The position numbers and the translations under genes are program-made. Below, piece after piece: positions 1 to 64,000 of a DNA stretch of 64,000 nt. The stretch comes from Symbiobacterium thermophilum IAM 14863 (GTDB taxonomy: Bacteria; Bacillota; Sulfobacillia; Symbiobacteriales; Symbiobacteriaceae): assembly GCF_000009905.1 (NCBI RefSeq), contig NC_006177.1, forward strand, positions 3,172,595 to 3,236,594. The letters are read 5' to 3'. The notes beneath the pieces are model-generated. The model had not been told where the DNA came from and made no database searches. It saw only the letters and a list, made by a program, of their open reading frames with translations. Numbering within the stretch: the first letter of the stretch is position 1; every line of letters begins with the position of its first letter.

Positions 1-474
1 GAGGAGCACGTGGCCAACCCCTTCGCGGTGCCGTACGTGGCCCAGGTCAAGGAGCTGGCCGACCGGGAGGGCAGCGAGGTGGTGCCGATCTCCGCCAGGA
101 TCGAGTCCGAGCTGGCGGAGATGGACGACGAAGAGCGCGCGGCCTTCCTGGCCGACCTGGGGCTGGCGGAGTCCGGCCTGGACCGGGTGATCCGGCACGG
201 CTACCACCTGCTCAACCTGATTTCCTTCCTGACCGCGGGCGAGACCGAGGCGCGGGCCTGGACGATCCGGCGGGGCACCAAGGCGCCGCAGGCGGCGGGC
301 GTCATCCATTCCGACATGGAGCGGGGGTTCATCCGCGCCGAGGTGGTCTCCTACGACGACCTGGTGACCGCGGGCTCCATGGCCGCCGCCCGGGAGGCGG
401 GAAAGGTCCGGCTGGAAGGCAAGGACTACGTGATGCAGGACGGTGACGTCGTCACCTTCCGGTTTAACGTGTAG
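1..474 (+). CDS. ychF: Redox-regulated ATPase YchF, C-terminal part (5' cut by window)
   Basis: This is the C-terminal 157 residues of the Obg-related P-loop ATPase YchF/OLA1, a ribosome-associated ATPase. The frame is open from base 1, so the real start lies upstream. The GTG at base 10 is internal to the family's conserved ANPFAVPYV segment. Visible features are a short helical part with VPISARIESEL, then the TGS domain with the strongly conserved SFLTAGETEARAWTI stretch and the terminal DGDVVTFRFNV. Nothing of the nucleotide-binding motifs is inside the window. A strong hairpin follows 45 bases after the stop. Confidence 0.95.
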   Translation, partial: EEHVANPFAVPYVAQVKELADREGSEVVPISARIESELAEMDDEERAAFLADLGLAESGLDRVIRHGYHLLNLISFLTAGETEARAWTIRRGTKAPQAAGVIHSDMERGFIRAEVVSYDDLVTAGSMAAAREAGKVRLEGKDYVMQDGDVVTFRFNV

Positions 475-519
475 CCCTACAGGCTGCCTGGTGTCCACAT
501 CGAAAAGGGCGCGTAGGAA

Positions 520-561
520 GGGGCTGCCCCGAGGTCGACCCTGTCGACCCGGGGCAGCCCC
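520..561. terminator. Long GC-rich hairpin between convergent genes
   Basis: A near-perfect inverted repeat has arms GGGGCTGCCCCG and CGGGGCAGCCCC, extended by GGTCGAC/GTCGACC. It lies between the ends of ychF (plus) and the lipoprotein-like gene (minus). No U-run follows directly on either strand, so the terminator call rests on stem strength and position. It could serve both genes. Confidence 0.6.
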
Positions 562-574
562 GAGCGCGTCTCGT

Positions 575-1582
575 TCACGACATCGGCCGCCGGACCGCCC
601 TCCAGAGGCCGAGCTGTCCGAGGTCGGGCCGCCAGTCCACCGCATAGGTATAACCGGCATCCGACAAGTCGACGCGCCGGCCGTCCACGGCTGCTTCGAG
701 GTCGGTCCCCTGAACGTAAGACCGGCCCTCGATCTCCGCCACCGAAAGCGGTTCGGTGCGGGTGCCGCCGGCCAGCACCAGGGAGACGGAGCCGTCCTCC
801 TGCCAGGCGATCTCGCCCAGGACGGCGAGCGCCTCCACCGAGACCCGGTAGCCCCCGGCCCCATCGGCCAGCACGGCCGCCGGCAGGTCCAGCAGGGCAG
901 GGGCGGCCGCATCCTCGGGGCCGGCGCCGTACCAGACCGCCACGGCCAGGTCCGGTGCGCCGGCCGCAGCGTGGGCGTAACCGGTCACCAGCGGCTCACC
1001 GCCCTCCAGGTAACTGACCAGCACCTCATCATCGCCCTCCAGCGCCAGCCGCCCGGCGCTGTCCCTGCGGATCACCTGGACCTGGAAGGAAAAGGCCTCA
1101 TCCGTCTCCTGCGTGTCGACCAGCCGCACCCACACCTGCTCGGCATCCGCCGGGCGGAACGGGGCCAGCTGTTCCTGCAGGGCCGGGGCGACGGCGAGCG
1201 GCACCGTCAGTTCGGCGCCATGCACCCAGAGCGCAGCGCGCTGGGCCGCCTCCCAGGCGGAGATCCCCCCGACCTCGGCCCGCAGGTCGGCGGGCAGATC
1301 GGACAGCGCCGGCGCCGGGACGCGGAGCGAGAAGCTGCCGTCGTCCGTGACACGGTCCGGAACGGGGGCCGCGGCGGGTGTGTCGTCGGGGGAGACGTGT
1401 CCGCCGTCGGTGGCGGGACCGGGCGATCCGGTCTCAACGGAGCCCGCGGAACCGGGCGCCGCGTCGCCGGCCTGCTCGGCGGCGACCGGCGGATCGCCGG
1501 GCCCGGGCGATGAGGCAGGGCTGCCGGTTCATCCGGCCAGCAGGGCCGCCGCGGCGGCGAGGGCCATCCATCTTCTGTTCAC
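575..1582 (-). pseudogene. Putative lipoprotein with in-frame UGA at the lipobox cysteine
   Basis: A GTG start at 1582 is preceded by a strong ribosome site (GAGGTGA). It encodes MNRRWMALAAAAALLAG, a classic lipoprotein signal sequence. The next codon, at 1531-1529, is TGA, exactly where the lipobox (LLAG-C) needs cysteine. The same frame stays open for another 317 codons to the stop at 575. After the TGA comes a Gly/Pro/Ser/Asp-rich linker and then a soluble domain ending in ...LGLWRAVRRPMS. I do not recognise the mature domain; its tail, with paired short beta-like segments, could be a copper-amine-oxidase-like or GerMN-like fold, but this is not supported. With conventional decoding the product ends after 17 residues, or translation restarts internally (ATG at 1225). 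Possible causes are a one-base TGC/TGT-to-TGA mutation, a sequencing error or recoding. Confidence 0.75.
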
Positions 1583-1714
1583 GCGAGGTCACCTCAAAGG
1601 TTGATTATTTGGTTCGTTGATGATCTGTGTTCAGTATACATGACCTCGCGGCCGCGGCGGGGATCCGGGCCGAGCTTGCGCCCGTCCAAATGCTGGTAAC
1701 CGGTGAAGCCGCCC

Positions 1715-2245
1715 TCAGGCCTGCCTGGCGGCCTCCAGGTGCAGTTCGATCTTCACCTCTTCACCCACCAGGACGCCGCCGGTCTCCAGCACCGCGTTCC
1801 AGGTGAGCCCGAAGTCCTTGCGGTTGATCTTGCCGGTGGCCGAGAAGCCGATCTTCTCGTTCCCCCACGGGTCCTTGCCCACGCCGGCAAACTCGAGGTC
1901 GAAGGTCACCGGCTTGGTGACGCCGCGGATGGTCAGGTCGCCGGTCAGCTTGTAGCCGTCGCCGGCGCGCTCCACCTTCGTGCTCTTGAAGGTCAGAGTC
2001 GGATAGTTCTGGGCATCGAAGAAGTCGGCCGAACGCAGATGGTCGTCGCGGGCGGAGTCGGCGGTGTTGATGGATGCGACCGGGACGCTGCCCTCGAAGT
2101 ATGCACCGGTGATATCCGCGGGATCGACCTCAATGCGGCCCTCCACCTGCGTGAAGCGGCCCTTCACCGTCGCGATCATCATGTGCCGCACGGCGAACTC
2201 AACCAGGCTGTGCGAATTGTCCACTACCCATACGCTCTTGGCCAT
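1715..2245 (-). CDS. YceI family protein
   Basis: This 176-residue protein has the complete YceI-like beta-barrel (lipocalin-like, isoprenoid-binding in characterised members). It opens with WVVDNSHSLVEFAVRHMMI, contains the ADFFDAQNYPTLTFKST block and ends with VGEEVKIELHLEA. There is no signal peptide, so it is probably cytoplasmic, unlike periplasmic Gram-negative YceI. The start ATG has a GGGAGGAGG site 6-7 bases upstream. It is divergent from the FAH-family gene with a 188-bp shared intergenic region. The natural ligand is unknown. Confidence 0.9.
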   Translation of the reverse strand: MAKSVWVVDNSHSLVEFAVRHMMIATVKGRFTQVEGRIEVDPADITGAYFEGSVPVASINTADSARDDHLRSADFFDAQNYPTLTFKSTKVERAGDGYKLTGDLTIRGVTKPVTFDLEFAGVGKDPWGNEKIGFSATGKINRKDFGLTWNAVLETGGVLVGEEVKIELHLEAARQA

Positions 2246-2433
2246 AAGCTTCCTCCTCCCGTGTGTTCGGCCGGGGTAGGCCCGTGCCTTCTATATCGTT
2301 AGTTGGTGTCAAACCGTAAGTAGGTACGGGCAGATGACCGGGGCCGGGCAGAGGATTTGTGCGCGGCGCGCAGAAGAACCGGGAGGGGATCCGCAACGAC
2401 CCGCATTCCTGCCAGGAGAGGAGCTCGGTGTCC

Positions 2434-3198
2434 ATGCGCTACGTTCGCTTTCTGACTGAGGATGCCCCGCCCCGCTGGGGCCGCCAGGAGGGGGACGTGG
2501 TCCACGAGCTGGACGGCGCCCCGTACGAAGGCGGCCAACCCACCGGCCGGACGGTGCCGCTGCAGGCGGTGCAGCTCCTGGCGCCGGTGACGCCCTCCAA
2601 GATCGTCTGCATCGGCCGCAACTACCGCGACCATGCTGCGGAGCTGGGAAACGCCGCCCCGGAGCGGCCGATGTTCTTCCTGAAGGCGCCCTCGGCGCTC
2701 ATCGGACCCGGGGAGGCCATCCGGCTGCCGGATCCGGACGCCACCGTGCACTGGGAGGCCGAGCTGGCCGTGGTGATCGGCCGGCGGATGAAGGACGTCG
2801 CCCCGGCAGACGCCCTTTCCTATGTATTCGGCTACACCATCGCCAACGACGTCTCCCACCGGGACGCGCAGAAGGCGGACGGCGCGTTCGGCTTCGGCCG
2901 GGGCAAGTCGTACGACACCTTCTGCCCCTGCGGACCGGCGGTGGTGACCGAGGGGATCGACCCGGCCGACGCGCTCATCACCCTCACCTGCAACGAGGAG
3001 GTGCGCCAGTCCGACTCCACCGGGCTGATGATCCACCCGGTGCCGGAGCTGCTCAGCTACCTGTCGCAGATCATGACGCTGATGCCCGGCGACCTGGTGC
3101 TCACCGGCACGCCCAAGGGCGTCGGCGCCATGAAGCCCGGCGACCTGATCGAGATCCACATCCCCGGCATCGGCACCCTGGCCAACCCGGTCGTCTGA
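2434..3198 (+). CDS. Fumarylacetoacetate hydrolase family protein
   Basis: This 254-residue enzyme belongs to the FAH superfamily: metal-dependent hydrolases, decarboxylases or isomerases acting on beta-diketone or 2-oxo-diacid substrates in aromatic catabolism, or oxaloacetate tautomerase/decarboxylase. Diagnostic segments are KIVCIGRNYRDHAAELG, FLKAPSALIGPG, the metal-ligand motif HWEAELAVVIG, and NDVSHRDAQ with the DTFCPCGPAVV stretch. The ATG at 2434 is preferred (AGGAGAGGAG about 10 bases upstream); a GTG two codons earlier is possible. The substrate cannot be read from sequence, and there is no pathway context beside it. Confidence 0.9.
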   Translation: MRYVRFLTEDAPPRWGRQEGDVVHELDGAPYEGGQPTGRTVPLQAVQLLAPVTPSKIVCIGRNYRDHAAELGNAAPERPMFFLKAPSALIGPGEAIRLPDPDATVHWEAELAVVIGRRMKDVAPADALSYVFGYTIANDVSHRDAQKADGAFGFGRGKSYDTFCPCGPAVVTEGIDPADALITLTCNEEVRQSDSTGLMIHPVPELLSYLSQIMTLMPGDLVLTGTPKGVGAMKPGDLIEIHIPGIGTLANPVV

Positions 3199-3281
3199 AG
3201 CCATGCGTCGGGTGCCGCCCACACCCCTCAGGCGGGTCGCCCCATAGAATGGGCTAGACCCCCGAGGAAGGTGTGACGCCG

Positions 3282-3782
3282 ATGTCCCATTTCTATCCAC
3301 CGCCGATGCGCGGCCCCGCGTGGTATCCCCCGGCCGGGTTCGGCGCACCGGCCTGGTACCCGTACACGGCGGCATACGCCCTGTACCCGCCTGCGGCCAT
3401 GGCGCCCGCCGGCTGGTACGCCGTGGCCGACCGGCCCCCTGCGCCTGACCCTGCGCCGGCCGAGTGGATGGCGCTCGTCGAGCCCGCCCTGAACAGCGTG
3501 ATCCCCGCCATCCACGGCCTGCTGGAGATCTCCGGCCTACTGCTCCGCCACCTGCCCGCCGCCTTCGACATGACGGGATCCGGGCCCGAGGAGCCTGCAC
3601 GGGACGATCCCCTGACCATGCGCACGGGGCTTGGGCACATAGGGCTGTTCGGCCCGGCCGAACCGGACGTGATCGATATCGAGGCCGCCCGTTCCGACGC
3701 GGCGCTGCCGCCGCCGGAAGGCAACGGTCGCGACGGCGCCGGCGCCGCTGACCTGAGCGGAGACCAGACCGAGCAGGCATGA
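3282..3782 (+). CDS. Hypothetical Tyr/Pro-rich protein
   Basis: This 166-residue protein is of unrecognised family. The first 50 residues are rich in Pro, Tyr, Trp and Ala (repeated PAWYP-like pieces). A predicted amphipathic segment (residues about 60-95, ...LNSVIPAIHGLLEISGLLLRHLP) follows, then an acidic, disordered tail. The ATG at 3282 is about 10 bases after GAGGAAGG; a GTG at 3273 is too close to it. The composition resembles spore-coat or surface-associated proteins of spore formers, but that is a guess. The stop codon overlaps by one base the 3' exon of the group II intron on the other strand. Confidence 0.7.
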   Translation: MSHFYPPPMRGPAWYPPAGFGAPAWYPYTAAYALYPPAAMAPAGWYAVADRPPAPDPAPAEWMALVEPALNSVIPAIHGLLEISGLLLRHLPAAFDMTGSGPEEPARDDPLTMRTGLGHIGLFGPAEPDVIDIEAARSDAALPPPEGNGRDGAGAADLSGDQTEQA

Positions 3783-5662
3783 ATCGAGTAGGAGGGGGCG
3801 GCTAGCCCCCGTCCTCTCACACCACCGGACATGCGGGTCCGCATCCGGCGGTTCGCCAGGATTGACGAGTCGCTTCATAGCATTCGGTCAGGCTTATCAG
3901 CCCCTGGGCACGCCAGTAGGCGTCGCCCAGGGCGCTGTTTAGTGGGCCACCTGCCATCCGCCACGGGCCTTTGCGGCTGTTGGCGAGTTGGTGGACTACC
4001 CATTCGGGCAAACCGAGGGCGCGCAACTCCCGAAAGCGCGTGCGTACACGCTTCCACTGCTTCCATACGCATGCTCGCAGCCGACGCTTCAGCCATCCTT
4101 CGAGTCTTTCAAAGGCTGACCTGGCATCGGAGAGCGCATAGTACCCAACCCAGCCCCGCAAGTAAGCATTCAGGCGCCGGATTCGGTCCTCCATGCTCTG
4201 GCTGCGGTTGCGGTCCGTCAGCGTGCGGAGCTTGTCCTTCACGCGCTTCAGGCTCTTCGGGGCCAGCCGGATGCGCACTCCCCGGTGCTTGTAGAAACTA
4301 AACCCGAGGAACTGCCGCTTCCACGGCCGGTCCACTGCGCTCTTCTCCTCGTTGACCTTCAGCCGTAACCGCTCCTGCAGGAAGTGGCGCACGCTCCTGT
4401 AGACCCGTTCTCCCGCCCGCTTGCTGCGGACGTAGATGTTGCAGTCATCGGCGTACCGGACGAAGTGGTGCCCGCGGCGCTCCAGCTCCTTGTCGAGGTC
4501 ATCCAGCAGGATGTTCGCCAGCAGCGGGCTCAGCGGACCGCCCTGCGGCGTCCCTTCCTCCGTCGCCACGACTACCCCGTTCAGCATGACCCCAGCCTGT
4601 AAGTACCGCCGGATCAGCCGCAGCACACGCTTATCCGTTACCCGCCGCGCCACGCGGGCCATCAGCACGTCGTGGTTGACCCGGTCGAAGAACTTCTCCA
4701 GGTCCATGTCCACGACCCAGTCGTACCCTTCCTCCACGTACTGACGTGCCTTCCTGACCGCATCATGACCCCGCCGCCCCGGCCGAAAGCCGTAGCTGGA
4801 TTCGGAGAATGTCGGGTCAAAGATCGGCGTCAGTACTTGCAGGAGTGCCTGTTGGATCAGGCGGTCCATCACGGTGGGAATCCCCAGCATCCGCTTGCCG
4901 CCGCCCGGTTTCGGGATTTCGACCCGGCGGACTGGCTGCGGTCTGTAGGTCCCCTGGAGCAGTCCCTCACGGATGCGGCTCCACTCCACGCGAATCTGGT
5001 CCCGCAGCCGTTCGGTGGGGACACCGTCCACGCCGGGAGCGCCTCCGTTCCGCTCCACCCGTTTCAGGGCGGCCAGCATGTTCTCCCTGGCCACCACCTG
5101 CTCCATCAGGTTGCTGTGCTCCCCGCGGGGTAACGTTCCGTCTTGTGCCGGCTGCCCACTCCGCCCTCTCGCCGTCCCTTGCGGCTTCACCGCTACCTCC
5201 GGCGAGCAGGTCCCGTTCGGGGTCTTCTGCGTTTGTCGCGGGCTGCTCGAACGCAACGGGTTCACCCCTTTCCTGACGTTCGGCCCTTCCCGGTTGGGGC
5301 GTCCCCCTGCCGGTACTATGGCCTTTGCTGACTTCTGCCGGTTCAGCTGCGTCTCCCGACGCAGGTTACCAGCGTTGCTGGCGTTCCCGGCAGATCTCCC
5401 CGGGTAAGAACGCTGACCTTCACCCCGCACCCGCCCCATCTACCGCACCGCCCTTTGGCAGCTTCGGGTTTTGCTGTGTTCGGCCAGCTCACCCGAGCGG
5501 CACAGCCTCCTATGGGGTTCGTGTTCCTCGGGTCGTGGCTTTGCCTCGGGCTTCCTTCAGATTCCGCCTCACGACGGACACCCTTGCCTTTGGCTAACGG
5601 GCTGGTGCTGCCTCGCCCGTAGCGGACTTTCACCGCCAAGTCAGCGCCCATGCCGGGCACAC
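3783..5662 (-). mobile_element. Group II intron, complete, inserted after a terminator
   Basis: The 5' end reads GTGTGCCCGGC at 5662, directly after the T-run of the terminator at 5665-5697. Known domain I pieces follow (GGCGGTGAAAGTCCGC, then GGCAAGGGTGTCC). At the 3' end, domain V (about 3852-3820, a GCCGGATGCGG/CCGCATGTCCGG hairpin) is followed by a domain VI hairpin with GAGAGGA opposite TCCT-A-CTC. The bulged A at 3789 is the expected branch point, six bases before the AT intron end at 3783. Total length is 1880 bp with one maturase ORF. Placement right after an intrinsic terminator and the absence of an HNH endonuclease domain are hallmarks of bacterial class C (IIC) introns. The exact ends are inferred from motif position. 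Confidence 0.85.
3817..5106 (-). CDS. ltrA: Group II intron reverse transcriptase/maturase
   Basis: This 429-residue intron-encoded protein starts at the ATG before EQVVARENMLAALKRV. RT blocks are in order: the N-terminal GAPGVDGVP, PKPGGGKRMLGIPTVMDRLIQQAL, SYGFRPGRRGHDAV, DMDLEKFFDRVNHD, GTPQGGPLSPLLANI, and the catalytic FVRYADD (residues about 230-236). The thumb/X (maturase) domain is a GIIM-type region with LNAYLRGWVGYY. No C-terminal HNH endonuclease is present, so mobility should use existing nicks or replication forks. It assists splicing of its own RNA and reverse transcription into target DNA. The frame is open upstream to 5439, but those codons lie in the folded 5' intron RNA and look non-coding. 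No frameshift is seen, so the intron may be active. Confidence 0.93.
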   Translation of the reverse strand: MEQVVARENMLAALKRVERNGGAPGVDGVPTERLRDQIRVEWSRIREGLLQGTYRPQPVRRVEIPKPGGGKRMLGIPTVMDRLIQQALLQVLTPIFDPTFSESSYGFRPGRRGHDAVRKARQYVEEGYDWVVDMDLEKFFDRVNHDVLMARVARRVTDKRVLRLIRRYLQAGVMLNGVVVATEEGTPQGGPLSPLLANILLDDLDKELERRGHHFVRYADDCNIYVRSKRAGERVYRSVRHFLQERLRLKVNEEKSAVDRPWKRQFLGFSFYKHRGVRIRLAPKSLKRVKDKLRTLTDRNRSQSMEDRIRRLNAYLRGWVGYYALSDARSAFERLEGWLKRRLRACVWKQWKRVRTRFRELRALGLPEWVVHQLANSRKGPWRMAGGPLNSALGDAYWRAQGLISLTECYEATRQSWRTAGCGPACPVV

Positions 5663-5697
5663 GGAAAAGGGCCTGCCCCCTGTGGGGCAGGCCCTTT
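5663..5697 (-). terminator. Intrinsic terminator of the M29 operon, intron insertion point
   Basis: A fourteen-base stem (AAAGGGCCTGCCCC pairing with GGGGCAGGCCCTTT) on the minus strand ends in TTTT and CC just before the intron's first base. It ends the aminopeptidase transcript, and its lower stem and T-run form the 5' exon of the group II intron. Confidence 0.88.
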
Positions 5698-5705
5698 GGC
5701 TTTCG

Positions 5706-6632
5706 TCACAGGAAACGCACGTCAGCGGCAGCGATGACGCAGTCGTAGTGGGTGGAAGCGGGGTTCCTTCCGCCGAAGGCCAGGTTGCCGCCCAAAGCGA
5801 CATGGGCCGTCCCCAGGGCCTTCTCGGCCACGGCGACGCGGCCGCACGGCCGCACGTGGGGATTGGTTCCCAGCCCCAGCTCGCCGACGGTCCACGCCCA
5901 CGGGTCGTTTCCCAGCCGCCTGCGCAGCTCCGCCGCGGCCTCCCCGCCCGTCACCTCCGCCACGCGGCCCCGCCGGAACCGGAGGGCGACCGGCCGGTCC
6001 AGCGGGATGTCGCCCAGTGCGACGTCCACCACCAGCAGGCCCTCCGCCCCGGTCTCGTCGGGAGCGACGTAGGCCTCGCCGGCCGGCAGGTTGCCGAAGT
6101 CCCCGGGCTGCCTGACCCAGCCGGTATCGGCGTGGACGGGCCGGCCTGCGAAGGTGAGCTGAAGGTCCGTGCCCCCCGGGGCGGTGAGCCGCACGCCTGC
6201 CGCGGCCCGGAGGCGCGCGGCGAGGGCCCGGGCACGGGCGGCGGCCTCGGCCAGACCAGGGGCCAGCGCGGTCTCCAGGACCGACACGTCCACCTGGGCC
6301 ATCGACACCCAGCGGCCGCGCCGCGCCCGGTGGAAGGCGTCCAGCGCGGCCCGCATCAGCGCGTCCTCCGCGGCGAGCCTGAGGGCCGCCCGCAGCGAGA
6401 CGATTGCGTCCGCCGATCTCACCGCGTCCGTGATCCACCGGGGAACGACCTGCAGCCGATCAGGGTCGGGCAGGAGATGCGCCTTCACCTCGGCCGCCCC
6501 CAGCGCCCGGGCCGCCTCGTCCAGCGCCGCGGCGGCCGGCGCCAGCGGCCTGTCCGCCAGAACCAGCACCCGCTCGCCCGGCCGCAGGCCCAGGCTGTCC
6601 TGCAACACCGTGCCCGCCCACCGGGGGACCAT
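5706..6632 (-). CDS. M29-type aminopeptidase family protein
   Basis: This 308-residue metalloenzyme of the thermophilic aminopeptidase (M29, AmpS/PepS) or related 2,5-dihydroxypyridine-dioxygenase-like fold has the conserved C-terminal metal-site pattern: NLPAGEAYVAP (Glu), then VAVAEKALGTAHVALGGN (Glu, His), then NPASTHYDCVI (His, Asp). The N-terminal third (GERVLVLAD..., DAIVSLRA) matches the small domain. It is shorter than classic M29 enzymes (about 410 residues), so substrate and activity may differ. It is translated together with the upstream gene: that stop and this ATG lie within seven bases (TGAGATG). It is last in a three-gene minus-strand operon and ends at a strong terminator. Confidence 0.8.
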   Translation of the reverse strand: MVPRWAGTVLQDSLGLRPGERVLVLADRPLAPAAAALDEAARALGAAEVKAHLLPDPDRLQVVPRWITDAVRSADAIVSLRAALRLAAEDALMRAALDAFHRARRGRWVSMAQVDVSVLETALAPGLAEAAARARALAARLRAAAGVRLTAPGGTDLQLTFAGRPVHADTGWVRQPGDFGNLPAGEAYVAPDETGAEGLLVVDVALGDIPLDRPVALRFRRGRVAEVTGGEAAAELRRRLGNDPWAWTVGELGLGTNPHVRPCGRVAVAEKALGTAHVALGGNLAFGGRNPASTHYDCVIAAADVRFL

Positions 6633-6633
6633 C

Positions 6634-7068
6634 TCAGGTCCAGCCCTCCGGCTTGAACTTCACCTCGGGCAGGTACACGGTCATGCCGAAGCGCAGCTCG
6701 TCAATGACCTCAGGCGTCACGGGGCCGCGCAGCTTGTCGCCCACGGGCGCCGCGGTGATGTAGACGTCCGTGGTGCCCTGCATGAAGTTGAGGATCGCGT
6801 CGCCCACGCCCTCCGGGATGGCCAGTCCCGCGCCGTGGCCGGTGGGCCAGCCGAACAGCAGCACGTGCAGCCGCTCCCCGGGGTGGTAGCCCCAGCGGTA
6901 GGTGTACTCCCGGGGCTGCGCCGCCAGGACCTGCTTGATCATCACATCCAGGGCCGGCACGCTGAAGAAGACCAGCTTGCGGCCGTCGGGGGCGATGGCG
7001 GTCCCCGCCTCCGTGGGCAGGTAGACGACGGGCTCCCCTCCGCCTGCGAACAACTCCTGTCCTTCCAC
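6634..7068 (-). CDS. Conserved hypothetical protein in M29 operon
   Basis: This 144-residue soluble protein has no signal peptide or membrane segment and is not recognised. It has alternating strands with aromatic-rich motifs (EYTYRWGYHPGERLHVLLFGWPTGHG) and a C-terminal MTVYLPEVKFKPEG. It is translationally coupled to the M29-type peptidase downstream, suggesting a linked function, perhaps a partner or substrate-processing factor. The start ATG at 7068 follows a GGAGAAAGAAGG-like site. No function is assigned. Confidence 0.75.
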   Translation of the reverse strand: MEGQELFAGGGEPVVYLPTEAGTAIAPDGRKLVFFSVPALDVMIKQVLAAQPREYTYRWGYHPGERLHVLLFGWPTGHGAGLAIPEGVGDAILNFMQGTTDVYITAAPVGDKLRGPVTPEVIDELRFGMTVYLPEVKFKPEGWT

Positions 7069-7107
7069 GGGTCAACCTTCTTTCTCCGTTGTGGCACGCC
7101 CTGAGGC

Positions 7108-7233
7108 CTAAGGCTTCAGGAACGTCTCGGGCTCCCCCGAGAACCCGGCCAGGTAGCCCACCAGCCACACCCCGGCAAACAAGGCGACCATGGCCACCGC
7201 CGTGATGACGGCGGGGTTGAACCGTGCCCGCAT
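7108..7233 (-). CDS. Small single-pass membrane protein (41 aa)
   Basis: This 41-codon ORF starts with ATG at 7233, 7-8 bases after AGGGGAGGTC. It has a short basic N-terminus (MRARFN), one hydrophobic helix (residues about 8-30) and a polar tail GEPETFLKP. It is too short for ordinary gene finding, but the ribosome site, the membrane-helix pattern and its place 39 bases before the two-gene M29 operon support it. The function is unknown; it may be a membrane anchor or partner for the downstream pair. Confidence 0.6.
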   Translation of the reverse strand: MRARFNPAVITAVAMVALFAGVWLVGYLAGFSGEPETFLKP

Positions 7234-7323
7234 CCCCAGCCGACCTCCCCTGAGATACGCATGTCACATCCCAACCTTCATTATGACGTACCGGGGAGCG
7301 GCGGGGAAGCGGGCGCGCCGCCG

Positions 7324-7881
7324 CTAATGCGCGGAGCCCACCTGCGCCGGCAGCGCCCGGTCAAGGGCCGGGAGCAGGACCATCAGCAGCACCGCGCTCA
7401 GCACAGCCTCGGGCAGCAGGTACGAGCCGTTGTAGATCAGGGAGTACACCAGCGGGCTCTGCCCCTCGGGCGCGAACTGGCCGAAGAAGACCACGCCGGC
7501 GATGACGTGCGCGGCGAACCGGCCGGCGATGGCCAGGCTGCCCAGCCAGGCGGCCGCCCAGCGGGCGTGGCCGCGGGCGAGCCCGGCGAGGCCCAGCAGG
7601 CCAAAGGCGATCGGGTAGTCCAGCAGCACCTGCACCGGATGGTAGAAGTACGGGTCGAGCCAGAACTGCAGCAGCCCGTCCAGCACTCCTGCGAGGATAC
7701 CCCAGCCGGGACCGTGGCGCAGACCCACCAGCAGGATCGGCACCATGGAACCGAGCGTGACGGAGCCCCCCTGCGGCATCTCCCACACCTTCACATACGA
7801 AAGCGCCACCGCGGCCGCGATCATCATCGCGGTCTCGACCAGGCGCCGGAGACGAACCCGAGTATCGGACATGACGGACAC
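7324..7881 (-). CDS. thiT: Energy-coupled thiamine transporter ThiT
   Basis: This 185-residue integral membrane S-component of the ECF-type vitamin transporters binds thiamine and uses the shared EcfAA'T energising module encoded elsewhere. Six hydrophobic helices are visible. Family signatures include LSYVKVWEMPQGGSVTLGSMVPI (residues about 27-50), HGPGWGILAGVLDGLLQ, DYPIAFGLLGLAG, and the C-terminal IYNGSYLLPEAVLSAV. The start at 7881 follows a GGAGGTG site. It is preceded by a TPP riboswitch and an attenuator terminator, so thiamine pyrophosphate should repress it. Confidence 0.95.
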   Translation of the reverse strand: MSVMSDTRVRLRRLVETAMMIAAAVALSYVKVWEMPQGGSVTLGSMVPILLVGLRHGPGWGILAGVLDGLLQFWLDPYFYHPVQVLLDYPIAFGLLGLAGLARGHARWAAAWLGSLAIAGRFAAHVIAGVVFFGQFAPEGQSPLVYSLIYNGSYLLPEAVLSAVLLMVLLPALDRALPAQVGSAH

Positions 7882-7918
7882 CTCCGCGCAGAATCGTAGT
7901 CACCATCGCGTGGCACGA

Positions 7919-7946
7919 GAAAACCGCAGCCCCAGCGAGCTGCGGT
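7919..7946 (-). terminator. Riboswitch-controlled attenuator terminator of thiT
   Basis: An eight-base stem ACCGCAGC/GCTGCGGT with an 8-base loop is followed at once by TTTTCTC on the minus strand. It sits between the TPP aptamer and thiT, the standard layout for TPP-induced premature termination. Confidence 0.85.
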
Positions 7947-7964
7947 ACACGAAGTGTCCGCGAG

Positions 7965-8060
7965 GCTCGCTTCCCTACGCCGGCATTACCCGGATCAGGT
8001 GACAGGGTCCCGGGGTTCACCCCGGTTCTCAGCCGTTGCAACGGCTCCCCTAGCGGCTCT
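7965..8060 (-). promoter_or_regulatory. TPP (THI-box) riboswitch
   Basis: Read on the minus strand, the leader contains the universal THI-box elements in order: CTAGGGGAGCC, GGCTGAGAACC, GGGACCCTGTCACCTGATC, and CGGGTAATGCCGGCGTAGGGAAGC. These form the two sensor arms and the P1 closing region. It precedes a thiamine transporter, which fits its known role. Confidence 0.97.
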
Positions 8061-8082
8061 CGGCCAGTATGATGCTGCCTTC

Positions 8083-8111
8083 AGTATACCTCTCCCGCGC
8101 GGAAGTGGCAA
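8083..8111 (-). promoter_or_regulatory. Sigma-A-type promoter for the thiT leader
   Basis: On the minus strand, TTGCCA (8111-8106) and TATACT (8088-8083) are separated by 17 bases, placing the start about 15-20 bases before the TPP aptamer. Confidence 0.75.
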
Positions 8112-8186
8112 TCCTTCAGCATACTCCGGGCCAACGGGTGGCAAGTTAGGATGGCACAGGACGATCGTCACGGGAGGCTCGAGCGC

Positions 8187-8864
8187 ATGGGAAAGCGCAC
8201 GATGGCGGCGGCCGTGGTGGCCCTGCTGCTGTTCCTCTCCTACCCCTGGAGGGCCGGCGCCGAGGCGCGCGCCACCCTGCGCTGGGGGAGCCGGGGCAGC
8301 GACGTCTGCCTGGCCCAGCGGCGACTCAAAGCCTGGGGCTACTACCGGGGCGAGGTCGACTGCATCTACGGCCGGCTGACCTACGAAGCCGTCACCCTCT
8401 TCCAGCGCCGCAACGGGCTGACGGTCGATGGCATCGTCGGCCCCGACACCTGGGCGGCCCTCGGGTACTGGGGCGGCCCCCCCTCCACCGCGGCGGCCGC
8501 AGCGGGAACCCGGGAGGCCGACCGGGACCTGCTGGCCCGGGTCGTGTCGGCGGAGGCCAGGGGCGAACCGTATGAGGGGCAGGTGGCCGTGGCGGCCGTG
8601 ATCCTGAACCGGGTGCGGGACTCGCGGTTTCCCAACACCATCGCCGGGGTGGTCTACCAGGCCCACGCCTTTGAGTCGGTGACCAACGGGTCCGTGTACG
8701 CCGCACCTACCGAAAGCGCCGTCCGGGCCGCCCAGGACGCCTTGAACGGATGGGATCCTTCCGGCGGCGCGCTCTTCTTCTGGAACCCCGCGAAGGCCAC
8801 CAGCCAGTGGATCTGGTCGCGGCCCATCATCAAGCGGATCGGCAACCACGTCTTCGCCAAGTGA
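8187..8864 (+). CDS. sleB: Spore cortex-lytic enzyme SleB
   Basis: This 225-residue exported lytic transglycosylase-type cortex hydrolase acts in spore germination on muramic-lactam-containing cortex. It has a signal peptide at residues 1-25 (MGKRTMAAAVVALLLFLSYP...AGA) and a peptidoglycan-binding domain (residues about 30-92, with GSRGSDVCLAQRRLKAWGYY and DGIVGPDTWAAL). A short Ala-rich linker follows, then the SleB/hydrolase_2 catalytic domain with VVSAEARGEPYEGQVAVAAV (general-acid Glu) and ALFFWNPAKA. The ATG at 8187 follows CGGGAGGCTC. It is seven bases before ypeB, its usual partner. It is normally made in the forespore under sigma G; no such promoter was established here. Confidence 0.95.
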   Translation: MGKRTMAAAVVALLLFLSYPWRAGAEARATLRWGSRGSDVCLAQRRLKAWGYYRGEVDCIYGRLTYEAVTLFQRRNGLTVDGIVGPDTWAALGYWGGPPSTAAAAAGTREADRDLLARVVSAEARGEPYEGQVAVAAVILNRVRDSRFPNTIAGVVYQAHAFESVTNGSVYAAPTESAVRAAQDALNGWDPSGGALFFWNPAKATSQWIWSRPIIKRIGNHVFAK

Positions 8865-8871
8865 AGGGGAC

Positions 8872-10287
8872 ATGGACATGCGTCGCGTCGTCACCTGGCT
8901 GAGCGTCAGCCTGTTTGCGGCGGTCGCCGTCGCGGTCTGGGCCGCCTGGACGGCCAACCTGAACGAGCACAACCGGCTGCTGGCCAACGCGCTGGAGGCC
9001 GAGCGGCAGCGCAACTTCGTCGACATGGTCCACCACGTCGAGCAGATCCAGGCGCTCCTGGGCAAGGGGCTGGCCACCGGCAGCGAGCGGCAGAACATGC
9101 GCTACATGGCCGACGTGCACCGGCACGCCTCGGCCGCGATGACCGCCTTCTCCTCCCTCCCGCTGCCCACCGAGGTCTCGTCCACCACCGGCAAGTTCCT
9201 GCAGCAGGTGGGCGACTTCGCGTACGCTCTGCTGCGGGACGAGGCCGCGGGCCGGTCGCTGACCGAGGCCGAGCGGGCGGAACTGCAGCGGTTGCGGGAA
9301 GCCGCGGCGGCCCTGAAAGAGCAGCTGGGCACGATGCTCACCCAGTACCAGAGGGGCGGCTTCCGCTGGCACCAGCCCGCGCAGCTCTCGCTGCGCACCC
9401 TGATGCGGCCCCCCGGACGCGTCCTTTCGGACCCGGCTGCCTCCGGGGGCCCGGCCGCGGCGGCCCTGCTCGACGGCGGGTGGGCGCAGCTGGCCACCAG
9501 CATGGAGCAGATGCCGACCTTCATCTACAACGGTCCGTTCTCCGATCATGTGAACCAGACGCCGCCCGCTCTCAGCGGCCCGCAGCTGTCCCGGGAGGAA
9601 GCCGGCGGGCGGCTGGCCACCGCCCTGCCCGACGCGGCAGCCTACCGCGTGGTGGACGTGGTGGAAAGCGGCGGCAACCTTCCCGCCTACACGTTCCGGC
9701 TGGCCCCGGCCGGCACGCGCGGGAGCGCCTACACGGCCACGGTCTCGCTGACCCGCCAGGGCGGCCACCTGCTGGAGTTCCTGAGCGGGCGTGTTCTGGG
9801 TCAGCCCGCGCTGGACCTGGAGCAGGCCCGCGCCGTCGGACAGGAGTACCTGGCTCGTATCGGATACGCCGACATGGTGCCCACCTTCGCGCAGATCCAG
9901 GACGGCGTCGCCTTCGTCGCCTACGTCTACCAGCAGGGCGAGGTGATCGTCTACCCGGACCAGGCCAAGGTGAAGGTCGCCCTGGACAACGGCGAGGTGC
10001 TGGGGGTGGACGCCCGGCAGTACCTGACCAACCATCGCCGGCGCACCCTGCCCAGGCCGCGGCTCACGCCCGACGAGGCCCGAAGCCGGCTCAACCCCCA
10101 TCTGGAGGTCAGCCGGGTACAGCTGGCCCTGATCCCGGATGCGGCGGGCACCGGCGAGGTCCTGACGTACGAGTTCCAGGGGAAGATCGGCGACGAGGTC
10201 TACCTCGTCTACATCAACGCCGAGACCGGGGCCGAGGAGCAGATCCTGCAGCTCATCGTGACCGACGGCGGAACGTTCACCCTGTAG
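8872..10287 (+). CDS. ypeB: Germination protein YpeB
   Basis: This 471-residue partner of SleB localises and stabilises the cortex enzyme in the dormant spore. It has an N-terminal membrane anchor (residues about 5-27), a long helical region with many Gln/Glu/Arg (coiled-coil-like, to about residue 200), and three PepSY/YpeB-type repeats in the C-terminal half. The repeats show patterns such as LSREEAGGRLATAL, LDLEQARAVGQEYLARIGY and LTPDEARSRLNPHLEV. Length agrees with Bacillus YpeB (about 450). The gene starts seven bases after sleB, so the two are one operon, closed by the hairpin at 10291. Confidence 0.93.
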   Translation: MDMRRVVTWLSVSLFAAVAVAVWAAWTANLNEHNRLLANALEAERQRNFVDMVHHVEQIQALLGKGLATGSERQNMRYMADVHRHASAAMTAFSSLPLPTEVSSTTGKFLQQVGDFAYALLRDEAAGRSLTEAERAELQRLREAAAALKEQLGTMLTQYQRGGFRWHQPAQLSLRTLMRPPGRVLSDPAASGGPAAAALLDGGWAQLATSMEQMPTFIYNGPFSDHVNQTPPALSGPQLSREEAGGRLATALPDAAAYRVVDVVESGGNLPAYTFRLAPAGTRGSAYTATVSLTRQGGHLLEFLSGRVLGQPALDLEQARAVGQEYLARIGYADMVPTFAQIQDGVAFVAYVYQQGEVIVYPDQAKVKVALDNGEVLGVDARQYLTNHRRRTLPRPRLTPDEARSRLNPHLEVSRVQLALIPDAAGTGEVLTYEFQGKIGDEVYLVYINAETGAEEQILQLIVTDGGTFTL

Positions 10288-10290
10288 CGG

Positions 10291-10322
10291 GCGGCGCTGC
10301 CCCGCGAACGGGGCAGCGCCGC
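10291..10322. terminator. Terminator hairpin after ypeB
   Basis: A stem GCGGCGCTGCCCC/GGGGCAGCGCCGC with a 6-base loop begins four bases after the ypeB stop. It has no long U-run. It lies between ypeB and the convergent small gene ending at 10327, so it may be bidirectional. Confidence 0.75.
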
Positions 10323-10326
10323 TGCG

Positions 10327-10539
10327 TCACCGGTTGGGCCGGGACTTGGGGCTGTGGGTTTCCGCCTCGTACCGCTGCACGGCGGGGTCGGGGCTGGCGC
10401 CCAGGGCGCCGATCCGCCCCGGGTCAACCCCCAGCTCGGTGGCCAGCTCCATGCCCAGCCGCTCGACGGTGAGCCGGCTGATGGCGGGGTTGTCCGCAGC
10501 GGCGTCGCCGGTGGGCGTCACGCGCGGATCGGGTTTCAC
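10327..10539 (-). CDS. Small hypothetical protein, possibly SASP-like
   Basis: This 70-residue, hydrophilic, Pro/Ala-rich protein starts with GTG at 10539 after a very good GGGAGGTGA site. The centre (RLTVERLGMELATELGVDPGRIGALGAS) faintly recalls the EIA-ELGV segment of alpha/beta-type small acid-soluble spore proteins. The second SASP motif (GGxMxKR) is absent, so the link is weak. It is downstream of a 51-aa Cys protein in the same direction and next to germination genes. The function is not assigned. Confidence 0.6.
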   Translation of the reverse strand: MKPDPRVTPTGDAAADNPAISRLTVERLGMELATELGVDPGRIGALGASPDPAVQRYEAETHSPKSRPNR

Positions 10540-10590
10540 CTGCGTTCACCTCCCGCGGGTAGTCTCCCCCGGAGGGCGTCAGGCCACCCG

Positions 10591-10746
10591 TCAGGTCACC
10601 CGCACCCAGCGGGTCTCCTCGCCGGTCTGGGGGCAGGGGCCGAACGCGTCGCCCTCGTTGTAGTACTGCTTGACGCCCGCGGTGCAGCTGTATGTCCCCG
10701 CGACCTTGCACCGCTCGCCGGTCCTGCCCTGTGGCTGATCGCTCAT
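10591..10746 (-). CDS. Small four-Cys protein (51 aa), YjzC-like
   Basis: This 51-residue ORF starts with ATG at 10746 after GGGAGGTG. It begins MSDQPQGRTGERCKVAG and has cysteines at about residues 13, 21 and 38, with the segments AGTYSCTAG and GDAFGPCPQTGEETRWV. The pattern (G-x-Y, then GDxFPPC, then W) resembles the short YjzC-type proteins of bacilli. These often sit in spore formers and may bind a metal through cysteines. That resemblance is from memory and modest. It is the first of two tiny genes transcribed toward ypeB. Confidence 0.6.
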   Translation of the reverse strand: MSDQPQGRTGERCKVAGTYSCTAGVKQYYNEGDAFGPCPQTGEETRWVRVT

Positions 10747-10871
10747 GTGCGCATGCACCTCCCGCGCCTAGTCTGCCCCGGTGGTCGGGCCTGATACCAG
10801 CGCGGAAATGGGTATTCACCGTTCTTATACTTGAGGCTTAAAAAAGTCTGGTTTTCTTCTAGCAAACCCTG

Positions 10872-10901
10872 TTGACCGAGAGCAAACGCCTGTGGTAAAG
10901 T
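10872..10901 (+). promoter_or_regulatory. Sigma-A-type promoter for the ECF sigma gene
   Basis: TTGACC (10872-10877) and TAAAGT (10896-10901) are 18 bases apart in an AT-richer stretch, about 70 bases before the sigma-factor start. No typical ECF-type -35/-10 (GGAAC/CGTC) was seen. Confidence 0.55.
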
Positions 10902-10975
10902 TTAATCGCACCGAACGATGTTTACCAACTTACATAGAGGGACCGAGGTCTCGTGATGAGGGGAGGCTTTGCCCG

Positions 10976-11662
10976 ATGGCTGTATCTAACGCAGCACTCT
11001 CTGAGGTGCCGGTCGCCCGGATTCCCGAGCAGCGGCCGCAGCCCGTGGCCGTGCCCACCGACGAGGAGCTTGTCGCCGCCTACCTGAAGGGGGACGAGGC
11101 GGCGTTTGAGGAGATCGTGCGCCGTTACGAGGACCGGCTGTACCGCCTGTCCTACCGGATGCTGGGGAACCATCACGATGCGCTGGACGCCGTCCAGGAG
11201 ATCCTGGTCAAGCTGATGGCGGCCCTGCCCAAGTTCGAGGGCCGGTCCCGCTTCGGCACCTGGGTCTACCGGCTGGCGGCCAACACGTGCCTGGACATCC
11301 GGCGCAAGCGGGGCCGCACCGCCGCAGAGTCGCTGGAGGCGACGCTGGAGTTCTCTCCGGCCGCCTCGCTGGCCATCCTGGACGACGAACCTGCCGACAA
11401 CCCCGACCTCTACCTGGAGCAGCAGTACCGGGAGAACGTGGTCCGGGCCGCGCTCGACAAGCTGCCCGAGAGCCAGCGCCGGCTCCTGGAGCTCCGTGAC
11501 CTCGAAGACTTCTCCAACAGCCAGGTGGCAGACATGCTGGGCATCGAGGTGGGCGCGCTGAAGGCGCGGCTCCACCGGGCCCGCCAGGCCCTGAAGCGGG
11601 TGCTGGACGCCGGCGTCTACGTGCCGGGCTACACCTCGCCGGCAGCCACCGACCTGGCCTGA
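10976..11662 (+). CDS. RNA polymerase sigma factor, ECF (sigma-70 family)
   Basis: This 228-residue alternative sigma factor directs RNA polymerase to its regulon. Region 2 is FEEIVRRYEDRLYRLSYRMLG...DALDAVQEILVKLMAAL (residues about 42-85), with the FGTWVYRLAANTCLDIRRK block completing regions 2.3-2.4. Region 4 is LPESQRRLLELRDLEDFSNSQVADMLG and its HTH (about 165-215). A 35-residue N-terminal extension and a short Tyr/Pro tail are present. The ATG at 10976 follows GGGGAGG. No anti-sigma gene follows; the next gene is an XRE-cupin regulator 20 bases on. Confidence 0.93.
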   Translation: MAVSNAALSEVPVARIPEQRPQPVAVPTDEELVAAYLKGDEAAFEEIVRRYEDRLYRLSYRMLGNHHDALDAVQEILVKLMAALPKFEGRSRFGTWVYRLAANTCLDIRRKRGRTAAESLEATLEFSPAASLAILDDEPADNPDLYLEQQYRENVVRAALDKLPESQRRLLELRDLEDFSNSQVADMLGIEVGALKARLHRARQALKRVLDAGVYVPGYTSPAATDLA

Positions 11663-11682
11663 TGTGCCGAGGAGGTGCTTGG

Positions 11683-12252
11683 ATGTCCCTGGGTCACCGC
11701 ATCCGCCAGACACGCACGCAGAAGGGCATCACCCTCCAGGAGCTTGCGGAACGCAGCGGCCTGTCCAAAGGCTTCCTCTGCCAGCTGGAGAACGACAAGG
11801 CCTCGCCCTCGCTGCAGGCCCTGGACCGGCTCTCCGCCGGCCTCGGGGTGCCGGTGGCGCTCCTGCTCATCTCCCAGGAGGAGCGGGCCCACGTGGTCAG
11901 GGCCAACGCCCGTCAGGGGTACTCGATGAACGGCGAGGGGCTGAGCGTGCAGCTGCTCTCCGCGCCGGGGCGCAGCCTCAAGATGATGCTGTTGGAGCTG
12001 GCGCCGGGCGCCGCCACCGGGGGTGACAACCACGTCCACGAGGGCGAGGAGTGCCATCTGGTGCTGCAGGGCACGGTCCGCTACCGGCAGGGGGATGAGG
12101 AGCTGATCCTGAACGAAGGCGACTCGCTCCACTGGAACGGCTACATCCCCCACCGGGTGGAGAACTGCGGCGACCAGCCGGCGCGCATCCTCTGTGTCAC
12201 CACCGGTGCGATGGAGCACATGCTGGAGAGCGAGTGCAACGAATGTTCGTAG
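11683..12252 (+). CDS. XRE-family regulator with C-terminal cupin domain
   Basis: This 189-residue transcription factor has an N-terminal HTH_3 domain (residues about 6-60, GITLQELAERSGLSKGFLCQLENDKASPSLQAL) and a small-molecule-sensing cupin (about 105-175) with HVHEGEECHLVLQG and GDSLHWNGYIPHRVEN. It belongs to the SutR/PuuR-like group, which often controls amine, amino-acid or sulfur metabolism. It is 20 bases after the ECF sigma gene and likely co-transcribed. The GAGGAGGTG site supports the ATG at 11683. The C-terminus carries a Cys pair (ESECNECS). The ligand is unknown. Confidence 0.9.
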   Translation: MSLGHRIRQTRTQKGITLQELAERSGLSKGFLCQLENDKASPSLQALDRLSAGLGVPVALLLISQEERAHVVRANARQGYSMNGEGLSVQLLSAPGRSLKMMLLELAPGAATGGDNHVHEGEECHLVLQGTVRYRQGDEELILNEGDSLHWNGYIPHRVENCGDQPARILCVTTGAMEHMLESECNECS

Positions 12253-12258
12253 TGCGTT

Positions 12259-12292
12259 GGGACCAGGAGCCCTGGGCTTCTGGTCCCATTTT
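12259..12292 (+). terminator. Terminator after the XRE-cupin gene
   Basis: A stem GGGACCAG.AG pairing with CTTCTGGTCCC, loop CCCTGGG, is followed by ATTTTGG. It begins seven bases after the stop codon. Confidence 0.85.
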
Positions 12293-12304
12293 GGCCGGTC
12301 TGCG

Positions 12305-12333
12305 TTGCATAAGCCGGGCGCCCGTGCTACGAT
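12305..12333 (+). promoter_or_regulatory. Sigma-A-type promoter for the CDF transporter
   Basis: TTGCAT (12305-12310) and TACGAT (12328-12333) are 17 bases apart, just after the preceding terminator. The transcript would begin near 12340, leaving a short leader that can form hairpins. Confidence 0.6.
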
Positions 12334-12369
12334 GGCTGTGAGCGATGGCAGGACCTGTACCGCGCAGCG

Positions 12370-13353
12370 GTGCGGGTCTTGTGTCGTCTTGGGAAAGTTT
12401 CCTCGGGGCAACTTTCTTTCACGGCAGAAACCCCGGCTGACCGGGAGAAAGCGGGGTGCGCGCCCATCGACACCACATCCGCCCGGCAGGCGCAGAGTCA
12501 GAAGGGGGCCTGGCTCAGCGTGGCCACCTACTGTCTGCTGTCCGCCGCCAAGCTGACCGTCGGCTGGCTCTCCGGCTCCCAGGCCATCGCCGCCGACGGC
12601 ATCAACAACGCCACCGACGTGCTGGGCTCCGCCGCTGTCCTGCTGGGGGTGAAGATCGCCCAGCGCCCGGCCGACGACGAGCACCGGTACGGCCACGAGC
12701 GGGCCGAGGGGGTCGCCTCGCTGGTGGTGGCCACCATCATGGGACTCGCCAGCCTGGAGGTGGGCCGGGGCGCGGTCCTGGCCCTGCTCTCGCCCGAGCG
12801 CGGCGCGCCCGCCGCCTGGTCGCTCTGGGTGGCCCTGGGGTCGGCCGCCATCCTCCTGGCCGTCTACACCTACAACCTGCGGCTCGCGCGCCACACGGGC
12901 AGCAAGGCCCTGGAGGCGGCCGCCTACGACCACCTCTCCGACTTCTTCATCAGCGTCGGTGCGGCGGCAGGCATCCTCGGCAGCCAGGTCGGCTGGCGCT
13001 GGGCCGACCCGCTGGCCGGCCTCCTGGTCGCCGCCCTGATCGCCCGCACCGCCTGGTCGATCGGCTCGGAGGCCGCGCACATGCTGATGGACGGGTTCGC
13101 CGACCGGGCCCGCATCGCCGCCCTGGAGGAGGTCGTCCTGGGCGTGCAGGGGGTCACCGGGGTGCAGAGCCTGCGGGCCCGGCTGATGGGGAGCCGCGTG
13201 CACGTGGACGTGACGGTGCTCGTGCCCAGCCAGATGAGCATCGTGGAGGCCCACGCCGTCGCCGACCGGGTGGAGGAGGCGCTGATCCGCCTCAGCGACG
13301 TGCGGGAGGTCCACGTCCACGTGGAGCCGGACGTCGTGGCGCAGGCGAAGTGA
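12370..13353 (+). CDS. Cation diffusion facilitator (CDF) metal transporter
   Basis: This is a proton-coupled divalent metal exporter of the CDF family (zinc, manganese, iron, cobalt or nickel). Six membrane helices are visible. The two metal-site motifs are present: GINNATDVLGS in helix 2 (Asn and Asp ligands) and AYDHLSDFFIS in helix 5 (His and Asp). The C-terminal cytoplasmic domain (residues about 240-327) has VHVDVTVLVPSQMSIVEAHAVADRVEEAL and the final VHVHVEP, which dimerise and bind regulatory metal. The start is unclear: a GTG at 12370 opens the frame without a good ribosome site, and about 40 N-terminal residues do not look CDF-like. Metal specificity is not decided by sequence alone. 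Confidence 0.9.
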   Translation: MRVLCRLGKVSSGQLSFTAETPADREKAGCAPIDTTSARQAQSQKGAWLSVATYCLLSAAKLTVGWLSGSQAIAADGINNATDVLGSAAVLLGVKIAQRPADDEHRYGHERAEGVASLVVATIMGLASLEVGRGAVLALLSPERGAPAAWSLWVALGSAAILLAVYTYNLRLARHTGSKALEAAAYDHLSDFFISVGAAAGILGSQVGWRWADPLAGLLVAALIARTAWSIGSEAAHMLMDGFADRARIAALEEVVLGVQGVTGVQSLRARLMGSRVHVDVTVLVPSQMSIVEAHAVADRVEEALIRLSDVREVHVHVEPDVVAQAK

Positions 13354-13372
13354 AGCCCGACAGCGAAATACG

Positions 13373-13398
13373 GGGCCGACCCTGCTGCGGGTCGGCCC
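13373..13398. terminator. Terminator between CDF and tpx
   Basis: A GGGCCGACCC/GGGTCGGCCC stem is followed on the plus strand by TCTGGTTTT. It lies between convergent genes and can stop both. Confidence 0.85.
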
Positions 13399-13421
13399 TC
13401 TGGTTTTCCGGCGGTACTGCG

Positions 13422-13937
13422 TTACGCCTTCAAGGCAGCCCGCGCGGCCTCCAGCGCCGCGTCGTAGTTGGGCTCCTGTCCGGCCACCGGGACGTACTCC
13501 ACGTGGACAAGGCGGTCGTTCCGGTCCACGACGAAGACCGCCCGGGAGCAGAGCGCCCACTCCTTGATGTAGGTGCCGTAGGCCTTGCTGAAGGCGTGGT
13601 CGCGGTAATCCGAAAGGGTGATGACGCGGTCGACGCCCGCGTTGCCGCACCACCGCTTCTGGGCAAACGGAAGGTCAGCCGAGATGGTGAGCACGACGAC
13701 CTCGTCCCCCAGGCTGGCCGCGGCTTCGTTGAACTTGCGGGTCTGGGTGTCGCAGACGCCCGTGTCCAGGGACGGCACCGAAGAGATGATGCGCACCTTG
13801 CCCGCGAACGTCCGGGAGTCCACCGTCGAGAGATCATTGCCGATCGCGGTGAAGGCCGGAGCCTGATCGCCCACGCGCAGCTCCGGACCGACCAGCGTCA
13901 CCTCGCCCTTGAACTGAAAAGCACCAGCGCGCTCCAC
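13422..13937 (-). CDS. tpx: Thiol peroxidase (Tpx)
   Basis: This 171-residue atypical 2-Cys peroxiredoxin reduces lipid and hydrogen peroxides using thioredoxin. It has an N-terminal FQFKGEVTLVGPELRVGDQAPAF, the peroxidatic Cys in PSLDTGVCDTQTRKF (residue about 61) with the catalytic Thr before it, and the resolving Cys in KRWCGNAGVDRVITLSDY (about 95). The GTG start at 13937 is placed by a GGAGGG site and by family length. Upstream in-frame codons to 14135 are Pro/Arg-rich and lie in the intergenic region. It is a single-gene unit between convergent CDF and divergent chemoreceptor genes. Confidence 0.95.
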   Translation of the reverse strand: MERAGAFQFKGEVTLVGPELRVGDQAPAFTAIGNDLSTVDSRTFAGKVRIISSVPSLDTGVCDTQTRKFNEAAASLGDEVVVLTISADLPFAQKRWCGNAGVDRVITLSDYRDHAFSKAYGTYIKEWALCSRAVFVVDRNDRLVHVEYVPVAGQEPNYDAALEAARAALKA

Positions 13938-14060
13938 GGCGTTTCCCTCCAGTAACGGCGTAGTTGGTTTCCCGGTGTTTGGACGCTCCGGGCGGACAGG
14001 GCGTGACGGATCACGCCGGAGAGTCCCCGTAACGGCGGCGGGCGCGGCGGCGTCAATACC

Positions 14061-14089
14061 TTGAAGTAAGCACACTTTAACATTATACT
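14061..14089 (+). promoter_or_regulatory. Sigma-A-type promoter for the chemoreceptor gene
   Basis: TTGAAG (14061-14066) and TATACT (14084-14089) are separated by exactly 17 bases, 65 bases before the MCP start. Confidence 0.7.
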
Positions 14090-14153
14090 GGGCTTGCTTG
14101 AAATTTGCTGCGGGTTTCCTGCGGCAGTCATTCATCAGAAAGGGGCTTCATGG

Positions 14154-16052
14154 ATGAGGTGGACCGTCCGACGCCGCCTGTTTGCGCTGTCTGTGGTGCT
14201 CATCGCGCTGGCCGGGCTGGTCGCCGGCGCGGCGAACTGGGGCCTGCAGACCGTGCAGGCGGCCAACGCGGAGAAGGAAGCGGCGCTCGCCCGGATGCTG
14301 AACGCCCAGGAGGTGGACCGGGCCCTGGCCGAGATGGCCTACGCGGCGTCCGCCTACACCGCGACCGCGGAGGCCGGATACCGGGAACGGTACCGGACGC
14401 TGGAGGGCGAGGTGTCCCAGGGGATCCAGGGGCTTCTTGATGCGGCGGAGGACGACCGGGAATCCCAGCTGGTGGCCGAGGTGCAGCGGCGGTACGCGGA
14501 GTTCTCGGCCTTCGTGGGGCGTGTGGTCAGCCGCGATTCCTTCAACGAGGCGCAGATCCGGGTCATGAGCCGGTCGCTGCAGAGCGAGCGGAACAAGATC
14601 ATCGAGGCGCTGAATGAGCTGCTCACCCACCTGCAGGAGCGGGTGGACGAGACGGCGCTGGCCGCGGAGCAGGCGGTGCGCTTCACCCGGCTGGTCACCA
14701 TCGGCACGACGGGCGCCGCCGTCCTCTTCGGCTTTGTCGTCGCCTTCTTCGTCGCCCGCAACATCGTCTTCCCGGTGCTGGCCCTGGCCCGGGCGGCCCA
14801 GCGCATGGCGGCCGGGGACCTGAGCCAGGACGTCACCGCCGGACTGGCGGGGCTGAGGGGCCGGGATGAGCTGGCGGAGATGGCCCGCAGCTTCCACCAG
14901 ATGGTGAACTACCTGCGGGGGCTGGTGGTGGGCATGCAGGGCACGGTCCAGGCGGGGCTGGAGGTGTCCGGCGATCTCGCCGCCACCGCGGACCAGGCCG
15001 CCCTCTCCGCCCAGGATGCGGCGCGCGCGGTGGCGATCGTCGCCGAAGGCACGTCGCAGCAGGCGGCCTCGGCCCAGGAGATGAACCGGATGATCGAGGA
15101 TCTGCGCCAGTCGGTGCAACAGATCGCCGCCGGCGCCAGCCGCTCGTCCGCGGACCTGGAGGAGGCGTCCACCCTGCTGCACAGGGCGGCGCAGGACCTG
15201 ACCCGCATGACCGGGCAGACCGACCAGGTCGCCCGGGGGGCACAGCAGGCCGCGCAGATGGCCGCGGAGGGCTCCCGTGCGGTGGACGAGATGGTTCAGG
15301 GGATGACCCGCATCGAGCAGGCGGTGGGCGATTCCGCCGCCCGCATGGACGAGCTGGCGAAGGCCTCGGCCCAGATCGGCCAGATCACCGCCGTCATCTC
15401 CGAGATCGCGGACCAGACCAACCTGCTGGCCCTCAATGCCGCCATCGAGGCGGCCAGGGCCGGCGAGCACGGGCGGGGCTTCGCGGTGGTCGCGGACGAA
15501 GTGCGGAAGCTCGCGGAGCGCTCCGCAGCCTCGGCCCGGGAGATCAGCGAGCTGATCGCCCGGATTCAGGCACGCACGGACCAGGTCGTGGAATCGATGA
15601 CCGTGGCCTCCAACGAGGTGCAGCAGAGCACCGAGCTGGCCGCCCGGTCGGGACGGCGGTTGGAGCAGATCCTGCAGACGGTCACCCGGGCCGCCGAGGA
15701 CGTGAGCCACGTCGCCGAGGCCGCGCGGTCGCTGCAGCGGCAGGTGGATGTGGCCATGAAGGCGTTCGAGGGGGTCGCCGCCGTGACGGCGGAGAACACC
15801 GCGGCCACCGAGGAGATGGCCGAGGGCACGGCCAGGGTGCTCTCCTCCATCGGCGCCATCGTCGATGCGGCCCAGCAGAACGCGGCCGCGGCGGAGCAGG
15901 TTTCCGCCGCCATCGAGGAGCTGACCGCGGTCGCCGACGGCGTGGCCGGCCACGCCCAGAACCTGAACCAGATCGCGCTCTGGCTGAAGGAGCAGGTCGG
16001 GAACTTCCAGGTGGGGGAAGGCGAGGGCGAGCACGGAAACGCGTCCTCCTGA
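14154..16052 (+). CDS. Methyl-accepting chemotaxis protein
   Basis: This 632-residue transmembrane chemoreceptor has TM1 at about residues 8-28, an extracellular all-helical sensor of the four-helix-bundle/CHASE3-like size (about 30-185), TM2 at about 188-208, and HAMP with [20 protein letters not shown]. It ends in a long cytoplasmic coiled coil with the CheA/CheW-contact hairpin [20 protein letters not shown]...[16 protein letters not shown] (about 415-455). Gln/Glu-rich methylation helices flank the tip. The ATG at 14154 is chosen after AGAAAGGGGC; an overlapping ATG at 14150 is out of frame. The ligand is unknown. It stands alone rather than in a che operon. Confidence 0.95.
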
Positions 16053-16110
16053 CGACCCGGGGCCCGCGGCCTGTGGAGACGCTCCCTACCCTTGTAGGTC
16101 CAGTCCCTCT

Positions 16111-16139
16111 AGCCCACCGGCCCACCCGGCCGGTGGGCT
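16111..16139 (+). terminator. Terminator hairpin after the chemoreceptor gene
   Basis: A stem AGCCCACCGGCC/GGCCGGTGGGCT is followed by GATTGTTCT. The T content of the tail is weak, but stem and position fit. Confidence 0.65.
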
Positions 16140-16154
16140 GATTGTTCTCGGTTG

Positions 16155-16687
16155 TAGACGGCATATTCCGCCCCCTGGCCGCCAACGGTTCCCCGGCGAG
16201 CCCCGGTTCGAGGCGAATTGTGCATTTCCCCCACGCGGCACAGTGCACATTTCGCCGTCTCGCCCGCACCCAGTCCCCCTCGGGCCCCCGGTTCCGGGCG
16301 AACTGTACATTCCCCCCACGCTGGGCAGTGCACATTTCGCCTCGTCAACCCCCACCCGCTCCCCCTCGGGCCCCCGGTTCCGGGCGGATTGTACATTCCC
16401 CCCATGACGCGCAGTGCATATTTCGCCGCCTCGCCCGCACCCAGTCCCCCTCGGGCCCCCCCGGTTCCGGGCGGATTGTACACTCCCCCCACGTTGGACA
16501 GCGCACATTTCGCCTCGTCACCCCCACCCGCTCCCCCTCGGGCTCCCGGTTCCGGGCGAATTGTGCATTCCCCCCACGTTGGACAGCGCACATTTCGCCT
16601 CGTCACCCCACCCGCTCCCCCTCGGGCCCCCGGTTCCGGGCTGATTGTACACTCCCCCCACGCTGTGCAGCGCACATTCCGCCGCCT
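16155..16687. repeat. Tandem array of six 84-87 bp hairpin units plus a half unit
   Basis: Units start at the motif CGGTTCC(G/A)GG at 16204, 16289, 16375, 16462, 16547 and 16631 (spacings 85, 86, 87, 85, 84). A degenerate half unit lies at about 16155-16172. Each unit has a left arm such as GGCGAATTGTGCA, a loop with a run of six C, and a right arm such as TGCACATTTCGCC. The 13-base stem has a constant mismatch at position 7. A linker with CCGCTCCCCCTCGGGCCCC or CCAGTCCCCCTCGGGCCCC follows. Two linker types alternate (A-B-A-B-B). Stem differences between units include a compensating change (A-T in unit 1, G-C in unit 6 at stem position 5). Of the wobble-type differences, seven give G-U on the minus-strand RNA and three on the plus strand. 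The open frames across it repeat the same peptides in all minus frames and are not taken as genes. Confidence 0.9.
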
Positions 16688-16929
16688 GGACGCCCCCCTG
16701 GAGGGGATGCGCCCGGCCGCCCTGGCCGTGACCGATGCAGACCAGCTTTCTGCAGGGGGTCGGCATTCACCCGGCGTTCATTCACGCGGAAGACCTGTGC
16801 CTGAAGGGCCTAGCAGGTCCCCGGGTGCCTTCCGCGCCCTGCCCGGGACGGGTCAGCGCCCGGCTGGAGTCCCAGAGCCAGGACGACAGACAGGGAACCC
16901 GCAGCCCATGGGGTGGCCACCCAAATCGA

Positions 16930-16975
16930 CAGGGCTGTCCCAAAAGTCACCTGGGATGACTTCGGGACAGCCCTG
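16930..16975. repeat. 46-bp palindromic element with IS-like ends
   Basis: An inverted repeat has arms CAGGGCTGTCCC/GGGACAGCCCTG extended by AAGTCA/TGACTT around a 7-bp centre. The sequence GGGCTGTCCCAAAAGTCA looks like terminal inverted repeats of some insertion sequences, here with both ends almost joined. It could be a MITE-like relic, an IS excision scar or a terminator for the minus-strand nuclease gene, though no U-run follows. The flanks 16690-16929 and 16976-17059 hold no convincing gene. Confidence 0.6.
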
Positions 16976-17059
16976 AGAATTGCTGAAACCCTTCCCCGGC
17001 GGTGAACCCCGGGCCACACGCCGGTTCACCTCGGCCGGGCCGGGGCCGGTTCTCCCCGG

Positions 17060-17938
17060 TTAGGGCAGCGGCAGGCCCGCGAGCCCGTCCGGATCCGCGT
17101 CGAACGCGCCCGCCGGCTCCTCATCTTCCACGGGTACTTCCTGGCCTGGCTCCAGAGCCGCCTCCGGCCAACCGTCGCCAGGTTCAGGCAGCGGCCTGTC
17201 CGCGAGCGGCCCGTGACAGAGCTGCCGGTACTCGCACCGGGCGCAGAGGCGCGGATCCCCCGTGGGCGGAAACCCGTCCGGCGGCGTGGCCAGGATCTGC
17301 GCCACCAGCTGCCGCAGCCGCCGGCCGTCCTCCCGGAACCGGGCCGCGCTGTACGGCAGCCGCTCCTCCCGCCCCCCTCGCAGCGGGTTCCAGTAGACCA
17401 TCGACACCCGGTCGGGGTCGAACGCGCCGCCGGGAGCGTAAGCGCCGCCGGCCGCGCAGAGCACATAGCGGTAGACCGTCGTCTGAAAGGCGGCCTCCAG
17501 CTTCGCCCGGGGCGGCATGTGGCGCAGGGTCTTCCAGTCGTAGATTGTCGCCTCCCCGTCGGGCGCCACGACCACCAGGTCGAACCTGGCCACCAGCCGC
17601 AGCGCCGGCTCGGACAGCCGCAGCTCCAGCTCGGGGTAATAGGCGTACCCCGGACGCCGGGGGAGGTAGCGCACCAGCTTCTGCATCCAGTCCTCCAGCT
17701 CCGCCCGGTCGGCGGGGGCGCCCAGGGTGCCCGGCTCCAGGCCGCTGTAGTACCGCCGGGCCATCAGGTGGAAGCGCTCGCCCTGCAGCATCGCCCGCCG
17801 CTCCTCCGGGTCATCGGGCAGGCCGGGAATGGCGAGCCCGTCGACGTACCGCCGGCGGAAGCGCAGGGGGCATTCCGCGTAGAGCCGCAGGGCAAGGGCG
17901 CTGAAGTGCCGCTCGTGCAGAGGGATCGGCTGCGCCAC
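17060..17938 (-). CDS. Fe-S PD-(D/E)XK nuclease (RecB/AddB/Cas4-like), stand-alone
   Basis: This 292-residue single-domain nuclease begins with LSALALRLYAECPLRFRRRYV-type sequence (first cluster Cys, residue about 21). Motif I is QGERFHLMARRYY. The catalytic core is LVARFDLVVVAPDGEATIYDWKT (metal-binding Asp and the D-x-K motif), then a QTTVYRYVL motif. The C-terminal LCARCEYRQLC supplies three more cysteines. The Cys...CX2CX5C arrangement is the 4Fe-4S staple of AddB and Cas4 nucleases. The last 45 residues are acidic and probably disordered. The GTG at 17938 follows AGGAGGTGA, which overlaps the helicase stop. It should be the nuclease of the three-gene helicase complex upstream. Confidence 0.85.
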   Translation of the reverse strand: MAQPIPLHERHFSALALRLYAECPLRFRRRYVDGLAIPGLPDDPEERRAMLQGERFHLMARRYYSGLEPGTLGAPADRAELEDWMQKLVRYLPRRPGYAYYPELELRLSEPALRLVARFDLVVVAPDGEATIYDWKTLRHMPPRAKLEAAFQTTVYRYVLCAAGGAYAPGGAFDPDRVSMVYWNPLRGGREERLPYSAARFREDGRRLRQLVAQILATPPDGFPPTGDPRLCARCEYRQLCHGPLADRPLPEPGDGWPEAALEPGQEVPVEDEEPAGAFDADPDGLAGLPLP

Positions 17939-17946
17939 GGATCCGG

Positions 17947-19968
17947 TCACCTCCTCGCCTGGACGAACTGCCGAAGCCGCACCACCGCCGGCGGGGGAGC
18001 GGTGTCGTATCCCCGCTCGTTGCGCCAGTGATAGGAGAGCAGGAGGTTGCGGCGAGCCCGGGTGATGGCCACGTAGAGCAGCCGGATCTTCTCGCCGATC
18101 TGCTCCCGCTTGAACGCCGCCGCGGGATCTTCGGAAACCCCGCCGGCGCCGGCCAGCTGATCCAGCAGGGCCAGCGCCCTCGCCTCGGGGTTGACCTGCC
18201 CCGGCACCAGCGACCATTGCTCCGAGAGGGTCCGGTCGCGCAGTCCGCCGGTGAAGAAGCCCCGGGTGAGGCCCGCGACGTAGACGGTGTCCCACTCCAG
18301 CCCCTTGGCGGCGTGGCAGGTGGTCACGTACACCACGCCGGGCTGGGGCTCGAAGCCCTGCCGGTCGTACAGCGCATCGGCCAGCCAGCCCGATCGGCCG
18401 AGGGCGTCCGCCAGCTCCCGGGCCACGTCGCCGGGGCCGTAGAGCGGCTCCTCCTCCAGGAGCCGCCTGGCCCGCAGGGCCAGGTACTGCGCCAGGGCCA
18501 GGTCCTCGCCGGAGAGCCGCAGGTCGGCCGCCATCCGCAGGAGCAGGACATCCGCCGGCTGCACGGCGTCCGCCAGCCAGCGGTCGAGGTACGGTTCCAG
18601 GCGGGCGGCCGCCGCGCGCCGCTCCGGCACGTGGGGCGCCGCCAGGAAGGCCAGGGCGGCCAGGAGGTCCGACCCCAGCCGCAGCCGCTCCAGGGGGGCC
18701 GTCCTGCCCACCGGGATGGCCGGGGCTTCCCGGTCCCGCAGGAGCGCCAGCATCCGGTCCACCATCGCGTGGGTGGGGAGCAGCACGCCCACGGTCGCCT
18801 CCGGGTAGAGCCGCACGGACCGGGCGGCCAGCCCCGCAATCCGGTCCATCTCCTCCTCGTAGGCCGGAAAGTCCCGGACGAGGACGCGGCGCCCCTCCGG
18901 CTCCGGGTTGGACTGCCCCATCCCCCTGGGAACCCGCTGGATATACTGCGGCTCGAGGGCGTCCCGGCAGCCGGGCTCCGGGTAGTCCTGGCAGGTCCAG
19001 CGCACCAGTTCATTGGCCAGGTCGATGATCTCCTGGCTGGAGCGGCCGGCCATGGTGAGGGGGCGGACGTCCACCCCCGGTTCACGGATGAAGGCCCGGA
19101 AGAGCGCCGGCTCCGCCGTGGTGAAGCTGCCCATGATCGCCTGGTTGGGGTCGCCCACCCGCACGAAGTTGCCGCCAGGGCCGGCCAGGAGGCGGAGCAC
19201 CTGCTCCTGCAGCCGGTACGAGTCCTGCGCCTCATCCTCAAACACGTAGGTCCACCGCTGCCGGAGCCGCTCCAGCAGGTCGGGCTCGCCGGTCAGGAGC
19301 CGGTAGGCTCCCAGCATCATGTCGTCGAAGTCCACCAGTCCCTCCCGGGCCAGAGCCCGCTGGTAGTCCCGGTAGATCTCCGCCGCCCAGCGGAGGGGCT
19401 CGGTGTCGGGGAGGCCCCGGGTCAGTGACAGCGCGTCGTCCGGCGAAAGCTGCCGCGCCTTGAAGGACTGGATCAACCGGCTCATCAGCTCGGGGGTGTG
19501 CTCCGCCCACCGCGCCAGCGCCTGGTCGCGGTTGCGGACATCCTCCCGGACCAGCGCCTCCCAGGTGTCCCGGTGTGCGGCGATCCACCCGGCCGTGAGG
19601 GCGTTGACCAGGGTCCTGCGGCGAACCTCGTCCAGCACGGCGAACGTGTCCGGCCAGCCGATGGCCTCCGGCCGCTCCCGGACGATCTGCACGGCCAGGG
19701 AGTGGATGGTGCGCACCTCGAAGCCCGCGCGGGGCAGGCCCCGAGCCTCCAGGAACTGACCGATGCGGTTCTTGAAATTGCCCACGGCGGAGTTGGTGTA
19801 GGTGACGATCAGGATCCGGCCGGGGAGGTGGCGCCCCTCGGCGATGAGGTCGGCGGCCAGATACGCCAGCACCGTGGTCTTGCCGGCGCCGGGCACCGCC
19901 GGGACGGCCATGTACCCGCCCCGGTACGCGGCCACCTGGACCTGGTCGGGACGCAGGGTGATGGTCAC
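17947..19968 (-). CDS. UvrD/PcrA-type SF1A helicase
   Basis: This 673-residue 3'-5' DNA helicase has all motifs: I VPAVPGAGKTTVLAYLA (residues about 20-36), Ia ILIVTYTNSAVGNFKNRI, II YVFEDEAQDS, III VRVGDPNQAIMGSF, IV in the GVLLPTHAMVDRML region, V TTCHAAKGLEWDTVYV and VI IRLLYVAITRARRNLLLSY. It lacks a nuclease domain. It starts with GTG overlapping the upstream gene's stop (GTGA), and its own stop lies inside the ribosome site of the nuclease gene. All three should be made in fixed ratio. It resembles the AddA helicase half without its nuclease. Housekeeping PcrA would be longer and lie elsewhere. Confidence 0.92.
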   Translation of the reverse strand: MTITLRPDQVQVAAYRGGYMAVPAVPGAGKTTVLAYLAADLIAEGRHLPGRILIVTYTNSAVGNFKNRIGQFLEARGLPRAGFEVRTIHSLAVQIVRERPEAIGWPDTFAVLDEVRRRTLVNALTAGWIAAHRDTWEALVREDVRNRDQALARWAEHTPELMSRLIQSFKARQLSPDDALSLTRGLPDTEPLRWAAEIYRDYQRALAREGLVDFDDMMLGAYRLLTGEPDLLERLRQRWTYVFEDEAQDSYRLQEQVLRLLAGPGGNFVRVGDPNQAIMGSFTTAEPALFRAFIREPGVDVRPLTMAGRSSQEIIDLANELVRWTCQDYPEPGCRDALEPQYIQRVPRGMGQSNPEPEGRRVLVRDFPAYEEEMDRIAGLAARSVRLYPEATVGVLLPTHAMVDRMLALLRDREAPAIPVGRTAPLERLRLGSDLLAALAFLAAPHVPERRAAAARLEPYLDRWLADAVQPADVLLLRMAADLRLSGEDLALAQYLALRARRLLEEEPLYGPGDVARELADALGRSGWLADALYDRQGFEPQPGVVYVTTCHAAKGLEWDTVYVAGLTRGFFTGGLRDRTLSEQWSLVPGQVNPEARALALLDQLAGAGGVSEDPAAAFKREQIGEKIRLLYVAITRARRNLLLSYHWRNERGYDTAPPPAVVRLRQFVQARR

Positions 19969-22004
19969 GCCCACAGCCCCCCTTCCTGCTCCTGGACCCA
20001 CGGGCTCAGGGCGGCCTCCGCGGTGATGACCGGGCCGTCGCACCGGCGCAGCAGGGCGCGCACCGTGCGGTCCCGGGCGGCCTGCCGGACCCGGCGGGAC
20101 TGGGCATCCGTCCACGGTGCGCCCTCCGGCCAGCCGGGGGCCAGCACGTGGGGGTTGGCCAGCTCGGAGGCGCCGGCGGGCAGCCAGCCGGGGGAGGTGA
20201 CATCCAGCCAGACCTGCGCCGCCGAGGTCAGCCGGCGGCTCAGGTACGCCTGCGGCGTCGCCAGCAGCACGGCCCCGTCCCCCTCGTCCTCCGGGTCCGG
20301 CCACAGCGGGCAGGTGGCCTCGGTGAGCAGCGGCCGGTAGTTCATGCCGAAGAGGTCGGCGCCCGGACCCGCCGGGGGCTGGGAGTTCCCGGCCGGGGGC
20401 TGGGCGTTTCCGTCCGGGGCCTGCAGATTCCTGTCCCGGGCCTGGGGCGCGGCCGCGAGCCGCTCCGCGGCCAGGCGGAAGTCCGACGCAGCCCGCAGCA
20501 GCTGACGGCAGGCCCTGACCGACTCCTTCGGCAGGTCGGGCCGCAGGGGGAGCAGCACCTCCAACAGGGCGGCCCGGACGAAGGCGTCGGTCTGCCACGT
20601 CCTCCCGCGGGCCGCCCGCAGCCACCCGTGAAGCGGCCGGTACGGCGCCGGATGGCCGGCGGGATCGGGCAGGTCGTCCCCGGCTTCCCAGAGCGCCTGT
20701 CCCAGGTGGGCGGCGGCTGCCGGGTCGAGCCCCAGCAGCACCCGAACGGCGTCGGCCAAGGGACCCGGCGACGGCCACGGCGGCCGCCAGGACGGCACGG
20801 CCAGGCCGGCGAGCGCGACGATGGCCCGCACGGCGGGATCATCCAGGAGCCGGCGGGTCGGGACCAACGGCAGAAGGGCAATCCCCCGGGCCGCCAGGGC
20901 CTGGCCCAGGGCGGTGGCCAGCAGGTGGTCGACCCGGGGCGCAAGGACGGCGATCTCCCCGGGTCTGAGCCCCGCGGCCACGAGGCCGGCCACCGCCTCG
21001 GCCGCCCGGTTCACCATGTCGCCCCAGAACTCGGCGGCCATGTGGTAACACGGGGACGGGGCGCATGGAACCTCCTGCGGCGACCCCGACCGCGGGCGGC
21101 GGTCAGGCGGGGCCGGCGCCGACCGGGCCTCCCGGACGGCCGCCAGCCGTTCCTCGAGGCTGGGGGCCGGGTCAGGCAGGCAGATCCGGTGGGCGCGGGC
21201 GAATCGGTTCAGGATTCCCCTGGGGTCCGCCCCCTGCAGGAAGGCGTGGCCTCCATCAGGGTCGAGGGCGATGGCCGCCTCCTCCACCGCCTCCGCCATC
21301 GCCACAAGAAACGGCTGCTCGGCCGGCGCGGCCTCGTCCGCGTCGTCCACCAGCAGCCGCCGGAACCTGGCCCGCAGGCGGGCGCGGTAGGCGGGATCCG
21401 GCAGCAGGCCGTCCGTGAACAGCGAGAGGGCCAGCCCGTAGTCCAGAAGGCCGGCCTCCAGCATGCGGGCACGGTGCCGCTCCAGGAGGGCCGCGACCTG
21501 CCCGAACAGCAGCCGCTTCTCGGGCCGGTCGGCCTGGGCCATTCGCCGCACCGCATCCTCCAGTTCCAGCCCCGCCGCCGCGGCCGCCCGGTCGACCCGG
21601 GTGAGCAGCTGCAGCGCCAGCCGTTCGGGCGTGGCCCTCACCACGTCGCCGAACAGGGCGTAATGGGGCTCCAGCAGGGCCTGCAGCAGGCGGCGTTCCA
21701 CCGTGAGGGGCAGAAAGGCCGGCGCCAGCCAGCGGGCGGCTGCCGGCACCCTGGCCTGCAGGGCCGGCCAGTGCAGCGTCAGCTCCTGCCGGACGAAGCC
21801 GTAGAAGTCGTACGCCTGGACGGCGCCGCCCGAGGGCAGGTCCGGACCGCGCACCCACGGGGCGGTCTGCTCCGCCCCGTGGGTGAGGATGAGGATCTGA
21901 TCGGTGCGCACGCCCTCCCGGAGCCACTGCTGGAACCGGCCGCGGAGGACCGTCGTCTTGCCGGACCGGGCCGGGCCCGTGATCAGCGTGACCGCCGCGG
22001 ACAC
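19965..22004 (-). CDS. AddB-like SF1 helicase-family protein
   Basis: This 679-residue protein has a Walker A ITGPARSGKTTVL (residues about 8-20), an Ia-like ILILTHGAEQTAPW, a degenerate Walker B RRLLVDDADEA, and a second helicase-like half with GEIAVLAPRVDHLLATALGQAL and LLDDPAVRAIVALAGLAV. Motifs V and VI are not clear. The C-terminus (VWLDVTSPGWLPAG...LANPHVLAPGW) is family-specific and unlike UvrD. The overall plan is like AddB: a helicase fold that probably scans or stabilises rather than drives unwinding. A low-complexity linker with NAQPPAGNSQPPAG-type repeats lies near residue 530. It is translationally coupled to the helicase downstream. Confidence 0.75.
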   Translation of the reverse strand: MSAAVTLITGPARSGKTTVLRGRFQQWLREGVRTDQILILTHGAEQTAPWVRGPDLPSGGAVQAYDFYGFVRQELTLHWPALQARVPAAARWLAPAFLPLTVERRLLQALLEPHYALFGDVVRATPERLALQLLTRVDRAAAAAGLELEDAVRRMAQADRPEKRLLFGQVAALLERHRARMLEAGLLDYGLALSLFTDGLLPDPAYRARLRARFRRLLVDDADEAAPAEQPFLVAMAEAVEEAAIALDPDGGHAFLQGADPRGILNRFARAHRICLPDPAPSLEERLAAVREARSAPAPPDRRPRSGSPQEVPCAPSPCYHMAAEFWGDMVNRAAEAVAGLVAAGLRPGEIAVLAPRVDHLLATALGQALAARGIALLPLVPTRRLLDDPAVRAIVALAGLAVPSWRPPWPSPGPLADAVRVLLGLDPAAAAHLGQALWEAGDDLPDPAGHPAPYRPLHGWLRAARGRTWQTDAFVRAALLEVLLPLRPDLPKESVRACRQLLRAASDFRLAAERLAAAPQARDRNLQAPDGNAQPPAGNSQPPAGPGADLFGMNYRPLLTEATCPLWPDPEDEGDGAVLLATPQAYLSRRLTSAAQVWLDVTSPGWLPAGASELANPHVLAPGWPEGAPWTDAQSRRVRQAARDRTVRALLRRCDGPVITAEAALSPWVQEQEGGLWA

Positions 22005-22008
22005 CTCC

Positions 22009-22302
22009 CTAGCGCACGAAGGCCTTGTAGACGTAGTAGATGCCCAGGGCCAGGAGGATGAGCGGGGCCAGCCGGAACAGCATGGCCAGGCCGAAGATCA
22101 CGGTGCGGGCCGCCAGCCCGGCCACGGCCAGGAGCACGAAGACCACCGCCGCCACGTAGGCGCCGCGCCCCAGCCACCCGGACTTGACCGCGAGCGCGAG
22201 CGCCGCGGCGATGAGGAGGAAGAGCCAGGCGCCGGACAGGGTGATGCGGAAGAGGGCCGCCAGGCCCACCAGCACGAGGATGATGCCGATCAGCTTGTCC
22301 AT
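22009..22302 (-). CDS. Small membrane protein of unknown function
   Basis: This 97-residue protein has about four hydrophobic segments (DKLIGIILVLVGLAALF, GAWLFLLIAAALAL, YVAAVVFVLLAVAGLAA, PLILLALGIYYVY) and almost no soluble part. Such small proteins resemble LiaI/LiaF-type or phage-shock-associated membrane proteins, but no family is assigned. The start ATG at 22302 follows AAAGGGG. The stop is only four bases before the AddB-like gene, so it heads that operon, which is odd for a DNA-repair cluster. Confidence 0.75.
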   Translation of the reverse strand: MDKLIGIILVLVGLAALFRITLSGAWLFLLIAAALALAVKSGWLGRGAYVAAVVFVLLAVAGLAARTVIFGLAMLFRLAPLILLALGIYYVYKAFVR

Positions 22303-22386
22303 GGATGCGATCAACCCCTTTGTTAGGGAGACGCCGGGGAGGCTGGGGAGGTTCGCCGGGGAAGTGAAAACTGTGTAAACAAGAAA

Positions 22387-22408
22387 GGCCGTCCCCGGGG
22401 GGACGGCC
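22387..22408 (-). terminator. Terminator after the GDT1-type gene
   Basis: The GGCCGTCC/GGACGGCC stem with a 6-base loop is followed on the minus strand by TTTCTTGTTT, directly after the stop codon. It separates this gene from the helicase operon. Confidence 0.88.
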
Positions 22409-22410
22409 GA

Positions 22411-22689
22411 TCAACTGCGTAGGGAACGGTAGACCAGCATGGCGCCGATCATCATGAACATCGCACCGGTACCCAGGCGGAGATACCGGACGGGGATGTG
22501 GCGGAGAAAGCTGTCGCCCGCCACCACGGCGACCAGGGAGGACGCGATCAGCGCCCCGGCCGCGCCGAGGAAGATCATGTGCGGGGCCTTGGACCGGGCG
22601 GACAGGGACATGACCATCAGCTGGGTCTTGTCGCCGAGCTCGGCGAGGAAGATGATGGCGAAGGTCACGAGGGCGGACTTCCATTCCAA
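22411..22689 (-). CDS. TMEM165/GDT1 (UPF0016) family cation transporter, one-repeat form
   Basis: This 92-residue membrane protein has one copy of the family signature FLAELGDKTQLMVMSLSAR (residues about 14-32) and three helices. GDT1/MntX/MneA proteins export manganese or calcium and normally have two such repeats (about 190 residues) or act as two small subunits. A second half-size partner is not adjacent, so this protein either forms homodimers or pairs with one encoded elsewhere. It is a single-gene unit with its own terminator. Confidence 0.88.
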   Translation of the reverse strand: MEWKSALVTFAIIFLAELGDKTQLMVMSLSARSKAPHMIFLGAAGALIASSLVAVVAGDSFLRHIPVRYLRLGTGAMFMMIGAMLVYRSLRS

Positions 22690-22768
22690 CGCGGGCTCCC
22701 CCTTGCGAGCCCGTGGACGGGCTCATAGGAGGATATGGGACGGAAGGTCACGTCATGACCCTCTTGCG

Positions 22769-23671
22769 CTACCGCGCCTTGCGCGCCACCACGATGGTCA
22801 CCCGGTCCGAGGCGGACTGCCCGTCGCCGTAGCCGAAGTAGACGAAGTTGCCGCCGGGCAGGCCGTAGGTCTCCGTGAAGTACCGCACCACGGCGCCGGC
22901 CCGGAGGGCTGCCAGCTCAAAGGCCTCCGCGCTGCCGGCGGCGTGGCTGGCGTCGGCGGTGCCGTTCACCATAATGGGAAGTTCCACCCCGGCCAGCTTG
23001 TCCGCGATCTCGTTGAGGGTGGGATACGCCTCGGGCCGGATGGTGTACTCGCCAGGCTCGAAGAGCAGGCTGCCGGCCACGCTGAGGACGATGCCCCGCT
23101 CCTCCAGCGCCACGGAGAGCAGGCCGGTCTTCACGCCCGGCATGGCCCGGAAGACCTCGGCCACCTCTGCCATCTCATCCGGCTCGGCCACAGGCGCTGT
23201 GACCCGGGGGGACGCCGGGACCGGGGCCGGTTCCGGCTCCAGCACGGTCCACACGTCGGTGGGCTCATCAGCCGGTTCCGCCTCCGCAGGGGGCGGCTCC
23301 ACCGGCGGGACCGGTGCGGACTCGGTGGGCTCTTCCTCCGGCGGGGCGATGAGGTGGGCCGGCCAGTCGGGCACGTCCGGCAGGCTCCCCGGCCGCTCGG
23401 GCCAGATGATGGGCAGCGCGGTGCCCTCCTGGCCGCGCGTGGGCAGCGGCGCAATGTCAGGTCCCACGGTGCCCAGCGCCTGCCCCAGCGACCGGGCCAG
23501 GCTCTGGTACTTGGCCGTGTCTACCCGCGCGAAGGAGAACATGACCACGAACACGATGAACATGAGGGTCATGAAGTCCGCGTAGGAGACCATCCAGCGG
23601 GCCGTGCCGCTGCCGTGCCCTCCGCCGCCGTGCTCCTCCGCCGCGGACGGCTTCTTGTTCATCGCGGCCAT
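22769..23671 (-). CDS. motB: Flagellar motor stator protein MotB
   Basis: This 300-residue stator subunit has a single membrane helix (residues about 28-48) with the proton/sodium-binding Asp in SYADFMTLMFIVFVVMFSFAR. A very long Pro/Glu-rich linker (about 80-170) follows, longer than in most MotB. The OmpA-like peptidoglycan-binding domain has SLLFEPGEYTIRPEAYPTLNEIADKL and the NGTADASHAAG and ELAALRAGAVVRYF elements. It starts four bases after motA. Whether the motor uses H+ or Na+ cannot be told from this motif alone. Confidence 0.94.
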   Translation of the reverse strand: MAAMNKKPSAAEEHGGGGHGSGTARWMVSYADFMTLMFIVFVVMFSFARVDTAKYQSLARSLGQALGTVGPDIAPLPTRGQEGTALPIIWPERPGSLPDVPDWPAHLIAPPEEEPTESAPVPPVEPPPAEAEPADEPTDVWTVLEPEPAPVPASPRVTAPVAEPDEMAEVAEVFRAMPGVKTGLLSVALEERGIVLSVAGSLLFEPGEYTIRPEAYPTLNEIADKLAGVELPIMVNGTADASHAAGSAEAFELAALRAGAVVRYFTETYGLPGGNFVYFGYGDGQSASDRVTIVVARKAR

Positions 23672-23675
23672 TCCG

Positions 23676-24473
23676 CTATGCCCCTTCCCGTACCGGAGCG
23701 CCCTCCGTCACCGCGGCACGCCGGCCGCCGGTGCTGGGCAGGTAGATGGAGAGCTTCTCCCGCAAGTTTCGGGGGTTCTCGCCGGCCTGAATGCCTTCGA
23801 TCCCCACGATGATCATCTCGTTAAAGTGGGTCAGCTGCTTGGCGATGGCCTTGATCTTGTAGCCCATCGGAAGGAAGAAGAGGTTGGCGGACCCCAGGCC
23901 GTAGAGGGTGGCCAGGAAGGCGACGGCGATCGCCGGCCCAAGCGTGTCCGGCTCGCTGAGACGGCCCATGATGGTGATGAGCCCCATCACGGTGCCCATG
24001 ATGCCCAGGGTGGGCGCATAGCCGCCGGCGGTATCAAAGACCGCCGCGCCCCGGATGATCTCATCGGCCTGCTGCTCGCTCATCGCCCGCATGACCGCGA
24101 CCACCTGTTCGGGATCCGCGCCGTCCACGGCCATGGTGAGCCCCCGCTGCACCACGGGGTTCTCGGCGTGCTCGGCGTCTTCCTGCAGGGACAGCAGGCC
24201 GTTGCGGCGGGCCTTCTCGGCCAGGCCGACGAGGAGGTCGATCATCCCCTGGTAGTCCCGCTTCGGCGGCGAGAAGGCCATCTTGAGCACCCTGGGGACC
24301 TGCTTCAGGTCCTCGACGGCACTGGACACGATCGTGGCACCAATGGAGCCGCCGACGACGATGAGGAAGGCGCTGATGCCGAGCAGCGAGTCGAGGGTCA
24401 CGTGCTCCAGGTACGCGCCGACGGCGATGGCAATGATGGCGAACAGCAGCCCGCCGATAGTTGCGAGATCCAA
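23676..24473 (-). CDS. motA: Flagellar motor stator protein MotA
   Basis: This 265-residue, four-helix stator subunit of the MotA/MotP family has GGLLFAIIAIAVGAYLEH at the N-terminus, charged cytoplasmic loop residues, the essential proline in GGYAPTLGIMGTVMGLITIM (residues about 150-170), and YGLGSANLFFLPMGYKIKAIA. It is transcribed after the flagellin terminator, with its own GAGGAGGGAG ribosome site, and directly precedes motB. Confidence 0.95.
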   Translation of the reverse strand: MDLATIGGLLFAIIAIAVGAYLEHVTLDSLLGISAFLIVVGGSIGATIVSSAVEDLKQVPRVLKMAFSPPKRDYQGMIDLLVGLAEKARRNGLLSLQEDAEHAENPVVQRGLTMAVDGADPEQVVAVMRAMSEQQADEIIRGAAVFDTAGGYAPTLGIMGTVMGLITIMGRLSEPDTLGPAIAVAFLATLYGLGSANLFFLPMGYKIKAIAKQLTHFNEMIIVGIEGIQAGENPRNLREKLSIYLPSTGGRRAAVTEGAPVREGA

Positions 24474-24507
24474 GAGACTCCCTCCTCAGTGACCGCCTGC
24501 TGCGATA

Positions 24508-24539
24508 GACGCCGTCCCCCCGTCCGGGGGGACGGCGTC
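24508..24539 (-). terminator. Terminator after flagellin
   Basis: A long GACGCCGTCCCCC/GGGGGACGGCGTC stem lies between the flagellin stop and motA. It has no long T-run but a very stable stem. Confidence 0.8.
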
Positions 24540-24562
24540 CCCGGTATGCGCTATGGTTTCGC

Positions 24563-25390
24563 TTACCGCAGCAGCGACAGGATGGACTGGGTGGACATGT
24601 TGGCCTGGGCCAGCATGGCGGTCGAGGCCTGCTGCAGGATCTGGTACTTGGTGAAGGTGGCCATCTCAAGGGCCATATCGGCGTCGCGGATGCGGCTCTC
24701 GGCGGCGGTCAGGTTCTCGGCCTGGATCTTCAGCGTTTCGATGGCGCCCTCCAGGCGGTTCTGATAGGCACCGAAGGTGGCACGAGTGGAGCTCACCGTG
24801 TCAATGGCGTTGTCCAGCGTGCTGATGGCGGTGGTGGCGTCGCTCTTCGTGGAAATTGTAAGCTCACTGATTTTCAGCCCGGTATCAGTGAGATCCGCCA
24901 TCTGGAGCGTAATGACGTCGTTGTCGGGATCGGCACCAGGACCGACGTGAATGTCGAAGGTTGCACTCGCCGCATCCGCATTCAGCAACTCCTTCTCGTT
25001 GAAGGTGGTGCTGTTGGCCGTACGCTCGATTTCTTCAATAAGCTGCGCGAACTCCTTGTTCAGCAACTGCCGGTCCGGATCGTCCAGGGTATCGCTCGCC
25101 GCCTGAACGGCCAGCTCCCGCATGCGCTGGAGCATGTCCTGAATCTTCTGCGCACCGCCCTCGGCCGTCTGGATTAGGGACACGCCGTCCTGTGCATTCC
25201 GAACGGCCATATTCAGGCCGCGGATCTGAGCACGCATCTTCTCCGATACCGCGAGGCCGGCCGCGTCGTCGGCAGCCCGGTTGACCCGGTAGCCCGAGGA
25301 CAGCTTCTCCAAGGACTTAGTCATGGCACCGTGGTTGATGGTCAGCGCACGCCATGCATTCAGTGCAGCCAGGTTCGTGTTGATACGCAC
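24563..25390 (-). CDS. hag: Flagellin
   Basis: This 275-residue filament protein has conserved D0/D1 termini: MRINTNLAALNAWRALTIN...SLEKLSSGYRVNRAADDAAGLAVSEKMR at the start and SRIRDADMALEMATFTKYQILQQASTAMLAQAN at the end. The middle is short, giving a minimal flagellin like that of B. subtilis Hag. The GTG start at 25390 follows AAGGAGG. The 217-bp upstream region (25391-25607) should carry a sigma-28 promoter. I see a GCCGTATT at about -10 (near 25510) but no clean TAAA at the right spacing. Confidence 0.97.
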   Translation of the reverse strand: MRINTNLAALNAWRALTINHGAMTKSLEKLSSGYRVNRAADDAAGLAVSEKMRAQIRGLNMAVRNAQDGVSLIQTAEGGAQKIQDMLQRMRELAVQAASDTLDDPDRQLLNKEFAQLIEEIERTANSTTFNEKELLNADAASATFDIHVGPGADPDNDVITLQMADLTDTGLKISELTISTKSDATTAISTLDNAIDTVSSTRATFGAYQNRLEGAIETLKIQAENLTAAESRIRDADMALEMATFTKYQILQQASTAMLAQANMSTQSILSLLR

Positions 25391-25607
25391 GTTAGCAGCC
25401 TCCTTGCTCCTGTTGTACTCGTCGCACCCAGATGACGCCCCGGCATCCCTGCCGGCCGGTATTGAAGATCATCGCCACCTGGTTCGACAATCTATGAATG
25501 AATACGGCAGGGCCTAGAATTAATCTCGAGTCGACGCGATTAGCGTCACTTCAGGCGGGGTTTTCCCGCATAATCGTCAAATAGCTCGCTGTTTCATCCC
25601 GTTCGGC

Positions 25608-25982
25608 CTACCGCTTTTCGTCTAACATCCGACCAGCGTGCCCAGATTTCATGACTCGCCGTGCACTGCGAGCCGCCGACCTTGCCTGCGCCGCGGCATT
25701 CGAAATCCGCGCCAGCTCAGCCATGAACCGGCGCATCTCGGCGTCGAGCGCCTGCTGTTGCTGAGTAAGGGCTTGAAGCTCCTCACGAAATCGGACTTCG
25801 TCCCCTGGCAGGAACAGCGAAACCGCCGCCTGCACCGCCGCATCCCGGCGACTAACGAGTTCGTCCACCTGGTCCACCGTCGCAGGGGTCGGGGGCTCCT
25901 GCAGGGCCTTCAGGAGCTCCCCACCCGCTTCGTACGCCCGCTGGTACGCCTCGTGGAGGCGCTTCTGCCTATCCGCTGACAT
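25608..25982 (-). CDS. Small helical protein in the fliS operon, FliT-like position
   Basis: This 124-residue, Glu/Gln/Ala/Arg-rich, all-helical protein overlaps the end of fliS by 14 bases. It contains VDQVDELVSRRDAAVQAA and EELQALTQQQQALDAEMRRFMAEL. FliT-type chaperones for the FliD cap occupy this position and have this composition, but sequence similarity cannot be confirmed by eye. The ATG at 25982 is chosen; the frame extends further upstream inside fliS. Confidence 0.7.
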   Translation of the reverse strand: MSADRQKRLHEAYQRAYEAGGELLKALQEPPTPATVDQVDELVSRRDAAVQAAVSLFLPGDEVRFREELQALTQQQQALDAEMRRFMAELARISNAAAQARSAARSARRVMKSGHAGRMLDEKR

Positions 25983-26364
25983 GGGTGCCCCGCTGCGCGC
26001 GGACCTGGCGCGCGGCCTCCCTCCAAGCACCGGCCATGTCGCCGACGGTGGCCGAAACCTCACGAAAAGCCTCGATGTCCTTCTTCAGCAGGCCCTGGCT
26101 GAGCCGCCAGGTCCAGTAGTCGTACAGACGATCCAGGTTTCGCGCAATCTCACCCGCCTCAGGGTTCAGCGCGGTCCGCAATTCCGTGAAGATCTGCTGC
26201 GCCCTGCCCACGTACGCGCTCACTTCGCCGTACCTGCCTTGCTGAAGGGCGAGGGCCGCCTTGTCGATGAAGCGCTGGGCGCCCTCGTAGAGCAGGGCCA
26301 CCTGATCCTCAGGGGCTGTGGTTTGCACTTGATACGCCTTGTACTGGTTCAACCCGCTCACCAT
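25969..26364 (-). CDS. fliS: Flagellar export chaperone FliS
   Basis: This 131-residue, four-helix flagellin chaperone has the family opening NQYKAYQVQTTAPEDQVALLYEGAQRFIDKA and the central ALNPEAGEIARNLDRLYDYWTWRL. In related bacteria it keeps flagellin unfolded for export and joins the FliW/CsrA feedback; neither fliW nor csrA is in this window. It lies just downstream of fliD. Confidence 0.95.
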   Translation of the reverse strand: MVSGLNQYKAYQVQTTAPEDQVALLYEGAQRFIDKAALALQQGRYGEVSAYVGRAQQIFTELRTALNPEAGEIARNLDRLYDYWTWRLSQGLLKKDIEAFREVSATVGDMAGAWREAARQVRAQRGTHVSG

Positions 26365-26385
26365 GGTGATCCCCGCTTCCCTCCA

Positions 26386-27816
26386 TCAGGACTGCGACTG
26401 GGAACGACCCAGGAGCATCAGGGCGAGGTAATTGCCCTGGCCTTGCAGCCTAGCCATCGCCTCTTCCATGCGGGCGAATTGGAGCCTCAACACTTTTTCC
26501 CGCTGCTCCAGCTGCACCTCGATGCGCTCGATCGTGTCTCTGATTCGGTCGATCTGCTGGCTCAGGCTTTTGTCCCGAACCTCAAGTGCCCCCGACTGAC
26601 TGTCGAGAAGCGACTTGATGTAGTCATTCATCTGAACGGCAATGCCTTTTTGGCCGTCCTCGTTCAGTCCAAACAGCCGGGCTACGCCTTCCGGGTCCCG
26701 CTGGAGCACTTCCCTCAGCTTCTCCTCGTCGACGACGATCTTGCCGAAGTCGGCCGTACCGTAGGCCCCGGTGGACACCCCGATCTGGCTGAGCATCTTC
26801 ATCGACGCCGGCATGCCGGCGACTTCCGTAGAGAAGAACTGCCGCATGCGGGACTGGATCGAACGCACCAGGCTCTCGCCGGTCAGGGCCGCCCCGGTCT
26901 TCTTTTCCACATCGTAGGCGCTCAGTTTCTTCAGCAGGTCCTGCAGCGAGTTGACCGCGTTCACCCAGTCCTTGACGACCTGCACGATCTTGTCGATGTC
27001 GCTGGACACGGTCATGGAGACGACATCGTCCCCACTGGGCTTCTTCACGGTAATCTTGATGCCCGGCAGGATGTTGTCAAAGGTGTTTGTTGAACTCTTG
27101 TAAGGTTCACCGTTCAAAATGATTTCTGCATCCTGCGCCTCTGAAAGCACCAGTTGATTCGCACCGGTCAGGCCGAGAATGTCCTCCAGCAGGTTGCCGT
27201 AGGTCTGCCCCTGTGGCGGCTGCCCGGGAACCTCATTTTCAAGCCGAATCACGTTCGCCGACCCGGACTTGGCTGCGGTGAGTACCAACCGGAACTTGCC
27301 TTCGCTCACCATCACGACATGGGCCAGCACGCCGCTGTCGGCGGCGTTGATCTTCGCCGCGAGGGAGCTCAGGGTATCGGTCTCCTCCACGGTGATGGTC
27401 TTCAGCGCATTCGGATCCGTCCCGATGTCGAACGTGCCGGCCCAGCCCAGCTGCTCGTCGGCCGCCTTGTAGGCCGCCTCCGACTGGGTGGTGATCACAT
27501 GGCTCTGCGCCAGCTTCACGACCTGCAGGGTGTAGCTGGTCTGGGCGGCACCCGCGTCGGCCGTGACGGTCGCTACCGAATTGTCACTCAGCTCCACCTT
27601 GCGGGAGCGGAAGAGCGTCGGGAAGCGCAGTTGGTCCAGCTTGGACTGGATGTTGGTGAGCGCCGAACGGACGTCCCGCCAGGCCTTCTGCTTGGCCTCG
27701 AGCTGTTCCTGCTTCTCCTCCTGCCGGTAGATCCGGACCCGTTCCAGCTCCAACAGGGCCGAGATCAGCGTCTCGGTGTCGGCGCCGGAGATGAGCCCGC
27801 CGAGTCGCATGCTCAC
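26386..27816 (-). CDS. fliD: Flagellar filament cap protein FliD
   Basis: This 476-residue cap protein (HAP2) polymerises flagellin at the filament tip. The N-terminal MRLGGLISGADTETLISALLELERVRI and the coiled-coil-forming C-terminus (SQQIDRIRDTIERIEVQLEQREKVLRLQFARMEEAMARLQGQGNYL) are typical. The middle holds the two beta-rich domains, including LLEDILGLTGANQLVLSEAQDAEIILNGE. The GTG start at 27816 follows GGGGGTGG; an ATG two codons later is possible. Confidence 0.96.
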   Translation of the reverse strand: MSMRLGGLISGADTETLISALLELERVRIYRQEEKQEQLEAKQKAWRDVRSALTNIQSKLDQLRFPTLFRSRKVELSDNSVATVTADAGAAQTSYTLQVVKLAQSHVITTQSEAAYKAADEQLGWAGTFDIGTDPNALKTITVEETDTLSSLAAKINAADSGVLAHVVMVSEGKFRLVLTAAKSGSANVIRLENEVPGQPPQGQTYGNLLEDILGLTGANQLVLSEAQDAEIILNGEPYKSSTNTFDNILPGIKITVKKPSGDDVVSMTVSSDIDKIVQVVKDWVNAVNSLQDLLKKLSAYDVEKKTGAALTGESLVRSIQSRMRQFFSTEVAGMPASMKMLSQIGVSTGAYGTADFGKIVVDEEKLREVLQRDPEGVARLFGLNEDGQKGIAVQMNDYIKSLLDSQSGALEVRDKSLSQQIDRIRDTIERIEVQLEQREKVLRLQFARMEEAMARLQGQGNYLALMLLGRSQSQS

Positions 27817-27827
27817 GGGACCACCCC

Positions 27828-28175
27828 CTAGACCTTCTCGTCAATCAGCAGGCCGAGGGACCGCTCCATCGCCAGCAGCGCCTCCAGCAGCCGCTCCGGC
27901 GGGAACTCCCGCAGCACCTCGTCCGTGGTCACGTCCACCACCTTGATGACAATGCGGTTGCCTTCCACCACTTTGAACTGCACGGCCTTGTTGAACAACT
28001 CGGCCGCGGAGTTCATCTTCTCGGCCAGTTCCTCCGCCTGTTCCTTTGACAGCGGTTGGCTCTGCTTCCGCTGCTCCTCCTGCGTTTGGAGCTTCCCCAA
28101 GTCAGCCGTCTCACGCGGCGTCACGGTCCGGTCGGGGACCGGAGTCGGGCCGCTGACGGGTGCCGTCACCTTCAT
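27828..28175 (-). CDS. flaG: FlaG family protein
   Basis: This 115-residue protein has a variable Pro/Thr-rich N-terminus and the conserved FlaG C-terminal domain: KAVQFKVVEGNRIVIKVVDVTTDEVLREFPPERLLEAL. FlaG proteins influence filament length and sit next to fliD in many Firmicutes. It has a GGAGG site before the ATG. Confidence 0.93.
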   Translation of the reverse strand: MKVTAPVSGPTPVPDRTVTPRETADLGKLQTQEEQRKQSQPLSKEQAEELAEKMNSAAELFNKAVQFKVVEGNRIVIKVVDVTTDEVLREFPPERLLEALLAMERSLGLLIDEKV

Positions 28176-28200
28176 CCCTCATGCCTCCCTTGGAAGCCAA

Positions 28201-29082
28201 CTATCGGAACATGTAGTCCATCAGCGACTTCGGCAGAGCCATGCTGAACGCCGTCAGGGCCACCTGGAAGGCCTGCTGCGCCTGGGTCATCTCCATCACA
28301 GCTTCTGCAATGTCGCCGCCGCTAATCTTACCCAGCCGCTCTTCGACCGTAATCAGGCCGTCACGGGAATACCCTTCGAACTGCTCCACCTGCTGGTAGG
28401 CCAGCCCGACCTCCGACCGTCGGGCCAGCAACTCGTCGGCGGCAGCCTGCACCTTGTCCAGGTGCTTTGTGACATCCTCAACGGTGCCGGTGCGGATGGC
28501 GTTTGCCACCTCGGTCAGGGTAGCGATGATTTCATAGGGCAGTTCATCGCCATGGATGTTGATCGCCACCTTGTACCCCGGCGCGATCTCCCGTTCGATC
28601 TTGTGCTTGCTGCCCTTGTACTCCACACCGCCCGAGCCGTCATCCTCAAAGGGCTGTGTGTCCGCGGCCCACCCCGCGAACACGTAGCGCCCGCGGTGCT
28701 GTGTGTTCATCTCCCTCTTGATCGCATCCCGCAGCCCTTCGATCTGCAGCGCTAGGTTCTCCCTGGCCGTGGACTCCTGATTGGCCGGTGATCCGAACTG
28801 GATCATCGTCTCATAGACCGCCTGAAGGTCTTCTGACATGGCCGTCAGGCTGGTCTCCGCGATCGAAAGCCACTCCTTCGCGTCGGTGGCGGCCCGTTGC
28901 GCCCGCTCCAGCTTCACCTTCATGCCGGTCAGGTCGATCGCCTCGATTACCCGCTGCGGGTCGTCGGAGGGACGCTCGAGGGCGCGGCCGTAAACCCTCT
29001 TCTGCGCCCTGGCGTACTGCGCGCGGAGGCCCTCCAGCTCCCGGATGGCCGTGTTGACGAGCATCCAGTTCGTTACACGCAT
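28201..29082 (-). CDS. flgL: Hook-filament junction protein FlgL
   Basis: This 293-residue junction protein (HAP3) begins MRVTNWMLVNTAIRELEGLRAQYARAQKRVYGRALERPSDDP and ends AQQAFQVALTAFSMALPKSLMDYMF, the flagellin-like coiled-coil ends. It is directly downstream of flgK, as usual. Confidence 0.95.
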   Translation of the reverse strand: MRVTNWMLVNTAIRELEGLRAQYARAQKRVYGRALERPSDDPQRVIEAIDLTGMKVKLERAQRAATDAKEWLSIAETSLTAMSEDLQAVYETMIQFGSPANQESTARENLALQIEGLRDAIKREMNTQHRGRYVFAGWAADTQPFEDDGSGGVEYKGSKHKIEREIAPGYKVAINIHGDELPYEIIATLTEVANAIRTGTVEDVTKHLDKVQAAADELLARRSEVGLAYQQVEQFEGYSRDGLITVEERLGKISGGDIAEAVMEMTQAQQAFQVALTAFSMALPKSLMDYMFR

Positions 29083-29092
29083 GCGATCACCC

Positions 29093-30769
29093 CTAGGACA
29101 CCGCGTTGATCAGGGTCTGCAGCATCTCGTCCAGTACCGTCAGCACCCGGGCCACGGCGGCGAAGGCCTTCTGCTCCGCCGTCATCAGCGCGATCTCCTC
29201 ATCGATGGAGACCCCCCACTTGGACGAGCGCTGCTCCTGGGCCACCTGAATATGGGCTTCGGCAATCTCGTTGTCGTGAATTGCGGCCTTCCCCCGGGAG
29301 CCGATCAGGCCCACAAGGTTCCGATACCACGTTGTCGGCGAACTGGACTTGTCGACGACGACGGGCTGGGACGTCTTGTAGTCCTCGCCGCTGCCGTCCA
29401 GCGCGACCAGCGTCTGATCATAGCGGCGGTGGTGCAGGACCTCCGGCGGGATCTTTACCCAGATTTCTTCACCCGTTTCGGGATCAACCGTTTTTTCCTC
29501 GGTCAGCGTGATGGTGATCGAGCCGTCGACATTCTGGTACCACGTGCCTCGCTGCTCGACAGTCACGTAGTTGCCCGTTTCACTGTCGAGGTAGGTATGG
29601 ACGAACTTGACCGACAGGTCCTTCCCCAGGGTCAGCGTCTTCTCGATCGCTGGACCATCGGGGTCCGTCCACGTGTATTCGCCAGCATACTGCGGCCACA
29701 TGCCGTACGACAGCTGGTAGATCCGGTCGGCAATGGTGCCGTCCATCTGAAGGGCCTGCTCGTCCCCCGCCGCTGCGATCTTCCGCGGCGTCAGGTCCGG
29801 GTGCACGTAGACGCCGCCCGGCACATCGTCCTGGATGAGGAAGAAATCGCCGCCCTCATGGCCGTCCAGATCGTAACCTTGCCGGTGCCAGTAGTTGACT
29901 TCCCGCGCCACGTTCTTCGCCAGCTTGTCCACTTCGGCGATAACATGCTGCAGATCCCCGTCCCGCATCTCCAGCAGGGCCGACAGCACGCCGTGGCCGG
30001 AGTACGCGGGCAGATTGAACCCCTGCCATTTGACGGTGGGACCATTTTCGCCCTCGACGACCTCCAGCAGATTGATGGCCGTGCCGTCCACCGCCGGGAC
30101 CGAGCCGATCATCACCCGGACCGTGCCGTCCTCCAGGTACGTGACCCGGGCCCCGGTCAGCCGGGCCAGCTCGTCCAGCACGCGGTCCCGCTGGTCCATC
30201 AGGTCCGCGGCCATCTCCGAGGACCCCACCATGGTGGCGATGCGGCTGTTCAGGTTGCGCAGGTTCTCCAGGTGGGCGTTGATCTCCGTCACCGCGCCCT
30301 GGATCTTCTCGTTGATCTGGCTCTTGATCAGGGTGAGCTGGGACATCGCCTCGTGGATGTGCTGGACGAAACGCCGCCCGGCTTCGATGGCCTCGATGCG
30401 CAGCACCTCGTCCGCCGGGTCCTCAGACACCGCCTTGAAGGCGTCGAAGAACCGGTCGATGGCCTGGGCCAGGCCGCCCTCGATCGGGTCGCCGAAGATG
30501 TCCTCCACCCGGGCCATGAGGTCGGCCCGAATCGAGGCGTAGCCGGCGCTGGACTGCGCCCGGCGGTACTGGAAGTCGATAAACAGGTCACGCATCCGCA
30601 CCACTTCGGGAAGCCGCCCGAAGGGGTCCACCCGGTTCTCCAGGGTGCGGCGGGTGTAGTTCGGATCGTTGGCGTTGGCGATGTTCTCCAGATGCAGATG
30701 CATCGCCCACTGGGAGGACTGCAGGGCACGCGTGGCCGTGTAGAAACCTGAGCTGATTCCACGGATCAC
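29093..30769 (-). CDS. flgK: Hook-filament junction protein FlgK
   Basis: This 558-residue junction protein (HAP1) has the N-terminal TATRALQSSQWAMHLHLENIANANDPNYTRRTL, IDFQYRRAQSSAGYA and AIDRFFDAFKAVSEDPADEVLR. The C-terminal end is GVSIDEEIALMTAEQKAFAAVARVLTVLDEMLQTLIN. The central 200 residues form an inserted variable domain (with DGSITITLTEEKTVDPETGEE), which makes it somewhat larger than standard FlgK. The GTG start at 30769 follows GGGGGAAG. Confidence 0.95.
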   Translation of the reverse strand: MIRGISSGFYTATRALQSSQWAMHLHLENIANANDPNYTRRTLENRVDPFGRLPEVVRMRDLFIDFQYRRAQSSAGYASIRADLMARVEDIFGDPIEGGLAQAIDRFFDAFKAVSEDPADEVLRIEAIEAGRRFVQHIHEAMSQLTLIKSQINEKIQGAVTEINAHLENLRNLNSRIATMVGSSEMAADLMDQRDRVLDELARLTGARVTYLEDGTVRVMIGSVPAVDGTAINLLEVVEGENGPTVKWQGFNLPAYSGHGVLSALLEMRDGDLQHVIAEVDKLAKNVAREVNYWHRQGYDLDGHEGGDFFLIQDDVPGGVYVHPDLTPRKIAAAGDEQALQMDGTIADRIYQLSYGMWPQYAGEYTWTDPDGPAIEKTLTLGKDLSVKFVHTYLDSETGNYVTVEQRGTWYQNVDGSITITLTEEKTVDPETGEEIWVKIPPEVLHHRRYDQTLVALDGSGEDYKTSQPVVVDKSSSPTTWYRNLVGLIGSRGKAAIHDNEIAEAHIQVAQEQRSSKWGVSIDEEIALMTAEQKAFAAVARVLTVLDEMLQTLINAVS

Positions 30770-30782
30770 CGCCGCTTCCCCC

Positions 30783-31130
30783 TTACGTCTTCTTGTTCAG
30801 CATGCGCCCGCCGGCGCGCTTCGTCACGGTTGACGGATAGCCCACGCTATTCAGCTCCGGCCCGCCGAGCAGGAGCCGCATCAGGAAGTCCACCCGCTGG
30901 CTCTCGGCCTCCAGAAGGCTCTGGAGCTTCACCTTCTCCCGTTCGAGTTCCTCGTAGATTGCCCGCATCTTCTCAGGGCTTCCGTCGATCTCGGCCTCCT
31001 GCAGGGCTTTGAGCAGAGCCTCCTGCTGCCTGGATCCTTCCAGCAGGCCCTGGTGGTCCCGCTGAATCACCCGCTGCACCTGAAGGCGGGTGAGTTCGAT
31101 CATCTCGCGGAGGAGGGCAGACGCGCTCAT
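30783..31130 (-). CDS. flgN: Flagellar chaperone FlgN
   Basis: This 115-residue, all-helical, highly charged chaperone for FlgK and FlgL contains LLEGSRQQEALLKALQEAEIDG and YEELEREKVKLQSLLEAESQRVDFLMRLLLGG. It overlaps flgM by four bases (ATGA) and precedes flgK. Confidence 0.9.
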   Translation of the reverse strand: MSASALLREMIELTRLQVQRVIQRDHQGLLEGSRQQEALLKALQEAEIDGSPEKMRAIYEELEREKVKLQSLLEAESQRVDFLMRLLLGGPELNSVGYPSTVTKRAGGRMLNKKT

Positions 31131-31426
31131 CCGTCGATCACCCCCAGCCGGAGCAGCCGTTCGGCCAGCTGGTGGGGATCGACCCGGTACTCGCCGCGGG
31201 CGATCTGCTCCTTCAGCCGGGCGATGACCTCCGCCCGCACCGGCGGCAGAACGGCGAGCGCCGGCTTCAGCTCGCTCACCTGCACGGAGCGGTCGGAGAT
31301 GGAGAGCTGATCGGGCGGCTGGACGCCCGGCGATCCGGCGCTGCGCCGCACCTCACGCCCGGAGCGCGAAAAGCCGGGGCGCTGCACGCCGGGCAGCCCC
31401 GAGAGATCTCGCCGGTCAATCTTCAT
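31127..31426 (-). CDS. flgM: Anti-sigma-28 factor FlgM
   Basis: This 99-residue protein has a disordered Arg/Pro/Ser-rich N-terminus and a C-terminal sigma-binding region LPPVRAEVIARLKEQIARGEYRVDPHQLAERLLRLG. It holds FliA inactive until hook completion lets it be exported. It is first of flgM-flgN-flgK-flgL. The start ATG at 31426 lacks a strong ribosome site (GGGGGTTGGG). Confidence 0.93.
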   Translation of the reverse strand: MKIDRRDLSGLPGVQRPGFSRSGREVRRSAGSPGVQPPDQLSISDRSVQVSELKPALAVLPPVRAEVIARLKEQIARGEYRVDPHQLAERLLRLGVIDG

Positions 31427-31490
31427 GTGCGTCCCAACCCCCTCGATCTGATACTTCTTACATGGCTCAAAACGCCTCGAAGATTAACCC

Positions 31491-31543
31491 AGTTCGCGGC
31501 GAATCAGCATGGCTTTGCACGAACTAGGGCCCATTTTCGCCGC
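31491..31543 (-). promoter_or_regulatory. Interleaved inverted repeats in the leader of flgM
   Basis: Two inverted repeats overlap: GCGGCGAA (31543-31536) with TTCGCCGC (31503-31496), and AGTTCG (31525-31520) with CGAACT (31496-31491). Their order is 1-2-1'-2', so the RNA could form either stem or a pseudoknot. It lies 13 bases after the upstream stop and 64 bases before flgM. No known family is recognised. Confidence 0.4.
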
Positions 31544-31556
31544 AATGCACCCAATA

Positions 31557-32300
31557 TTAACGTGGAGCCTTCTTGCCCCTGAGGTTGAGCAGCAGCAGCA
31601 CCTCGCCCCGGGGCACGCCAAGAGCCTCGGCGATCTCCACAGGGCTCTTGCCCTCGTCGGCCAGGCGCCACACCGCCTGGCGCAGGTCGCCGTAGCGATC
31701 GGCCGGGGCCTGGGGGCGTGCCGGCTCCGCGGGCGAAGGCTCCGCGGGAGGGGCCTCTGCCGGCTGCGACGGTTGCCCGGGGCTTGCGAATTGTCCCGAG
31801 TCTGCAGCCTGCCGGGAACCCCCCGCCTGCTGGGAGCCCGCCGCCGGACCGGATGGCACGGCTGTGCTCCCGGCCCCGGCGCGGGACCGCCGGCCTCGCT
31901 TCGGCTTCTGCTGGGCGGCTTCGACCTCCGGCGCTCGCTCCGGTTGCGGCTGAGGCGCTTCCTGGTCCCCGGCGTCCGGCGGCGCAGGGGCCGGAGGACG
32001 CCCGTCCGGCGGCGCGTCCGCCTGCGGCTGCGTCCCGGACTTGGCCCGGGACCGCGCCTTCGCCTGCACCTCGGCGACCGCCCGGATCTCCAACTGGGCG
32101 GCCAGGTCGTTGAGCCGCGCCATCCGCTGGTCGATCTCATCCAGCAGGGCCTCGGCGCTCATGATCACCTCGGCCGTCAGCCGCTCCAGCCGGGTGATCT
32201 CCGCCAGCATCCGCTGCTGCCTGACCGTCACCTGGTAAACGGCGTAGGCCAGCGCGCCGACCGCTGCCAGGGCCAGGACGAGATAGAGAAAGGTCTCCAT
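31557..32300 (-). CDS. SwrB/YlxL-like protein (DUF6115-type C-terminus)
   Basis: This 247-residue protein has one N-terminal membrane helix (residues about 3-22), a short coiled coil (RQQRMLAEITRLERLTAEVIM), a long Pro/Ala/Gln-rich disordered middle (about 80-200) and a compact helical C-terminus (AVWRLADEGKSPVEIAEALGVPRGEVLLLLNL). SwrB in B. subtilis has this plan and place after sigD and promotes assembly of the flagellar type III export gate. The equivalent role here is inferred from order and architecture. Confidence 0.75.
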   Translation of the reverse strand: METFLYLVLALAAVGALAYAVYQVTVRQQRMLAEITRLERLTAEVIMSAEALLDEIDQRMARLNDLAAQLEIRAVAEVQAKARSRAKSGTQPQADAPPDGRPPAPAPPDAGDQEAPQPQPERAPEVEAAQQKPKRGRRSRAGAGSTAVPSGPAAGSQQAGGSRQAADSGQFASPGQPSQPAEAPPAEPSPAEPARPQAPADRYGDLRQAVWRLADEGKSPVEIAEALGVPRGEVLLLLNLRGKKAPR

Positions 32301-32602
32301 GGGCTACCCCCTCAGGCGCATTTCACGTTTCATCCACGCAGCGCAGGGCAGCGCACCCGTGCGCACCGCCGTTATGCCCCAGACTCTCGCCACGAGGCCT
32401 CCATCCGCCGAACGGAGGGCACGCTCCGGCACGGGCCGACCCGGCACGCCTTCAACTCCCGGGCACAGGGCTTCGCCGCGGCTCACCACTCACGGCCGCC
32501 CTCCCCGCACACAGCCGCTCACAGCCGCTCTCACCACTCACAACTCACAGCCCACATCTCGCCGCCTCGGCTCCCGGCCCAGGTCGGCCGACACCCCACG
32601 GC
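32301..32602. other. 302-bp intergenic stretch with GTGAG-type short repeats
   Basis: It separates fliA from the SwrB-like gene. On the minus strand, from about 32560 to 32479, GTGAGTT, GTGAGTG and GTGAGAG follow one another, then CGGCTGTGAG, CGGCTGTG and a second GTGAGTGGTGAG. A 61-codon frame (32489-32304) crosses it without a ribosome site and is not accepted. No clear terminator or promoter is seen. Confidence 0.55.
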
Positions 32603-33370
32603 TCACGACACCAGATCCCGCTTCATCCGCGACAGCTTCCCCCTGAGCCGCAGGATCGCCTTGCTGTGCACCTGCGAGATCCGGGCCTGCGAGAGTCCCA
32701 GGATCTCGCTGACCTCCTTCGCGATCAGCCCCTCCTGGTAGATCAGCGCGATCACCAGCTGCTCCTGCTCCGTGAGGGACGCGATCGCCCGGGCCAGCAC
32801 CTCCCGCCGCTCCGCCCGCTGGCTCTCCAGCTCCGGGTCCACCGCCTCCTCGTCGGCCACCCGGTCCGCCAGGGCCGTGGTCTCGCCGTCATCGAAGGCC
32901 AGGGCCTCGTCCAGCGAGAGCACCGCGAGCGTCCCGGCCTCCTGCAGCCGCCTCTCCGCCTCCTCCACCGAGATCCCCATCTGCTCGGCGAGTTCCGCGG
33001 CGGAGGGCTCGCGGCCCAGGACGGCCATCAACTCGTCCCGCACCCTCTCCAGCTGCCGCACCCGCCGGCGCAGGGCCGGAGCCCACTGCATCGCCCGCAG
33101 CCCCTCCAGGCAGGCGCCGCGGATCCAAGGAATCGCGAACGTCTCGAACCTGACCCCCCGGTCGGGGTCGTAGCGGGCAATCGCCTCCAGCAGCCCGAAG
33201 CACCCGTGCCCCTCCACATCGCCCTGGTCCACGTGGTCCGGCATGCCCACCATCAGCCGGCCCGCGACGTAGCGGACCAGCCACAGATAGTGCTGGACCA
33301 GGGCGTCTCGTGCAGCCGTGTCGTGAGACTGCCGCCAGCGCTGCCACAGCTCCAGGTGCTGCACGGTCAC
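32603..33370 (-). CDS. fliA: Flagellar sigma factor FliA/SigD (sigma-28)
   Basis: This 255-residue sigma factor transcribes late flagellar and chemotaxis genes. Region 2 is VQHYLWLVRYVAGRLMVGMPDHVDQGDVEGHGCFGLLEAI, continuing with FETFAIPWIRGACLEGLRAM. Region 3 has AELAEQMGISVEEAERRL. Region 4 is LTEQEQLVIALIYQEGLIAKEVSEILGLSQARISQVHSKAILRL. The GTG at 33370 follows GAGGAGGG; GTG two codons later is possible. It is inhibited by FlgM encoded just downstream. Confidence 0.95.
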   Translation of the reverse strand: MTVQHLELWQRWRQSHDTAARDALVQHYLWLVRYVAGRLMVGMPDHVDQGDVEGHGCFGLLEAIARYDPDRGVRFETFAIPWIRGACLEGLRAMQWAPALRRRVRQLERVRDELMAVLGREPSAAELAEQMGISVEEAERRLQEAGTLAVLSLDEALAFDDGETTALADRVADEEAVDPELESQRAERREVLARAIASLTEQEQLVIALIYQEGLIAKEVSEILGLSQARISQVHSKAILRLRGKLSRMKRDLVS

Positions 33371-33383
33371 GGATATCCCTCCT

Positions 33384-34274
33384 CTAGAGGCTGCTGCTCC
33401 GCCGGCCGAAAAGGCTTGCCAGCCGGCCGAAGAACGAACCCGGTGCAGACGGCGCCGGCACCTGCGCACCCACCAGCCGTGAGGCCATGGCCTCCACCGC
33501 CCGGGCGGCGGGCGACGCCGGGTAGCCCAGCACGTACGGCACCCTGCGCCGCACCGACTGCCACACGTGGGGGTCCCGGGGAACGGTGCCCAGGTGCACC
33601 ACCTCGACGCCCAGGAAGTTGCGCGCCGTGGTGACGATGCGCTCGGCTGCGCGCTGCGCATCCTCCGGCCGCTCCGCCTGGTTGACCACGAGCCGGATGC
33701 GCGCCCCGGGATCCCGGGCGACCAGGGCCTTGATCATCGTGTAGGCGTCGGCCATGGCCGTGGGCTCGGGCGTGGTGACCACCAGCACCTGATCCGCCGC
33801 GAGGGCGAACTCCAGCACCGCATCGCCGACCCCGGCCCCGGTGTCCAGGATCAGGTACTCCGCCTCGCCCTCCAGCCGCTCCAGGGAGCGCAGGATCGGG
33901 CGCAGCTGGGCCGCCGTCAGGCTGCCCAGCTCCACCAGGCCCGAGCCCCCCGCGATCAGCTTCAGGCCCGTGTCCGTCCGGTGGATCACCTGCAGGATGT
34001 CGACCTCGCCCCGCAGGAAGTGCCCCAGATGATACGGGGGTACCGTACCCAGCAGGATGTTGGCGTTGGCCAGACCCAGGTCGACGTCCATCAGCAGCAC
34101 CTCATGGCCGTCCTTCACCAGCACCTGGGCGAGGTTCACGGCCAGGTTGGTCTTGCCCACGCCGCCCTTGCCGCTGGTGACCGCGATGGCCTCAAAGCGA
34201 CGGGGCGCCCGGCCCGCGGCCTGATTCCGGTAGGCAGCGGCCAGTTCGCGCAGACGGCTGGCTTGATCGAACAT
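33384..34274 (-). CDS. flhG: Flagellum number regulator FlhG (MinD-like ATPase, YlxH)
   Basis: This 296-residue ParA/MinD-family ATPase partners with FlhF to set flagellum number and place. The deviant Walker A is AVTSGKGGVGKTNLAVNLAQ (residues about 31-50); VLLMDVDLGLANANILLG and YLILDTGAGVGDAVLEFALAADQVLVVTTPEPTAMADAY follow. The N-terminal DQASRLRELAAAYRNQ resembles the short region that stimulates FlhF GTPase. It starts five bases after flhF. Confidence 0.95.
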   Translation of the reverse strand: MFDQASRLRELAAAYRNQAAGRAPRRFEAIAVTSGKGGVGKTNLAVNLAQVLVKDGHEVLLMDVDLGLANANILLGTVPPYHLGHFLRGEVDILQVIHRTDTGLKLIAGGSGLVELGSLTAAQLRPILRSLERLEGEAEYLILDTGAGVGDAVLEFALAADQVLVVTTPEPTAMADAYTMIKALVARDPGARIRLVVNQAERPEDAQRAAERIVTTARNFLGVEVVHLGTVPRDPHVWQSVRRRVPYVLGYPASPAARAVEAMASRLVGAQVPAPSAPGSFFGRLASLFGRRSSSL

Positions 34275-34278
34275 CGGG

Positions 34279-35724
34279 CTACGCCCCCATGAAGAGTTTG
34301 GAGTAGTCGACGCTGTCTGCGGGCCTCAGATCGTCGGGCACGGACTGACCGTCGGTCACGTAGGAGATCGGCAGGTCCCACTGTGCCCGGATGTTCAGCA
34401 TCAGTCCGGGGGCAGAGGTCTCGTCGGCCTTGGTGAAGATGAAGCGGTTGACGCCCAGCGGCAGGTAGCGCTCCAGCATGCGGCGGACGTCCCGCGGGTT
34501 GGTATTCAGGGAGACCACCAGGTGCACCTCGTCGGGCTGCGCCTCCGCCAGAAGTTCCTGCAGCTCCGCCATGCGCTCTTCGTCCTTGTGGCTCCGGCCG
34601 CCGGTGTCCATGAGCACCAGATCGGCGTCCGCATTGTGGGCCAGAGCCTGGTGGACGTCGGTCGGCCGTTCCACGGTGTAGAGGGGAATGGCCAGGATGT
34701 CCGCGTACGTGCGCAGCTGATCCACGGCGGCGATGCGGAAGGTGTCGGCGGTGATGAGCCCCACCTTCAGCCCGCGCTCCAGGGCAAAGTGCGCGGCCAG
34801 CTTGGCCAGCGTCGTGGTCTTGCCCACGCCGGTGGGGCCGATGAGCGCAACCACCCTCCGGCGGCCGGCCTCCGCCTGGATCGGCGCGCCGGGGCCCATG
34901 AGCTGGTTCAGCTCCGCCCGGAGAAGGGCCCTGCCCTTCGTCGCGTGGGTGCCGACCTTCCGGCTGATCGCCAGGGCCAGCCCTTCCGCCACGCCGGCGT
35001 CCAGCAGCCGCTCGTAGACCTTGCGGGCGTAGCCCTTCAGCTCCAGCAGAGCGGCGGGGTCAGGCCGGGCCTCCACCAGCCGGGTCACCGCCTGCCGCAG
35101 GTCGGCCATCTCCCGGCGCAGGCCGGCCAGATCCGCGCTGCCGGGGGCCAGGGCCGCAGAGGCGGGGCTGCCGGGCAGCGGGATGCCGGAGAGAGGCGAC
35201 GCCGGGACGGCATCCGACAGCGCCGGCCAGACGGCTGCCGCCGGAGCCGCTGCCGGTTCCGGCGCGGGCGCGGGGCCGGAGGCCGGGCTCGCAGAAGCGG
35301 CTGCGCCGGCGACAGGCTGCGGAACAGCAGCGGCAGAGACCCCCTGCGGCGCCACAGGCGCAGCAGCAGAGACCCCCTGCGGCACCGCAGCAGCCGCAGG
35401 AGCAGGGCCCCCGTGCACCACCGCAGGCGCCGCATCAGCAGAGATCCCCTGCGGCACCGTGGGCGCGGGCTGCGCGGAAGCCGGCGCCCCGGACGGTGCG
35501 GTTGCGCCGCGCGGGCGTGCCGCCGGGCGCGCGCCCCGGTAAGGCTGCGGCCGCTGATCGGCCGCGACGGTGAGTTCGGTCATCACGCGGCCGAAGAGGC
35601 CGAAAATGCCGCCCACCCGCACCTTGCGGCTGTCGACGATGACGGCGTCGGTGCCGAGTTCGTTCTTTGCCAGAATCAGGGCCTCCGCGTACGTGGGGGC
35701 CATGTACTTCTTCACCTGCATCAT
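34279..35724 (-). CDS. flhF: Flagellar SRP-like GTPase FlhF
   Basis: This 481-residue GTPase specifies flagellar position. The N-terminal B domain begins MQVKKYMAPTYAEALILAKNELGTDAVIVDSRKV. A long Ala/Pro linker follows (about 75-190) with three near copies of a PQGVSAAA motif. The N and G domains have ALIGPTGVGKTTTLAKLAAHFA, the KVGLITADTFRIAAVDQL block, LVLMDTGGRSHKDEE and NRFIFTKADETSAPG. Its start overlaps the flhA stop (ATGA). Confidence 0.95.
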   Translation of the reverse strand: MMQVKKYMAPTYAEALILAKNELGTDAVIVDSRKVRVGGIFGLFGRVMTELTVAADQRPQPYRGARPAARPRGATAPSGAPASAQPAPTVPQGISADAAPAVVHGGPAPAAAAVPQGVSAAAPVAPQGVSAAAVPQPVAGAAASASPASGPAPAPEPAAAPAAAVWPALSDAVPASPLSGIPLPGSPASAALAPGSADLAGLRREMADLRQAVTRLVEARPDPAALLELKGYARKVYERLLDAGVAEGLALAISRKVGTHATKGRALLRAELNQLMGPGAPIQAEAGRRRVVALIGPTGVGKTTTLAKLAAHFALERGLKVGLITADTFRIAAVDQLRTYADILAIPLYTVERPTDVHQALAHNADADLVLMDTGGRSHKDEERMAELQELLAEAQPDEVHLVVSLNTNPRDVRRMLERYLPLGVNRFIFTKADETSAPGLMLNIRAQWDLPISYVTDGQSVPDDLRPADSVDYSKLFMGA

Positions 35725-37772
35725 GCACGGATCACCCCCACCGACTCGATCTCAAGCCTGGGATCAAGCTCCGCGTACGAGAGCACGATCAGCCGCGGAT
35801 AGGTGTGCTGGGCGATGCGCCGGATCACCGGCCGCAGGGCAGGCGAGCAGACCAGCACGGGGGTGTGGCCCGCCTGAGCCATCGCCTGCGCCTCCCGCGC
35901 GATGCCGTTGATGACGGCCTGCGCGAGCTGCGGGTCCAGGCCGGGTCCGGGACCCCGCTTCTCGGCGGCGGCCGAGAGCCGCTGCTCCACGTCCGGCGCG
36001 AGGGTGATGGCCTTGACCACCGGCCCCAGCTCGAAGTGGTGGACGATGGTGCGCCCCAGGGCCACCCGCACCTTCTCGGTGAGCTGCTCGGGGTCCTTGG
36101 TCACCGGCGCCCAATCGGCCAGGGCCTCGAAGATGAGCACCAGGTCCCGGATGGGCACGCCCTCGGCCAGCAGGTTCTGGAGCACCTTCTGGATCTCGCC
36201 CAGGGAGAGCAGCCGCGGGGTGAGCTCCTCCACCAGGGCCGGGTGGGTCTCCCGGACCATGTCCACCATGCCCTTGACCTCCTGCCGGCCCAGCAGCTGG
36301 TGCGCGTTCTCCTTGATCACCTCGGTGAGGTGCGCCACCAGCACCGAGGCCGGGTCGACCACGGTGTAGCCGATCAGCTCCGCCCGCTGCTTGTCCGCCG
36401 GCGAGATCCAGAGCGCCTGCAGTCCGAAGGCCGGCTCCACGGTGGGCTGGCCGGGCACCGTCTCCTCCAGGCCGCCGGGATCCATGGCCAGGTAGCGGTC
36501 CGGCTGCAGCTCGTAGGAGCCCACCTCGATGCCCCGCAGCTTGATGACGTACTGGTACGGGCCGAGGGCGAGGTTGTCCCGCACCCGGATGTAGGGCAGG
36601 AGCAGCCCCAGGTTGGCGGCCACCTGCTTGCGCACGGCCACCACCCGGTCCAGCAGGTCGCCGCCCCGGCCGGGCTCGGCCATGGGCACCAGGGCATAGC
36701 CCAGCTCCACCTCCAGCGGATCCACCGGGGTGAGCTGCACCCAGCTTTCGGGCACCACGTCGTTGGTGATGGGCAGCGGCTCGGGCTCGGGCACCTCGGC
36801 CGCAATCCTGGCCCGCTGGTACCGGGAGCTGACGGCCCCGATGCCCAGAATCAGGCCGCCGATGACGAAAAAGGGCACCGTGGGCAGCCCGGGGATGACG
36901 CCCAGGACCATCATGAGGCCGCCGGCCAGCATGAGCAGCTTCGGGTCGCCGCCCAGCTGCCGGGTGAGCTCGATGCCGAGGCTGGACTCGTCGGCCGCCC
37001 GGGTCACCACGATGCCGGCGGCGGTGGAGATCAGGAGGGCCGGAATCTGGGTCACCAGGCCGTCGCCCACGGTGCGCAGCGAGAAGTGGCCCCAGGCCTC
37101 GGCAAACGTCATGCCGTGCTGGAGCATGCCGACGATGAAGCCGCCCAGCAGGTTGATGAAGACGATGAGCAGGCCGGCGATGGCGTCGCCCTTGATGAAC
37201 TTGGTGGCGCCGTCCATCGCGCCGTAGAAGTCGGCCTCCCGCTCGATCTGCCGACGCCGGGCCCGGGCCTCGGCCTCGGTGATGAGGCCGGCGTTCAGGT
37301 CCGCGTCGATGGACATCTGCTTGCCGGGCATGGCGTCCAGCGTGAAGCGGGCCGCGACTTCGGAGACGCGCTCGGCGCCCTTGGTGATCACGATGAACTG
37401 GACGATGATGAGGATGAGGAAGACGATGAGTCCGACCACCGTGTTGCCGCCGATGACGTACTGGCCGAACCGGCGGATGACCTCGCCCGCCTCGCCGGTG
37501 GTGAGCAGCAGGCGGGTGGTGGAGATGTTGAGGGTGATGCGGAACAGCGTGGTGATCAGCAGCAGGGTCGGCAGCGACGAGAACTGCAGGACCTCGCCGG
37601 TGAAGATGGAGACCAGCACGATCACCACCGCGGCCGCGATGTTGAACGTGAGCAGCAGGTCGACCAGAAACTCAGGCAGGGGCACGATGAGCAGGGTGAC
37701 CATGGCCACCATGGCGCCGGCCACGGCGACGTCGGAGACCCGGATCGACGGAGCGCCGCTCGGGTTGGTCAC
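35721..37772 (-). CDS. flhA: Flagellar export gate protein FlhA
   Basis: This 683-residue export gate subunit has about eight membrane helices in the first 320 residues and the FHIPEP-type signature region (RFTLDAMPGKQMSIDADLNAGLI). The cytoplasmic ring domain (about 350-683) docks substrates, with VDPASVLVAHLTEVIKENAHQLLGRQEVKGMVD. Start GTG at 37772, 27 bases after flhB. Confidence 0.97.
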   Translation of the reverse strand: MTNPSGAPSIRVSDVAVAGAMVAMVTLLIVPLPEFLVDLLLTFNIAAAVVIVLVSIFTGEVLQFSSLPTLLLITTLFRITLNISTTRLLLTTGEAGEVIRRFGQYVIGGNTVVGLIVFLILIIVQFIVITKGAERVSEVAARFTLDAMPGKQMSIDADLNAGLITEAEARARRRQIEREADFYGAMDGATKFIKGDAIAGLLIVFINLLGGFIVGMLQHGMTFAEAWGHFSLRTVGDGLVTQIPALLISTAAGIVVTRAADESSLGIELTRQLGGDPKLLMLAGGLMMVLGVIPGLPTVPFFVIGGLILGIGAVSSRYQRARIAAEVPEPEPLPITNDVVPESWVQLTPVDPLEVELGYALVPMAEPGRGGDLLDRVVAVRKQVAANLGLLLPYIRVRDNLALGPYQYVIKLRGIEVGSYELQPDRYLAMDPGGLEETVPGQPTVEPAFGLQALWISPADKQRAELIGYTVVDPASVLVAHLTEVIKENAHQLLGRQEVKGMVDMVRETHPALVEELTPRLLSLGEIQKVLQNLLAEGVPIRDLVLIFEALADWAPVTKDPEQLTEKVRVALGRTIVHHFELGPVVKAITLAPDVEQRLSAAAEKRGPGPGLDPQLAQAVINGIAREAQAMAQAGHTPVLVCSPALRPVIRRIAQHTYPRLIVLSYAELDPRLEIESVGVIRA

Positions 37773-37799
37773 AGCTCGTTCACCTCGGACTCAACGGAT

Positions 37800-38885
37800 T
37801 TATTCCTGACCGGCCTGCCGGCTCTGCCGCCGCAGGTTGTAGACGAAGGCGAGCACCTCGGCCACGGCCTGGTAGTATTCGGGGGGAATGAGACGCCCGA
37901 CCTCGACGTCGTAGTAGAGGCCCCGGGCCAGGGTCCGGTTCTCCACCAGGGGCACGTCGTGGGCCCGGGCGATCTTCTGGATCTCCAGCGCCAGCAGGTC
38001 GGCGCCCTTGGCGACCACCCGGGGCGCCTCGTCCTTGGCCGCCTCGTACTTCAGGGCGACGGCGAAGTGGGTCGGGTTGGTGACGACGACATCGGCCCCG
38101 GGCACTTCCTTGAGGGCCCGGCGGCGCATGGCCAGCTCCCGCATGCGCTGCCGCTGCCGGGACTTCAGTTCCGGGGCGCCCTCCTGCTCCCGGTGCTCCT
38201 GCTTGACCTCCTGCTTCGTCATGCGCATCGACCGCCGGAACTCCCAGTACTGGTAGCCGTAGTCGAGCACGCCGACGACCAGGTAGGCCAGACCCACGGC
38301 CAGCATGACGTCGAGCACCATATCGGCGATGGCGCTGAGCCCCGCCGGGACGGTCTGGGCGATGAGGTTGGGAAACTGCGGCACCAGGCCCCGCACGCTC
38401 CGGTAGGCGATGTAGCCGATGGCCGCCAGCTTGATCAGGCCCTTGACCAGCTCGGTCACCGTGCGGAGGGAGAAGATGCGGGTGAGGCCGGTGATGGGGT
38501 TGAGCGTGGCAAACCGGGGGACCAGGGCCCGGAGGGTGAAGATGAAACGGGTCTGCAGGGTGCCGGCGACGACGCCGATGGCCACCACCACCAGGGCGAT
38601 GGGCAGCACCGCGCGCAGGCCGATCAGGGCCCAGTCCTGCATGACCGCCGCCGTGGTCTCGGGGGTGAGCTCCAGCGGCCGGAGCGTCTCGAAGGCGCCG
38701 ACCATGCCGCCGGTCACCTGCTGCACGCTGTAGCCGCCCAGGCCCCGCAGGGCCAGCGTGGCTGCCACCAGCCCCAGGCCGGCCACCAGGTCGGTGGACC
38801 GGGCGACGCGGCCCTCCTCACGGGCCTTCTGGAGCCTTCGTGGCGTTGGCTCCTCGGTGCGCTCCGCAAAGAGCTGCAGGTCCAC
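37800..38885 (-). CDS. flhB: Flagellar export switch protein FlhB
   Basis: This 361-residue protein has an N-terminal AERTEEPTPRRLQKAREEGRVARSTDL, four membrane helices, and the autocleavage motif in VVVTNPTHFAVALKY (NPTH, residues about 270-273). Cleavage there switches export from rod/hook to filament substrates. Start GTG three bases after the fliR stop. Confidence 0.96.
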   Translation of the reverse strand: MDLQLFAERTEEPTPRRLQKAREEGRVARSTDLVAGLGLVAATLALRGLGGYSVQQVTGGMVGAFETLRPLELTPETTAAVMQDWALIGLRAVLPIALVVVAIGVVAGTLQTRFIFTLRALVPRFATLNPITGLTRIFSLRTVTELVKGLIKLAAIGYIAYRSVRGLVPQFPNLIAQTVPAGLSAIADMVLDVMLAVGLAYLVVGVLDYGYQYWEFRRSMRMTKQEVKQEHREQEGAPELKSRQRQRMRELAMRRRALKEVPGADVVVTNPTHFAVALKYEAAKDEAPRVVAKGADLLALEIQKIARAHDVPLVENRTLARGLYYDVEVGRLIPPEYYQAVAEVLAFVYNLRRQSRQAGQE

Positions 38886-38888
38886 GGC

Positions 38889-39668
38889 TTACCCCCCCGG
38901 CACGGCCCGCATGAGCTCGAGTATCCGCAGGGCCTCCCGGAAGCCGGCCTCGAACAGGGCCGTGAGCGGCCGCCCGTAGAACGGCAGCAGCAGCACCAGG
39001 AGCAGAAGCCCTACGAAGGTCTTGGTGCCCAGACCGATGGCGAAGATGTTGAGCTGCGCCACGGCCCGGTTCAGCACCGCGAACGCCACCATGGTGAGCA
39101 GCATGACCGCCACAAAGGGCAGGACGAGCTGCACAGCCAGCGCCAGCAGGTCGCCGAAGAGCCGGGCGACGTAGAGACCGCTGGCGGTGCCCTCCACCGG
39201 CCCGCCTGCCGGCACCAGGGCGTAGCTCTGCGCAAACGCCCGGATCAGCCAGTGGTGGCCGTCGAGGGCGATGAAGAACACCAGGGCCGTGGTCTGAAAC
39301 AGGTTGCCCAGCACCGTGGCGCCCTGGCCGGTGATCGGGTCGAACAGGCCCGCCAGCGCAAAGCCCATCTCCAGGTCCATCAGCGCGCCGGCGATCTGCA
39401 GCACGCTGATCACCATCAGGCACAGGAACCCGATGACCAGGCCTACCACCATCTCCACCAGGGCGGCAGTGAGCAGGTGCACCCCCTCCGTCCGCCCGGG
39501 GGCCACTTCGATGGCCGGCATGAGGAAGAATCCCAGCACGAAGCTCAGGGCCACCCGCACCTGAAACGGCACGAACCGGGTGGAGAAGACGGGCGCTGCG
39601 GTGAAGACGCCCATGGCCCGGGAAGCGCCCAGCAGGAGGGCGGCGAGCTGCGCGTAGAGCTGTTCCAT
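38889..39668 (-). CDS. fliR: Flagellar export protein FliR
   Basis: This 259-residue export gate subunit has six hydrophobic segments (VALSFVLGFFLMPAIE, MGFALAGLFDPITGQGATVLGNLFQTTALVFFIALDGHHWLI, LPFVAVMLLTMVAFAVLNRAVAQLNIFAIGLGTKTFVGLLLL). The family motif around the conserved QLNIF is intact. Confidence 0.95.
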   Translation of the reverse strand: MEQLYAQLAALLLGASRAMGVFTAAPVFSTRFVPFQVRVALSFVLGFFLMPAIEVAPGRTEGVHLLTAALVEMVVGLVIGFLCLMVISVLQIAGALMDLEMGFALAGLFDPITGQGATVLGNLFQTTALVFFIALDGHHWLIRAFAQSYALVPAGGPVEGTASGLYVARLFGDLLALAVQLVLPFVAVMLLTMVAFAVLNRAVAQLNIFAIGLGTKTFVGLLLLVLLLPFYGRPLTALFEAGFREALRILELMRAVPGG

Positions 39669-39674
39669 CGGCCG

Positions 39675-39944
39675 TCAGCGCACCATCCGGGGCAGCAGGT
39701 CCATCACGCGCCGGGCGAAATCCATGAGGGTGGTGAGCATCCAGGGCCCGAACACGACCAGACCCGCCACCGCCGCGAGAATCTTGGGCACAAACTGCAG
39801 CGACGGCTCGTGCACCTGGGTGGTCGCCTGGAACAGCGAGATGATGAGGCCCACCAGGAGGCTGAGTCCGATGACGGGCGCCGCCACGTAAAGCGCAACC
39901 CGCACCGCTTCCTGTGCAAGATCCAGGGCGAATTCCGGAGTCAC
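39675..39944 (-). CDS. fliQ: Flagellar export protein FliQ
   Basis: This 89-residue, two-helix export gate subunit has ALYVAAPVIGLSLLVGLIISLFQATTQVHEPSLQFVPKILAAVAGLVVFGPWML, the complete family pattern. It lies six bases before fliR. Confidence 0.97.
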   Translation of the reverse strand: MTPEFALDLAQEAVRVALYVAAPVIGLSLLVGLIISLFQATTQVHEPSLQFVPKILAAVAGLVVFGPWMLTTLMDFARRVMDLLPRMVR

Positions 39945-39959
39945 GTGCCTTCGCCCCCC

Positions 39960-40721
39960 TTATCCCGTGAAACTTCGGACCAGCGACTCCACCACGAGGT
40001 GCCAGCCGTCGACCAGCACGAAGAGCAGCACCTTGAAGGGCAGCGAGATCAGGGTCGGCGGCACCATCATCATGCCCAGGGACATCATGAGGCTGGCGGT
40101 GATGAGGTCGATGATGATGAAGGGCAGGTAGATCAGAAAGCCCATGGTGAACGCGGTCTTGAGTTCGCTGAGGGCGAACGCGGGCACCACGGTGAGGAAG
40201 CTGACGTCCTCGGGCCCTTCCGGCGCCGGCTGACCGCTCACCTCCAGCATCAGGCCGAGGTCGGCCTCACGGGTCTGCCGGAGCATGAAGGCCTTCAGCG
40301 GCAGCGCCCCCCGCTCGATGGCCTCCACCTGGTCGATCTCCCCGGCCAGGTAGGGCTGCACGGCGGTCTGGTTGATCTCGCTGAAGGTCGGCATCATCAC
40401 CGCGGCGGTGAGGAACAGCGCAAGGCCGATGAGCACCTGGTTCGGCGGCGTCTGCTGCAGCCCCAGCGCCGTGCGGATGAAGCCGAACACGACGATGATG
40501 CGCGTGAAGGAGGTGCAGAGGATGATGATGGCCGGAGCCAGCGTGAGCACCGTGAGCAGGAGGAGCAGCTGCATCGTCTGCAGCCCCTCCTGGGGCGTCT
40601 CCGCGGGCCGGATGAAGTCGAAGGTGGGAATCTCCAGCGGCTGGGCCAGCGCGGCCGGCGCCGCCAGCGCCAGGAGAGCCGCGGTGAGCAGCAGCGGGCG
40701 CAGGATCCGTGCGCTACGCAT
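39960..40721 (-). CDS. fliP: Flagellar export protein FliP
   Basis: This 253-residue export gate subunit has a cleavable-type signal sequence (residues 1-26) and four further helices. Signatures are LTLAPAIIILCTSFTRIIVVFGFIRTALGLQQTPPNQVLIGLALFLT and FAMSE-like FALSELKTAFTMGFLIYLPFIIIDLI, ending SLGMMMVPPTLISLPFKVLLFVLVDGW. The ATG at 40721 is set by the signal peptide and GGGAGGGGGG; it overlaps fliO by eight bases. Confidence 0.97.
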   Translation of the reverse strand: MRSARILRPLLLTAALLALAAPAALAQPLEIPTFDFIRPAETPQEGLQTMQLLLLLTVLTLAPAIIILCTSFTRIIVVFGFIRTALGLQQTPPNQVLIGLALFLTAAVMMPTFSEINQTAVQPYLAGEIDQVEAIERGALPLKAFMLRQTREADLGLMLEVSGQPAPEGPEDVSFLTVVPAFALSELKTAFTMGFLIYLPFIIIDLITASLMMSLGMMMVPPTLISLPFKVLLFVLVDGWHLVVESLVRSFTG

Positions 40722-41145
40722 GCGGCCCCCCTCCCTTCCGCGCGAGAAGCTCACGCATGCGCTCCAGGTTGGCCCGCACCGCGCCCTCCACACCCGCGAA
40801 GCTGGTGGGGCGGGACCCCTGCTCGGGCGGAGACTCCGCCAGCCACTCCGCCGCCAGCTCCGGGTCGTCGATGCGGTGGATGAGCCGGATGGAGCCCTCA
40901 GCGGAGCCCAAGAGCAGGATCTCCTGCCCCACCTGCACCAGCAGCAGGTACCGGTCGCGGCCCACGGCCAGCCCCTCCAGCACCCGCATCCGCCGGCCCC
41001 GGGCGATGTGAAACTGCCACCGGGCCAGCCAGCGCACGGTGACGAAGGCCAGCGCGATGACCAGGAGCGCGCTGAACAGGAAGAGCAGCAGACTGCCCGA
41101 GCCGCCGCCGGGCCAGGCCTGGACCGGGGTCTCGGTGCCGGTCAT
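40714..41145 (-). CDS. fliO: Flagellar biosynthetic protein FliO
   Basis: This 143-residue protein has one membrane helix (residues about 18-38) and a small cytoplasmic domain with MRVLEGLAVGRDRYLLLVQVGQEILLLGSAEGSIRLI, which matches FliO/FliZ. It helps FliP fold and assemble the export gate. Overlaps of four and eight bases with fliN and fliP fix its place. Confidence 0.92.
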   Translation of the reverse strand: MTGTETPVQAWPGGGSGSLLLFLFSALLVIALAFVTVRWLARWQFHIARGRRMRVLEGLAVGRDRYLLLVQVGQEILLLGSAEGSIRLIHRIDDPELAAEWLAESPPEQGSRPTSFAGVEGAVRANLERMRELLARKGGGPHA

Positions 41146-41522
41146 CGGCCGGCGCTCCCCTCGGGGTTGATCAGCTCGGTGATGCGGATGCCATAGTTCT
41201 CGCCGATCACCACGACCTCCCCGCGGGCCACCAGCTGACCGTTGACCAGGAGATCCACCGCCTCACCCGCGTGCTTGTCCAGCTCCAGGACCGAGCCCGG
41301 GCCCATCGCCAGGATCTCCCTGAGGCTCCGCCGGCTCTGGCCGAGCTCCACCGTCAGTTCCAGTTCCACGTCGGCGAGCAGCCCCAGCGGCGACGGGTCC
41401 CCCTGGGCCGACCCCTCCGGGTTCAGGTCGGGAAAGGCGGCCGCCTCCGGCTTCTGCTCACCCTGCCGTGCCTGGGCGAAGAGGGCGGCGATCTCTTCCT
41501 GGGTCAGTCCGTGCTTGGCCAT
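41142..41522 (-). CDS. fliN: Flagellar motor switch protein FliN
   Basis: This 126-residue C-ring subunit has an N-terminal tail with the EEIAALFAQ helix and the SpoA domain: LADVELELTVELGQSRRSLREILAMGPGSVLELDKHAGEAVDLLVNGQLVARGEVVVIGENYGIRI. It is the short FliN form, not the CheC-fused FliY of bacilli. It is encoded 12 kb downstream of fliM in the same operon rather than next to it. Confidence 0.96.
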   Translation of the reverse strand: MAKHGLTQEEIAALFAQARQGEQKPEAAAFPDLNPEGSAQGDPSPLGLLADVELELTVELGQSRRSLREILAMGPGSVLELDKHAGEAVDLLVNGQLVARGEVVVIGENYGIRITELINPEGSAGR

Positions 41523-41539
41523 CGATCGCCCCTCCTTCC

Positions 41540-42004
41540 CTACTGGATCACCATGTCGGTCACGTAGACCCGGGTCACGTGGCCGGGCAGGAGGCCGTCG
41601 AGCCCGTTCTTGATCGCCTGGGCCAGCCGCTCCTTGCCGTCGGCGCCGCTCAGGTCGGCCGCGGTCAGCTCACGGACCTGGCTCAGGACCACGTCCCGCA
41701 CCTGCGGGGCGGCGTCCCGGGCGATCTGCTCGGAGTTGTCGCTGCGCAGCCCCAGGGCCACGCTGAACTTGATGTAGCGAAGCCGGTCCTTGTCCGCGAG
41801 GTTGGTCACAAACTCGTCGAGCTCGTAGTACGCCGCTTCCAGCACCGGCTCGCCGGCCACGACGGCCGTGCCCCCGCCCCCGCCGGCGGCCACGAGACCG
41901 CCGCTCTGCGGCAGGATGAAGATCACGTAGGCGGCGAGGCCGGCCACGCCGACCGCGAGGATGACCACGGCGGCGACGAGCGCTGTAATCAGCCCTCGGT
42001 TCAT
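41540..42004 (-). CDS. fliL: Flagellar basal body protein FliL
   Basis: This 154-residue, single-pass membrane protein (helix at residues about 8-30) has a Gly-rich spacer and the FliL stomatin-like domain, YYELDEFVTNLADKDRLRYIKFSVALGL and RLAQAIKNGLDGLLPGHVTRVYVTDMVIQ. It forms a ring around stator units. Confidence 0.95.
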   Translation of the reverse strand: MNRGLITALVAAVVILAVGVAGLAAYVIFILPQSGGLVAAGGGGGTAVVAGEPVLEAAYYELDEFVTNLADKDRLRYIKFSVALGLRSDNSEQIARDAAPQVRDVVLSQVRELTAADLSGADGKERLAQAIKNGLDGLLPGHVTRVYVTDMVIQ

Positions 42005-42047
42005 GTGTAATCTCCTCTTATCGGTTAGTTCAGTAAGGAACCCGCAC

Positions 42048-43304
42048 TTACCGCTTCAGGTTGATGATCTCCTGCAGCATGTCGTCCGCAGTGCTGACGA
42101 CCCTCGCCGAGGCCTGATAACCCCGCTGGGTGAGGATCATCTCGGTGAACTGGCCCGCCAGGTCGACGTTGGACCCTTCCAGGTTGCCCGGCACCAGGGT
42201 GCCGCGCCCGCCCGTGCCGGCCGTCCCGATCTGCGGCACGCCCGAGGCCGGGGATTCGGCGAAGGTGGAGTTGCCCTCCTTGATGAGGCCGGCCATGTTG
42301 TTGAAGTGGGCCAGGGCGATCTGGGCCAGCAGCTGGGAGTCGCCGTTGGTGTACCGGCCGATAATCTCGCCGAGCTCGTTGACGTAGACCGCCTCCAGGC
42401 TGCCCATGGGCCGGCCGTCGCGGGTGTCCAGTTCCACCGTGGAACGGGCGGTGCCGCCGGAGCCGGACGCGTCGTAGGCCTGGGTGATCTTGCGGAAGTC
42501 CAGGGTGATCTCCAGGTCGTCCGCCTGGTCGTTGGGATCCGTGATGGTGATCGTCCAGAGCCTCGGGTCATCATCGTTAGGACCCTGAGGGCCCAGGATC
42601 CGGCCGTCCGATCCGAAGTCCAGCGTGTGCTCCTCAGACCAGCCCTCGGTCTCCGGATCCCAGTACTGCACCGTCCAGGTGTTGCCGTCGCCCTTGGTGA
42701 AGCGGAGCGTGATGGGGATGTCGCGGCCCAGGGAGTCGTACGCGTTGATGATGGTCTCGTAGGTGCTGTCTTCCTCTGCGGCCGCGTCCAGGTTCCCCTT
42801 AAACGTCACTTTCGTCGTGGCCTGCGGCAAAGACACTGTGCCCCGGACGATCTGGATGTCCTGCATCGTCGCCCGGTCGGTGCGGCCGATGACGCCGTCG
42901 ACGGCCATCCAGCCCTGCACCTTCATCCCGAGGGCCGGGTTGATCAGGATGCCGTCCGGGTTCCAGTCGAACATGCCCGCCCGGCTGTACAAAATCTCGT
43001 CGTTGGCGCCCTTCAGCACGAAGAGGCCGGCGCCGGAAATCGCCAGGTCAAACGCCCGGCCGGTCATCTGGAAGGCGCCCTCGTCGGTGATGAGGTCCGT
43101 GGAGCCCACGGCCACGCCCAGGCCGATCTGCTGCGGGTTGGTCAGGGCCGAACCCGAGGAGAGCGTCTGGTTGAACACATCGGTGAAGGTGACCCGGCTG
43201 GCCTTGAAGCCGGTCGTGTTGACGTTGGCGATGTTGTTGCCGATCACGTCCATCCGCGTCTGGTGGCTGCGGATACCCGAAACGCCGGAATACAGCGAAC
43301 GCAT
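42048..43304 (-). CDS. flgE: Flagellar hook protein FlgE
   Basis: This 418-residue hook protein has an N-terminal MRSLYSGVSGIRSHQTRMDVIGNNIANVNTTGFKASR, a large variable central part (FlgE-type D2), and a C-terminal GNLEGSNVDLAGQFTEMILTQRGYQASARVVSTADDMLQEIINL. It follows flgD. The small flbD gene often found between flgE and motA/fliL is absent; the 43-base gap cannot hold it. Confidence 0.95.
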   Translation of the reverse strand: MRSLYSGVSGIRSHQTRMDVIGNNIANVNTTGFKASRVTFTDVFNQTLSSGSALTNPQQIGLGVAVGSTDLITDEGAFQMTGRAFDLAISGAGLFVLKGANDEILYSRAGMFDWNPDGILINPALGMKVQGWMAVDGVIGRTDRATMQDIQIVRGTVSLPQATTKVTFKGNLDAAAEEDSTYETIINAYDSLGRDIPITLRFTKGDGNTWTVQYWDPETEGWSEEHTLDFGSDGRILGPQGPNDDDPRLWTITITDPNDQADDLEITLDFRKITQAYDASGSGGTARSTVELDTRDGRPMGSLEAVYVNELGEIIGRYTNGDSQLLAQIALAHFNNMAGLIKEGNSTFAESPASGVPQIGTAGTGGRGTLVPGNLEGSNVDLAGQFTEMILTQRGYQASARVVSTADDMLQEIINLKR

Positions 43305-43320
43305 GCCAGACTACCTCCCC

Positions 43321-43740
43321 TTACTCTTCTTCGAAGCTGGGCGGTGCGACCTCGATCACCTGCTCGAGCCGGATCTCCCGGTTGCCGAGGTTGAGCAGCG
43401 GTTCACCGCTGTCGATCCGAACGGCGTACACGATGCCGATCTCCGGCTGCCCCTCGGTCCCCCAGTACTTCACCGCGGCGCCGACGAGGCTGAGCCCGTA
43501 GCTGAGCCGCGCCCAGCGGACGTTTTCGGTCATCTGCTCCAGGGCCGAGAACTGCGCGAGCTGCGCCATGAACTCCCGGTCGTCGATGGGGTTGAGCGGG
43601 TCCTGATACCGCAGCTGCGTGACCAGCAGCTGCAGGAACTCCATCTTGCCCAGCTGGTCGGTGGGCCTCCTGCTCTCAGCGGTCTGCCCGGCGCCGGAGG
43701 CCGTACCCGGCTGGACCCCTTGAACGCCGTTCACACTCAT
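43321..43740 (-). CDS. flgD: Flagellar hook cap assembly protein FlgD
   Basis: This 139-residue hook scaffold protein has LGKMEFLQLLVTQLRYQDPLNPIDDREFMAQLAQFSALEQM (residues about 30-70), the FlgD hallmark. A short C-terminal domain follows. It is shorter than proteobacterial FlgD, as in other Firmicutes. Confidence 0.95.
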   Translation of the reverse strand: MSVNGVQGVQPGTASGAGQTAESRRPTDQLGKMEFLQLLVTQLRYQDPLNPIDDREFMAQLAQFSALEQMTENVRWARLSYGLSLVGAAVKYWGTEGQPEIGIVYAVRIDSGEPLLNLGNREIRLEQVIEVAPPSFEEE

Positions 43741-43753
43741 CGCCTACCGCCTC

Positions 43754-45082
43754 CTACGCCAACGTGTCCAGCCGCCCGCTCCGGGGGCCGGCAGATCGCC
43801 CGGCAGCGGCCGCCAGTGCGGCCTCGGCCTCGGTCGCCTTCACGCTGCGGCCGGACGCCCGGGGCCACCCCGCCGGATCCTCGTCGCCGCCCTGGCGGGC
43901 CTGCCGCCCCTGGCCGGTAGCCACCTCGAACCCTGCGAGCTGGTACCCGGCATCGCTCAGGCCCTGCCGGAGCTGCTCGCCCCGGCTCTCCAGCGCCTGG
44001 CGGGCGTCGGCGCTGGACACCTCCATGGCGGCGTACACCTCACGACCGCTCAGGTGCAGCTCCAGCCGCACCTCGCCCAGGTGCTCGGGGTGCAGCCGCA
44101 GGGTCAGCCGGTACTGGCCGTCCGGCAGTTCGGGCAGCGCCCGGGTCAGCTCGTTCACTAGGTGCTCCGCCTGCAGCCGGCCGGCGGTGAGCCGCTCCAG
44201 CCCCCTCATCGACACCGGCCGGGCAGCGACCTCGGCGCCGCCTCCCGGATCAGGCCCGGTGGCCGGCGCGGCGTCGGGCGCCTGCCGCACCGCCGTGCCC
44301 TGCGGACTTCCTTCCTCGGCCGATGCGCCGTCCCCCGCGGCGGAGCCCTCACTGGCCAGCGATTCCGTGGCCCCGCGGACCGCCGCCCCGTCCGGCATCC
44401 CGCCCGGCGCGGGTCCTGCAGACGGTCTCGCCGCCCCGTCCGGCATCCCGCCCGGCGCGGGTCCTGCAGACGGTCTCGCCGCCGCGTCGGCCTCCGCGGC
44501 CTGCCCGGCGGGGGCCCCATCGGGCAGGACGGCCGGCTGCGGCCGATCCCGCGCCGCCATCCAGGCCTCACCGGCCTCCGCCGGCGCCGCCTGGCCGCCC
44601 TGTGCCGGCGACCCGGCCGGCAGATCTCCCGTCCCCGGGCCCGGGGGCTCCGGCCCCTGCGGCCGCAGCAGGTTCGCCAGCGGATCCTGCCCGGCCTGCC
44701 CCGGCGCCGCCTGCTCCGCGGCGATCACTTCGACCGTCAGGCCGGCCGGCGCCGCGGCGGCGTCAGCCTGCCCGTCCGGGGCCCCGGCGGCCTCCCCGGG
44801 AAACGCCGCGGGCAGCATCGCCTGCGGGCCAGCCGGATTGGCCGGTCCCAACAGCGCCTGGATCGGATCGGGGAGCCCGGCTCCGGCCGGCGGGGCCTGT
44901 CCTGTAGGAACCGCCGCACCCGCCCCGGGGGCGTCAGGCGGCGACGGCATGGGGGCCAGCGCGGCCAGCACCGCCGCGAAGGTGCCGTCGGCCGGGGAAG
45001 CTTCGCTTCTGCGCCTGCCCTCTCCGCGGGTCGCCACCGGGGCCTGGGGCGCTCCGCCCGCACTCACGATCGGTGCCGTCAC
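43754..45082 (-). CDS. fliK: Flagellar hook-length control protein FliK
   Basis: This 442-residue, Ala/Pro/Gly-rich protein is secreted during hook growth to measure length. Residues 1-300 are disordered and contain a 16-residue perfect tandem duplication (ARPSAGPAPGGMPDGA twice). The conserved C-terminal domain (about 310-390) is YRLTLRLHPEHLGEVRLELHLSGREVYAAMEVSSADARQALESRGEQLRQGLSDAGYQL. It overlaps motE by four bases. Confidence 0.93.
   Translation of the reverse strand: MTAPIVSAGGAPQAPVATRGEGRRRSEASPADGTFAAVLAALAPMPSPPDAPGAGAAVPTGQAPPAGAGLPDPIQALLGPANPAGPQAMLPAAFPGEAAGAPDGQADAAAAPAGLTVEVIAAEQAAPGQAGQDPLANLLRPQGPEPPGPGTGDLPAGSPAQGGQAAPAEAGEAWMAARDRPQPAVLPDGAPAGQAAEADAAARPSAGPAPGGMPDGAARPSAGPAPGGMPDGAAVRGATESLASEGSAAGDGASAEEGSPQGTAVRQAPDAAPATGPDPGGGAEVAARPVSMRGLERLTAGRLQAEHLVNELTRALPELPDGQYRLTLRLHPEHLGEVRLELHLSGREVYAAMEVSSADARQALESRGEQLRQGLSDAGYQLAGFEVATGQGRQARQGGDEDPAGWPRASGRSVKATEAEAALAAAAGRSAGPRSGRLDTLA
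44382..44477. repeat. 48-bp perfect tandem duplication inside fliK
   Basis: Two identical 48-bp copies start at 44382 and 44430, with a partial third start at 44478. The period is a multiple of three, so the reading frame is kept and 16 residues are added per copy in the disordered ruler region. Confidence 0.9.
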
Positions 45083-45753
45083 GGCTCTACCTCCTCTGCA
45101 TAGGCCCGCAGCAGCGCGGCTGCCCGGTTCTCCTCCATCGCCGCCAGAATCGCCGCTGCGTCGTCGGTCTTCATCTGTTTCAGAACGGCCACTGCCGTGC
45201 CGTTCCCCATCTCCGCGAGCAGGACAGCTGCCCGGTAGGGGGACATTTCGGTGAGGAGCCGGGCGGTCTGCACAGCCGTGGCTCCCGACCGGCCGGCGGC
45301 CCCCAGTTCCTCCAGGAGCTGGTCCACCTGGGCCTCCCGCTCTTGCAGCGCCGCCTCCCGCTGGTTCAGGTCCGCCTCACGCTGCAGCAGGTCCGCCTGT
45401 TTCCGAGTCAGTTCCACTGCCCGCTGCAGCTGCTCAGCCGAGGGGGCTGCATCCGCAGGCGCCTGTCCGGGCGCCTCCTCCACCGGCGTCAGACCGGGAA
45501 TCAGGTCGGGGCGGAGGTGGAGCGTGATGGCCGCTGCGCCCGTCAGCAGGGCGAAGAGGGTGAGGTAGACGGCGATGGACGGCGGCTGCCGGGGGCGCCG
45601 CGGCCGGATCCTGGGCCGCCGGCGCGGCTCGGGCGGTGGCTCTGCCCCCGCCTCCTCCGCCCGGCGCCGGCGCAGCCGGGGAAGGCGCAGACGCCGCTTC
45701 CTGGGCAACTCCTCCCCGGGCGTACTGGTGGGCTCGGGTGCCACAGCGCTCAT
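45079..45753 (-). CDS. motE: MotE-like flagellar chaperone (MgtE-N domain)
   Basis: This 224-residue protein has a very basic N-terminal tail (many Arg/Pro, residues 15-60), one membrane helix (about 61-80), a coiled coil (KQADLLQREADLNQREAALQEREAQVDQLLEEL) and a C-terminal MgtE intracellular-type domain (LLTEMSPYRAAVLLAEMGNGTAVAVLKQMKTDDAAAIL). MotE-type proteins between fliJ and fliK stabilise stator or export components in Firmicutes. Four-base overlaps occur on both sides. Confidence 0.88.
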   Translation of the reverse strand: MSAVAPEPTSTPGEELPRKRRLRLPRLRRRRAEEAGAEPPPEPRRRPRIRPRRPRQPPSIAVYLTLFALLTGAAAITLHLRPDLIPGLTPVEEAPGQAPADAAPSAEQLQRAVELTRKQADLLQREADLNQREAALQEREAQVDQLLEELGAAGRSGATAVQTARLLTEMSPYRAAVLLAEMGNGTAVAVLKQMKTDDAAAILAAMEENRAAALLRAYAEEVEP

Positions 45754-46202
45754 CGTCGGCCACCTCCCTCCCGATAGACCGTCTGTGCCATCTCATCAAT
45801 CGCCGCCTGCTCCGCGGCCAGCATCGCCCGCTCGAACTCGGCGGCCCGGCGGTCCCGCAGCCGCTCCAGCACCTTCTCGCGCCGCTCGGCCTCGGTGAGC
45901 TCCCACCGCCGGCGCTCCTCCTCCTGCTGCGCCGCCGCAAGCTGCTCCGCCGCCAGCCACTCGGCCGCCACCAGGGCCTCGTGCAGTTCGGTGGACTGGC
46001 GCCATTCCAGCACCGTCATCCGCCCCTGCCGGCGGGCCAGCAGCCGCTGGGCGGATTCCGCCCGGCGGGCGGCAGCCTGCTCCAGCCGCATGGCGGCCGC
46101 GCGGGTCGCCAGGCGGGCCCGGGCGAAGTTGTTCAGCGCCACCTTGGTCTCCTGCTGCCGGATCTCCAGCAGCCGCTGCAGCCGAAAGCGGAAGCGCTTC
46201 AT
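45750..46202 (-). CDS. fliJ: Flagellar export protein FliJ
   Basis: This 150-residue, wholly coiled-coil protein begins MKRFRFRLQRLLEIRQQETKVALNNFARA, typical of FliJ, which forms the central stalk of the FliI ATPase ring. It lies four bases after fliI. Confidence 0.94.
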   Translation of the reverse strand: MKRFRFRLQRLLEIRQQETKVALNNFARARLATRAAAMRLEQAAARRAESAQRLLARRQGRMTVLEWRQSTELHEALVAAEWLAAEQLAAAQQEEERRRWELTEAERREKVLERLRDRRAAEFERAMLAAEQAAIDEMAQTVYREGGGRR

Positions 46203-46205
46203 CGG

Positions 46206-47528
46206 TTATGCATCCTCCCCGCACAGCGCCGCGAGCCCCCGGAGGGCCTCCTCCATCGTGCTGGGCTGGTCCGCGGGCTGGATCAGGAAGCGTTTGATCT
46301 GGTCCATCTTGGCCAGCGCCTCGTCCACCAGGGGGTTGGTGCCCTGCTGGTAGGCGCCGATCTGAATCAGGTCCTCGGCCTCCTGGTAGGCCGAGAGCAA
46401 GGCCCGCAGCCGCTGGGCCTGCTTCCGGTGCTCCGGCGTCGTCACGTCGGGCATCACGCGGCTCACCGACTGCAGCGGGTCGATGGCCGGGTAGTGGCCG
46501 GCGTTGGCGAGCTTCCGGGAGAGCACCACGTGCCCGTCGAGAATCGAGCGGACCGCGTCGGCCACCGGCTCGTTCATGTCGTCGCCGTCCACCAGCACCG
46601 TGTACACGCCGGTCACGCTGCCGGCGGGGCCGGTGCCCGAGCGCTCCAGCACCCGGGGCAGCATGGCGAACACCGACGGGGTGTAGCCCCGGGTGGCGGG
46701 CGGCTCGCCGACCGCAAGCCCCACCTCCCGCTGGGCGTGGGCCAGGCGCGTGACCGAGTCCATCATCAGGATCACGTCGAGCCCGTGGGCGTCACGGAAG
46801 TACTCGGCGATGGCCGTGGCCATGAGCGCGGCCCGGATCCGCACCAGGGAGGGCTGCTCCGAGGTGGCCACCACCACCACGGACCGCCGGAGCCCCTCCT
46901 CGCCCAGGTCCTTCTCGATGAACTCCCGCACCTCCCGGCCGCGCTCGCCCACCAGGGCGATGACGTTGCAGTCGGCGGCGGTGGCCCGGGCGACCATGCC
47001 GAGCAGGGTCGACTTGCCGACGCCCGACCCGGCGAAGATGCCGATCCGCTGGCCCATGCCCACCGTAATCAGGGCATCCAGGGCCCGGACGCCCAGGCTG
47101 AGCGGCCGGTGGATGCGCTGGCGGGCCAGGGGGTCGGGGGCGGGCCCGAGGATGGGGCGGAAGCCGCAGCCCATCAGGGGGCCCTTGTCGTCGATGGGGT
47201 TGCCGAGGCCGTCGATGACCCGGCCCAGGAGCCCCATCCCGACCGGCGCCTGCAGGGGGCCGCCGGTGGCGATCACATCCCAGCCGGGGCGCAGGCCGTC
47301 GGTCTCACCGAGGGGCATCAGCAGCAGCCGGTCCTCCCGGAAGCCGACCACTTCGGCCGGGACCCTCCGCCCGTCGCCCTGCAGCCAGCACAGTTCGTTC
47401 ATCTTGGCCCTGGGGCCGGCCGACTCGATGATGAGCCCGGCGGCGCCGGTCACCCGGCCGACGACGGGCAGCAGTTCGACGTGCTCCACCGCCCGCCGCA
47501 GTTTGGTCCACGGCATCGCGGCGCTCAT
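46206..47528 (-). CDS. fliI: Flagellum-specific ATP synthase FliI
   Basis: This 440-residue ATPase of the F1-beta-like family energises export. Walker A is IGIFAGSGVGKSTLLGMVAR (residues about 162-181). VIALVGERGREVREFIEKDLG, the Walker B LDVILMMDSVTRLAHAQREVGLAVGEPPATRGYTPSVFAMLPRVLER, and the C-terminal YQEAEDLIQIGAYQQGTNPLVDEAL follow. Start ATG overlaps the fliH stop. Confidence 0.97.
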   Translation of the reverse strand: MSAAMPWTKLRRAVEHVELLPVVGRVTGAAGLIIESAGPRAKMNELCWLQGDGRRVPAEVVGFREDRLLLMPLGETDGLRPGWDVIATGGPLQAPVGMGLLGRVIDGLGNPIDDKGPLMGCGFRPILGPAPDPLARQRIHRPLSLGVRALDALITVGMGQRIGIFAGSGVGKSTLLGMVARATAADCNVIALVGERGREVREFIEKDLGEEGLRRSVVVVATSEQPSLVRIRAALMATAIAEYFRDAHGLDVILMMDSVTRLAHAQREVGLAVGEPPATRGYTPSVFAMLPRVLERSGTGPAGSVTGVYTVLVDGDDMNEPVADAVRSILDGHVVLSRKLANAGHYPAIDPLQSVSRVMPDVTTPEHRKQAQRLRALLSAYQEAEDLIQIGAYQQGTNPLVDEALAKMDQIKRFLIQPADQPSTMEEALRGLAALCGEDA

Positions 47529-48418
47529 TCCTCAGACCCTCCCAGGGCGGCGCGCATGGCGGCCTCCATGCGCTCGATCTGGTGCTCCAGGTCGCCGTCG
47601 ACCTGGCCCACCGGGGTCTGCACCATGTAGCTGCCCCGCTGCATCCCGGGATCGGCGGTGAGCGTGAGGGCCCCCGCCCCGAGCTCCCGCTCCAGGACGG
47701 CGCGCTGCGCCTCCAAGAGCGGCAGGTCCTCGGGGTTCACGCGCACGGTGGCGGGAGCGTCCTTCACCAGCCGCAGGCCGGCGGCCACCATGCGCACCAC
47801 CGACTGGGGCTCCACGGCCAGGTGCCCCTGCACGAGCCGTGCCGCGGCCGCCACCGCCAGCTGGACCAGCGCCTCCTGCGACTGCTCCAGCCGCTCCTGC
47901 ACCAGCCGCTCGGCGCGCTGGCGGGCCTCCTCGAGGATGCGCTGCGCCTCTTCCCGCGCATCGGCCAGCAGCTTCTCCGCCGCCTTCTCCGCCTCCAGGC
48001 GGGTGACGGCGGCCTCCTTCTCGGCGGCCTGCCGCAGGTTCTCTCCCTGGAGCCGGGCGTTTTCCAGCGCCAGCTCCGCCTCCCGCCGGAGGGCCTCCAC
48101 TTCGGCCCGGCCGGCCTCCAGCCCTTCCCGGCGACCCTGCTGGAAGCCTTCCTCCCGGGCGGCGGCCTCGGCGCGCTCGGCCTCCTCCGCCGCGGACTGC
48201 AGGATGCGGGCGGCCTCCAGCCGCGCCTCGTCCAGCACCGACTCGGCGGCCTTCTTCTCCGCCTCCAGCTCCTCGGGTGTCGGCGGCGCCGGCCGCCGGG
48301 CCGGCTTCGGCGGGCTGGGCGGCGGCGGAGACGGCGGCGGGGGCGGCGGGAGCTGCGGCCACGAAGGGGCCCGTACCTCCACCCCGGGTGGGAGCTTGCC
48401 GGACCTAGATGTACTCAT
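47525..48418 (-). CDS. fliH: Flagellar assembly protein FliH
   Basis: This 297-residue regulator of FliI has a Pro-rich N-terminus (a run of Pro/Ser, residues about 22-45), a very long Glu/Ala/Arg coiled coil (about 50-180), and a C-terminal domain with VQLAVAAAARLVQGHLAVEPQSVVRMVAAGLRLVKDAPATVRVNPEDLPLL. The start is placed at the ATG before STSRSGKLP; it overlaps fliG by 14 bases. Confidence 0.92.
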   Translation of the reverse strand: MSTSRSGKLPPGVEVRAPSWPQLPPPPPPSPPPPSPPKPARRPAPPTPEELEAEKKAAESVLDEARLEAARILQSAAEEAERAEAAAREEGFQQGRREGLEAGRAEVEALRREAELALENARLQGENLRQAAEKEAAVTRLEAEKAAEKLLADAREEAQRILEEARQRAERLVQERLEQSQEALVQLAVAAAARLVQGHLAVEPQSVVRMVAAGLRLVKDAPATVRVNPEDLPLLEAQRAVLERELGAGALTLTADPGMQRGSYMVQTPVGQVDGDLEHQIERMEAAMRAALGGSEE

Positions 48419-49421
48419 CAGCGCCACCACCCCTGGCGATCTGGATCTCGCCGGACTCCTCAAGCCGCCTGATCAGGGCGACGATGCGGGCTTGCGCCTC
48501 TTCCACGTCGCGGATGCGCACGGGGCCCAGGTACTCCACGGCCTCCCTGAGGGCCTCGCCGGCCCGCTTGGAGACGTTGTTCATGATCTTGCGCCAGACC
48601 TCTTCCTTGGCGGCCTTGAGGGCGAGCGGCAGATCCTTGTTCATGTCCACCTCGCGCAGGATCCGCTGCACGGTGCGGTCGTCGAGGTTGACGATGTCGT
48701 CGAAGAGGAACATCCGCTGGGCGATCTCGCTGGCCAGGTCGGGGTCGTCCGCCGAGAGCAGGCCCATGATGGTCTTCTCGGTGGTGCGGTCGACCCGGTT
48801 GAGGACGTCCACCGCCCAGTTGATGCCGCCGGCCGCGGTCGACTCCTGGCTGACGATGGCCGAAGCCTTGCGCTCCAACACCTTCTCGACCTCGCGGAGC
48901 ATCTCCGGCGATGTGCGGTCGAGCGTCGCCACCCGGCGGATGATGTCGGCCTGCCGCTCCGGCGGGAGGCCCAGCAGCACCTGCGCCGCCTTGTCCGCGT
49001 CGAGGTGGGCCATGATGACGGCGACGGTCTGGGGATGCTCGTTCTGCAGGAACGAGGCCAGGTGCACCGGATCCGTGTGCCGCACGGCGTCGAAGGGACG
49101 GCGCCGGAGGTGGGAGGTCAGGCGGGTCAGGATGTCGCGCGCCCGCTCCTGTCCCAGCGCCTTTTCGAGCATCTCACGGGCATAATCGATGCCGCCCGTG
49201 CGAATGTGTTTATCAGCCGTGGCCACCATGATGAACTCGGTGAGCACCTGGTCCCGTACCTCGGGGGTCACCTTACGGGACTGGGCGATCTCGACGGTGA
49301 GCATCTCGATCTCGTCGTCCCGGAGGTGCTTCAGGATCTTCGCCGAGCGCTCAACGCCGATGTTGATGCAGAAGATCGCCGCCTTCTGCCGGCTGGTCAG
49401 TTTCTGGTCACGGTCTGCCAA
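48405..49421 (-). CDS. fliG: Flagellar motor switch protein FliG
   Basis: This 338-residue rotor subunit converts stator action into torque. The N-terminal domain binding FliF is LTSRQKAAIFCINIGVERSAKILKHLRDDEIEMLTVEIA. The middle armadillo part has the EHPQTVAVIMAHLDADKAAQVLLGLPPERQADIIRRVA signature. The C-terminal domain carries charged torque-helix residues (FDDIVNLDDRTVQRILREVDMNKDLPLALK). Confidence 0.97.
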   Translation of the reverse strand: MADRDQKLTSRQKAAIFCINIGVERSAKILKHLRDDEIEMLTVEIAQSRKVTPEVRDQVLTEFIMVATADKHIRTGGIDYAREMLEKALGQERARDILTRLTSHLRRRPFDAVRHTDPVHLASFLQNEHPQTVAVIMAHLDADKAAQVLLGLPPERQADIIRRVATLDRTSPEMLREVEKVLERKASAIVSQESTAAGGINWAVDVLNRVDRTTEKTIMGLLSADDPDLASEIAQRMFLFDDIVNLDDRTVQRILREVDMNKDLPLALKAAKEEVWRKIMNNVSKRAGEALREAVEYLGPVRIRDVEEAQARIVALIRRLEESGEIQIARGGGADEYI

Positions 49422-49424
49422 GCG

Positions 49425-51155
49425 CTAGATCCCCCCCTTCAGCCAGTGCCGGATGACCTCGGCGCAGGCCTCGGGCGCCTGCTCAAGCAGCACGTCGATG
49501 TCGGCCAGGATGTCGTCGTCCATGAAATCCTCCGGATCGATCGGCTGCCGCGGGGGCCGCCGCCGCTTCATGACTTCCTCGAACTTCTCCGCGGCCGTCA
49601 TCTCCCCTGTGATTTGCACGTCGGTCTCCTCGGCGGGGGCTGCCTCCGGTGCCTCCGGTGCCGCCGGCGCCGCCTCTGCGGCCGCGGCCTGCTGGACCGG
49701 AAGCGGCTGGTCGAGCCCCAGCGCCACGTCGAGGGCCGTGCCCACGGCCGGATGGCCCGGCAGCGCAAACTCGGGCTCGGACTCGCGCCGCCGCGTCAGC
49801 AGCGCGGCCAGAATCAGCAGGAACGACGCGATCCCGAGGCCGATGGCCAGGGCCCTGGCGTCAAAGAGCCGGGAACCCGCCGCAGCCTCCGGCGCGGGCG
49901 GCGCAGCATCCGCCTGCGCGGTCGGGCGGAAGGACATGGCCAGTACGGTCACGTCGGAAAGCTGCGCCCCGGTGGCGCTGGCCGCGTGCTGTCGAATCAG
50001 GTCGATCTCGGACTGGGTCAGGGTATCCTGGTTGATGGTCACCGCCGCGCTGATGCGCTTCACCGAACCGGCGGGCGACACGGTGACCTGGTTCCGCTCG
50101 CCCACGTCGTACCGGGTCTCGGTGCGGCTCTGGTAGGACTCGCCGGACTCCGTGGAGACGCTGGGCTCCTGGTAGATGGGCACGGCGGGCGCGGTGACCC
50201 CCGGGGTCTCCCCCTGGCCGGGCAGTTGCGTGCTGACCGGCGCGGGCTCGGTGCTGGTGCCCTGGGTCTGGGAGCCCGACCGCTCCGACACGGTGGCGAC
50301 GGGCACGCCCTGGCCCACGATCCGCTCCTCGGTGCGGGAGGACTGGTGGTCCAGCTCCACCGTCACGGAAGCCGCGACGTTGCCCCGACCGAAGATCGGC
50401 TCCAGCACCTGGAGGAGCTTCTGCGTCAGCTGCTCCTCCCGCTGCCGCTGGAAGGCGAGCGCCTCGGCGTCGAGCCGCTGCGCATCGTCGTCGGCGGGCC
50501 TGAGCTCCCGTCCCTGGCTGTCGATCACCGTCACCCGGTCCGGCGTCAGCCCCTCGACGGAGCTGGCAACGAAATTGATGATTGCGGTGACGTTATCCGC
50601 GTCGAGGGTCCGTCCGGACCGGAGCTGAACGAGGACCGCGGCCGAGGGCGGCTCCTCATCCCGCACGAAGACGGACTTTTCGGGTACATTGAGATTCACT
50701 TTGGCGTATTCGATGTCGGCGATGCGCATCAGGGAGCGGGACAGCTCCCCCTCCATCGCCCGTTTGTAGTTCACCTGGCGGTCGAACTCGGTTGCGCCGA
50801 ACTGGGGCTGGGCGAAGATCTCGAGGCCCACGTGTCCCGAGCTGGGCAGGCCGGCCTGCGCCTTGGCCAGGTTGGCGGCGCTGCGCTCCCGGGCGGGCAC
50901 CTCGATGACCAGCCCGTTGCCGGTGACGCGGCTCGGTACACCCAGTTCATCCAGGTGCGCCACCAGCGTGCTGACCTCGCTGGGGTCACTGGCCTTGTAG
51001 AAGACCTCCCACCGCGGCCGGTTCAGGTAGACGGCGACGGCGAGGGAGAGGGCCAGCGCCACCAGCAGGCCCACGGTGAGCCAGCGCACCGGCCGGCTCA
51101 TCCCGCCCCAGATTTGCTTGACTCGCCCCATCACATCGGAGCCCGCATTAGCCAA
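49425..51155 (-). CDS. fliF: Flagellar MS-ring protein FliF
   Basis: This 576-residue ring-forming membrane protein has TM1 at about residues 22-44 and the ring-building motif domain EVSTLVAHLDELGVPSRVTGNGLVIEVPARERSAANLAKAQAGLPSSG. The beta-collar region (about 200-400) includes FGRGNVAASVTVELD, TM2 lies at about 430-455, and an acidic C-terminal tail (FMDDDILADIDVLLEQAPEACAEVIRHWL) binds FliG. Start three bases before fliG's neighbour unit. Confidence 0.96.
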   Translation of the reverse strand: MANAGSDVMGRVKQIWGGMSRPVRWLTVGLLVALALSLAVAVYLNRPRWEVFYKASDPSEVSTLVAHLDELGVPSRVTGNGLVIEVPARERSAANLAKAQAGLPSSGHVGLEIFAQPQFGATEFDRQVNYKRAMEGELSRSLMRIADIEYAKVNLNVPEKSVFVRDEEPPSAAVLVQLRSGRTLDADNVTAIINFVASSVEGLTPDRVTVIDSQGRELRPADDDAQRLDAEALAFQRQREEQLTQKLLQVLEPIFGRGNVAASVTVELDHQSSRTEERIVGQGVPVATVSERSGSQTQGTSTEPAPVSTQLPGQGETPGVTAPAVPIYQEPSVSTESGESYQSRTETRYDVGERNQVTVSPAGSVKRISAAVTINQDTLTQSEIDLIRQHAASATGAQLSDVTVLAMSFRPTAQADAAPPAPEAAAGSRLFDARALAIGLGIASFLLILAALLTRRRESEPEFALPGHPAVGTALDVALGLDQPLPVQQAAAAEAAPAAPEAPEAAPAEETDVQITGEMTAAEKFEEVMKRRRPPRQPIDPEDFMDDDILADIDVLLEQAPEACAEVIRHWLKGGI

Positions 51156-51203
51156 GTGGTCTCCCCCCGCTGAGGTTGGTGCAGGTGCGGTCTAGGTCTT
51201 GAC

Positions 51204-51503
51204 TTAGAAGGTCATGCGCATGATTTCCTGGTAGGCCTCAATGACCTTGTTCCGGACCTGGATGGCGAGGTTGAGGCTGAGGCTCGCGCGTTCAGAGGCG
51301 ATCATGACCTGGGCGATATCCTCGACCTCCCCGGCCGCCAGCCTGACGGCCATCTCGTTGGCGTGGCGCTGATCCTGCTCCACCTGCCGGATGGCGTTGG
51401 CCAACACGTCGCCGAAGGAGGTGCCCTCCCGGACCTCACTGCGGTTCTCGCGGGAGATCGTCGGCTCCAGCGAAAGCATGGCGTTGATCCGTTGAATGTC
51501 CAT
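51204..51503 (-). CDS. fliE: Flagellar hook-basal body protein FliE
   Basis: This 99-residue protein joins the MS ring and rod. FGDVLANAIRQVEQDQRHANEMAVRLAAGEVEDIAQVMIASERASLSLNLAIQVRNKVIEAYQEIMRM is the complete family core. It is 48 bases upstream of fliF. Confidence 0.96.
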   Translation of the reverse strand: MDIQRINAMLSLEPTISRENRSEVREGTSFGDVLANAIRQVEQDQRHANEMAVRLAAGEVEDIAQVMIASERASLSLNLAIQVRNKVIEAYQEIMRMTF

Positions 51504-51525
51504 GGCGGTTCTCCTCTCCTAGCGG

Positions 51526-51969
51526 CTAGCGGCCAATCTCCAGGGCCCTGAGGGCCATGTTCTTCGCGGCGTTGAACGCCGTCAGGTTGGCATCGTACAT
51601 GCGCTGCGCCAGCATGAGATCGGTGATTTCCTGGAGCAGGTCCACGTTGGGCAGGCGGACGATGCCGGTGACCGGGTCGGCGTCGGGATGCGTGGGATCG
51701 TGGACCTCCTTGAAGGGGCTGGGATCCTCCACGATCTGCGTCACCCGCACCCCCAGCCCGGGCTCGGCCGGCCGGCCCGCCTGCCTGGCCAGCTCGCTGG
51801 CGAAGGTGTTGGGCCGCTCCTCCACCACCACGGTGCGGCGGCGGTAGGGCCCGCCCTCCGCCGTGCGGGTGGTGCGGTAGTTGGCCAGGTTGTTGGCGAT
51901 CACGTCCATGCGCAGCCGCTCGGCGGTCAGGGCCGAAGCGCTGGCCTCCATGGCCTGAAACATCCGCAT
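51526..51969 (-). CDS. flgC: Flagellar rod protein FlgC
   Basis: This 147-residue proximal rod protein has ERLRMDVIANNLANYRTTRTAEGGPYRRRTVVV near the N-terminus and the C-terminal VDLLQEITDLMLAQRMYDANLTAFNAAKNMALRALEIG. Confidence 0.96.
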   Translation of the reverse strand: MRMFQAMEASASALTAERLRMDVIANNLANYRTTRTAEGGPYRRRTVVVEERPNTFASELARQAGRPAEPGLGVRVTQIVEDPSPFKEVHDPTHPDADPVTGIVRLPNVDLLQEITDLMLAQRMYDANLTAFNAAKNMALRALEIGR

Positions 51970-51973
51970 TTAA

Positions 51974-52333
51974 CTAGCGCCTCCCCTCCGTGATCACCAT
52001 GCGCAGCCGGTCAAAGTGGTCGTTGATCTGTCGCGTGAGCGCGGCGTACCAGATCTGGTTGGCGGCCATCTTCACCGACTCCGCTTCCACGTCCACGTTG
52101 TTGCCGTCGGGGCGGCCGATCGAATCGGTCTCCCGCACGACCGTCGGGCGCACCTGGTCTGGGTCGCCCCCCTTGGCCAGGGCCCGGGCCAGCTCGGTCT
52201 CGAAATCGACCCGAGACCGCTTGAATCCGGGCGTCATCGCGTTGGCCAGGTTGTTGGCCAGCACCCGCTGCCGCAGCGACGCCGCGTCGATGGCCTGTTC
52301 CACGATGCGGGCGGCCAGGTCACGACCGATCAT
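51974..52333 (-). CDS. flgB: Flagellar rod protein FlgB
   Basis: This 119-residue proximal rod protein has RQRVLANNLANAMTPGFKRSRVDFETELARAL and the C-terminal NNVDVEAESVKMAANQIWYAALTRQINDHFDRLRMVI. It is four bases before flgC. Confidence 0.95.
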   Translation of the reverse strand: MIGRDLAARIVEQAIDAASLRQRVLANNLANAMTPGFKRSRVDFETELARALAKGGDPDQVRPTVVRETDSIGRPDGNNVDVEAESVKMAANQIWYAALTRQINDHFDRLRMVITEGRR

Positions 52334-52358
52334 GGGCTATCCCCCTCCTCGCCGTCCA

Positions 52359-53054
52359 TCAGACCTTGCCGATCTCGGTGACCGCCCGGGCCAGGGTCTC
52401 GTCCTGCACCCGGAGCGCCCGCTGGTTCACCTGGTAAGCCCGCAGGGTGACGATCAGGTCGGTCATCTCCTTGGCCAGATCCACGTTGGAGGCCTCCAGC
52501 CGCCGGCTGTGCAGCCGGGTCTCCGGGGCGGCATCGGCCAGGGCCAGCCGGCCGATGGGCATCCCGTCCGCCAGGATCGTGCCGTCGGCCTGGAAGGTGG
52601 GCTCCACGCCGGGCACCACCAGCGGAACCAGGCCGCCCGGGGCCTCCATCAGCACCCGGTATCCCTCGGCGGTGGTAATGGTGCCGTCGGCCATCTGGCG
52701 GAAGGCGCCGTTCCGGGTGCGGTAGAGGCTGCCGTCCGGCCGCTGGGCCAGGAACCAGCCGGGCCCCTCGAGCGCGAGGTCCAGCGCCCGGCCCGTCTCG
52801 TAGATGTCGCCCTGGCGCTCGTCCACCACCACCTGGTCCACCCGGCTGCCGTTCCCCAAGGTGCCCACCTCCTGAGACCTGGGGTCCGTGGGATCGCCCA
52901 TGCGGTGGATCAGCATCCTGTCGAACTCCACCGACGTCGCGGTGGCCCGCTTGAACCCGCTCGTATTCATGTTGGCGATGTTGTCGGCCAGCACGTCCGT
53001 GCGCAGCTGCTCCACCGCCATGCCCGATCTGGAGGCTTCAATGCCCCGAATCAT
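52359..53054 (-). CDS. Flagellar hook-basal body rod protein, FlgF/FlgG family
   Basis: This 231-residue rod protein begins MIRGIEASRSGMAVEQLRTDVLADNIANMNTSGFKRATA, has the mid-part DLALEGPGWFLAQRPDGSLYRTRNGAFRQMADGTI, and ends EASNVDLAKEMTDLIVTLRAYQVNQRALRVQDETL. It is shorter than FlgG (about 260). Firmicutes usually have two such proteins (FlhO/FlhP); only one is in this window. It overlaps cheX by four bases. Confidence 0.9.
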   Translation of the reverse strand: MIRGIEASRSGMAVEQLRTDVLADNIANMNTSGFKRATATSVEFDRMLIHRMGDPTDPRSQEVGTLGNGSRVDQVVVDERQGDIYETGRALDLALEGPGWFLAQRPDGSLYRTRNGAFRQMADGTITTAEGYRVLMEAPGGLVPLVVPGVEPTFQADGTILADGMPIGRLALADAAPETRLHSRRLEASNVDLAKEMTDLIVTLRAYQVNQRALRVQDETLARAVTEIGKV

Positions 53055-53569
53055 CCTGTCATCCCTCCCGTGGGCCCCTCACTGCCCGTCGCCCTGGCTG
53101 CGGGGTGAACCTCCCGCAGAGCCAGGTAGATGGTGATCTGCCCGAGTTCCGTGATGATGGGCACGGTCAGCATGTTGATCGCCGAGTTGGCAAACCGGAC
53201 CCCCGTGCCCCGGACGATGCGCGGCGGCGAGATGCGGCTCGGCCAGCCGGCCTGTTCCAGGGTGCCGGAGGCGTAGCCCGTGATGAGGTTCGCCAGCTCA
53301 CCCAGGGCCGACTCGGCCATGGGATCGGTGATGGGGAAGTCCTGGCCGGTCATGGCCCGGATGATCCCCTTGGCCATGTGCAGCTCCATGCCGTAGACGA
53401 CCAGCCCCTGAACCGAGCCCATGACGCCGATGACCACGTTGACGGCATGCAGCGTGGCGATCGCCTTGCGCATCTGCGGCTTGTCGGAGACAACGCTCTT
53501 CAGGCCGGCCTCGGAGGCCAGGACCTTCAGCCCGGCGTAGACAAAGGGGTTCAGGAATTCAACTTTCAT
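53051..53569 (-). CDS. cheX: CheX/CheC-family CheY-P phosphatase
   Basis: This 172-residue protein has the CheC/CheX phosphatase fold. The dephosphorylation helix is ITDPMAESALGELANLITGYASGTLEQAG (residues about 85-110), carrying the Glu and Asn active-site pair of one-helix CheX-type enzymes. It should shorten the CheY-P signal at the motor. Its place right after fliM, with no cheY in the operon, is notable. Confidence 0.9.
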   Translation of the reverse strand: MKVEFLNPFVYAGLKVLASEAGLKSVVSDKPQMRKAIATLHAVNVVIGVMGSVQGLVVYGMELHMAKGIIRAMTGQDFPITDPMAESALGELANLITGYASGTLEQAGWPSRISPPRIVRGTGVRFANSAINMLTVPIITELGQITIYLALREVHPAARATGSEGPTGGMTG

Positions 53570-53591
53570 GGCTCCACCACTTCACCGGTTC

Positions 53592-54518
53592 TCAAGTCAC
53601 CCGGCGCGTGATCTGCACGGCCATCCGTTCGCCAACCACGCCGGGCTTGGCCTGGAAGGCGAGCTTGTTCCCCACGAAGACGGGGAGTTCGCCGCCCACC
53701 CGGGCATCCAGCCGGATGACGTCGCCGACCTGTAACGCGAGAAACTCGCCGAGCCGCATGCGGGTCTTGCCCAGCAGCGCCTTCACCGGGAGGGGGGCCT
53801 CCTGCACGGCGCGGCGCAGGCTCTCCTCGTCCGACGGGCTCTTGTGCTTGGTCTCGGCCAGCCACGACTGGGGCGAAAGACGGGACAACACGGGTTCCAC
53901 GGTGGAGTACGGGAACGCGAAGGTCATGTGCCCCAGGTGTTCGCCGATCTCCACCGCCAGGGTGATGGCGGCCACCACCTCGGTGGGGTTTTCGATCTGG
54001 ATGAACACGGGGTTGGTCTCCACCGCCTCAATGGCCGGATCGATCTCCGCCACGTTCCGCCAGGCCTCTTTCATCGGACCGAAGGTGTCCCGGACCACCC
54101 GCTGGATGATGCCCAGTTCGATCTCGGTCAGTTCACGCTGGGGCTGCAGATCGCTCCCGGGACCCCCAAAAACCCGCTCGACAATGGCGAAGGCAATATT
54201 GTGACTGATCTCCAGCAGGCACATGCCGGGAAGGGGATTGAGCCGGAAGGAGAGCGCAATGGTGGGGTTGGGGAGAAGCTGGGTGAACTCCGAGAAGGTG
54301 TACTGGTTGGTGGAGCGCACGGTGATCTGGACCCAGGTGCGCAGTCCCGCGGACAGGTAGGACTGCAGCAGCCGGGCCAGGTTCTCGTGCACCAGCACCA
54401 GCGTCCGGATCAAGTCCTTGTTGAACTTGCTCGGCCTGCGAAAATCGTAGGTGCGGATGTTGGTGCCCGTACTCATTACAAGGGCATCGATTTCCGCTTG
54501 GCTCAGTGGGTTCTCCAT
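53592..54518 (-). CDS. fliM: Flagellar motor switch protein FliM
   Basis: This 308-residue C-ring protein binds CheY-P. The N-terminal ENPLSQAEIDALVMS is the CheY-binding EIDAL segment. The middle CheC-like domain follows (VRSTNQYTFSEFTQLLPNPTIALSFRLNPLPGMCLLEISHNIAFAIVERVFGGPG), with a SpoA domain at the C-terminus. The ATG at 54518 follows GGAGGG. It is the first gene of the long flagellar operon and is preceded by a c-di-GMP riboswitch leader. Confidence 0.96.
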   Translation of the reverse strand: MENPLSQAEIDALVMSTGTNIRTYDFRRPSKFNKDLIRTLVLVHENLARLLQSYLSAGLRTWVQITVRSTNQYTFSEFTQLLPNPTIALSFRLNPLPGMCLLEISHNIAFAIVERVFGGPGSDLQPQRELTEIELGIIQRVVRDTFGPMKEAWRNVAEIDPAIEAVETNPVFIQIENPTEVVAAITLAVEIGEHLGHMTFAFPYSTVEPVLSRLSPQSWLAETKHKSPSDEESLRRAVQEAPLPVKALLGKTRMRLGEFLALQVGDVIRLDARVGGELPVFVGNKLAFQAKPGVVGERMAVQITRRVT

Positions 54519-54786
54519 GTGTGCAACCCTCCGTTGAGCTGAGGGAGTCCGACCGCGATGGGAAGCTGGAATGACCACCCATTATTTCTATGAATATTCA
54601 CGTTGTGTAACAGTATTCCTCCACGAAAAACCAAGAGGTGGTTATTCCATGCACGGGAACTTCTAGGCCTAAACGCAATAGACCTTCTGGAGTTGCATAA
54701 GGATCGGGACCCCATACATTTAACTGCGAAATTTGACCATGAAAAAGCACCCTCCAGCAGACGCCGAGGTACATCACCTGCGGCGT
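54519..54786 (-). other. AT-rich leader between the c-di-GMP riboswitch and fliM
   Basis: This 268-bp stretch is much lower in GC than its surroundings. On the minus strand it has a strong hairpin just after the aptamer (54787-54760, GACGCCG with CGGCGTC, extended by AGGT/ACCT), then GGAGGG (54755-54750). Nine bases later an ATG at 54740 opens a six-codon frame ending in TAA at 54720 (MVKFRS). A T5 run lies between. A GTG frame at 54601-54503 overlaps fliM but has a badly spaced ribosome site. No known gene is present. Confidence 0.55.
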
Positions 54787-54905
54787 CCCGAGCGGCAGCC
54801 CGGCTAGCATGGGAGGCGGGAGACCCGGCAGGGCGGCGCCCGCTTCCTGTAGCCCCGTGGCTTTGCGGCCCCGTCTTTCGGCGGGTGTGCCTTTATCGCT
54901 GGGGG
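54787..54905 (-). promoter_or_regulatory. Cyclic-di-GMP class I (GEMM-I) riboswitch
   Basis: Read on the minus strand, the conserved elements occur in order: GATAAAGGCA (54897-54888), CCCG-C-CGAAAG-A-CGGG with its GAAA tetraloop (about 54884-54870), CGCAAAGCCACGGGGCTA (54867-54850), a variable GC-rich arm, then GCTAGCCGGGCTGCCG (54808-54793). P1 is closed by CCC-AGCG (54903-54897) with CGCT-C-GGG (54794-54787). It lies upstream of the whole fliM-led flagellar operon. The same class regulates flagellar genes in other Clostridia. Confidence 0.92.
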
Positions 54906-54945
54906 AAGAGTGCGAGACACGCGTGTTTTTGAATGCTTGTTCAAT

Positions 54946-54975
54946 AGTATATACCTGGATGATATGTAACATGAA
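54946..54975 (-). promoter_or_regulatory. Sigma-A-type promoter for the flagellar operon leader
   Basis: On the minus strand, TTCATG (54975-54970) and TATACT (54951-54946) are 18 bases apart, in an AT-rich stretch about 40 bases before the GEMM aptamer. The -35 is imperfect. Confidence 0.55.
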
Positions 54976-55084
54976 CCAGGAATGCTCTTGTTGTTCGATA
55001 CCTGAATGCAAAATACCTTCCATATCCCGGACATATTTTTCCGGGTGTTTTCAAACCCTGGGCATTAGAACCATCCCGCGTAAC

Positions 55085-55115
55085 GACGGGGGAGCGGCAT
55101 GGCCGCTCCCCCGTC
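55085..55115 (-). terminator. Terminator of the fatty-acid oxidation operon
   Basis: A perfect fourteen-base stem GACGGGGGAGCGGC/GCCGCTCCCCCGTC with a 3-base loop lies 52 bases after the fadE stop. The U-run is weak (GTTACG) but the stem is very stable. Confidence 0.8.
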
Positions 55116-55166
55116 CGTTATCCGCTGCTCCGTACAGCCTGATCAGGCCTGCGGCGGCTGCGCACC

Positions 55167-56936
<1,770 letters not shown>

Positions 56937-57090
56937 TCCGGTACCTCCTTTTTCAGCTGAGGGCGGTGAGTGATGAGGGGTGAGAATGGCCTCCAACCCC
57001 GGGGAGGGGCCCGACACGGGCCTCCGCCGGCCGAGGAGCCCATACCGCTTCAGGGGCGGCCTGCAGTCCGAGCCCTGCGCCCGGCGCTGC

Positions 57091-58269
57091 CTAGTGCACG
57101 AACTCGAGCACCCCGGCGGCCCCCATCCCTCCGCCGACGCACATCGTCACGAGCCCGTACCTGGCCTTGCGGCGCCGAGCCTCGTGCATGATGGTGACCG
57201 TGAGCCGTGCGCCGGAGCAGCCCAGCGGGTGGCCGAGCGCGATGGCGCCGCCGTTGACGTTCACCTTGTCCGGGTCCATTTCGAGCTTCCGGATCACGGC
57301 CAAGGACTGGGAAGCAAACGCCTCGTTCAGCTCGATCAGATCGACATCCGCCAAGGTGATGCCCGCCTGCTTCAGCGCCTTGGGCACCGCCACCACGGGG
57401 CCAATGCCCATCACCTCCGGATCGACGCCGCCCACGGCGAAGGAGCGGAAGATCGCCAGGGGCTTCAGACCCATCTCCTGCGCCTTCTCGGCCGACATCA
57501 CCACCACGGCGGCGGCGCCATCGGTGGTCTGGCTGGAGTTGCCGGCCGTGACGTTGCCATTGGCCGAGAACGCAGGCCGCAGCTTGGCCAGGGCCTCCAT
57601 CGAGGTGTCGCGCCGCACGCCCTCGTCGGTGTCGAACACGAACTCCTTCTCCACGACCCGCTTGCCGTCGAAAACCCGCTCCTTGACGGTGATCGGGACG
57701 ATCTCGTCCTTGAACTTGCCGGCGTCGATGGCCGCGGCGGCCTTCCGGTGGGACGCCAGGGCAAACGCGTCCATGTCCTCCCGGCTCACGTTGTACCGGG
57801 CGCAGACGACCTCGGCCGTGTGGCCCATGGACATGTAGAGCTGCGGATAGCTCTCCACCACCTCCGGGTGCGGCCGGGGCGTGTGGCCGCCCATCGGCAC
57901 CCGGCTCATCGACTCGACGCCGCCGGCGATCGCGATATCCAGGTTGCCGGCCATGACCGCGTTGGCCGCGATGGCGATCGCGTTCAGGCCCGACGAGCAG
58001 AACCGGTTGATGGTGAAGCCGGGAACCGAGGTGGGCAGCCCGGCGCGGATGGCGGCGTTGCGGGCGATGTTCAGCCCCTGCTCCCCCTCCGGGAACGCGC
58101 AGCCCAGCACCACGTCCTCTACGGCTGCGGGATCCAGCCCGGGCGTGCGCGCAATCGCTTCCTTAATAACCGTCGCTGCCAGGTCCTCCGGCCGCACATG
58201 GCGCAGTGAGCCCCGCGGCGCCTTCCCCAGCGCCGTTCGGACGCCGGTCACAATCACTGCCTCGCGCAA
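57091..58269 (-). CDS. fadA: Acetyl-CoA acyltransferase (3-ketoacyl-CoA thiolase) FadA
   Basis: This 392-residue thiolase cleaves 3-ketoacyl-CoA. The acyl-accepting Cys is in [13 protein letters not shown] (residue about 92), the central signature is [21 protein letters not shown], and the active-site His and second Cys are in [18 protein letters not shown] and [14 protein letters not shown]. It lies just downstream of fadN, forming a split trifunctional complex. Confidence 0.96.
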
Positions 58270-58284
58270 CTCGTCGCCACCTCC

Positions 58285-60669
58285 CTAGTTCCGCAGCGGC
58301 TTGCCGGTCTTCAGCAGATGGGCCATGCGCTCCTGAGTCTTCTTGGTGCCCAGGAGGCTGAGGAACGCCTCCCGCTCCAGGTCGAGCAGGTACTGCTCGG
58401 TGACGAGGGTGCCTGCCGGCACGTTGCCGCCCGTCAGCACGTAGGCCAGCTTCCGGGCGATGAACAGCTCGTGCTCGGTGGCCCACCCGCCCATGAACAT
58501 GCCGTAGGCGCCCAGCTCCAGCACCGCCCGGCCTTCCGGCCCGGCCGCCGGGATGAGGGCCGGCTCGGGCGGACGGTACCCGGCGGCCTCCAGGGCGAGC
58601 ACCACCCGCTTGGCTTCGTACAGCTGGTGGTCCTTGTTGACCACGATCACGTCGCTCTTGCGCAGGTAGCCCATCTCCTGGGCCTCCCGGGCCGAGGTGG
58701 CCACCTTGGCCGTGGCGATGGTCTCGAAGATGCGATTGAGGATGGGCTGGATGTCCACCTGGGCCCCGGCAGGCAGGCCCTCCAGGCCGCGGATCAGCAT
58801 CTCCTTGTTGCCGCCCGCGCCCGGAATGACGCCGACGCCCACCTCCACGAGGCCGATATACGACTCCGCCGCAGCGACGACCCGGTCCGCGACGGCGCAG
58901 AGTTCGTAGCCGCCGCCCAGGGTCATACCGTAGGGCGCCACCACCACCGGCTTCGGGGCGAGCTTCAAGGCCATGAACGCGTTCTGGAACTCACGCGCCA
59001 TGAACTCGAGCTCGTCCCACTCCTCCTCCTGCGCCTCCATGAGCATGATCGCCACGTTGGCGCCGACGCAGAAGTTCTCGGTCCGGGCGCCGATGACCAG
59101 GCCTTTCCACCGGCCGCTGGCCAGCTCCTCAGCCGCCACCTTGCACATGTTGATGATGTCGAAGCCGATGGCCGCCTTGGGCGAGTGCGTCTCCATCAAG
59201 AGCACGCCGTCGCCCATATCCAGCAGGGTCGCGCCCTTCTTCTCGCGCACCACGCGGCCGGTCTCCCGCAGGGCGCCGATGTCGATGACCCGGTCGCTGA
59301 CGGGCACCGGCGCGTACTCGCCCTTGTTGATGAAGAAGCTCTTCCCGGCCTCCCGCCTGTAGAAACCGCCCTTGCGGGCCGCCTCCTTCACCCAGTCGGG
59401 AACGGCCTCACCCTCCGCCTCCATCCGGGCGATGGACTCCGGGAGGCCGATGGCGTCCCACATCTCGAAGGGGCCGAGCTCCCAGTTGTAGCCCCACTTC
59501 ATCGCGTTGTCGATGGCAACGACGTCATCGGCGATCTCGCCCACCTTCCGCGCCGCGTACAGGAGGGTCCGCTTGGTAATGGCCCACAGGAACTCGCCGG
59601 CCTTGTCCTTGGCGAAGACGAGGCCGCGCACGCGGCTGCGCAGATCCGGATTGGCCTTGGCCGCCTCGAGGGACGGGAAGCTGGCCTTCCGGCGCGGCCG
59701 GTACTCCATGGTCTCCAGATCGAGGGTCAGGATCTGGTCGCCTTCCTTCTTAAAGAAGCCCTGCCTGGCCTTCTGGCCGACCCAGCCCCGCTTCACCATC
59801 TCGCGGATGGGCTCGGGCACGACAAAGATCTTCGCCTCTTCGGGGTCGGGGATCGTGGCACGGCAGTTGTCCGCCACATGGCAGAAGGTGTCAATGCCGA
59901 CTACGTCGAGGGTGCGGAAGGTGGCCGACTTGGGACGGCCGATGGCCTTGCCCGTCAGGGCATCCACCTCGTCGGGGGTGAGGCCCAGCCTGTTCATCTC
60001 CTCCAGGGTGACCATCATGCCGTAGACCCCGATGCGGTTGCCGATGAAGTTCGGGGTGTCCTTGGCCATGACCACGCCCTTGCCCAGCACCCGCTCGCCG
60101 AAGTCGGCCATGAAGGCGACGACCTCGGGATCGGTGTCCGGCGTCGGGATGATCTCCAACAGCTTCATATAGCGAGGCGGGTTGAAGAAGTGGGTGCCCA
60201 GGAAGTGGCGCCGGAAGCTCTCCGGGGTGCCCTCCACCATCGCCTGGATCGAAATGCCGGAGGTGTTGGAGGAGCAGATCATCCCCGGGCGGTGGTGGGC
60301 GGCCACCCGTTGCCACAGGTCCTTCTTGATCTGCAGGTTCTCGATGACGGCCTCGACCACCCAGTCGCACTCGGCGACCTTGGCCAGGTCGTCCTCCAGG
60401 TTGCCGGGTGTGATCAGACGCAGGACGTCCTTGGAGTAGAGCGGCGAGGGCTTCAGCTTCTGCAGGTTCTGCAGGGCGCTCGCCGCCAGCCGGTTGCGGA
60501 CGGCCGGCGACTCCAGCGTCAGCCCCTTCTTCGCCTCATCGGGCGTGAGTTCCCGAGGCACGATGTCCAGGAGCAGGGTCGGGATGCCCACGTTGGCCAG
60601 GTGCGCCGCAATCTGGGCGCCCATGACGCCGGCTCCCAACACCGCCGCCTTTCGGATCGCGTAGGGCAC
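58285..60669 (-). CDS. fadN: 3-hydroxyacyl-CoA dehydrogenase/enoyl-CoA hydratase FadN
   Basis: This 794-residue bifunctional enzyme has a domain order reversed from E. coli FadB, as in B. subtilis FadN. The N-terminal NAD-binding part has AAVLGAGVMGAQIAAHLANVGIPTLLLD and the catalytic segment FLGTHFFNPPRYMKLLEIIPT. A second HCDH C-terminal domain follows (to about 430). The crotonase domain (about 500-740) has VIGARTENFCVGANVAIML and LGGGYELCAVADRVVAAAESYIGLVEVGVGVIPGAGG. It hydrates enoyl-CoA and oxidises the hydroxy product. It is 15 bases upstream of fadA. Confidence 0.96.
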   Translation of the reverse strand: MPYAIRKAAVLGAGVMGAQIAAHLANVGIPTLLLDIVPRELTPDEAKKGLTLESPAVRNRLAASALQNLQKLKPSPLYSKDVLRLITPGNLEDDLAKVAECDWVVEAVIENLQIKKDLWQRVAAHHRPGMICSSNTSGISIQAMVEGTPESFRRHFLGTHFFNPPRYMKLLEIIPTPDTDPEVVAFMADFGERVLGKGVVMAKDTPNFIGNRIGVYGMMVTLEEMNRLGLTPDEVDALTGKAIGRPKSATFRTLDVVGIDTFCHVADNCRATIPDPEEAKIFVVPEPIREMVKRGWVGQKARQGFFKKEGDQILTLDLETMEYRPRRKASFPSLEAAKANPDLRSRVRGLVFAKDKAGEFLWAITKRTLLYAARKVGEIADDVVAIDNAMKWGYNWELGPFEMWDAIGLPESIARMEAEGEAVPDWVKEAARKGGFYRREAGKSFFINKGEYAPVPVSDRVIDIGALRETGRVVREKKGATLLDMGDGVLLMETHSPKAAIGFDIINMCKVAAEELASGRWKGLVIGARTENFCVGANVAIMLMEAQEEEWDELEFMAREFQNAFMALKLAPKPVVVAPYGMTLGGGYELCAVADRVVAAAESYIGLVEVGVGVIPGAGGNKEMLIRGLEGLPAGAQVDIQPILNRIFETIATAKVATSAREAQEMGYLRKSDVIVVNKDHQLYEAKRVVLALEAAGYRPPEPALIPAAGPEGRAVLELGAYGMFMGGWATEHELFIARKLAYVLTGGNVPAGTLVTEQYLLDLEREAFLSLLGTKKTQERMAHLLKTGKPLRN

Positions 60670-60766
60670 AGTCTCTCCCTCCTTACCGTTCCGTTGGGGA
60701 CCTATGGGTCAAGGATCCAAGTCGGCGCCGCTTCGCCGTGCCCTGCTGCCCAGGGGCAGACCGTCC

Positions 60767-61735
60767 TTACCCCAGCAGCGCCTTGAACTCCCTGGTCAGG
60801 AGCGGCACGACCTCGAACAGGTCCCCGACGATGCCGTAGTCGGCCACCTTGAAGATCGGCGCATCGGGGTCCTTGTTGATGGCGACGATCACCTTCGAGG
60901 CGCTCATGCCCGCCAGGTGCTGGATCGCCCCGGAGATGCCGCAGGCGATATACAGGTCGGGCGTCACGGTCTTGCCCGTCTGACCGATCTGAAGGGCGTA
61001 GTCGCAGTACCCGGCGTCGGCGGCAGCGCGGCTGGCGCCGACGGCGCCCCCGAGCACCTCGGCCAGCTCATACAGCGGCTTGAACCCCTCGGCGGACCGC
61101 ACGCCGCGCCCGCCGGCCACGACCACCTTGGCGGCGGTCAGGTCCACACCGGTCGTGGCCTTCCGCACGACCTCCTTGACGACCGTGCGCAGATGCACGG
61201 AAGCGGCCTCCGCCTCGGAGACGTCCCCTGTGCGGCCGGGGTCGGCTTCCAGGGCTGCGACGTTGTTGGGACGGATCGTGGCCACGATCAGCCCGTCCTT
61301 GACCACCTGGGTCGCGTAGGCCTTGCCGGCGTAGATGGGCCGGGTGAAGACCACCTGGCCGCCCTCGACCTTCACCGCGATGGCGTCGCTGATCATGCCC
61401 GCCGCGTTGCGCATGGCGAACCGGGGCAGGAGGTCGCGGCCGATCCCCGTGTGGCCCATCAGGACCACGTCGGGCTTCTCCTGCAGGTAGACCTGCTGCA
61501 GCGCCGACAGCCAGCCATCCGGCGTGTAGTTGGCCAGATGGTCGCCCTTGACCACCACCACCCGGTCCGCGCCCCGGCGGATCAGCTCGGACGCGTCGAC
61601 CCCCTGCTGCCCCAGCAGCACCGCGGTGATGGCGCCTCCCTCAGCGATCTCCCGGCCGGCAGCGATGCACTCGAAGGACACAGGACGGATCGCCCCGTTG
61701 CGAACCTCAGCCACCACGAGGATGTTGCGTGCCAT
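60767..61735 (-). CDS. etfA: Electron transfer flavoprotein alpha subunit
   Basis: This 322-residue FAD-binding subunit has the C-terminal signature [73 protein letters not shown]. It accepts electrons from FadE. It lies 17 bases downstream of etfB. The 97 bp between it and fadN hold no further gene. Confidence 0.96.
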
Positions 61736-61752
61736 AGCTCTCGCGCCCTCCC

Positions 61753-62508
61753 CTATACAACCTTGGCTTCGTTGCGGAGCAGGCGGACCAGCTCCCGGGC
61801 CTGCTCCTCAGGCGTGCCGGCGATCATCTTGTTGAGCCGGTTCTGCTCGGCCTGGTAGACCGACGTGACGGCCGTCTTGGGTGCGACGTCGACCCCCAGG
61901 TCGGCCGGGGACAGCCGTGCGATCTGCTTGCGCTTGGCCTTCATGATGCCCGGCACCGACGGATACCGGGGCTCGTTCAGGCCCTGCTGGGCGGTGATCA
62001 GCGCCGGCAGGGGCACGGTCACGATCTCGGTGTCTCCCTCGGCATCCCGGTGGACCGTCGCCGTGTTGCCCGCGATCTCGATCTTGAGGGCGGCGGCCAC
62101 GTGAGGCAGCCCCAGGGCCTCGGCCACCCGCAGGGCGGTCTGGCCGGCGCCGGTGTCCACCGAGACGTTGCCGGCCAGGATCAGGTCGAACTTCCTGTCC
62201 TTGGCCCAGGCGGCCAGCAGGCTGGCCGTCACGTACTCGTCGGCATCGGCCGGCGGCTCGATGGCCACCGCCTCATCCGCGCCCATGGCCAGCGCCCGGC
62301 GCAGGGCCTCATCCACCCGGGCGGGACCGACGGAGAGCACCGTGACCGTGCCGCCCACGGCCTCACGGATCTTCAGGGCTTCCTCCACGGCGTACTCATC
62401 GTAGGGGTTGATCACCAGCGTAACGTCGTCGTCGACCACGCGGCCATCCTTCACGGTTACCTTTGCTTCTGTGTCAAAGGTCTGCTTCAGGAGAACCAGA
62501 ATCTCCAT
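61753..62508 (-). CDS. etfB: Electron transfer flavoprotein beta subunit
   Basis: This 251-residue subunit opens MEILVLLKQTFDTEAKV, has INPYDEYAVEEALKIREAVGGTVTVLSVG, and the conserved FDLILAGNVSVDTGAGQTALRVAEALGLPHV region with a DTG motif for AMP. The start ATG has a GAAGGAGG site and lies 35 bases inside the end of the TetR gene. Confidence 0.96.
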   Translation of the reverse strand: MEILVLLKQTFDTEAKVTVKDGRVVDDDVTLVINPYDEYAVEEALKIREAVGGTVTVLSVGPARVDEALRRALAMGADEAVAIEPPADADEYVTASLLAAWAKDRKFDLILAGNVSVDTGAGQTALRVAEALGLPHVAAALKIEIAGNTATVHRDAEGDTEIVTVPLPALITAQQGLNEPRYPSVPGIMKAKRKQIARLSPADLGVDVAPKTAVTSVYQAEQNRLNKMIAGTPEEQARELVRLLRNEAKVV

Positions 62509-63112
62509 TCCCCACGCCTCCTTCGCGGTGTTGCATCACGCCATGGGCGATGAGCCGATAGGTGGGCTCAGCCAGGGCCAGGATGTCGAACTTGTACCCC
62601 GACATCACCCATGCGGTCACGGTCTGGTCGAGGGTGCCGAAGATCAGGTTGCGGATCTGCTTGGCCGGGACCTCACGGGTGAAGAGCCCTGACGCCTGCC
62701 CCTCAGCGATGATCTGGTCGATGACCGCGAACCAGCCCTTCATCAGGTTGCTGATCTGCTGCTGCACCTGCGTGTCCGCCTGGCGCATCTCGATCTGGGT
62801 GACGGCGGCCAGCTCCGGGCGGGTGCCCAGGGACCGCAGGTGCTGCGCGATGGCCCGCCTGAGCTTCTCGCGGGGATCGACCGCGTCCCCGATGGCTTCC
62901 TTGATCTCGCTGACCAGCAGATTCAGCCGCTCCCGGAAGAGGCAGACGAGCAGGTCCGGCTTGTTCTGGAAGTAGAGGTAGACGGTTCCCGCTGCGACGC
63001 CGGCCTCCGCGGCGATGCGCGAGATCTGGGCGTTGTGGTAGCCCTGTCGGGCGATCACGTGCTGAGCGGCATCCAGGATTGCGGCGTACTTGTCGCCGCC
63101 CCGTACGGACAC
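62474..63112 (-). CDS. TetR-family regulator of fatty-acid oxidation (FadR-like)
   Basis: This 212-residue repressor has an N-terminal TetR HTH (residues about 8-55): KYAAILDAAQHVIARQGYHNAQISRIAAEAGVAAGTVYLYFQNKPDLLVCLFRERL. The helical ligand domain has the size of FadR from bacilli, which is released from DNA by long-chain acyl-CoA. The start GTG at 63112 overlaps the stop of the acyl-CoA ligase (TAGTG). Ligand and sites are inferred from its place in the operon. Confidence 0.88.
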   Translation of the reverse strand: MSVRGGDKYAAILDAAQHVIARQGYHNAQISRIAAEAGVAAGTVYLYFQNKPDLLVCLFRERLNLLVSEIKEAIGDAVDPREKLRRAIAQHLRSLGTRPELAAVTQIEMRQADTQVQQQISNLMKGWFAVIDQIIAEGQASGLFTREVPAKQIRNLIFGTLDQTVTAWVMSGYKFDILALAEPTYRLIAHGVMQHREGGVGNGDSGSPEADL

Positions 63113-64000
63113 TACACGACCCCCTTCCGGCTCTGTTCCTCCTCGAGGAGCACCCGCCGCAGCACCTTGCCGACCAGGGACTTGGGCAGCTCGTCCCGGA
63201 ACTCGATGATGCGCGGAATCTTGTACGCCGCCAGGTGCTGCCGGCAGAACTGCTTGATCTCCTCAGGGTCGAGGGTCACCCCCTCGCGCGGCACGATGAA
63301 GGCCTTCACCGTCTCCCCCCGGTAGGGATCGGGCACCCCGACCACCGCGGCCTCCTTGACGCCCCGGTGCAGGTAGAGCACCTCCTCCACCTCGCGGGGA
63401 TAGATGTTAAAGCCGCCGGCGATGATCAGGTCCTTCTTCCGGTCGACGATGTAGAAGTAGCCCTCCTCGTCCATGCGGGCCATGTCGCCGGTGTGGAGCC
63501 AGCCGTCCCGCAGGGTCTCCGCCGTCGCCTCCGGCAGGTTCCAGTACCCCTTCATGACCTGGGGGCCGCGGACCAGGAGTTCGCCCACCTCGCCCACCGG
63601 CACGTCCTCGCCGGTCTCGGGGTCCACGATGCGGCACTCCGTGTCAGGCCACGGCAGGCCGATGGACCCTTCCTTGCGCCGGTCCCAGATGGGGTTGGCG
63701 TGGGTCACCGGCGATGCCTCGGTGAGTCCGTACCCCTCCACCAGCCGGCCGCCGGTCAGCCGCTCGAACTCGGCCTGGACCTCCACCGGCAGCGGTGCGG
63801 CCCCCGAGATACAGGCCTCGATGGAATCCAGCCGGTACTTCTGCACATCTGGCAGGTTGTTGAGGGCGACGTACATGGTGGGCGCGCCGGGGAAAATGGA
63901 AGGACGGTACTTCTGGATGAGCTTCACCGCTTCGCGGGCCTCGAACTTGGGCTGCAGGACCATGGTGCCGCCCACGTGGATTGTGAAGTTCATCAGCGTG
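63112..64000 (-). CDS. Long-chain fatty-acid-CoA ligase, C-terminal part (5' cut by window)
   Basis: The frame is open to the window end, so only the last 295 residues are seen. It is an ANL-superfamily acyl-CoA synthetase: PSIFPGAPTMYVALNN, ISGAAPLPVEVQAEF, the adenylate motif EGYGLTEASPVTHANP, DGWLHTGDMARMDEEGYFYIVDRKKDLIIAGGFNIYPREVEEVL, and the catalytic Lys near PKSLVGKVLRRVL. It activates fatty acids for the beta-oxidation genes that follow. It resembles LcfA/FadD, but the N-terminal half is outside the window. Confidence 0.94.
   Translation of the reverse strand, partial: TLMNFTIHVGGTMVLQPKFEAREAVKLIQKYRPSIFPGAPTMYVALNNLPDVQKYRLDSIEACISGAAPLPVEVQAEFERLTGGRLVEGYGLTEASPVTHANPIWDRRKEGSIGLPWPDTECRIVDPETGEDVPVGEVGELLVRGPQVMKGYWNLPEATAETLRDGWLHTGDMARMDEEGYFYIVDRKKDLIIAGGFNIYPREVEEVLYLHRGVKEAAVVGVPDPYRGETVKAFIVPREGVTLDPEEIKQFCRQHLAAYKIPRIIEFRDELPKSLVGKVLRRVLLEEEQSRKGVV

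Follow-up and report, generated by a model that had tools for sequence, protein, structure and literature searches.

The genome of Symbiobacterium thermophilum IAM 14863 contains a putative lipoprotein gene in which the codon expected to specify the lipobox cysteine is TGA, and the question raised by this locus is whether this UGA is a genuine stop, an error of the reference sequence or a codon that is read as cysteine or selenocysteine. The gene lies on the minus strand of the window, the 64,000-nucleotide stretch of contig NC_006177.1 analyzed here, and starts with a GTG codon (1582-1580) that is preceded, at a distance of 6 nucleotides, by the Shine-Dalgarno sequence GAGGTGA (1589-1595), which is identical in the ortholog described below. 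The encoded signal sequence, VNRRWMALAAAAALLAG (1532-1582), which is recognizable from the sequence and from comparison with the ortholog, consists of a basic n-region, a hydrophobic core and a lipobox of the form [LVI][ASTVI][GAS]; at the +1 position of this lipobox, where a cysteine is expected, the window has the in-frame TGA (1529-1531). The frame then continues for 317 codons (578-1528), encoding a linker rich in proline, alanine, glycine and serine followed by a domain, and is closed by a terminal TGA (575-577). The layout put forward in the original prediction, namely a start at GTG 1582 with a good ribosome site and a signal sequence, an in-frame TGA directly after that sequence at the lipobox cysteine position and an open frame of 317 codons with a linker preceding a domain, was thus borne out in each of these respects, and the coding status of the frame was confirmed by the ortholog.

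Among the 41 genomes of the same class that were searched, one, from a congener, encodes an ortholog of this gene (positions 1447-2451 of locus L002), and the gene order ychF, lipoprotein gene, yceI is common to the window and the ortholog. The signal sequence of the ortholog is LNRWIALAAAAALLAGC and its codon opposite the UGA is TGC: the bases of the two genes are identical through CTGCTGGCCGGATG, after which the ortholog has C and the window has A. Downstream of this position, the 317 residues show 57 % identity to the ortholog, with a dN/dS of 0.45 for the lipoprotein gene compared with 0.19 for the neighboring yceI. The TGC codon of the ortholog, the conserved gene order and the level of protein identity argue that this is a genuine lipoprotein gene from which the UGA is a one-base departure; this comparison shows both the lipobox and the 317-codon coding sequence to be real, with the UGA in the place of the lipobox cysteine. 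Inspection of this codon in related strains had been proposed beforehand, and the single congener supplied the sense codon; homologs without a lipobox, which had been named as the observation that would speak against the prediction, were not encountered, given that the sole homolog carries one.

Further searches added little to the characterization of the protein. No paralog of the lipoprotein gene was detected in the single-contig genome of 3,566,135 bp, and two scans of wider genome contigs yielded no relatives beyond the congener. The 317-codon continuation had no match in Pfam or NCBIfam, its AlphaFold model was poor (mean pLDDT of 39) with no Foldseek hit to PDB at E <= 0.001, and Rfam searches gave chance-level matches only. 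Elsewhere on the minus strand of the window, we noticed by eye a 540-residue ORF (3817-5439) that resembles the reverse transcriptase/maturase of group II introns and contains the motif FVRYADD; it is directly adjoined by a Pro/Tyr-rich ORF (3273-3782).

The position of the stop calls for an estimate of how often chance would place it there. The gene offers 79 single-base routes to a stop codon, distributed over 63 codons, and one of these strikes the lipobox cysteine. A random nonsense change would therefore hit the cysteine codon in about 1 case in 80, which is unusual but not extraordinary, since the position was picked post hoc. The original prediction considered the chance of such a coincidence to be small; the route count supports this in numerical terms, but the resulting figure is modest for a coincidence noticed after the fact.

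An alternative reading is that the UGA is translated, with SelB directing the insertion of selenocysteine, or of cysteine loaded on tRNA-Sec, and the inserted residue serving as the lipid anchor. The search of the genome for selenocysteine genes suggested in the original prediction recovered the complete set of components sought, that is, selA (612 bits), selB (379 bits), selD, which itself contains a UGA, and a tRNA-Sec with the anticodon UCA, and 12 selenoproteins have been published for Symbiobacterium thermophilum (PMC1794560, Table 3). Because the organism decodes selenocysteine, recoding at the lipobox UGA had to be tested. Moreover, selenoproteins are classically recognized by a UGA that lies within an intact frame and is paired with a cysteine in the ortholog, although in this case the cysteine is provided by one homolog only whereas the Sargasso Sea survey required at least two Cys homologs (PMC1088965). 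A reading of UGA as a general sense codon is ruled out because this very frame is terminated by a second TGA (575-577) and because a dedicated tRNA uses UGA as its selenocysteine codon.

Recoding was tested by looking for a SECIS hairpin downstream of the UGA. The bSECIS consensus specifies an apical loop of 3-9 nucleotides with a G in the first two positions, located 16-37 nucleotides from the UGA, and a folding energy of at most -7.5 kcal/mol (PMC13188914). The lipoprotein UGA conforms to this generic consensus. Since 70-85 % of random coding codons of the window do so as well, however, conformity means nothing here. The generic rule is unselective in a genome that is both GC-rich and selenoprotein-rich, and the organism's own selenoprotein genes offer a usable local yardstick. 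We located eight known selenocysteine codons, three of FdhA and one each of GrdA, GrdB, SelD, a SelW-like protein and a peroxiredoxin (on loci L021, L026, L027, L031, L032, L037 and L041). All eight are followed, 17-22 nucleotides downstream, by an uninterrupted stem of 4 bp or more with a loop of 3-5 nucleotides starting N(0-1)G[G/U]; this rule was drawn from six of the elements, and its spacing and loop pattern were then widened for SelW and the peroxiredoxin, so it is partly fitted to the set that it describes. Random coding codons satisfy it in 9.6 % of cases, the lipoprotein UGA does not, and the cysteine codon of the ortholog has no such hairpin either.

The closest structure that can be drawn at the lipoprotein UGA, AUCGCC-CGGGCCC-GGCGAU (1493-1511, minus strand), has a 6-bp stem and a GG-containing loop, CGGGCCC, but this loop of 7 nucleotides and its spacing of 23 nucleotides from the UGA both exceed the values found for the eight known elements. 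In folds computed from the UGA onward, the look-alike reaches an ensemble probability of 0.003-0.03, whereas seven of the known elements reach at least 0.38, the weak eighth being that of FdhA3. Thus, the lipoprotein gene resembles the selenoprotein genes of the same genome in having an in-frame UGA opposite a cysteine of the homolog, in an organism with the selenocysteine machinery, but differs from them in the lack of a matching SECIS hairpin and in the role of the residue, which is the lipid-attachment cysteine rather than a redox or catalytic one. An acylation site that is not redox-active is an implausible place for selenocysteine, and a full-text literature search found no paper describing selenocysteine at a lipobox. 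Atypical SECIS elements do exist (PMC13188914), and it is mainly for this reason, together with the abundance of selenoproteins in the organism, that we leave some room for insertion of selenocysteine at this position, while considering it highly improbable.

Nor does the genome give any sign of recurrent use of UGA at lipoboxes, as far as lipoboxes of the form [LV][LV][AST][AG] are concerned. A genome-wide search for the DNA pattern encoding this form followed by TGA produced seven matches, of which one is lipoprotein-like; only this match has both a signal-sequence-like start ahead of the TGA and a conserved frame after it. That a single match out of seven is lipoprotein-like points to a single event rather than a system.

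We therefore favor, as the likely explanation, an ordinary lipoprotein gene that carries a one-base nonsense change at the lipobox cysteine codon, with the UGA acting as a normal stop. The syntenic congener has the sense codon TGC at the site of the lesion, within identical flanking bases. Like other nonsense alleles of bacterial lipoprotein genes, this one has one in-frame stop, whereas the promoter region, the ribosome site and the downstream frame are intact, as is the ortholog in the congener; what sets it apart is that the stop falls exactly on the lipobox cysteine and not on an arbitrary codon. This positional coincidence, the pairing of UGA with cysteine in a selenoprotein-rich organism and the possibility of drawing a loose bSECIS constitute the evidence against a nonsense allele. 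Lgt and signal peptidase II require the lipobox cysteine, and this requirement, along with the comparison of the two genomes, suggests that TGC is the ancestral state. The conserved downstream frame and the lack of any further lesion are what would be expected of a single change that occurred recently, and the change indeed appears to be recent.

Under a nonsense change, the ribosome would synthesize a 17-residue signal-sequence peptide and terminate at the UGA. The next in-frame start candidates are the GTG triplets at codons 120 and 127, so that, in all probability, no secreted, lipid-anchored protein would be produced. Restart at these codons was rejected as too late for the linker and for secretion, and restart at the ATG that overlaps the stop (1532-1530, ATGA) was likewise rejected because it opens an ORF of just 32 residues in another frame.

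The same observations are compatible with a base error in the reference, in which case the living strain would have a cysteine codon and an ordinary lipoprotein. One base is the sole anomaly of a locus in which the ribosome site, the signal sequence, the frame and the synteny are intact and match the ortholog, and the dN/dS value reveals purifying selection downstream of the TGA. Nevertheless, just about 2.6 % of random substitutions in the gene (79 of about 3,000) would create a stop, and few such errors are to be expected in a finished Sanger-era genome. By our estimate, stop-creating errors should be less numerous than true nonsense alleles in a genome of 3.5 Mb, and for this reason we favor a true mutation and regard a reference error as rather unlikely. 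Of the three options offered in the original prediction, loss of function and a base-call error accordingly stand, whereas the reading of UGA as cysteine or selenocysteine is disfavored by the lack of a matching SECIS hairpin.

The nucleotide sequence around the start of the gene is itself conserved. Between the two species, signal codons 2-17 show zero synonymous differences over about 13 synonymous sites, as compared with a pS of 0.46 downstream. The region comprising the leader and the signal-coding sequence (1529-1675, minus strand) has a strong predicted fold in both species, with z-scores relative to shuffled sequences of -3.7 in the window and -2.9 for the counterpart in the ortholog (positions 1371-1497 of L002). 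In the predicted fold, the upstream leader pairs with the ribosome site and the signal codons, and the region includes an inverted repeat, GCGAGGTCA/TGACCTCGC (1582-1591 and 1641-1650), that is conserved in both species. The leader may hide the ribosome site, provided that the transcription start is sufficiently far upstream. The sigma-70-like TGAACA-18-AATAAT (1604-1633; 1 found compared with 0.1 expected in a scan based on the consensus alone), which is the only match resembling a promoter, lies inside the folded structure, which argues against a leader of this kind.

Such conservation, and the exact placement of the stop, could be taken to mean that the truncation is functional, with the short ORF yielding a free hydrophobic peptide derived from the signal sequence, similar to the plasmid-encoded inhibitors of enterococci, or a leader peptide. 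Enterococcal pheromones correspond to the 7-8 residues that immediately precede the lipobox cysteine, and the listed inhibitor peptides show no following cysteine (PMC7117660, Table 2); the stop in the window sits exactly where the inhibitor peptides end. The likeness to iAD1 and the other pheromone inhibitors extends to a short hydrophobic peptide that terminates at the would-be lipobox cysteine, but the inhibitors are products of dedicated short genes, whereas the gene in the window runs into a conserved frame of 317 codons and has no known receptor for a peptide product. This downstream frame retains its coding character, and the nucleotide conservation is the same in the ortholog with its intact cysteine and hence is not tied to the stop. 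Because the conserved leader and its fold are shared with the intact ortholog, they have no bearing on the stop, and we consider a functional truncation very improbable.

If the stop is real, the preferred nonsense change leaves Symbiobacterium thermophilum with one more broken lipoprotein gene; otherwise, there is one database base to correct. Should the UGA be decoded here after all, by way of an atypical SECIS element, this would be the first bacterial surface protein with a lipid anchor that depends on selenium, and selenium supply would control its anchoring, which would be new.

Follow-up and report, generated by a model that had tools for sequence, protein, structure and literature searches.

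A three-gene unit of Symbiobacterium thermophilum, encoding a helicase-like protein (P1), a helicase (P2) and a stand-alone nuclease (P3), is conserved in other bacteria, where it is usually followed by a gene for a RecJ paralogue (RecJ2). We somewhat incline to the view that P1, P2 and P3 are the core of a predicted four-part end-resection machine, one that belongs to the AddAB/AdnAB class but has its nuclease detached as a subunit of its own. The window (the whole stretch of DNA analysed, 64,000 nucleotides) contains the following features.

19965..22004, minus strand: P1, 679 aa, a UvrD-fold pseudo-helicase, AddB/AdnA-like, nuclease domain absent
17947..19968, minus strand: P2, 673 aa from a GTG that overlaps the P1 stop, an SF1A (UvrD/PcrA-like) helicase
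17060..17950, minus strand: P3, 296 aa, a stand-alone four-cysteine (Fe-S type) PD-(D/E)XK nuclease of the AdnA/AddB type
19965..19968, minus strand: start-stop overlap of P1 and P2, GTGA
17947..17950, minus strand: start-stop overlap of P2 and P3, GTGA
16053..17059, no strand: interval after P3, the site of recJ2 in relatives, here without recJ and with an array of tandem repeats of ~85 bp each

The preliminary description of this locus as a helicase-helicase-nuclease module joined by start-stop overlaps was confirmed: three minus-strand genes are present and both junctions are GTGA. P2 and P3 have putative starts, chosen because of these overlaps with the preceding gene. Both frames are open further upstream in the ORF list (to 943 and 411 aa, respectively), but these longer versions were rejected in favour of the overlapping GTG starts because their extensions fall within the preceding gene. 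The P2 frame of a sister genome (G402) is likewise open that far (958 aa), which we interpret as shadowing by the conserved P1 frame. A candidate fusion of P2 to a nuclease (a 1097-aa frame in G379) was also rejected, since at locus L090 it is an overlapping frame and P2 starts near its end.

P1 matches the Pfam UvrD-helicase N-terminal domain over the cut-off (2.4e-6), with no nuclease domain listed, and matches no NCBIfam model up to an E-value of 1. In an alignment that includes the window, 37 of 38 sequences keep the Walker-A lysine (arginine in the other), but 37 of 38 have D or N in place of the Walker-B glutamate; motifs III-VI are unrecognisable by eye. The second half of the protein is degenerate, as had been proposed. 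The C-terminus, which had been called family-specific, is so in sequence (about residues 576-677), but in the predicted structure it is simply where the usual helicase fold ends, because matches to UvrD and AddB structures reach residue 679. Profile comparisons gave E-values of 9e-14 to AddB, 1e-12 to AddA and 4e-11 to P2. In the predicted structure UvrD and Rep outscore AdnB, AdnA and AddB; the alignment to AddB covers its residues 2-686, the helicase-like part, and that to AdnB spans 566 residues (Z 23.3, 4.9 A). As for the idea that P1 is an AddB-like helicase relative, the structural alignment does cover AddB's helicase-like part, but the sequence does not clearly mark P1 as an AddB, and UvrD/Rep score higher in structure. 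The lack of a clear margin between AddB and other SF1A proteins as the nearest relatives of P1 was counted against the resectase model.

P2 has the Pfam domains UvrD-helicase (2.6e-48) and UvrD_C (1.8e-16) and no listed nuclease domain, and the key residues of six of its motifs are kept in 35 or 36 of 36 aligned sequences, the window included. Its intact SF1A motifs and UvrD-type Pfam domains bear out the earlier view of a nuclease-free UvrD helicase. P2 scores 96.9 bits against the curated AddA model, which has a cut-off of 707.65.

Of the three proteins P3 alone has a listed nuclease domain (PDDEXK_1, 2.4e-31). Four cysteines (C27, C236, C239 and C245) and the D..DWK..Q..Y residues are invariant in 36 of 36 aligned sequences, again including the window. 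One cysteine lies on one side of the nuclease core and three on the other, as in the Fe-S nuclease of AddAB, which from the sequence predicts a cluster. The model of P3, in which residues 251-296 are a low-confidence C-terminal tail, is structurally closest to the AdnA nuclease (9np6_A; Z 18.7 over 217 residues, 3.2 A, 18% identity), followed by cyanobacterial ACE1 and then AddB (Z 14.0); the match to Dna2 is weaker (Z 10.1). Our literature search turned up no paper describing the ACE1 entries (PDB 9iab/9iac). P3 does not pass the curated Cas4 model TIGR00372 (17.4 bits, cut-off 65). A stand-alone Fe-S nuclease of Cas4/AddB type had been predicted, and P3 is indeed an unfused four-cysteine PD-(D/E)XK protein, with the AdnA nuclease as the best fit and AddB further down.

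The module resembles AddAB (RexAB) in having one active SF1A motor, a helicase-like partner with degenerate motifs (P2 and P1, respectively) and a four-cysteine Fe-S nuclease. Unlike in AddAB, PDDEXK_1 is found on P3 only rather than as a fused C-terminal PD-(D/E)XK domain on both subunits, so that the nuclease is a separate protein and an AddA-type second nuclease is absent. In addition, neither P2 nor P1 passes the curated AddA or AddB models, most relatives have a RecJ paralogue, and the module coexists with standard addBA in the same genome. Such an addBA pair is present elsewhere in S. thermophilum, and the module is therefore an addition to it. Domain anatomy and fold matches agree with the proposal of a split AddAB whose nuclease forms a subunit by itself, but with one nuclease instead of two the module is not simply a cut-up AddAB, and P1 is not clearly its AddB.

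AdnA and AdnB of mycobacteria each carry a fused nuclease. P1 matches AdnB, and P3 appears from its fold match to be an AdnA-type Fe-S nuclease, but the module has one unfused nuclease in place of two motor-nuclease fusion subunits. It also lacks both the RecB-fused nuclease and the RecD-type second motor of RecBCD: P3 is unfused, and no RecD model is among the listed Pfam and NCBIfam matches of P1, P2 and P3.

Strong matches to P1 and to stand-alone P3 occur in the same 27 of the 398 Bacillota genomes sampled, where the line between strong and weak was drawn after viewing the lists (3.3e-31 against the next value of 8.9e-11 for P1, 1.5e-28 against 4.1e-7 for P3). Among 98 Fusobacteriota genomes, 14 have a strong P1 and 11 a P3, all 11 within those 14; the two genes lie on separate contigs yet co-occur, and P3 is found in none of the 84 genomes without a strong P1. 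The three genomes with P1 and no P3 match were counted against the module model. All 20 of the 20 wide Bacillota loci that were fetched have the same order of genes, although in one of them P3 is truncated where the contig stops; this argues for more than chance. We defined 39 distinct loci by a 200-residue P1 segment, merging named and unnamed duplicates and the genome pair G004/G051; the window is not among them because P1 in this GC-rich stretch escaped the ORF chooser. P2 follows P1 in 38 of the 39, and all three genes were recognised side by side in 36. The exceptions are a locus at a contig end (L064), one in an N-filled assembly (L093) where P3 was nonetheless found next door, and Propionigenium (L087). 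P1-P2-P3 is a conserved unit. Correlation of evolutionary distances within the module (Pearson 0.93-0.97, 31-35 genomes) was considered as evidence of contact and rejected: when restricted to the 15 genomes in common with housekeeping RecJ, the value is 0.76-0.91, hardly above the controls on like-sized sets (0.63-0.86 with housekeeping RecJ, 15-17 genomes; 0.84-0.88 with AddB, 15 genomes).

A gene for a RecJ paralogue lies downstream of P3 in 34 of the 39 loci. In three of the other five (L052, L059 and L064) the contig stops inside the module or right where it finishes, a fourth (L057) lies 1.4 kb from the edge of its contig, and the last is the unlinked Propionigenium locus. In a tree that left out two short RecJ fragments (L055 and L090), RecJ2 forms a separate clade with support of 100/100 (two rows relabelled), and adding two rows leaves the clade whole, with 36 of 36 inside it. 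Two RecJ motifs are intact in 32 of 32 RecJ2 proteins. The single RecJ match of S. thermophilum lies elsewhere in the genome and groups with housekeeping RecJ, and another genus of Symbiobacteriaceae keeps recJ2; Symbiobacterium seems to have lost it. The first interpretation, which is partly supported overall, missed this paralogue, a gene absent from the window's own genus.

SF1A helicases translocate 3' to 5', and P2 would be the sole ATP-driven motor, moving in this direction and unwinding the duplex from an end. P1, with its helicase fold and P-loop but without catalytic residues, would scan the strand and play a structural role, as the helicase-like part of AddB does. The AddB nuclease cuts the 5' strand; P3, which corresponds to the Fe-S nuclease of AddB/AdnA, would be held by P1 and cut a single strand of the unwound DNA, the 5' strand being the most likely. 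RecJ2, where present, would carry on 5' to 3' along the strand cut by P3. Because the module has no AddA-type 3'-strand nuclease, a 3' overhang would be left from the start, instead of both strands being degraded until Chi. The assembly of a complex, its strand polarity, the loading of RecA and a part in repair are all predictions. More tentatively, the four-subunit complex might be a fourth class of bacterial end-resectase beside RecBCD, AddAB and AdnAB, yielding a 3' overhang directly with no destructive phase and no need for Chi. Bacterial break repair is taught as the work of three fused helicase-nuclease enzymes, whereas here motor, scanner, nuclease and exonuclease would be separate proteins, in several phyla. 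If so, each resection step could be removed or swapped alone, whether a 3'-strand nuclease and Chi are needed for resection could be tested directly, and the second RecJ clade would gain a defined role.

Alternatively, the proteins might process gaps or forks in the manner of RecQ-RecJ/RecFOR, with P2 opening nicked or stalled DNA and P3 and RecJ2 enlarging the gap. By analogy with that pathway and with Dna2-type nucleases, a helicase and a 5'-strand nuclease would produce a 3' overhang, and RecJ is the nuclease that widens gaps in E. coli (PMC1193525). Most module genomes, at least 16 of the 27, have addBA pairs, which favours this reading and, because it makes the need for a second resectase doubtful, was counted against the resectase model, and P2 is nearer to PcrA/Rep than to AddA in NCBIfam (1.2e-45 for the PcrA model versus 7.4e-28 for AddA), which was also counted against the resectase model. 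Compared with that pathway, the module helicase is of a different family, an extra pseudo-helicase is present and the RecJ clade is separate. Against gap or fork processing, end-processing enzymes are built in this way, with a pseudo-helicase paired to an active one and an Fe-S nuclease of the AdnA/AddB type, and AddB was not found in two 99%-complete genomes that have the module (G004 and G051). We consider gap or fork processing unlikely.

The suggestion of an end-resection machine or a defence system holds better in its first half. A module that degrades incoming DNA, for defence or plasmid interference, would fit the patchy distribution in Bacillota and the presence of the whole operon on the Salinibacter plasmid pSR56 (in the plasmid search P1 was found only there and on Ilyobacter pILYOP01). 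It would also fit the sequence search for relatives of P3 with solved structures, which turned up Argonaute-associated members of the Cas4 family and no others. RSF1010 plasmids are reported to be favoured in Synechococcus elongatus when it loses a Cas4-like nuclease, UvrD or a RecJ paralogue (PMC10653904), and such a limit on plasmids was also counted against the resectase model; these Cas4-like, UvrD and RecJcy genes are likened to the module by description only and are a lead. Against defence, the neighbours of the one Halanaerobium locus scanned are housekeeping genes that recur in 9-11 of the 39 loci, no P1 relatives were found in phages, and of 92 stretches of viral contigs that matched a pattern none was confirmed as P1. 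With PADLOC the three proteins match nothing beyond individual models of helicases or Cas4-like proteins, GajB among them (for P2, among the best 25 of 54). P2 does score with the GajB UvrD models of Gabija (4.9e-48), one of many matches to UvrD proteins, but its partners P1 and P3 have no OLD or TOPRIM domain listed in Pfam, as a GajA beside it would. Defence is quite improbable, and resection is favoured over it on account of the Halanaerobium neighbours and of the searches of phages and viral contigs, which found no P1. Since the module has its own second RecJ in most relatives examined, an undescribed DNA-repair complex is more likely than a virus-defence system. Mere co-transcription of three or four repair proteins that act independently is very improbable, since P1 and P3 occur together even across contigs and neither sample holds a strong P3 without P1, even though P1 sits apart from P2-P3 in Propionigenium and Symbiobacterium retains P1-P3 with RecJ2 gone.

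Part of the proposed resection module is probably already in print. Hudaiberdiev et al. 2017 predicted a Clostridiales operon of unfused UvrD and pfam12705 nuclease genes (PMC5704561), which, from the portions available, is probably the P2-P3 part; its context was judged there not indicative of defence. The main text of that paper contains no occurrence of RecJ, and its available portions describe no third helicase-like gene. Neither the four-gene unit nor the P1 and RecJ2 partners were found in the literature within reach of our search, which excluded most subscription papers. If the resection reading is right, it would explain this operon, which was noticed but left unexplained. Standard models call members of the RecJ2 clade plain RecJ.

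The three genes that open the module lie on the minus strand of the window:

22004-19965, minus strand: P1, weak match to the Pfam UvrD N-terminal domain (2.4e-6)
19968-17947, minus strand: P2, Pfam UvrD helicase
17950-17060, minus strand: P3, Pfam PD-(D/E)XK nuclease

Two GTGA overlaps connect P1 to P2 and P2 to P3, as expected from the preliminary description of genes fused by start-stop overlaps, and Pfam detects no nuclease domain in P1 or P2, which agrees with its account of a nuclease-free UvrD helicase beside a separate nuclease. The source of the window is one contig of 3,566,135 bases (99.94% complete).

We examined motifs in alignments of 38 P1, 36 P2 and 36 P3 sequences, the window being one row in each. 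All 38 P1 sequences share the P-loop glycines G10 and G15, and 37 have the lysine; at the position after the Walker-B aspartate, where glutamate is the norm, 25 have D, 12 have N and one has E. Neither the conserved glutamine of motif III nor motifs IV-VI were seen by eye among the 38 sequences, confirming that the second half of P1 is degenerate. P2 retains the key residues of motifs I-VI, with one T-to-S change in motif VI, and the four cysteines of P3, together with D124, D138-W-K140, Q156 and Y160, are invariant in 36/36. This pattern of conserved and lost motifs indicates that P1 is, judged by sequence, a pseudo-helicase, that P2 is likely the motor and the single one in the module, and that P3 is likely an active nuclease of the Fe-S type.

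The predicted P1 model (pLDDT 79) has an SF1A fold along its whole length. P1 had been called AddB-like, and AddB is indeed its top profile match (E = 9e-14), but AddA is close (1e-12; P2, 4e-11) and UvrD/Rep/PcrA rank above AddB in structure (VIA-align Z up to 25-27, against 23.3 for AdnB over 566 residues at 4.9 A, 21.8 for AdnA and 20.7 for AddB over 563 residues, AddB 2-686, at 5.5 A). The model thus places P1 in SF1A without one nearest subfamily. The closest NCBIfam models to P2 are PcrA/Rep; its profile matches AddA at 2e-50, PcrA having been compared through the NCBIfam model only. The P3 model (pLDDT 82) best matches the AdnA nuclease (Z 18.7), followed by ACE1 (15.2), AddB (14.0), type I-C Cas4 (12.0) and Dna2 (10.1). 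The only solved proteins reached by the P3 profile (E up to 0.1) are PDB 9iab and 9iac, the ACE1 proteins of Chroococcidiopsis and Microcystis, which are members of the Cas4 family associated with Argonaute.

Among 398 Bacillota genomes, evenly drawn out of a larger group, P1 had any match in 40 and a strong match in 27, and P3 in 35 and 27; seven of the eight weak P3 matches are on frames >900 aa. The strong sets are the same 27 genomes, from 17 families (Fisher p 1.7e-42, kinship among genomes ignored). Strong P1 matches occur in 4/5 genomes of the window's own family, the remaining genome being 88% complete, and in none of 15 other genomes of its class. Of 98 Fusobacteriota genomes, 16 had a P1 match (strong in 14) and 14 a P3 match (strong in 11). 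All 11 strong-P3 genomes fall inside the strong-P1 set, with P3 and P1 on separate contigs in each; some of these assemblies are fragmented, and in others (e.g. G444, G461) both genes lie deep within large contigs. In Propionigenium P2 and P3 adjoin and P1 is at a different place. The lone P1 genes of Propionigenium (region L087 8461-11962) and Ilyobacter (region L137 9861-13965, the P1 copy being on the 962-kb pILYOP01) lie near small hypothetical genes and a GTP-pyrophosphokinase gene, annotated in Ilyobacter and recognized by eye in Propionigenium. The Salinibacter ruber plasmid pSR56 carries all four module genes in order (P1, P2 and RecJ confirmed via BLAST, P3 via tblastn).

The fourth gene encodes a paralogue (RecJ2) of RecJ, a 5' exonuclease. 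Of 39 module loci distinct by a P1 segment, 34 have it 3' of P3 and in the same orientation. The P3-RecJ gap is <130 bases in 25 of 33 measured, most others being Halanaerobium with 300-690 bases, and six loci have a small ORF in it. Two RecJ loci were counted in 19 of the 27 module genomes (2 of the 19 partly fragmented). In a RecJ tree, in which the letter composition of many rows departs from the model's assumption, the module rows plus L117 and L118 form a single clade (100/100); these two were first labelled 'other' and relabelled after the tree was seen, and under the original labels the group needs 3 changes. The L117 contig starts with the remainder of P3, and the L118 RecJ (genome G045) is on a different contig from the module. 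All 36 module-type RecJ stayed together in FastTree with Salinibacter and Symbiobacteriaceae rows added, and two RecJ motifs are intact in 32/32. Since genomes G045, G184 and G209 have module-type RecJ only, it may serve general duty there.

The single RecJ match of S. thermophilum falls inside the housekeeping clade. In the window, as in G402 of the same genus, a chemoreceptor gene comes next after P3; in G399, which belongs to a different genus of this family, P3 is followed first by RecJ2 and then by downstream genes common to both. The simplest reading is that RecJ2 was lost in Symbiobacterium. In the window the stretch that separates P3 from the chemoreceptor gene, where relatives have recJ2, contains five tandem copies spaced ~85 bp apart (16201-16705), with an imperfect inverted repeat seen by eye, GGCGAATTGTGCA...TGCACATTTCGCC. 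G399 has an opposite-strand 263-aa ORF, DUF881-like by eye, in the P2-P3 interval (L152 12803-13594).

The preliminary description had left end resection and defence side by side. At the Halanaerobium locus L058 the neighbours are PPDK, GMP synthase, a Trp-repressor-like protein, an FAD protein, peroxiredoxin, DUF456, 2-phosphosulfolactate phosphatase, Hsp33 and a GTPase read as HflX, and each type recurs in 9-11 of the 39 loci. The family-library scan of neighbours covered this set; PADLOC, run on P1-P3 themselves, matched them only to individual models of helicases or Cas4-like proteins. Together these results argue for inherited housekeeping repair more than a defence island. Unfused UvrD and Cas4-like genes, mostly in Clostridiales, have been described as a predicted operon whose context is not indicative of defence (Hudaiberdiev et al. 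2017, PMC5704561); 'RecJ' does not occur in the main text of that paper. Our literature search found no account of P1 or RecJ2 as partners of this pair, so that, as far as the search goes, the P2-P3 part of the operon is probably already in print and these partners appear new.

The two nucleases of AddAB act on different strands, that of AddB degrading the 5' strand and that of AddA the 3' strand; Chi is read by the helicase-like domain of AddB, and AdnA is equated with AddB (PMC4824097). The module shares the AddB/AdnA-type nuclease but lacks that of AddA and has RecJ in addition, from which we predict that it would resect DNA with the 3' strand spared. Complex formation and RecA loading, like this polarity, are what we would infer for the module.

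A standard addAB elsewhere in the genome, a point raised at the outset, is present (addB-addA at 2317264-2324857, both above curated cut-offs). Long adjoining addB and addA frames occur in at least 16 module genomes, S. thermophilum among them. No AddB match was found in 6/27 (G004, G051, G090, G121, G282, G379), three of which are only 80-85% complete; G004 and G051, of one genus, are 99% complete each and G282 94%. Beyond P3, PDDEXK_1 gave only very weak matches in G004 and G282 and none in G051. For AddA the search speaks for the matches listed, so that a lack of AddA would be established only in part. The module is thus usually an addition to AddAB, and may replace it in one genus. Within the first 60 residues of AddB a Walker-A pattern is missing in 14 of the 16 addBA pairs (L122-L135); the two that have one are those of S. 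thermophilum (L120) and G279 (L121). The window's genome also has three UvrD-helicase matches inside ~10 kb (G000:C1:1439649-1449902).
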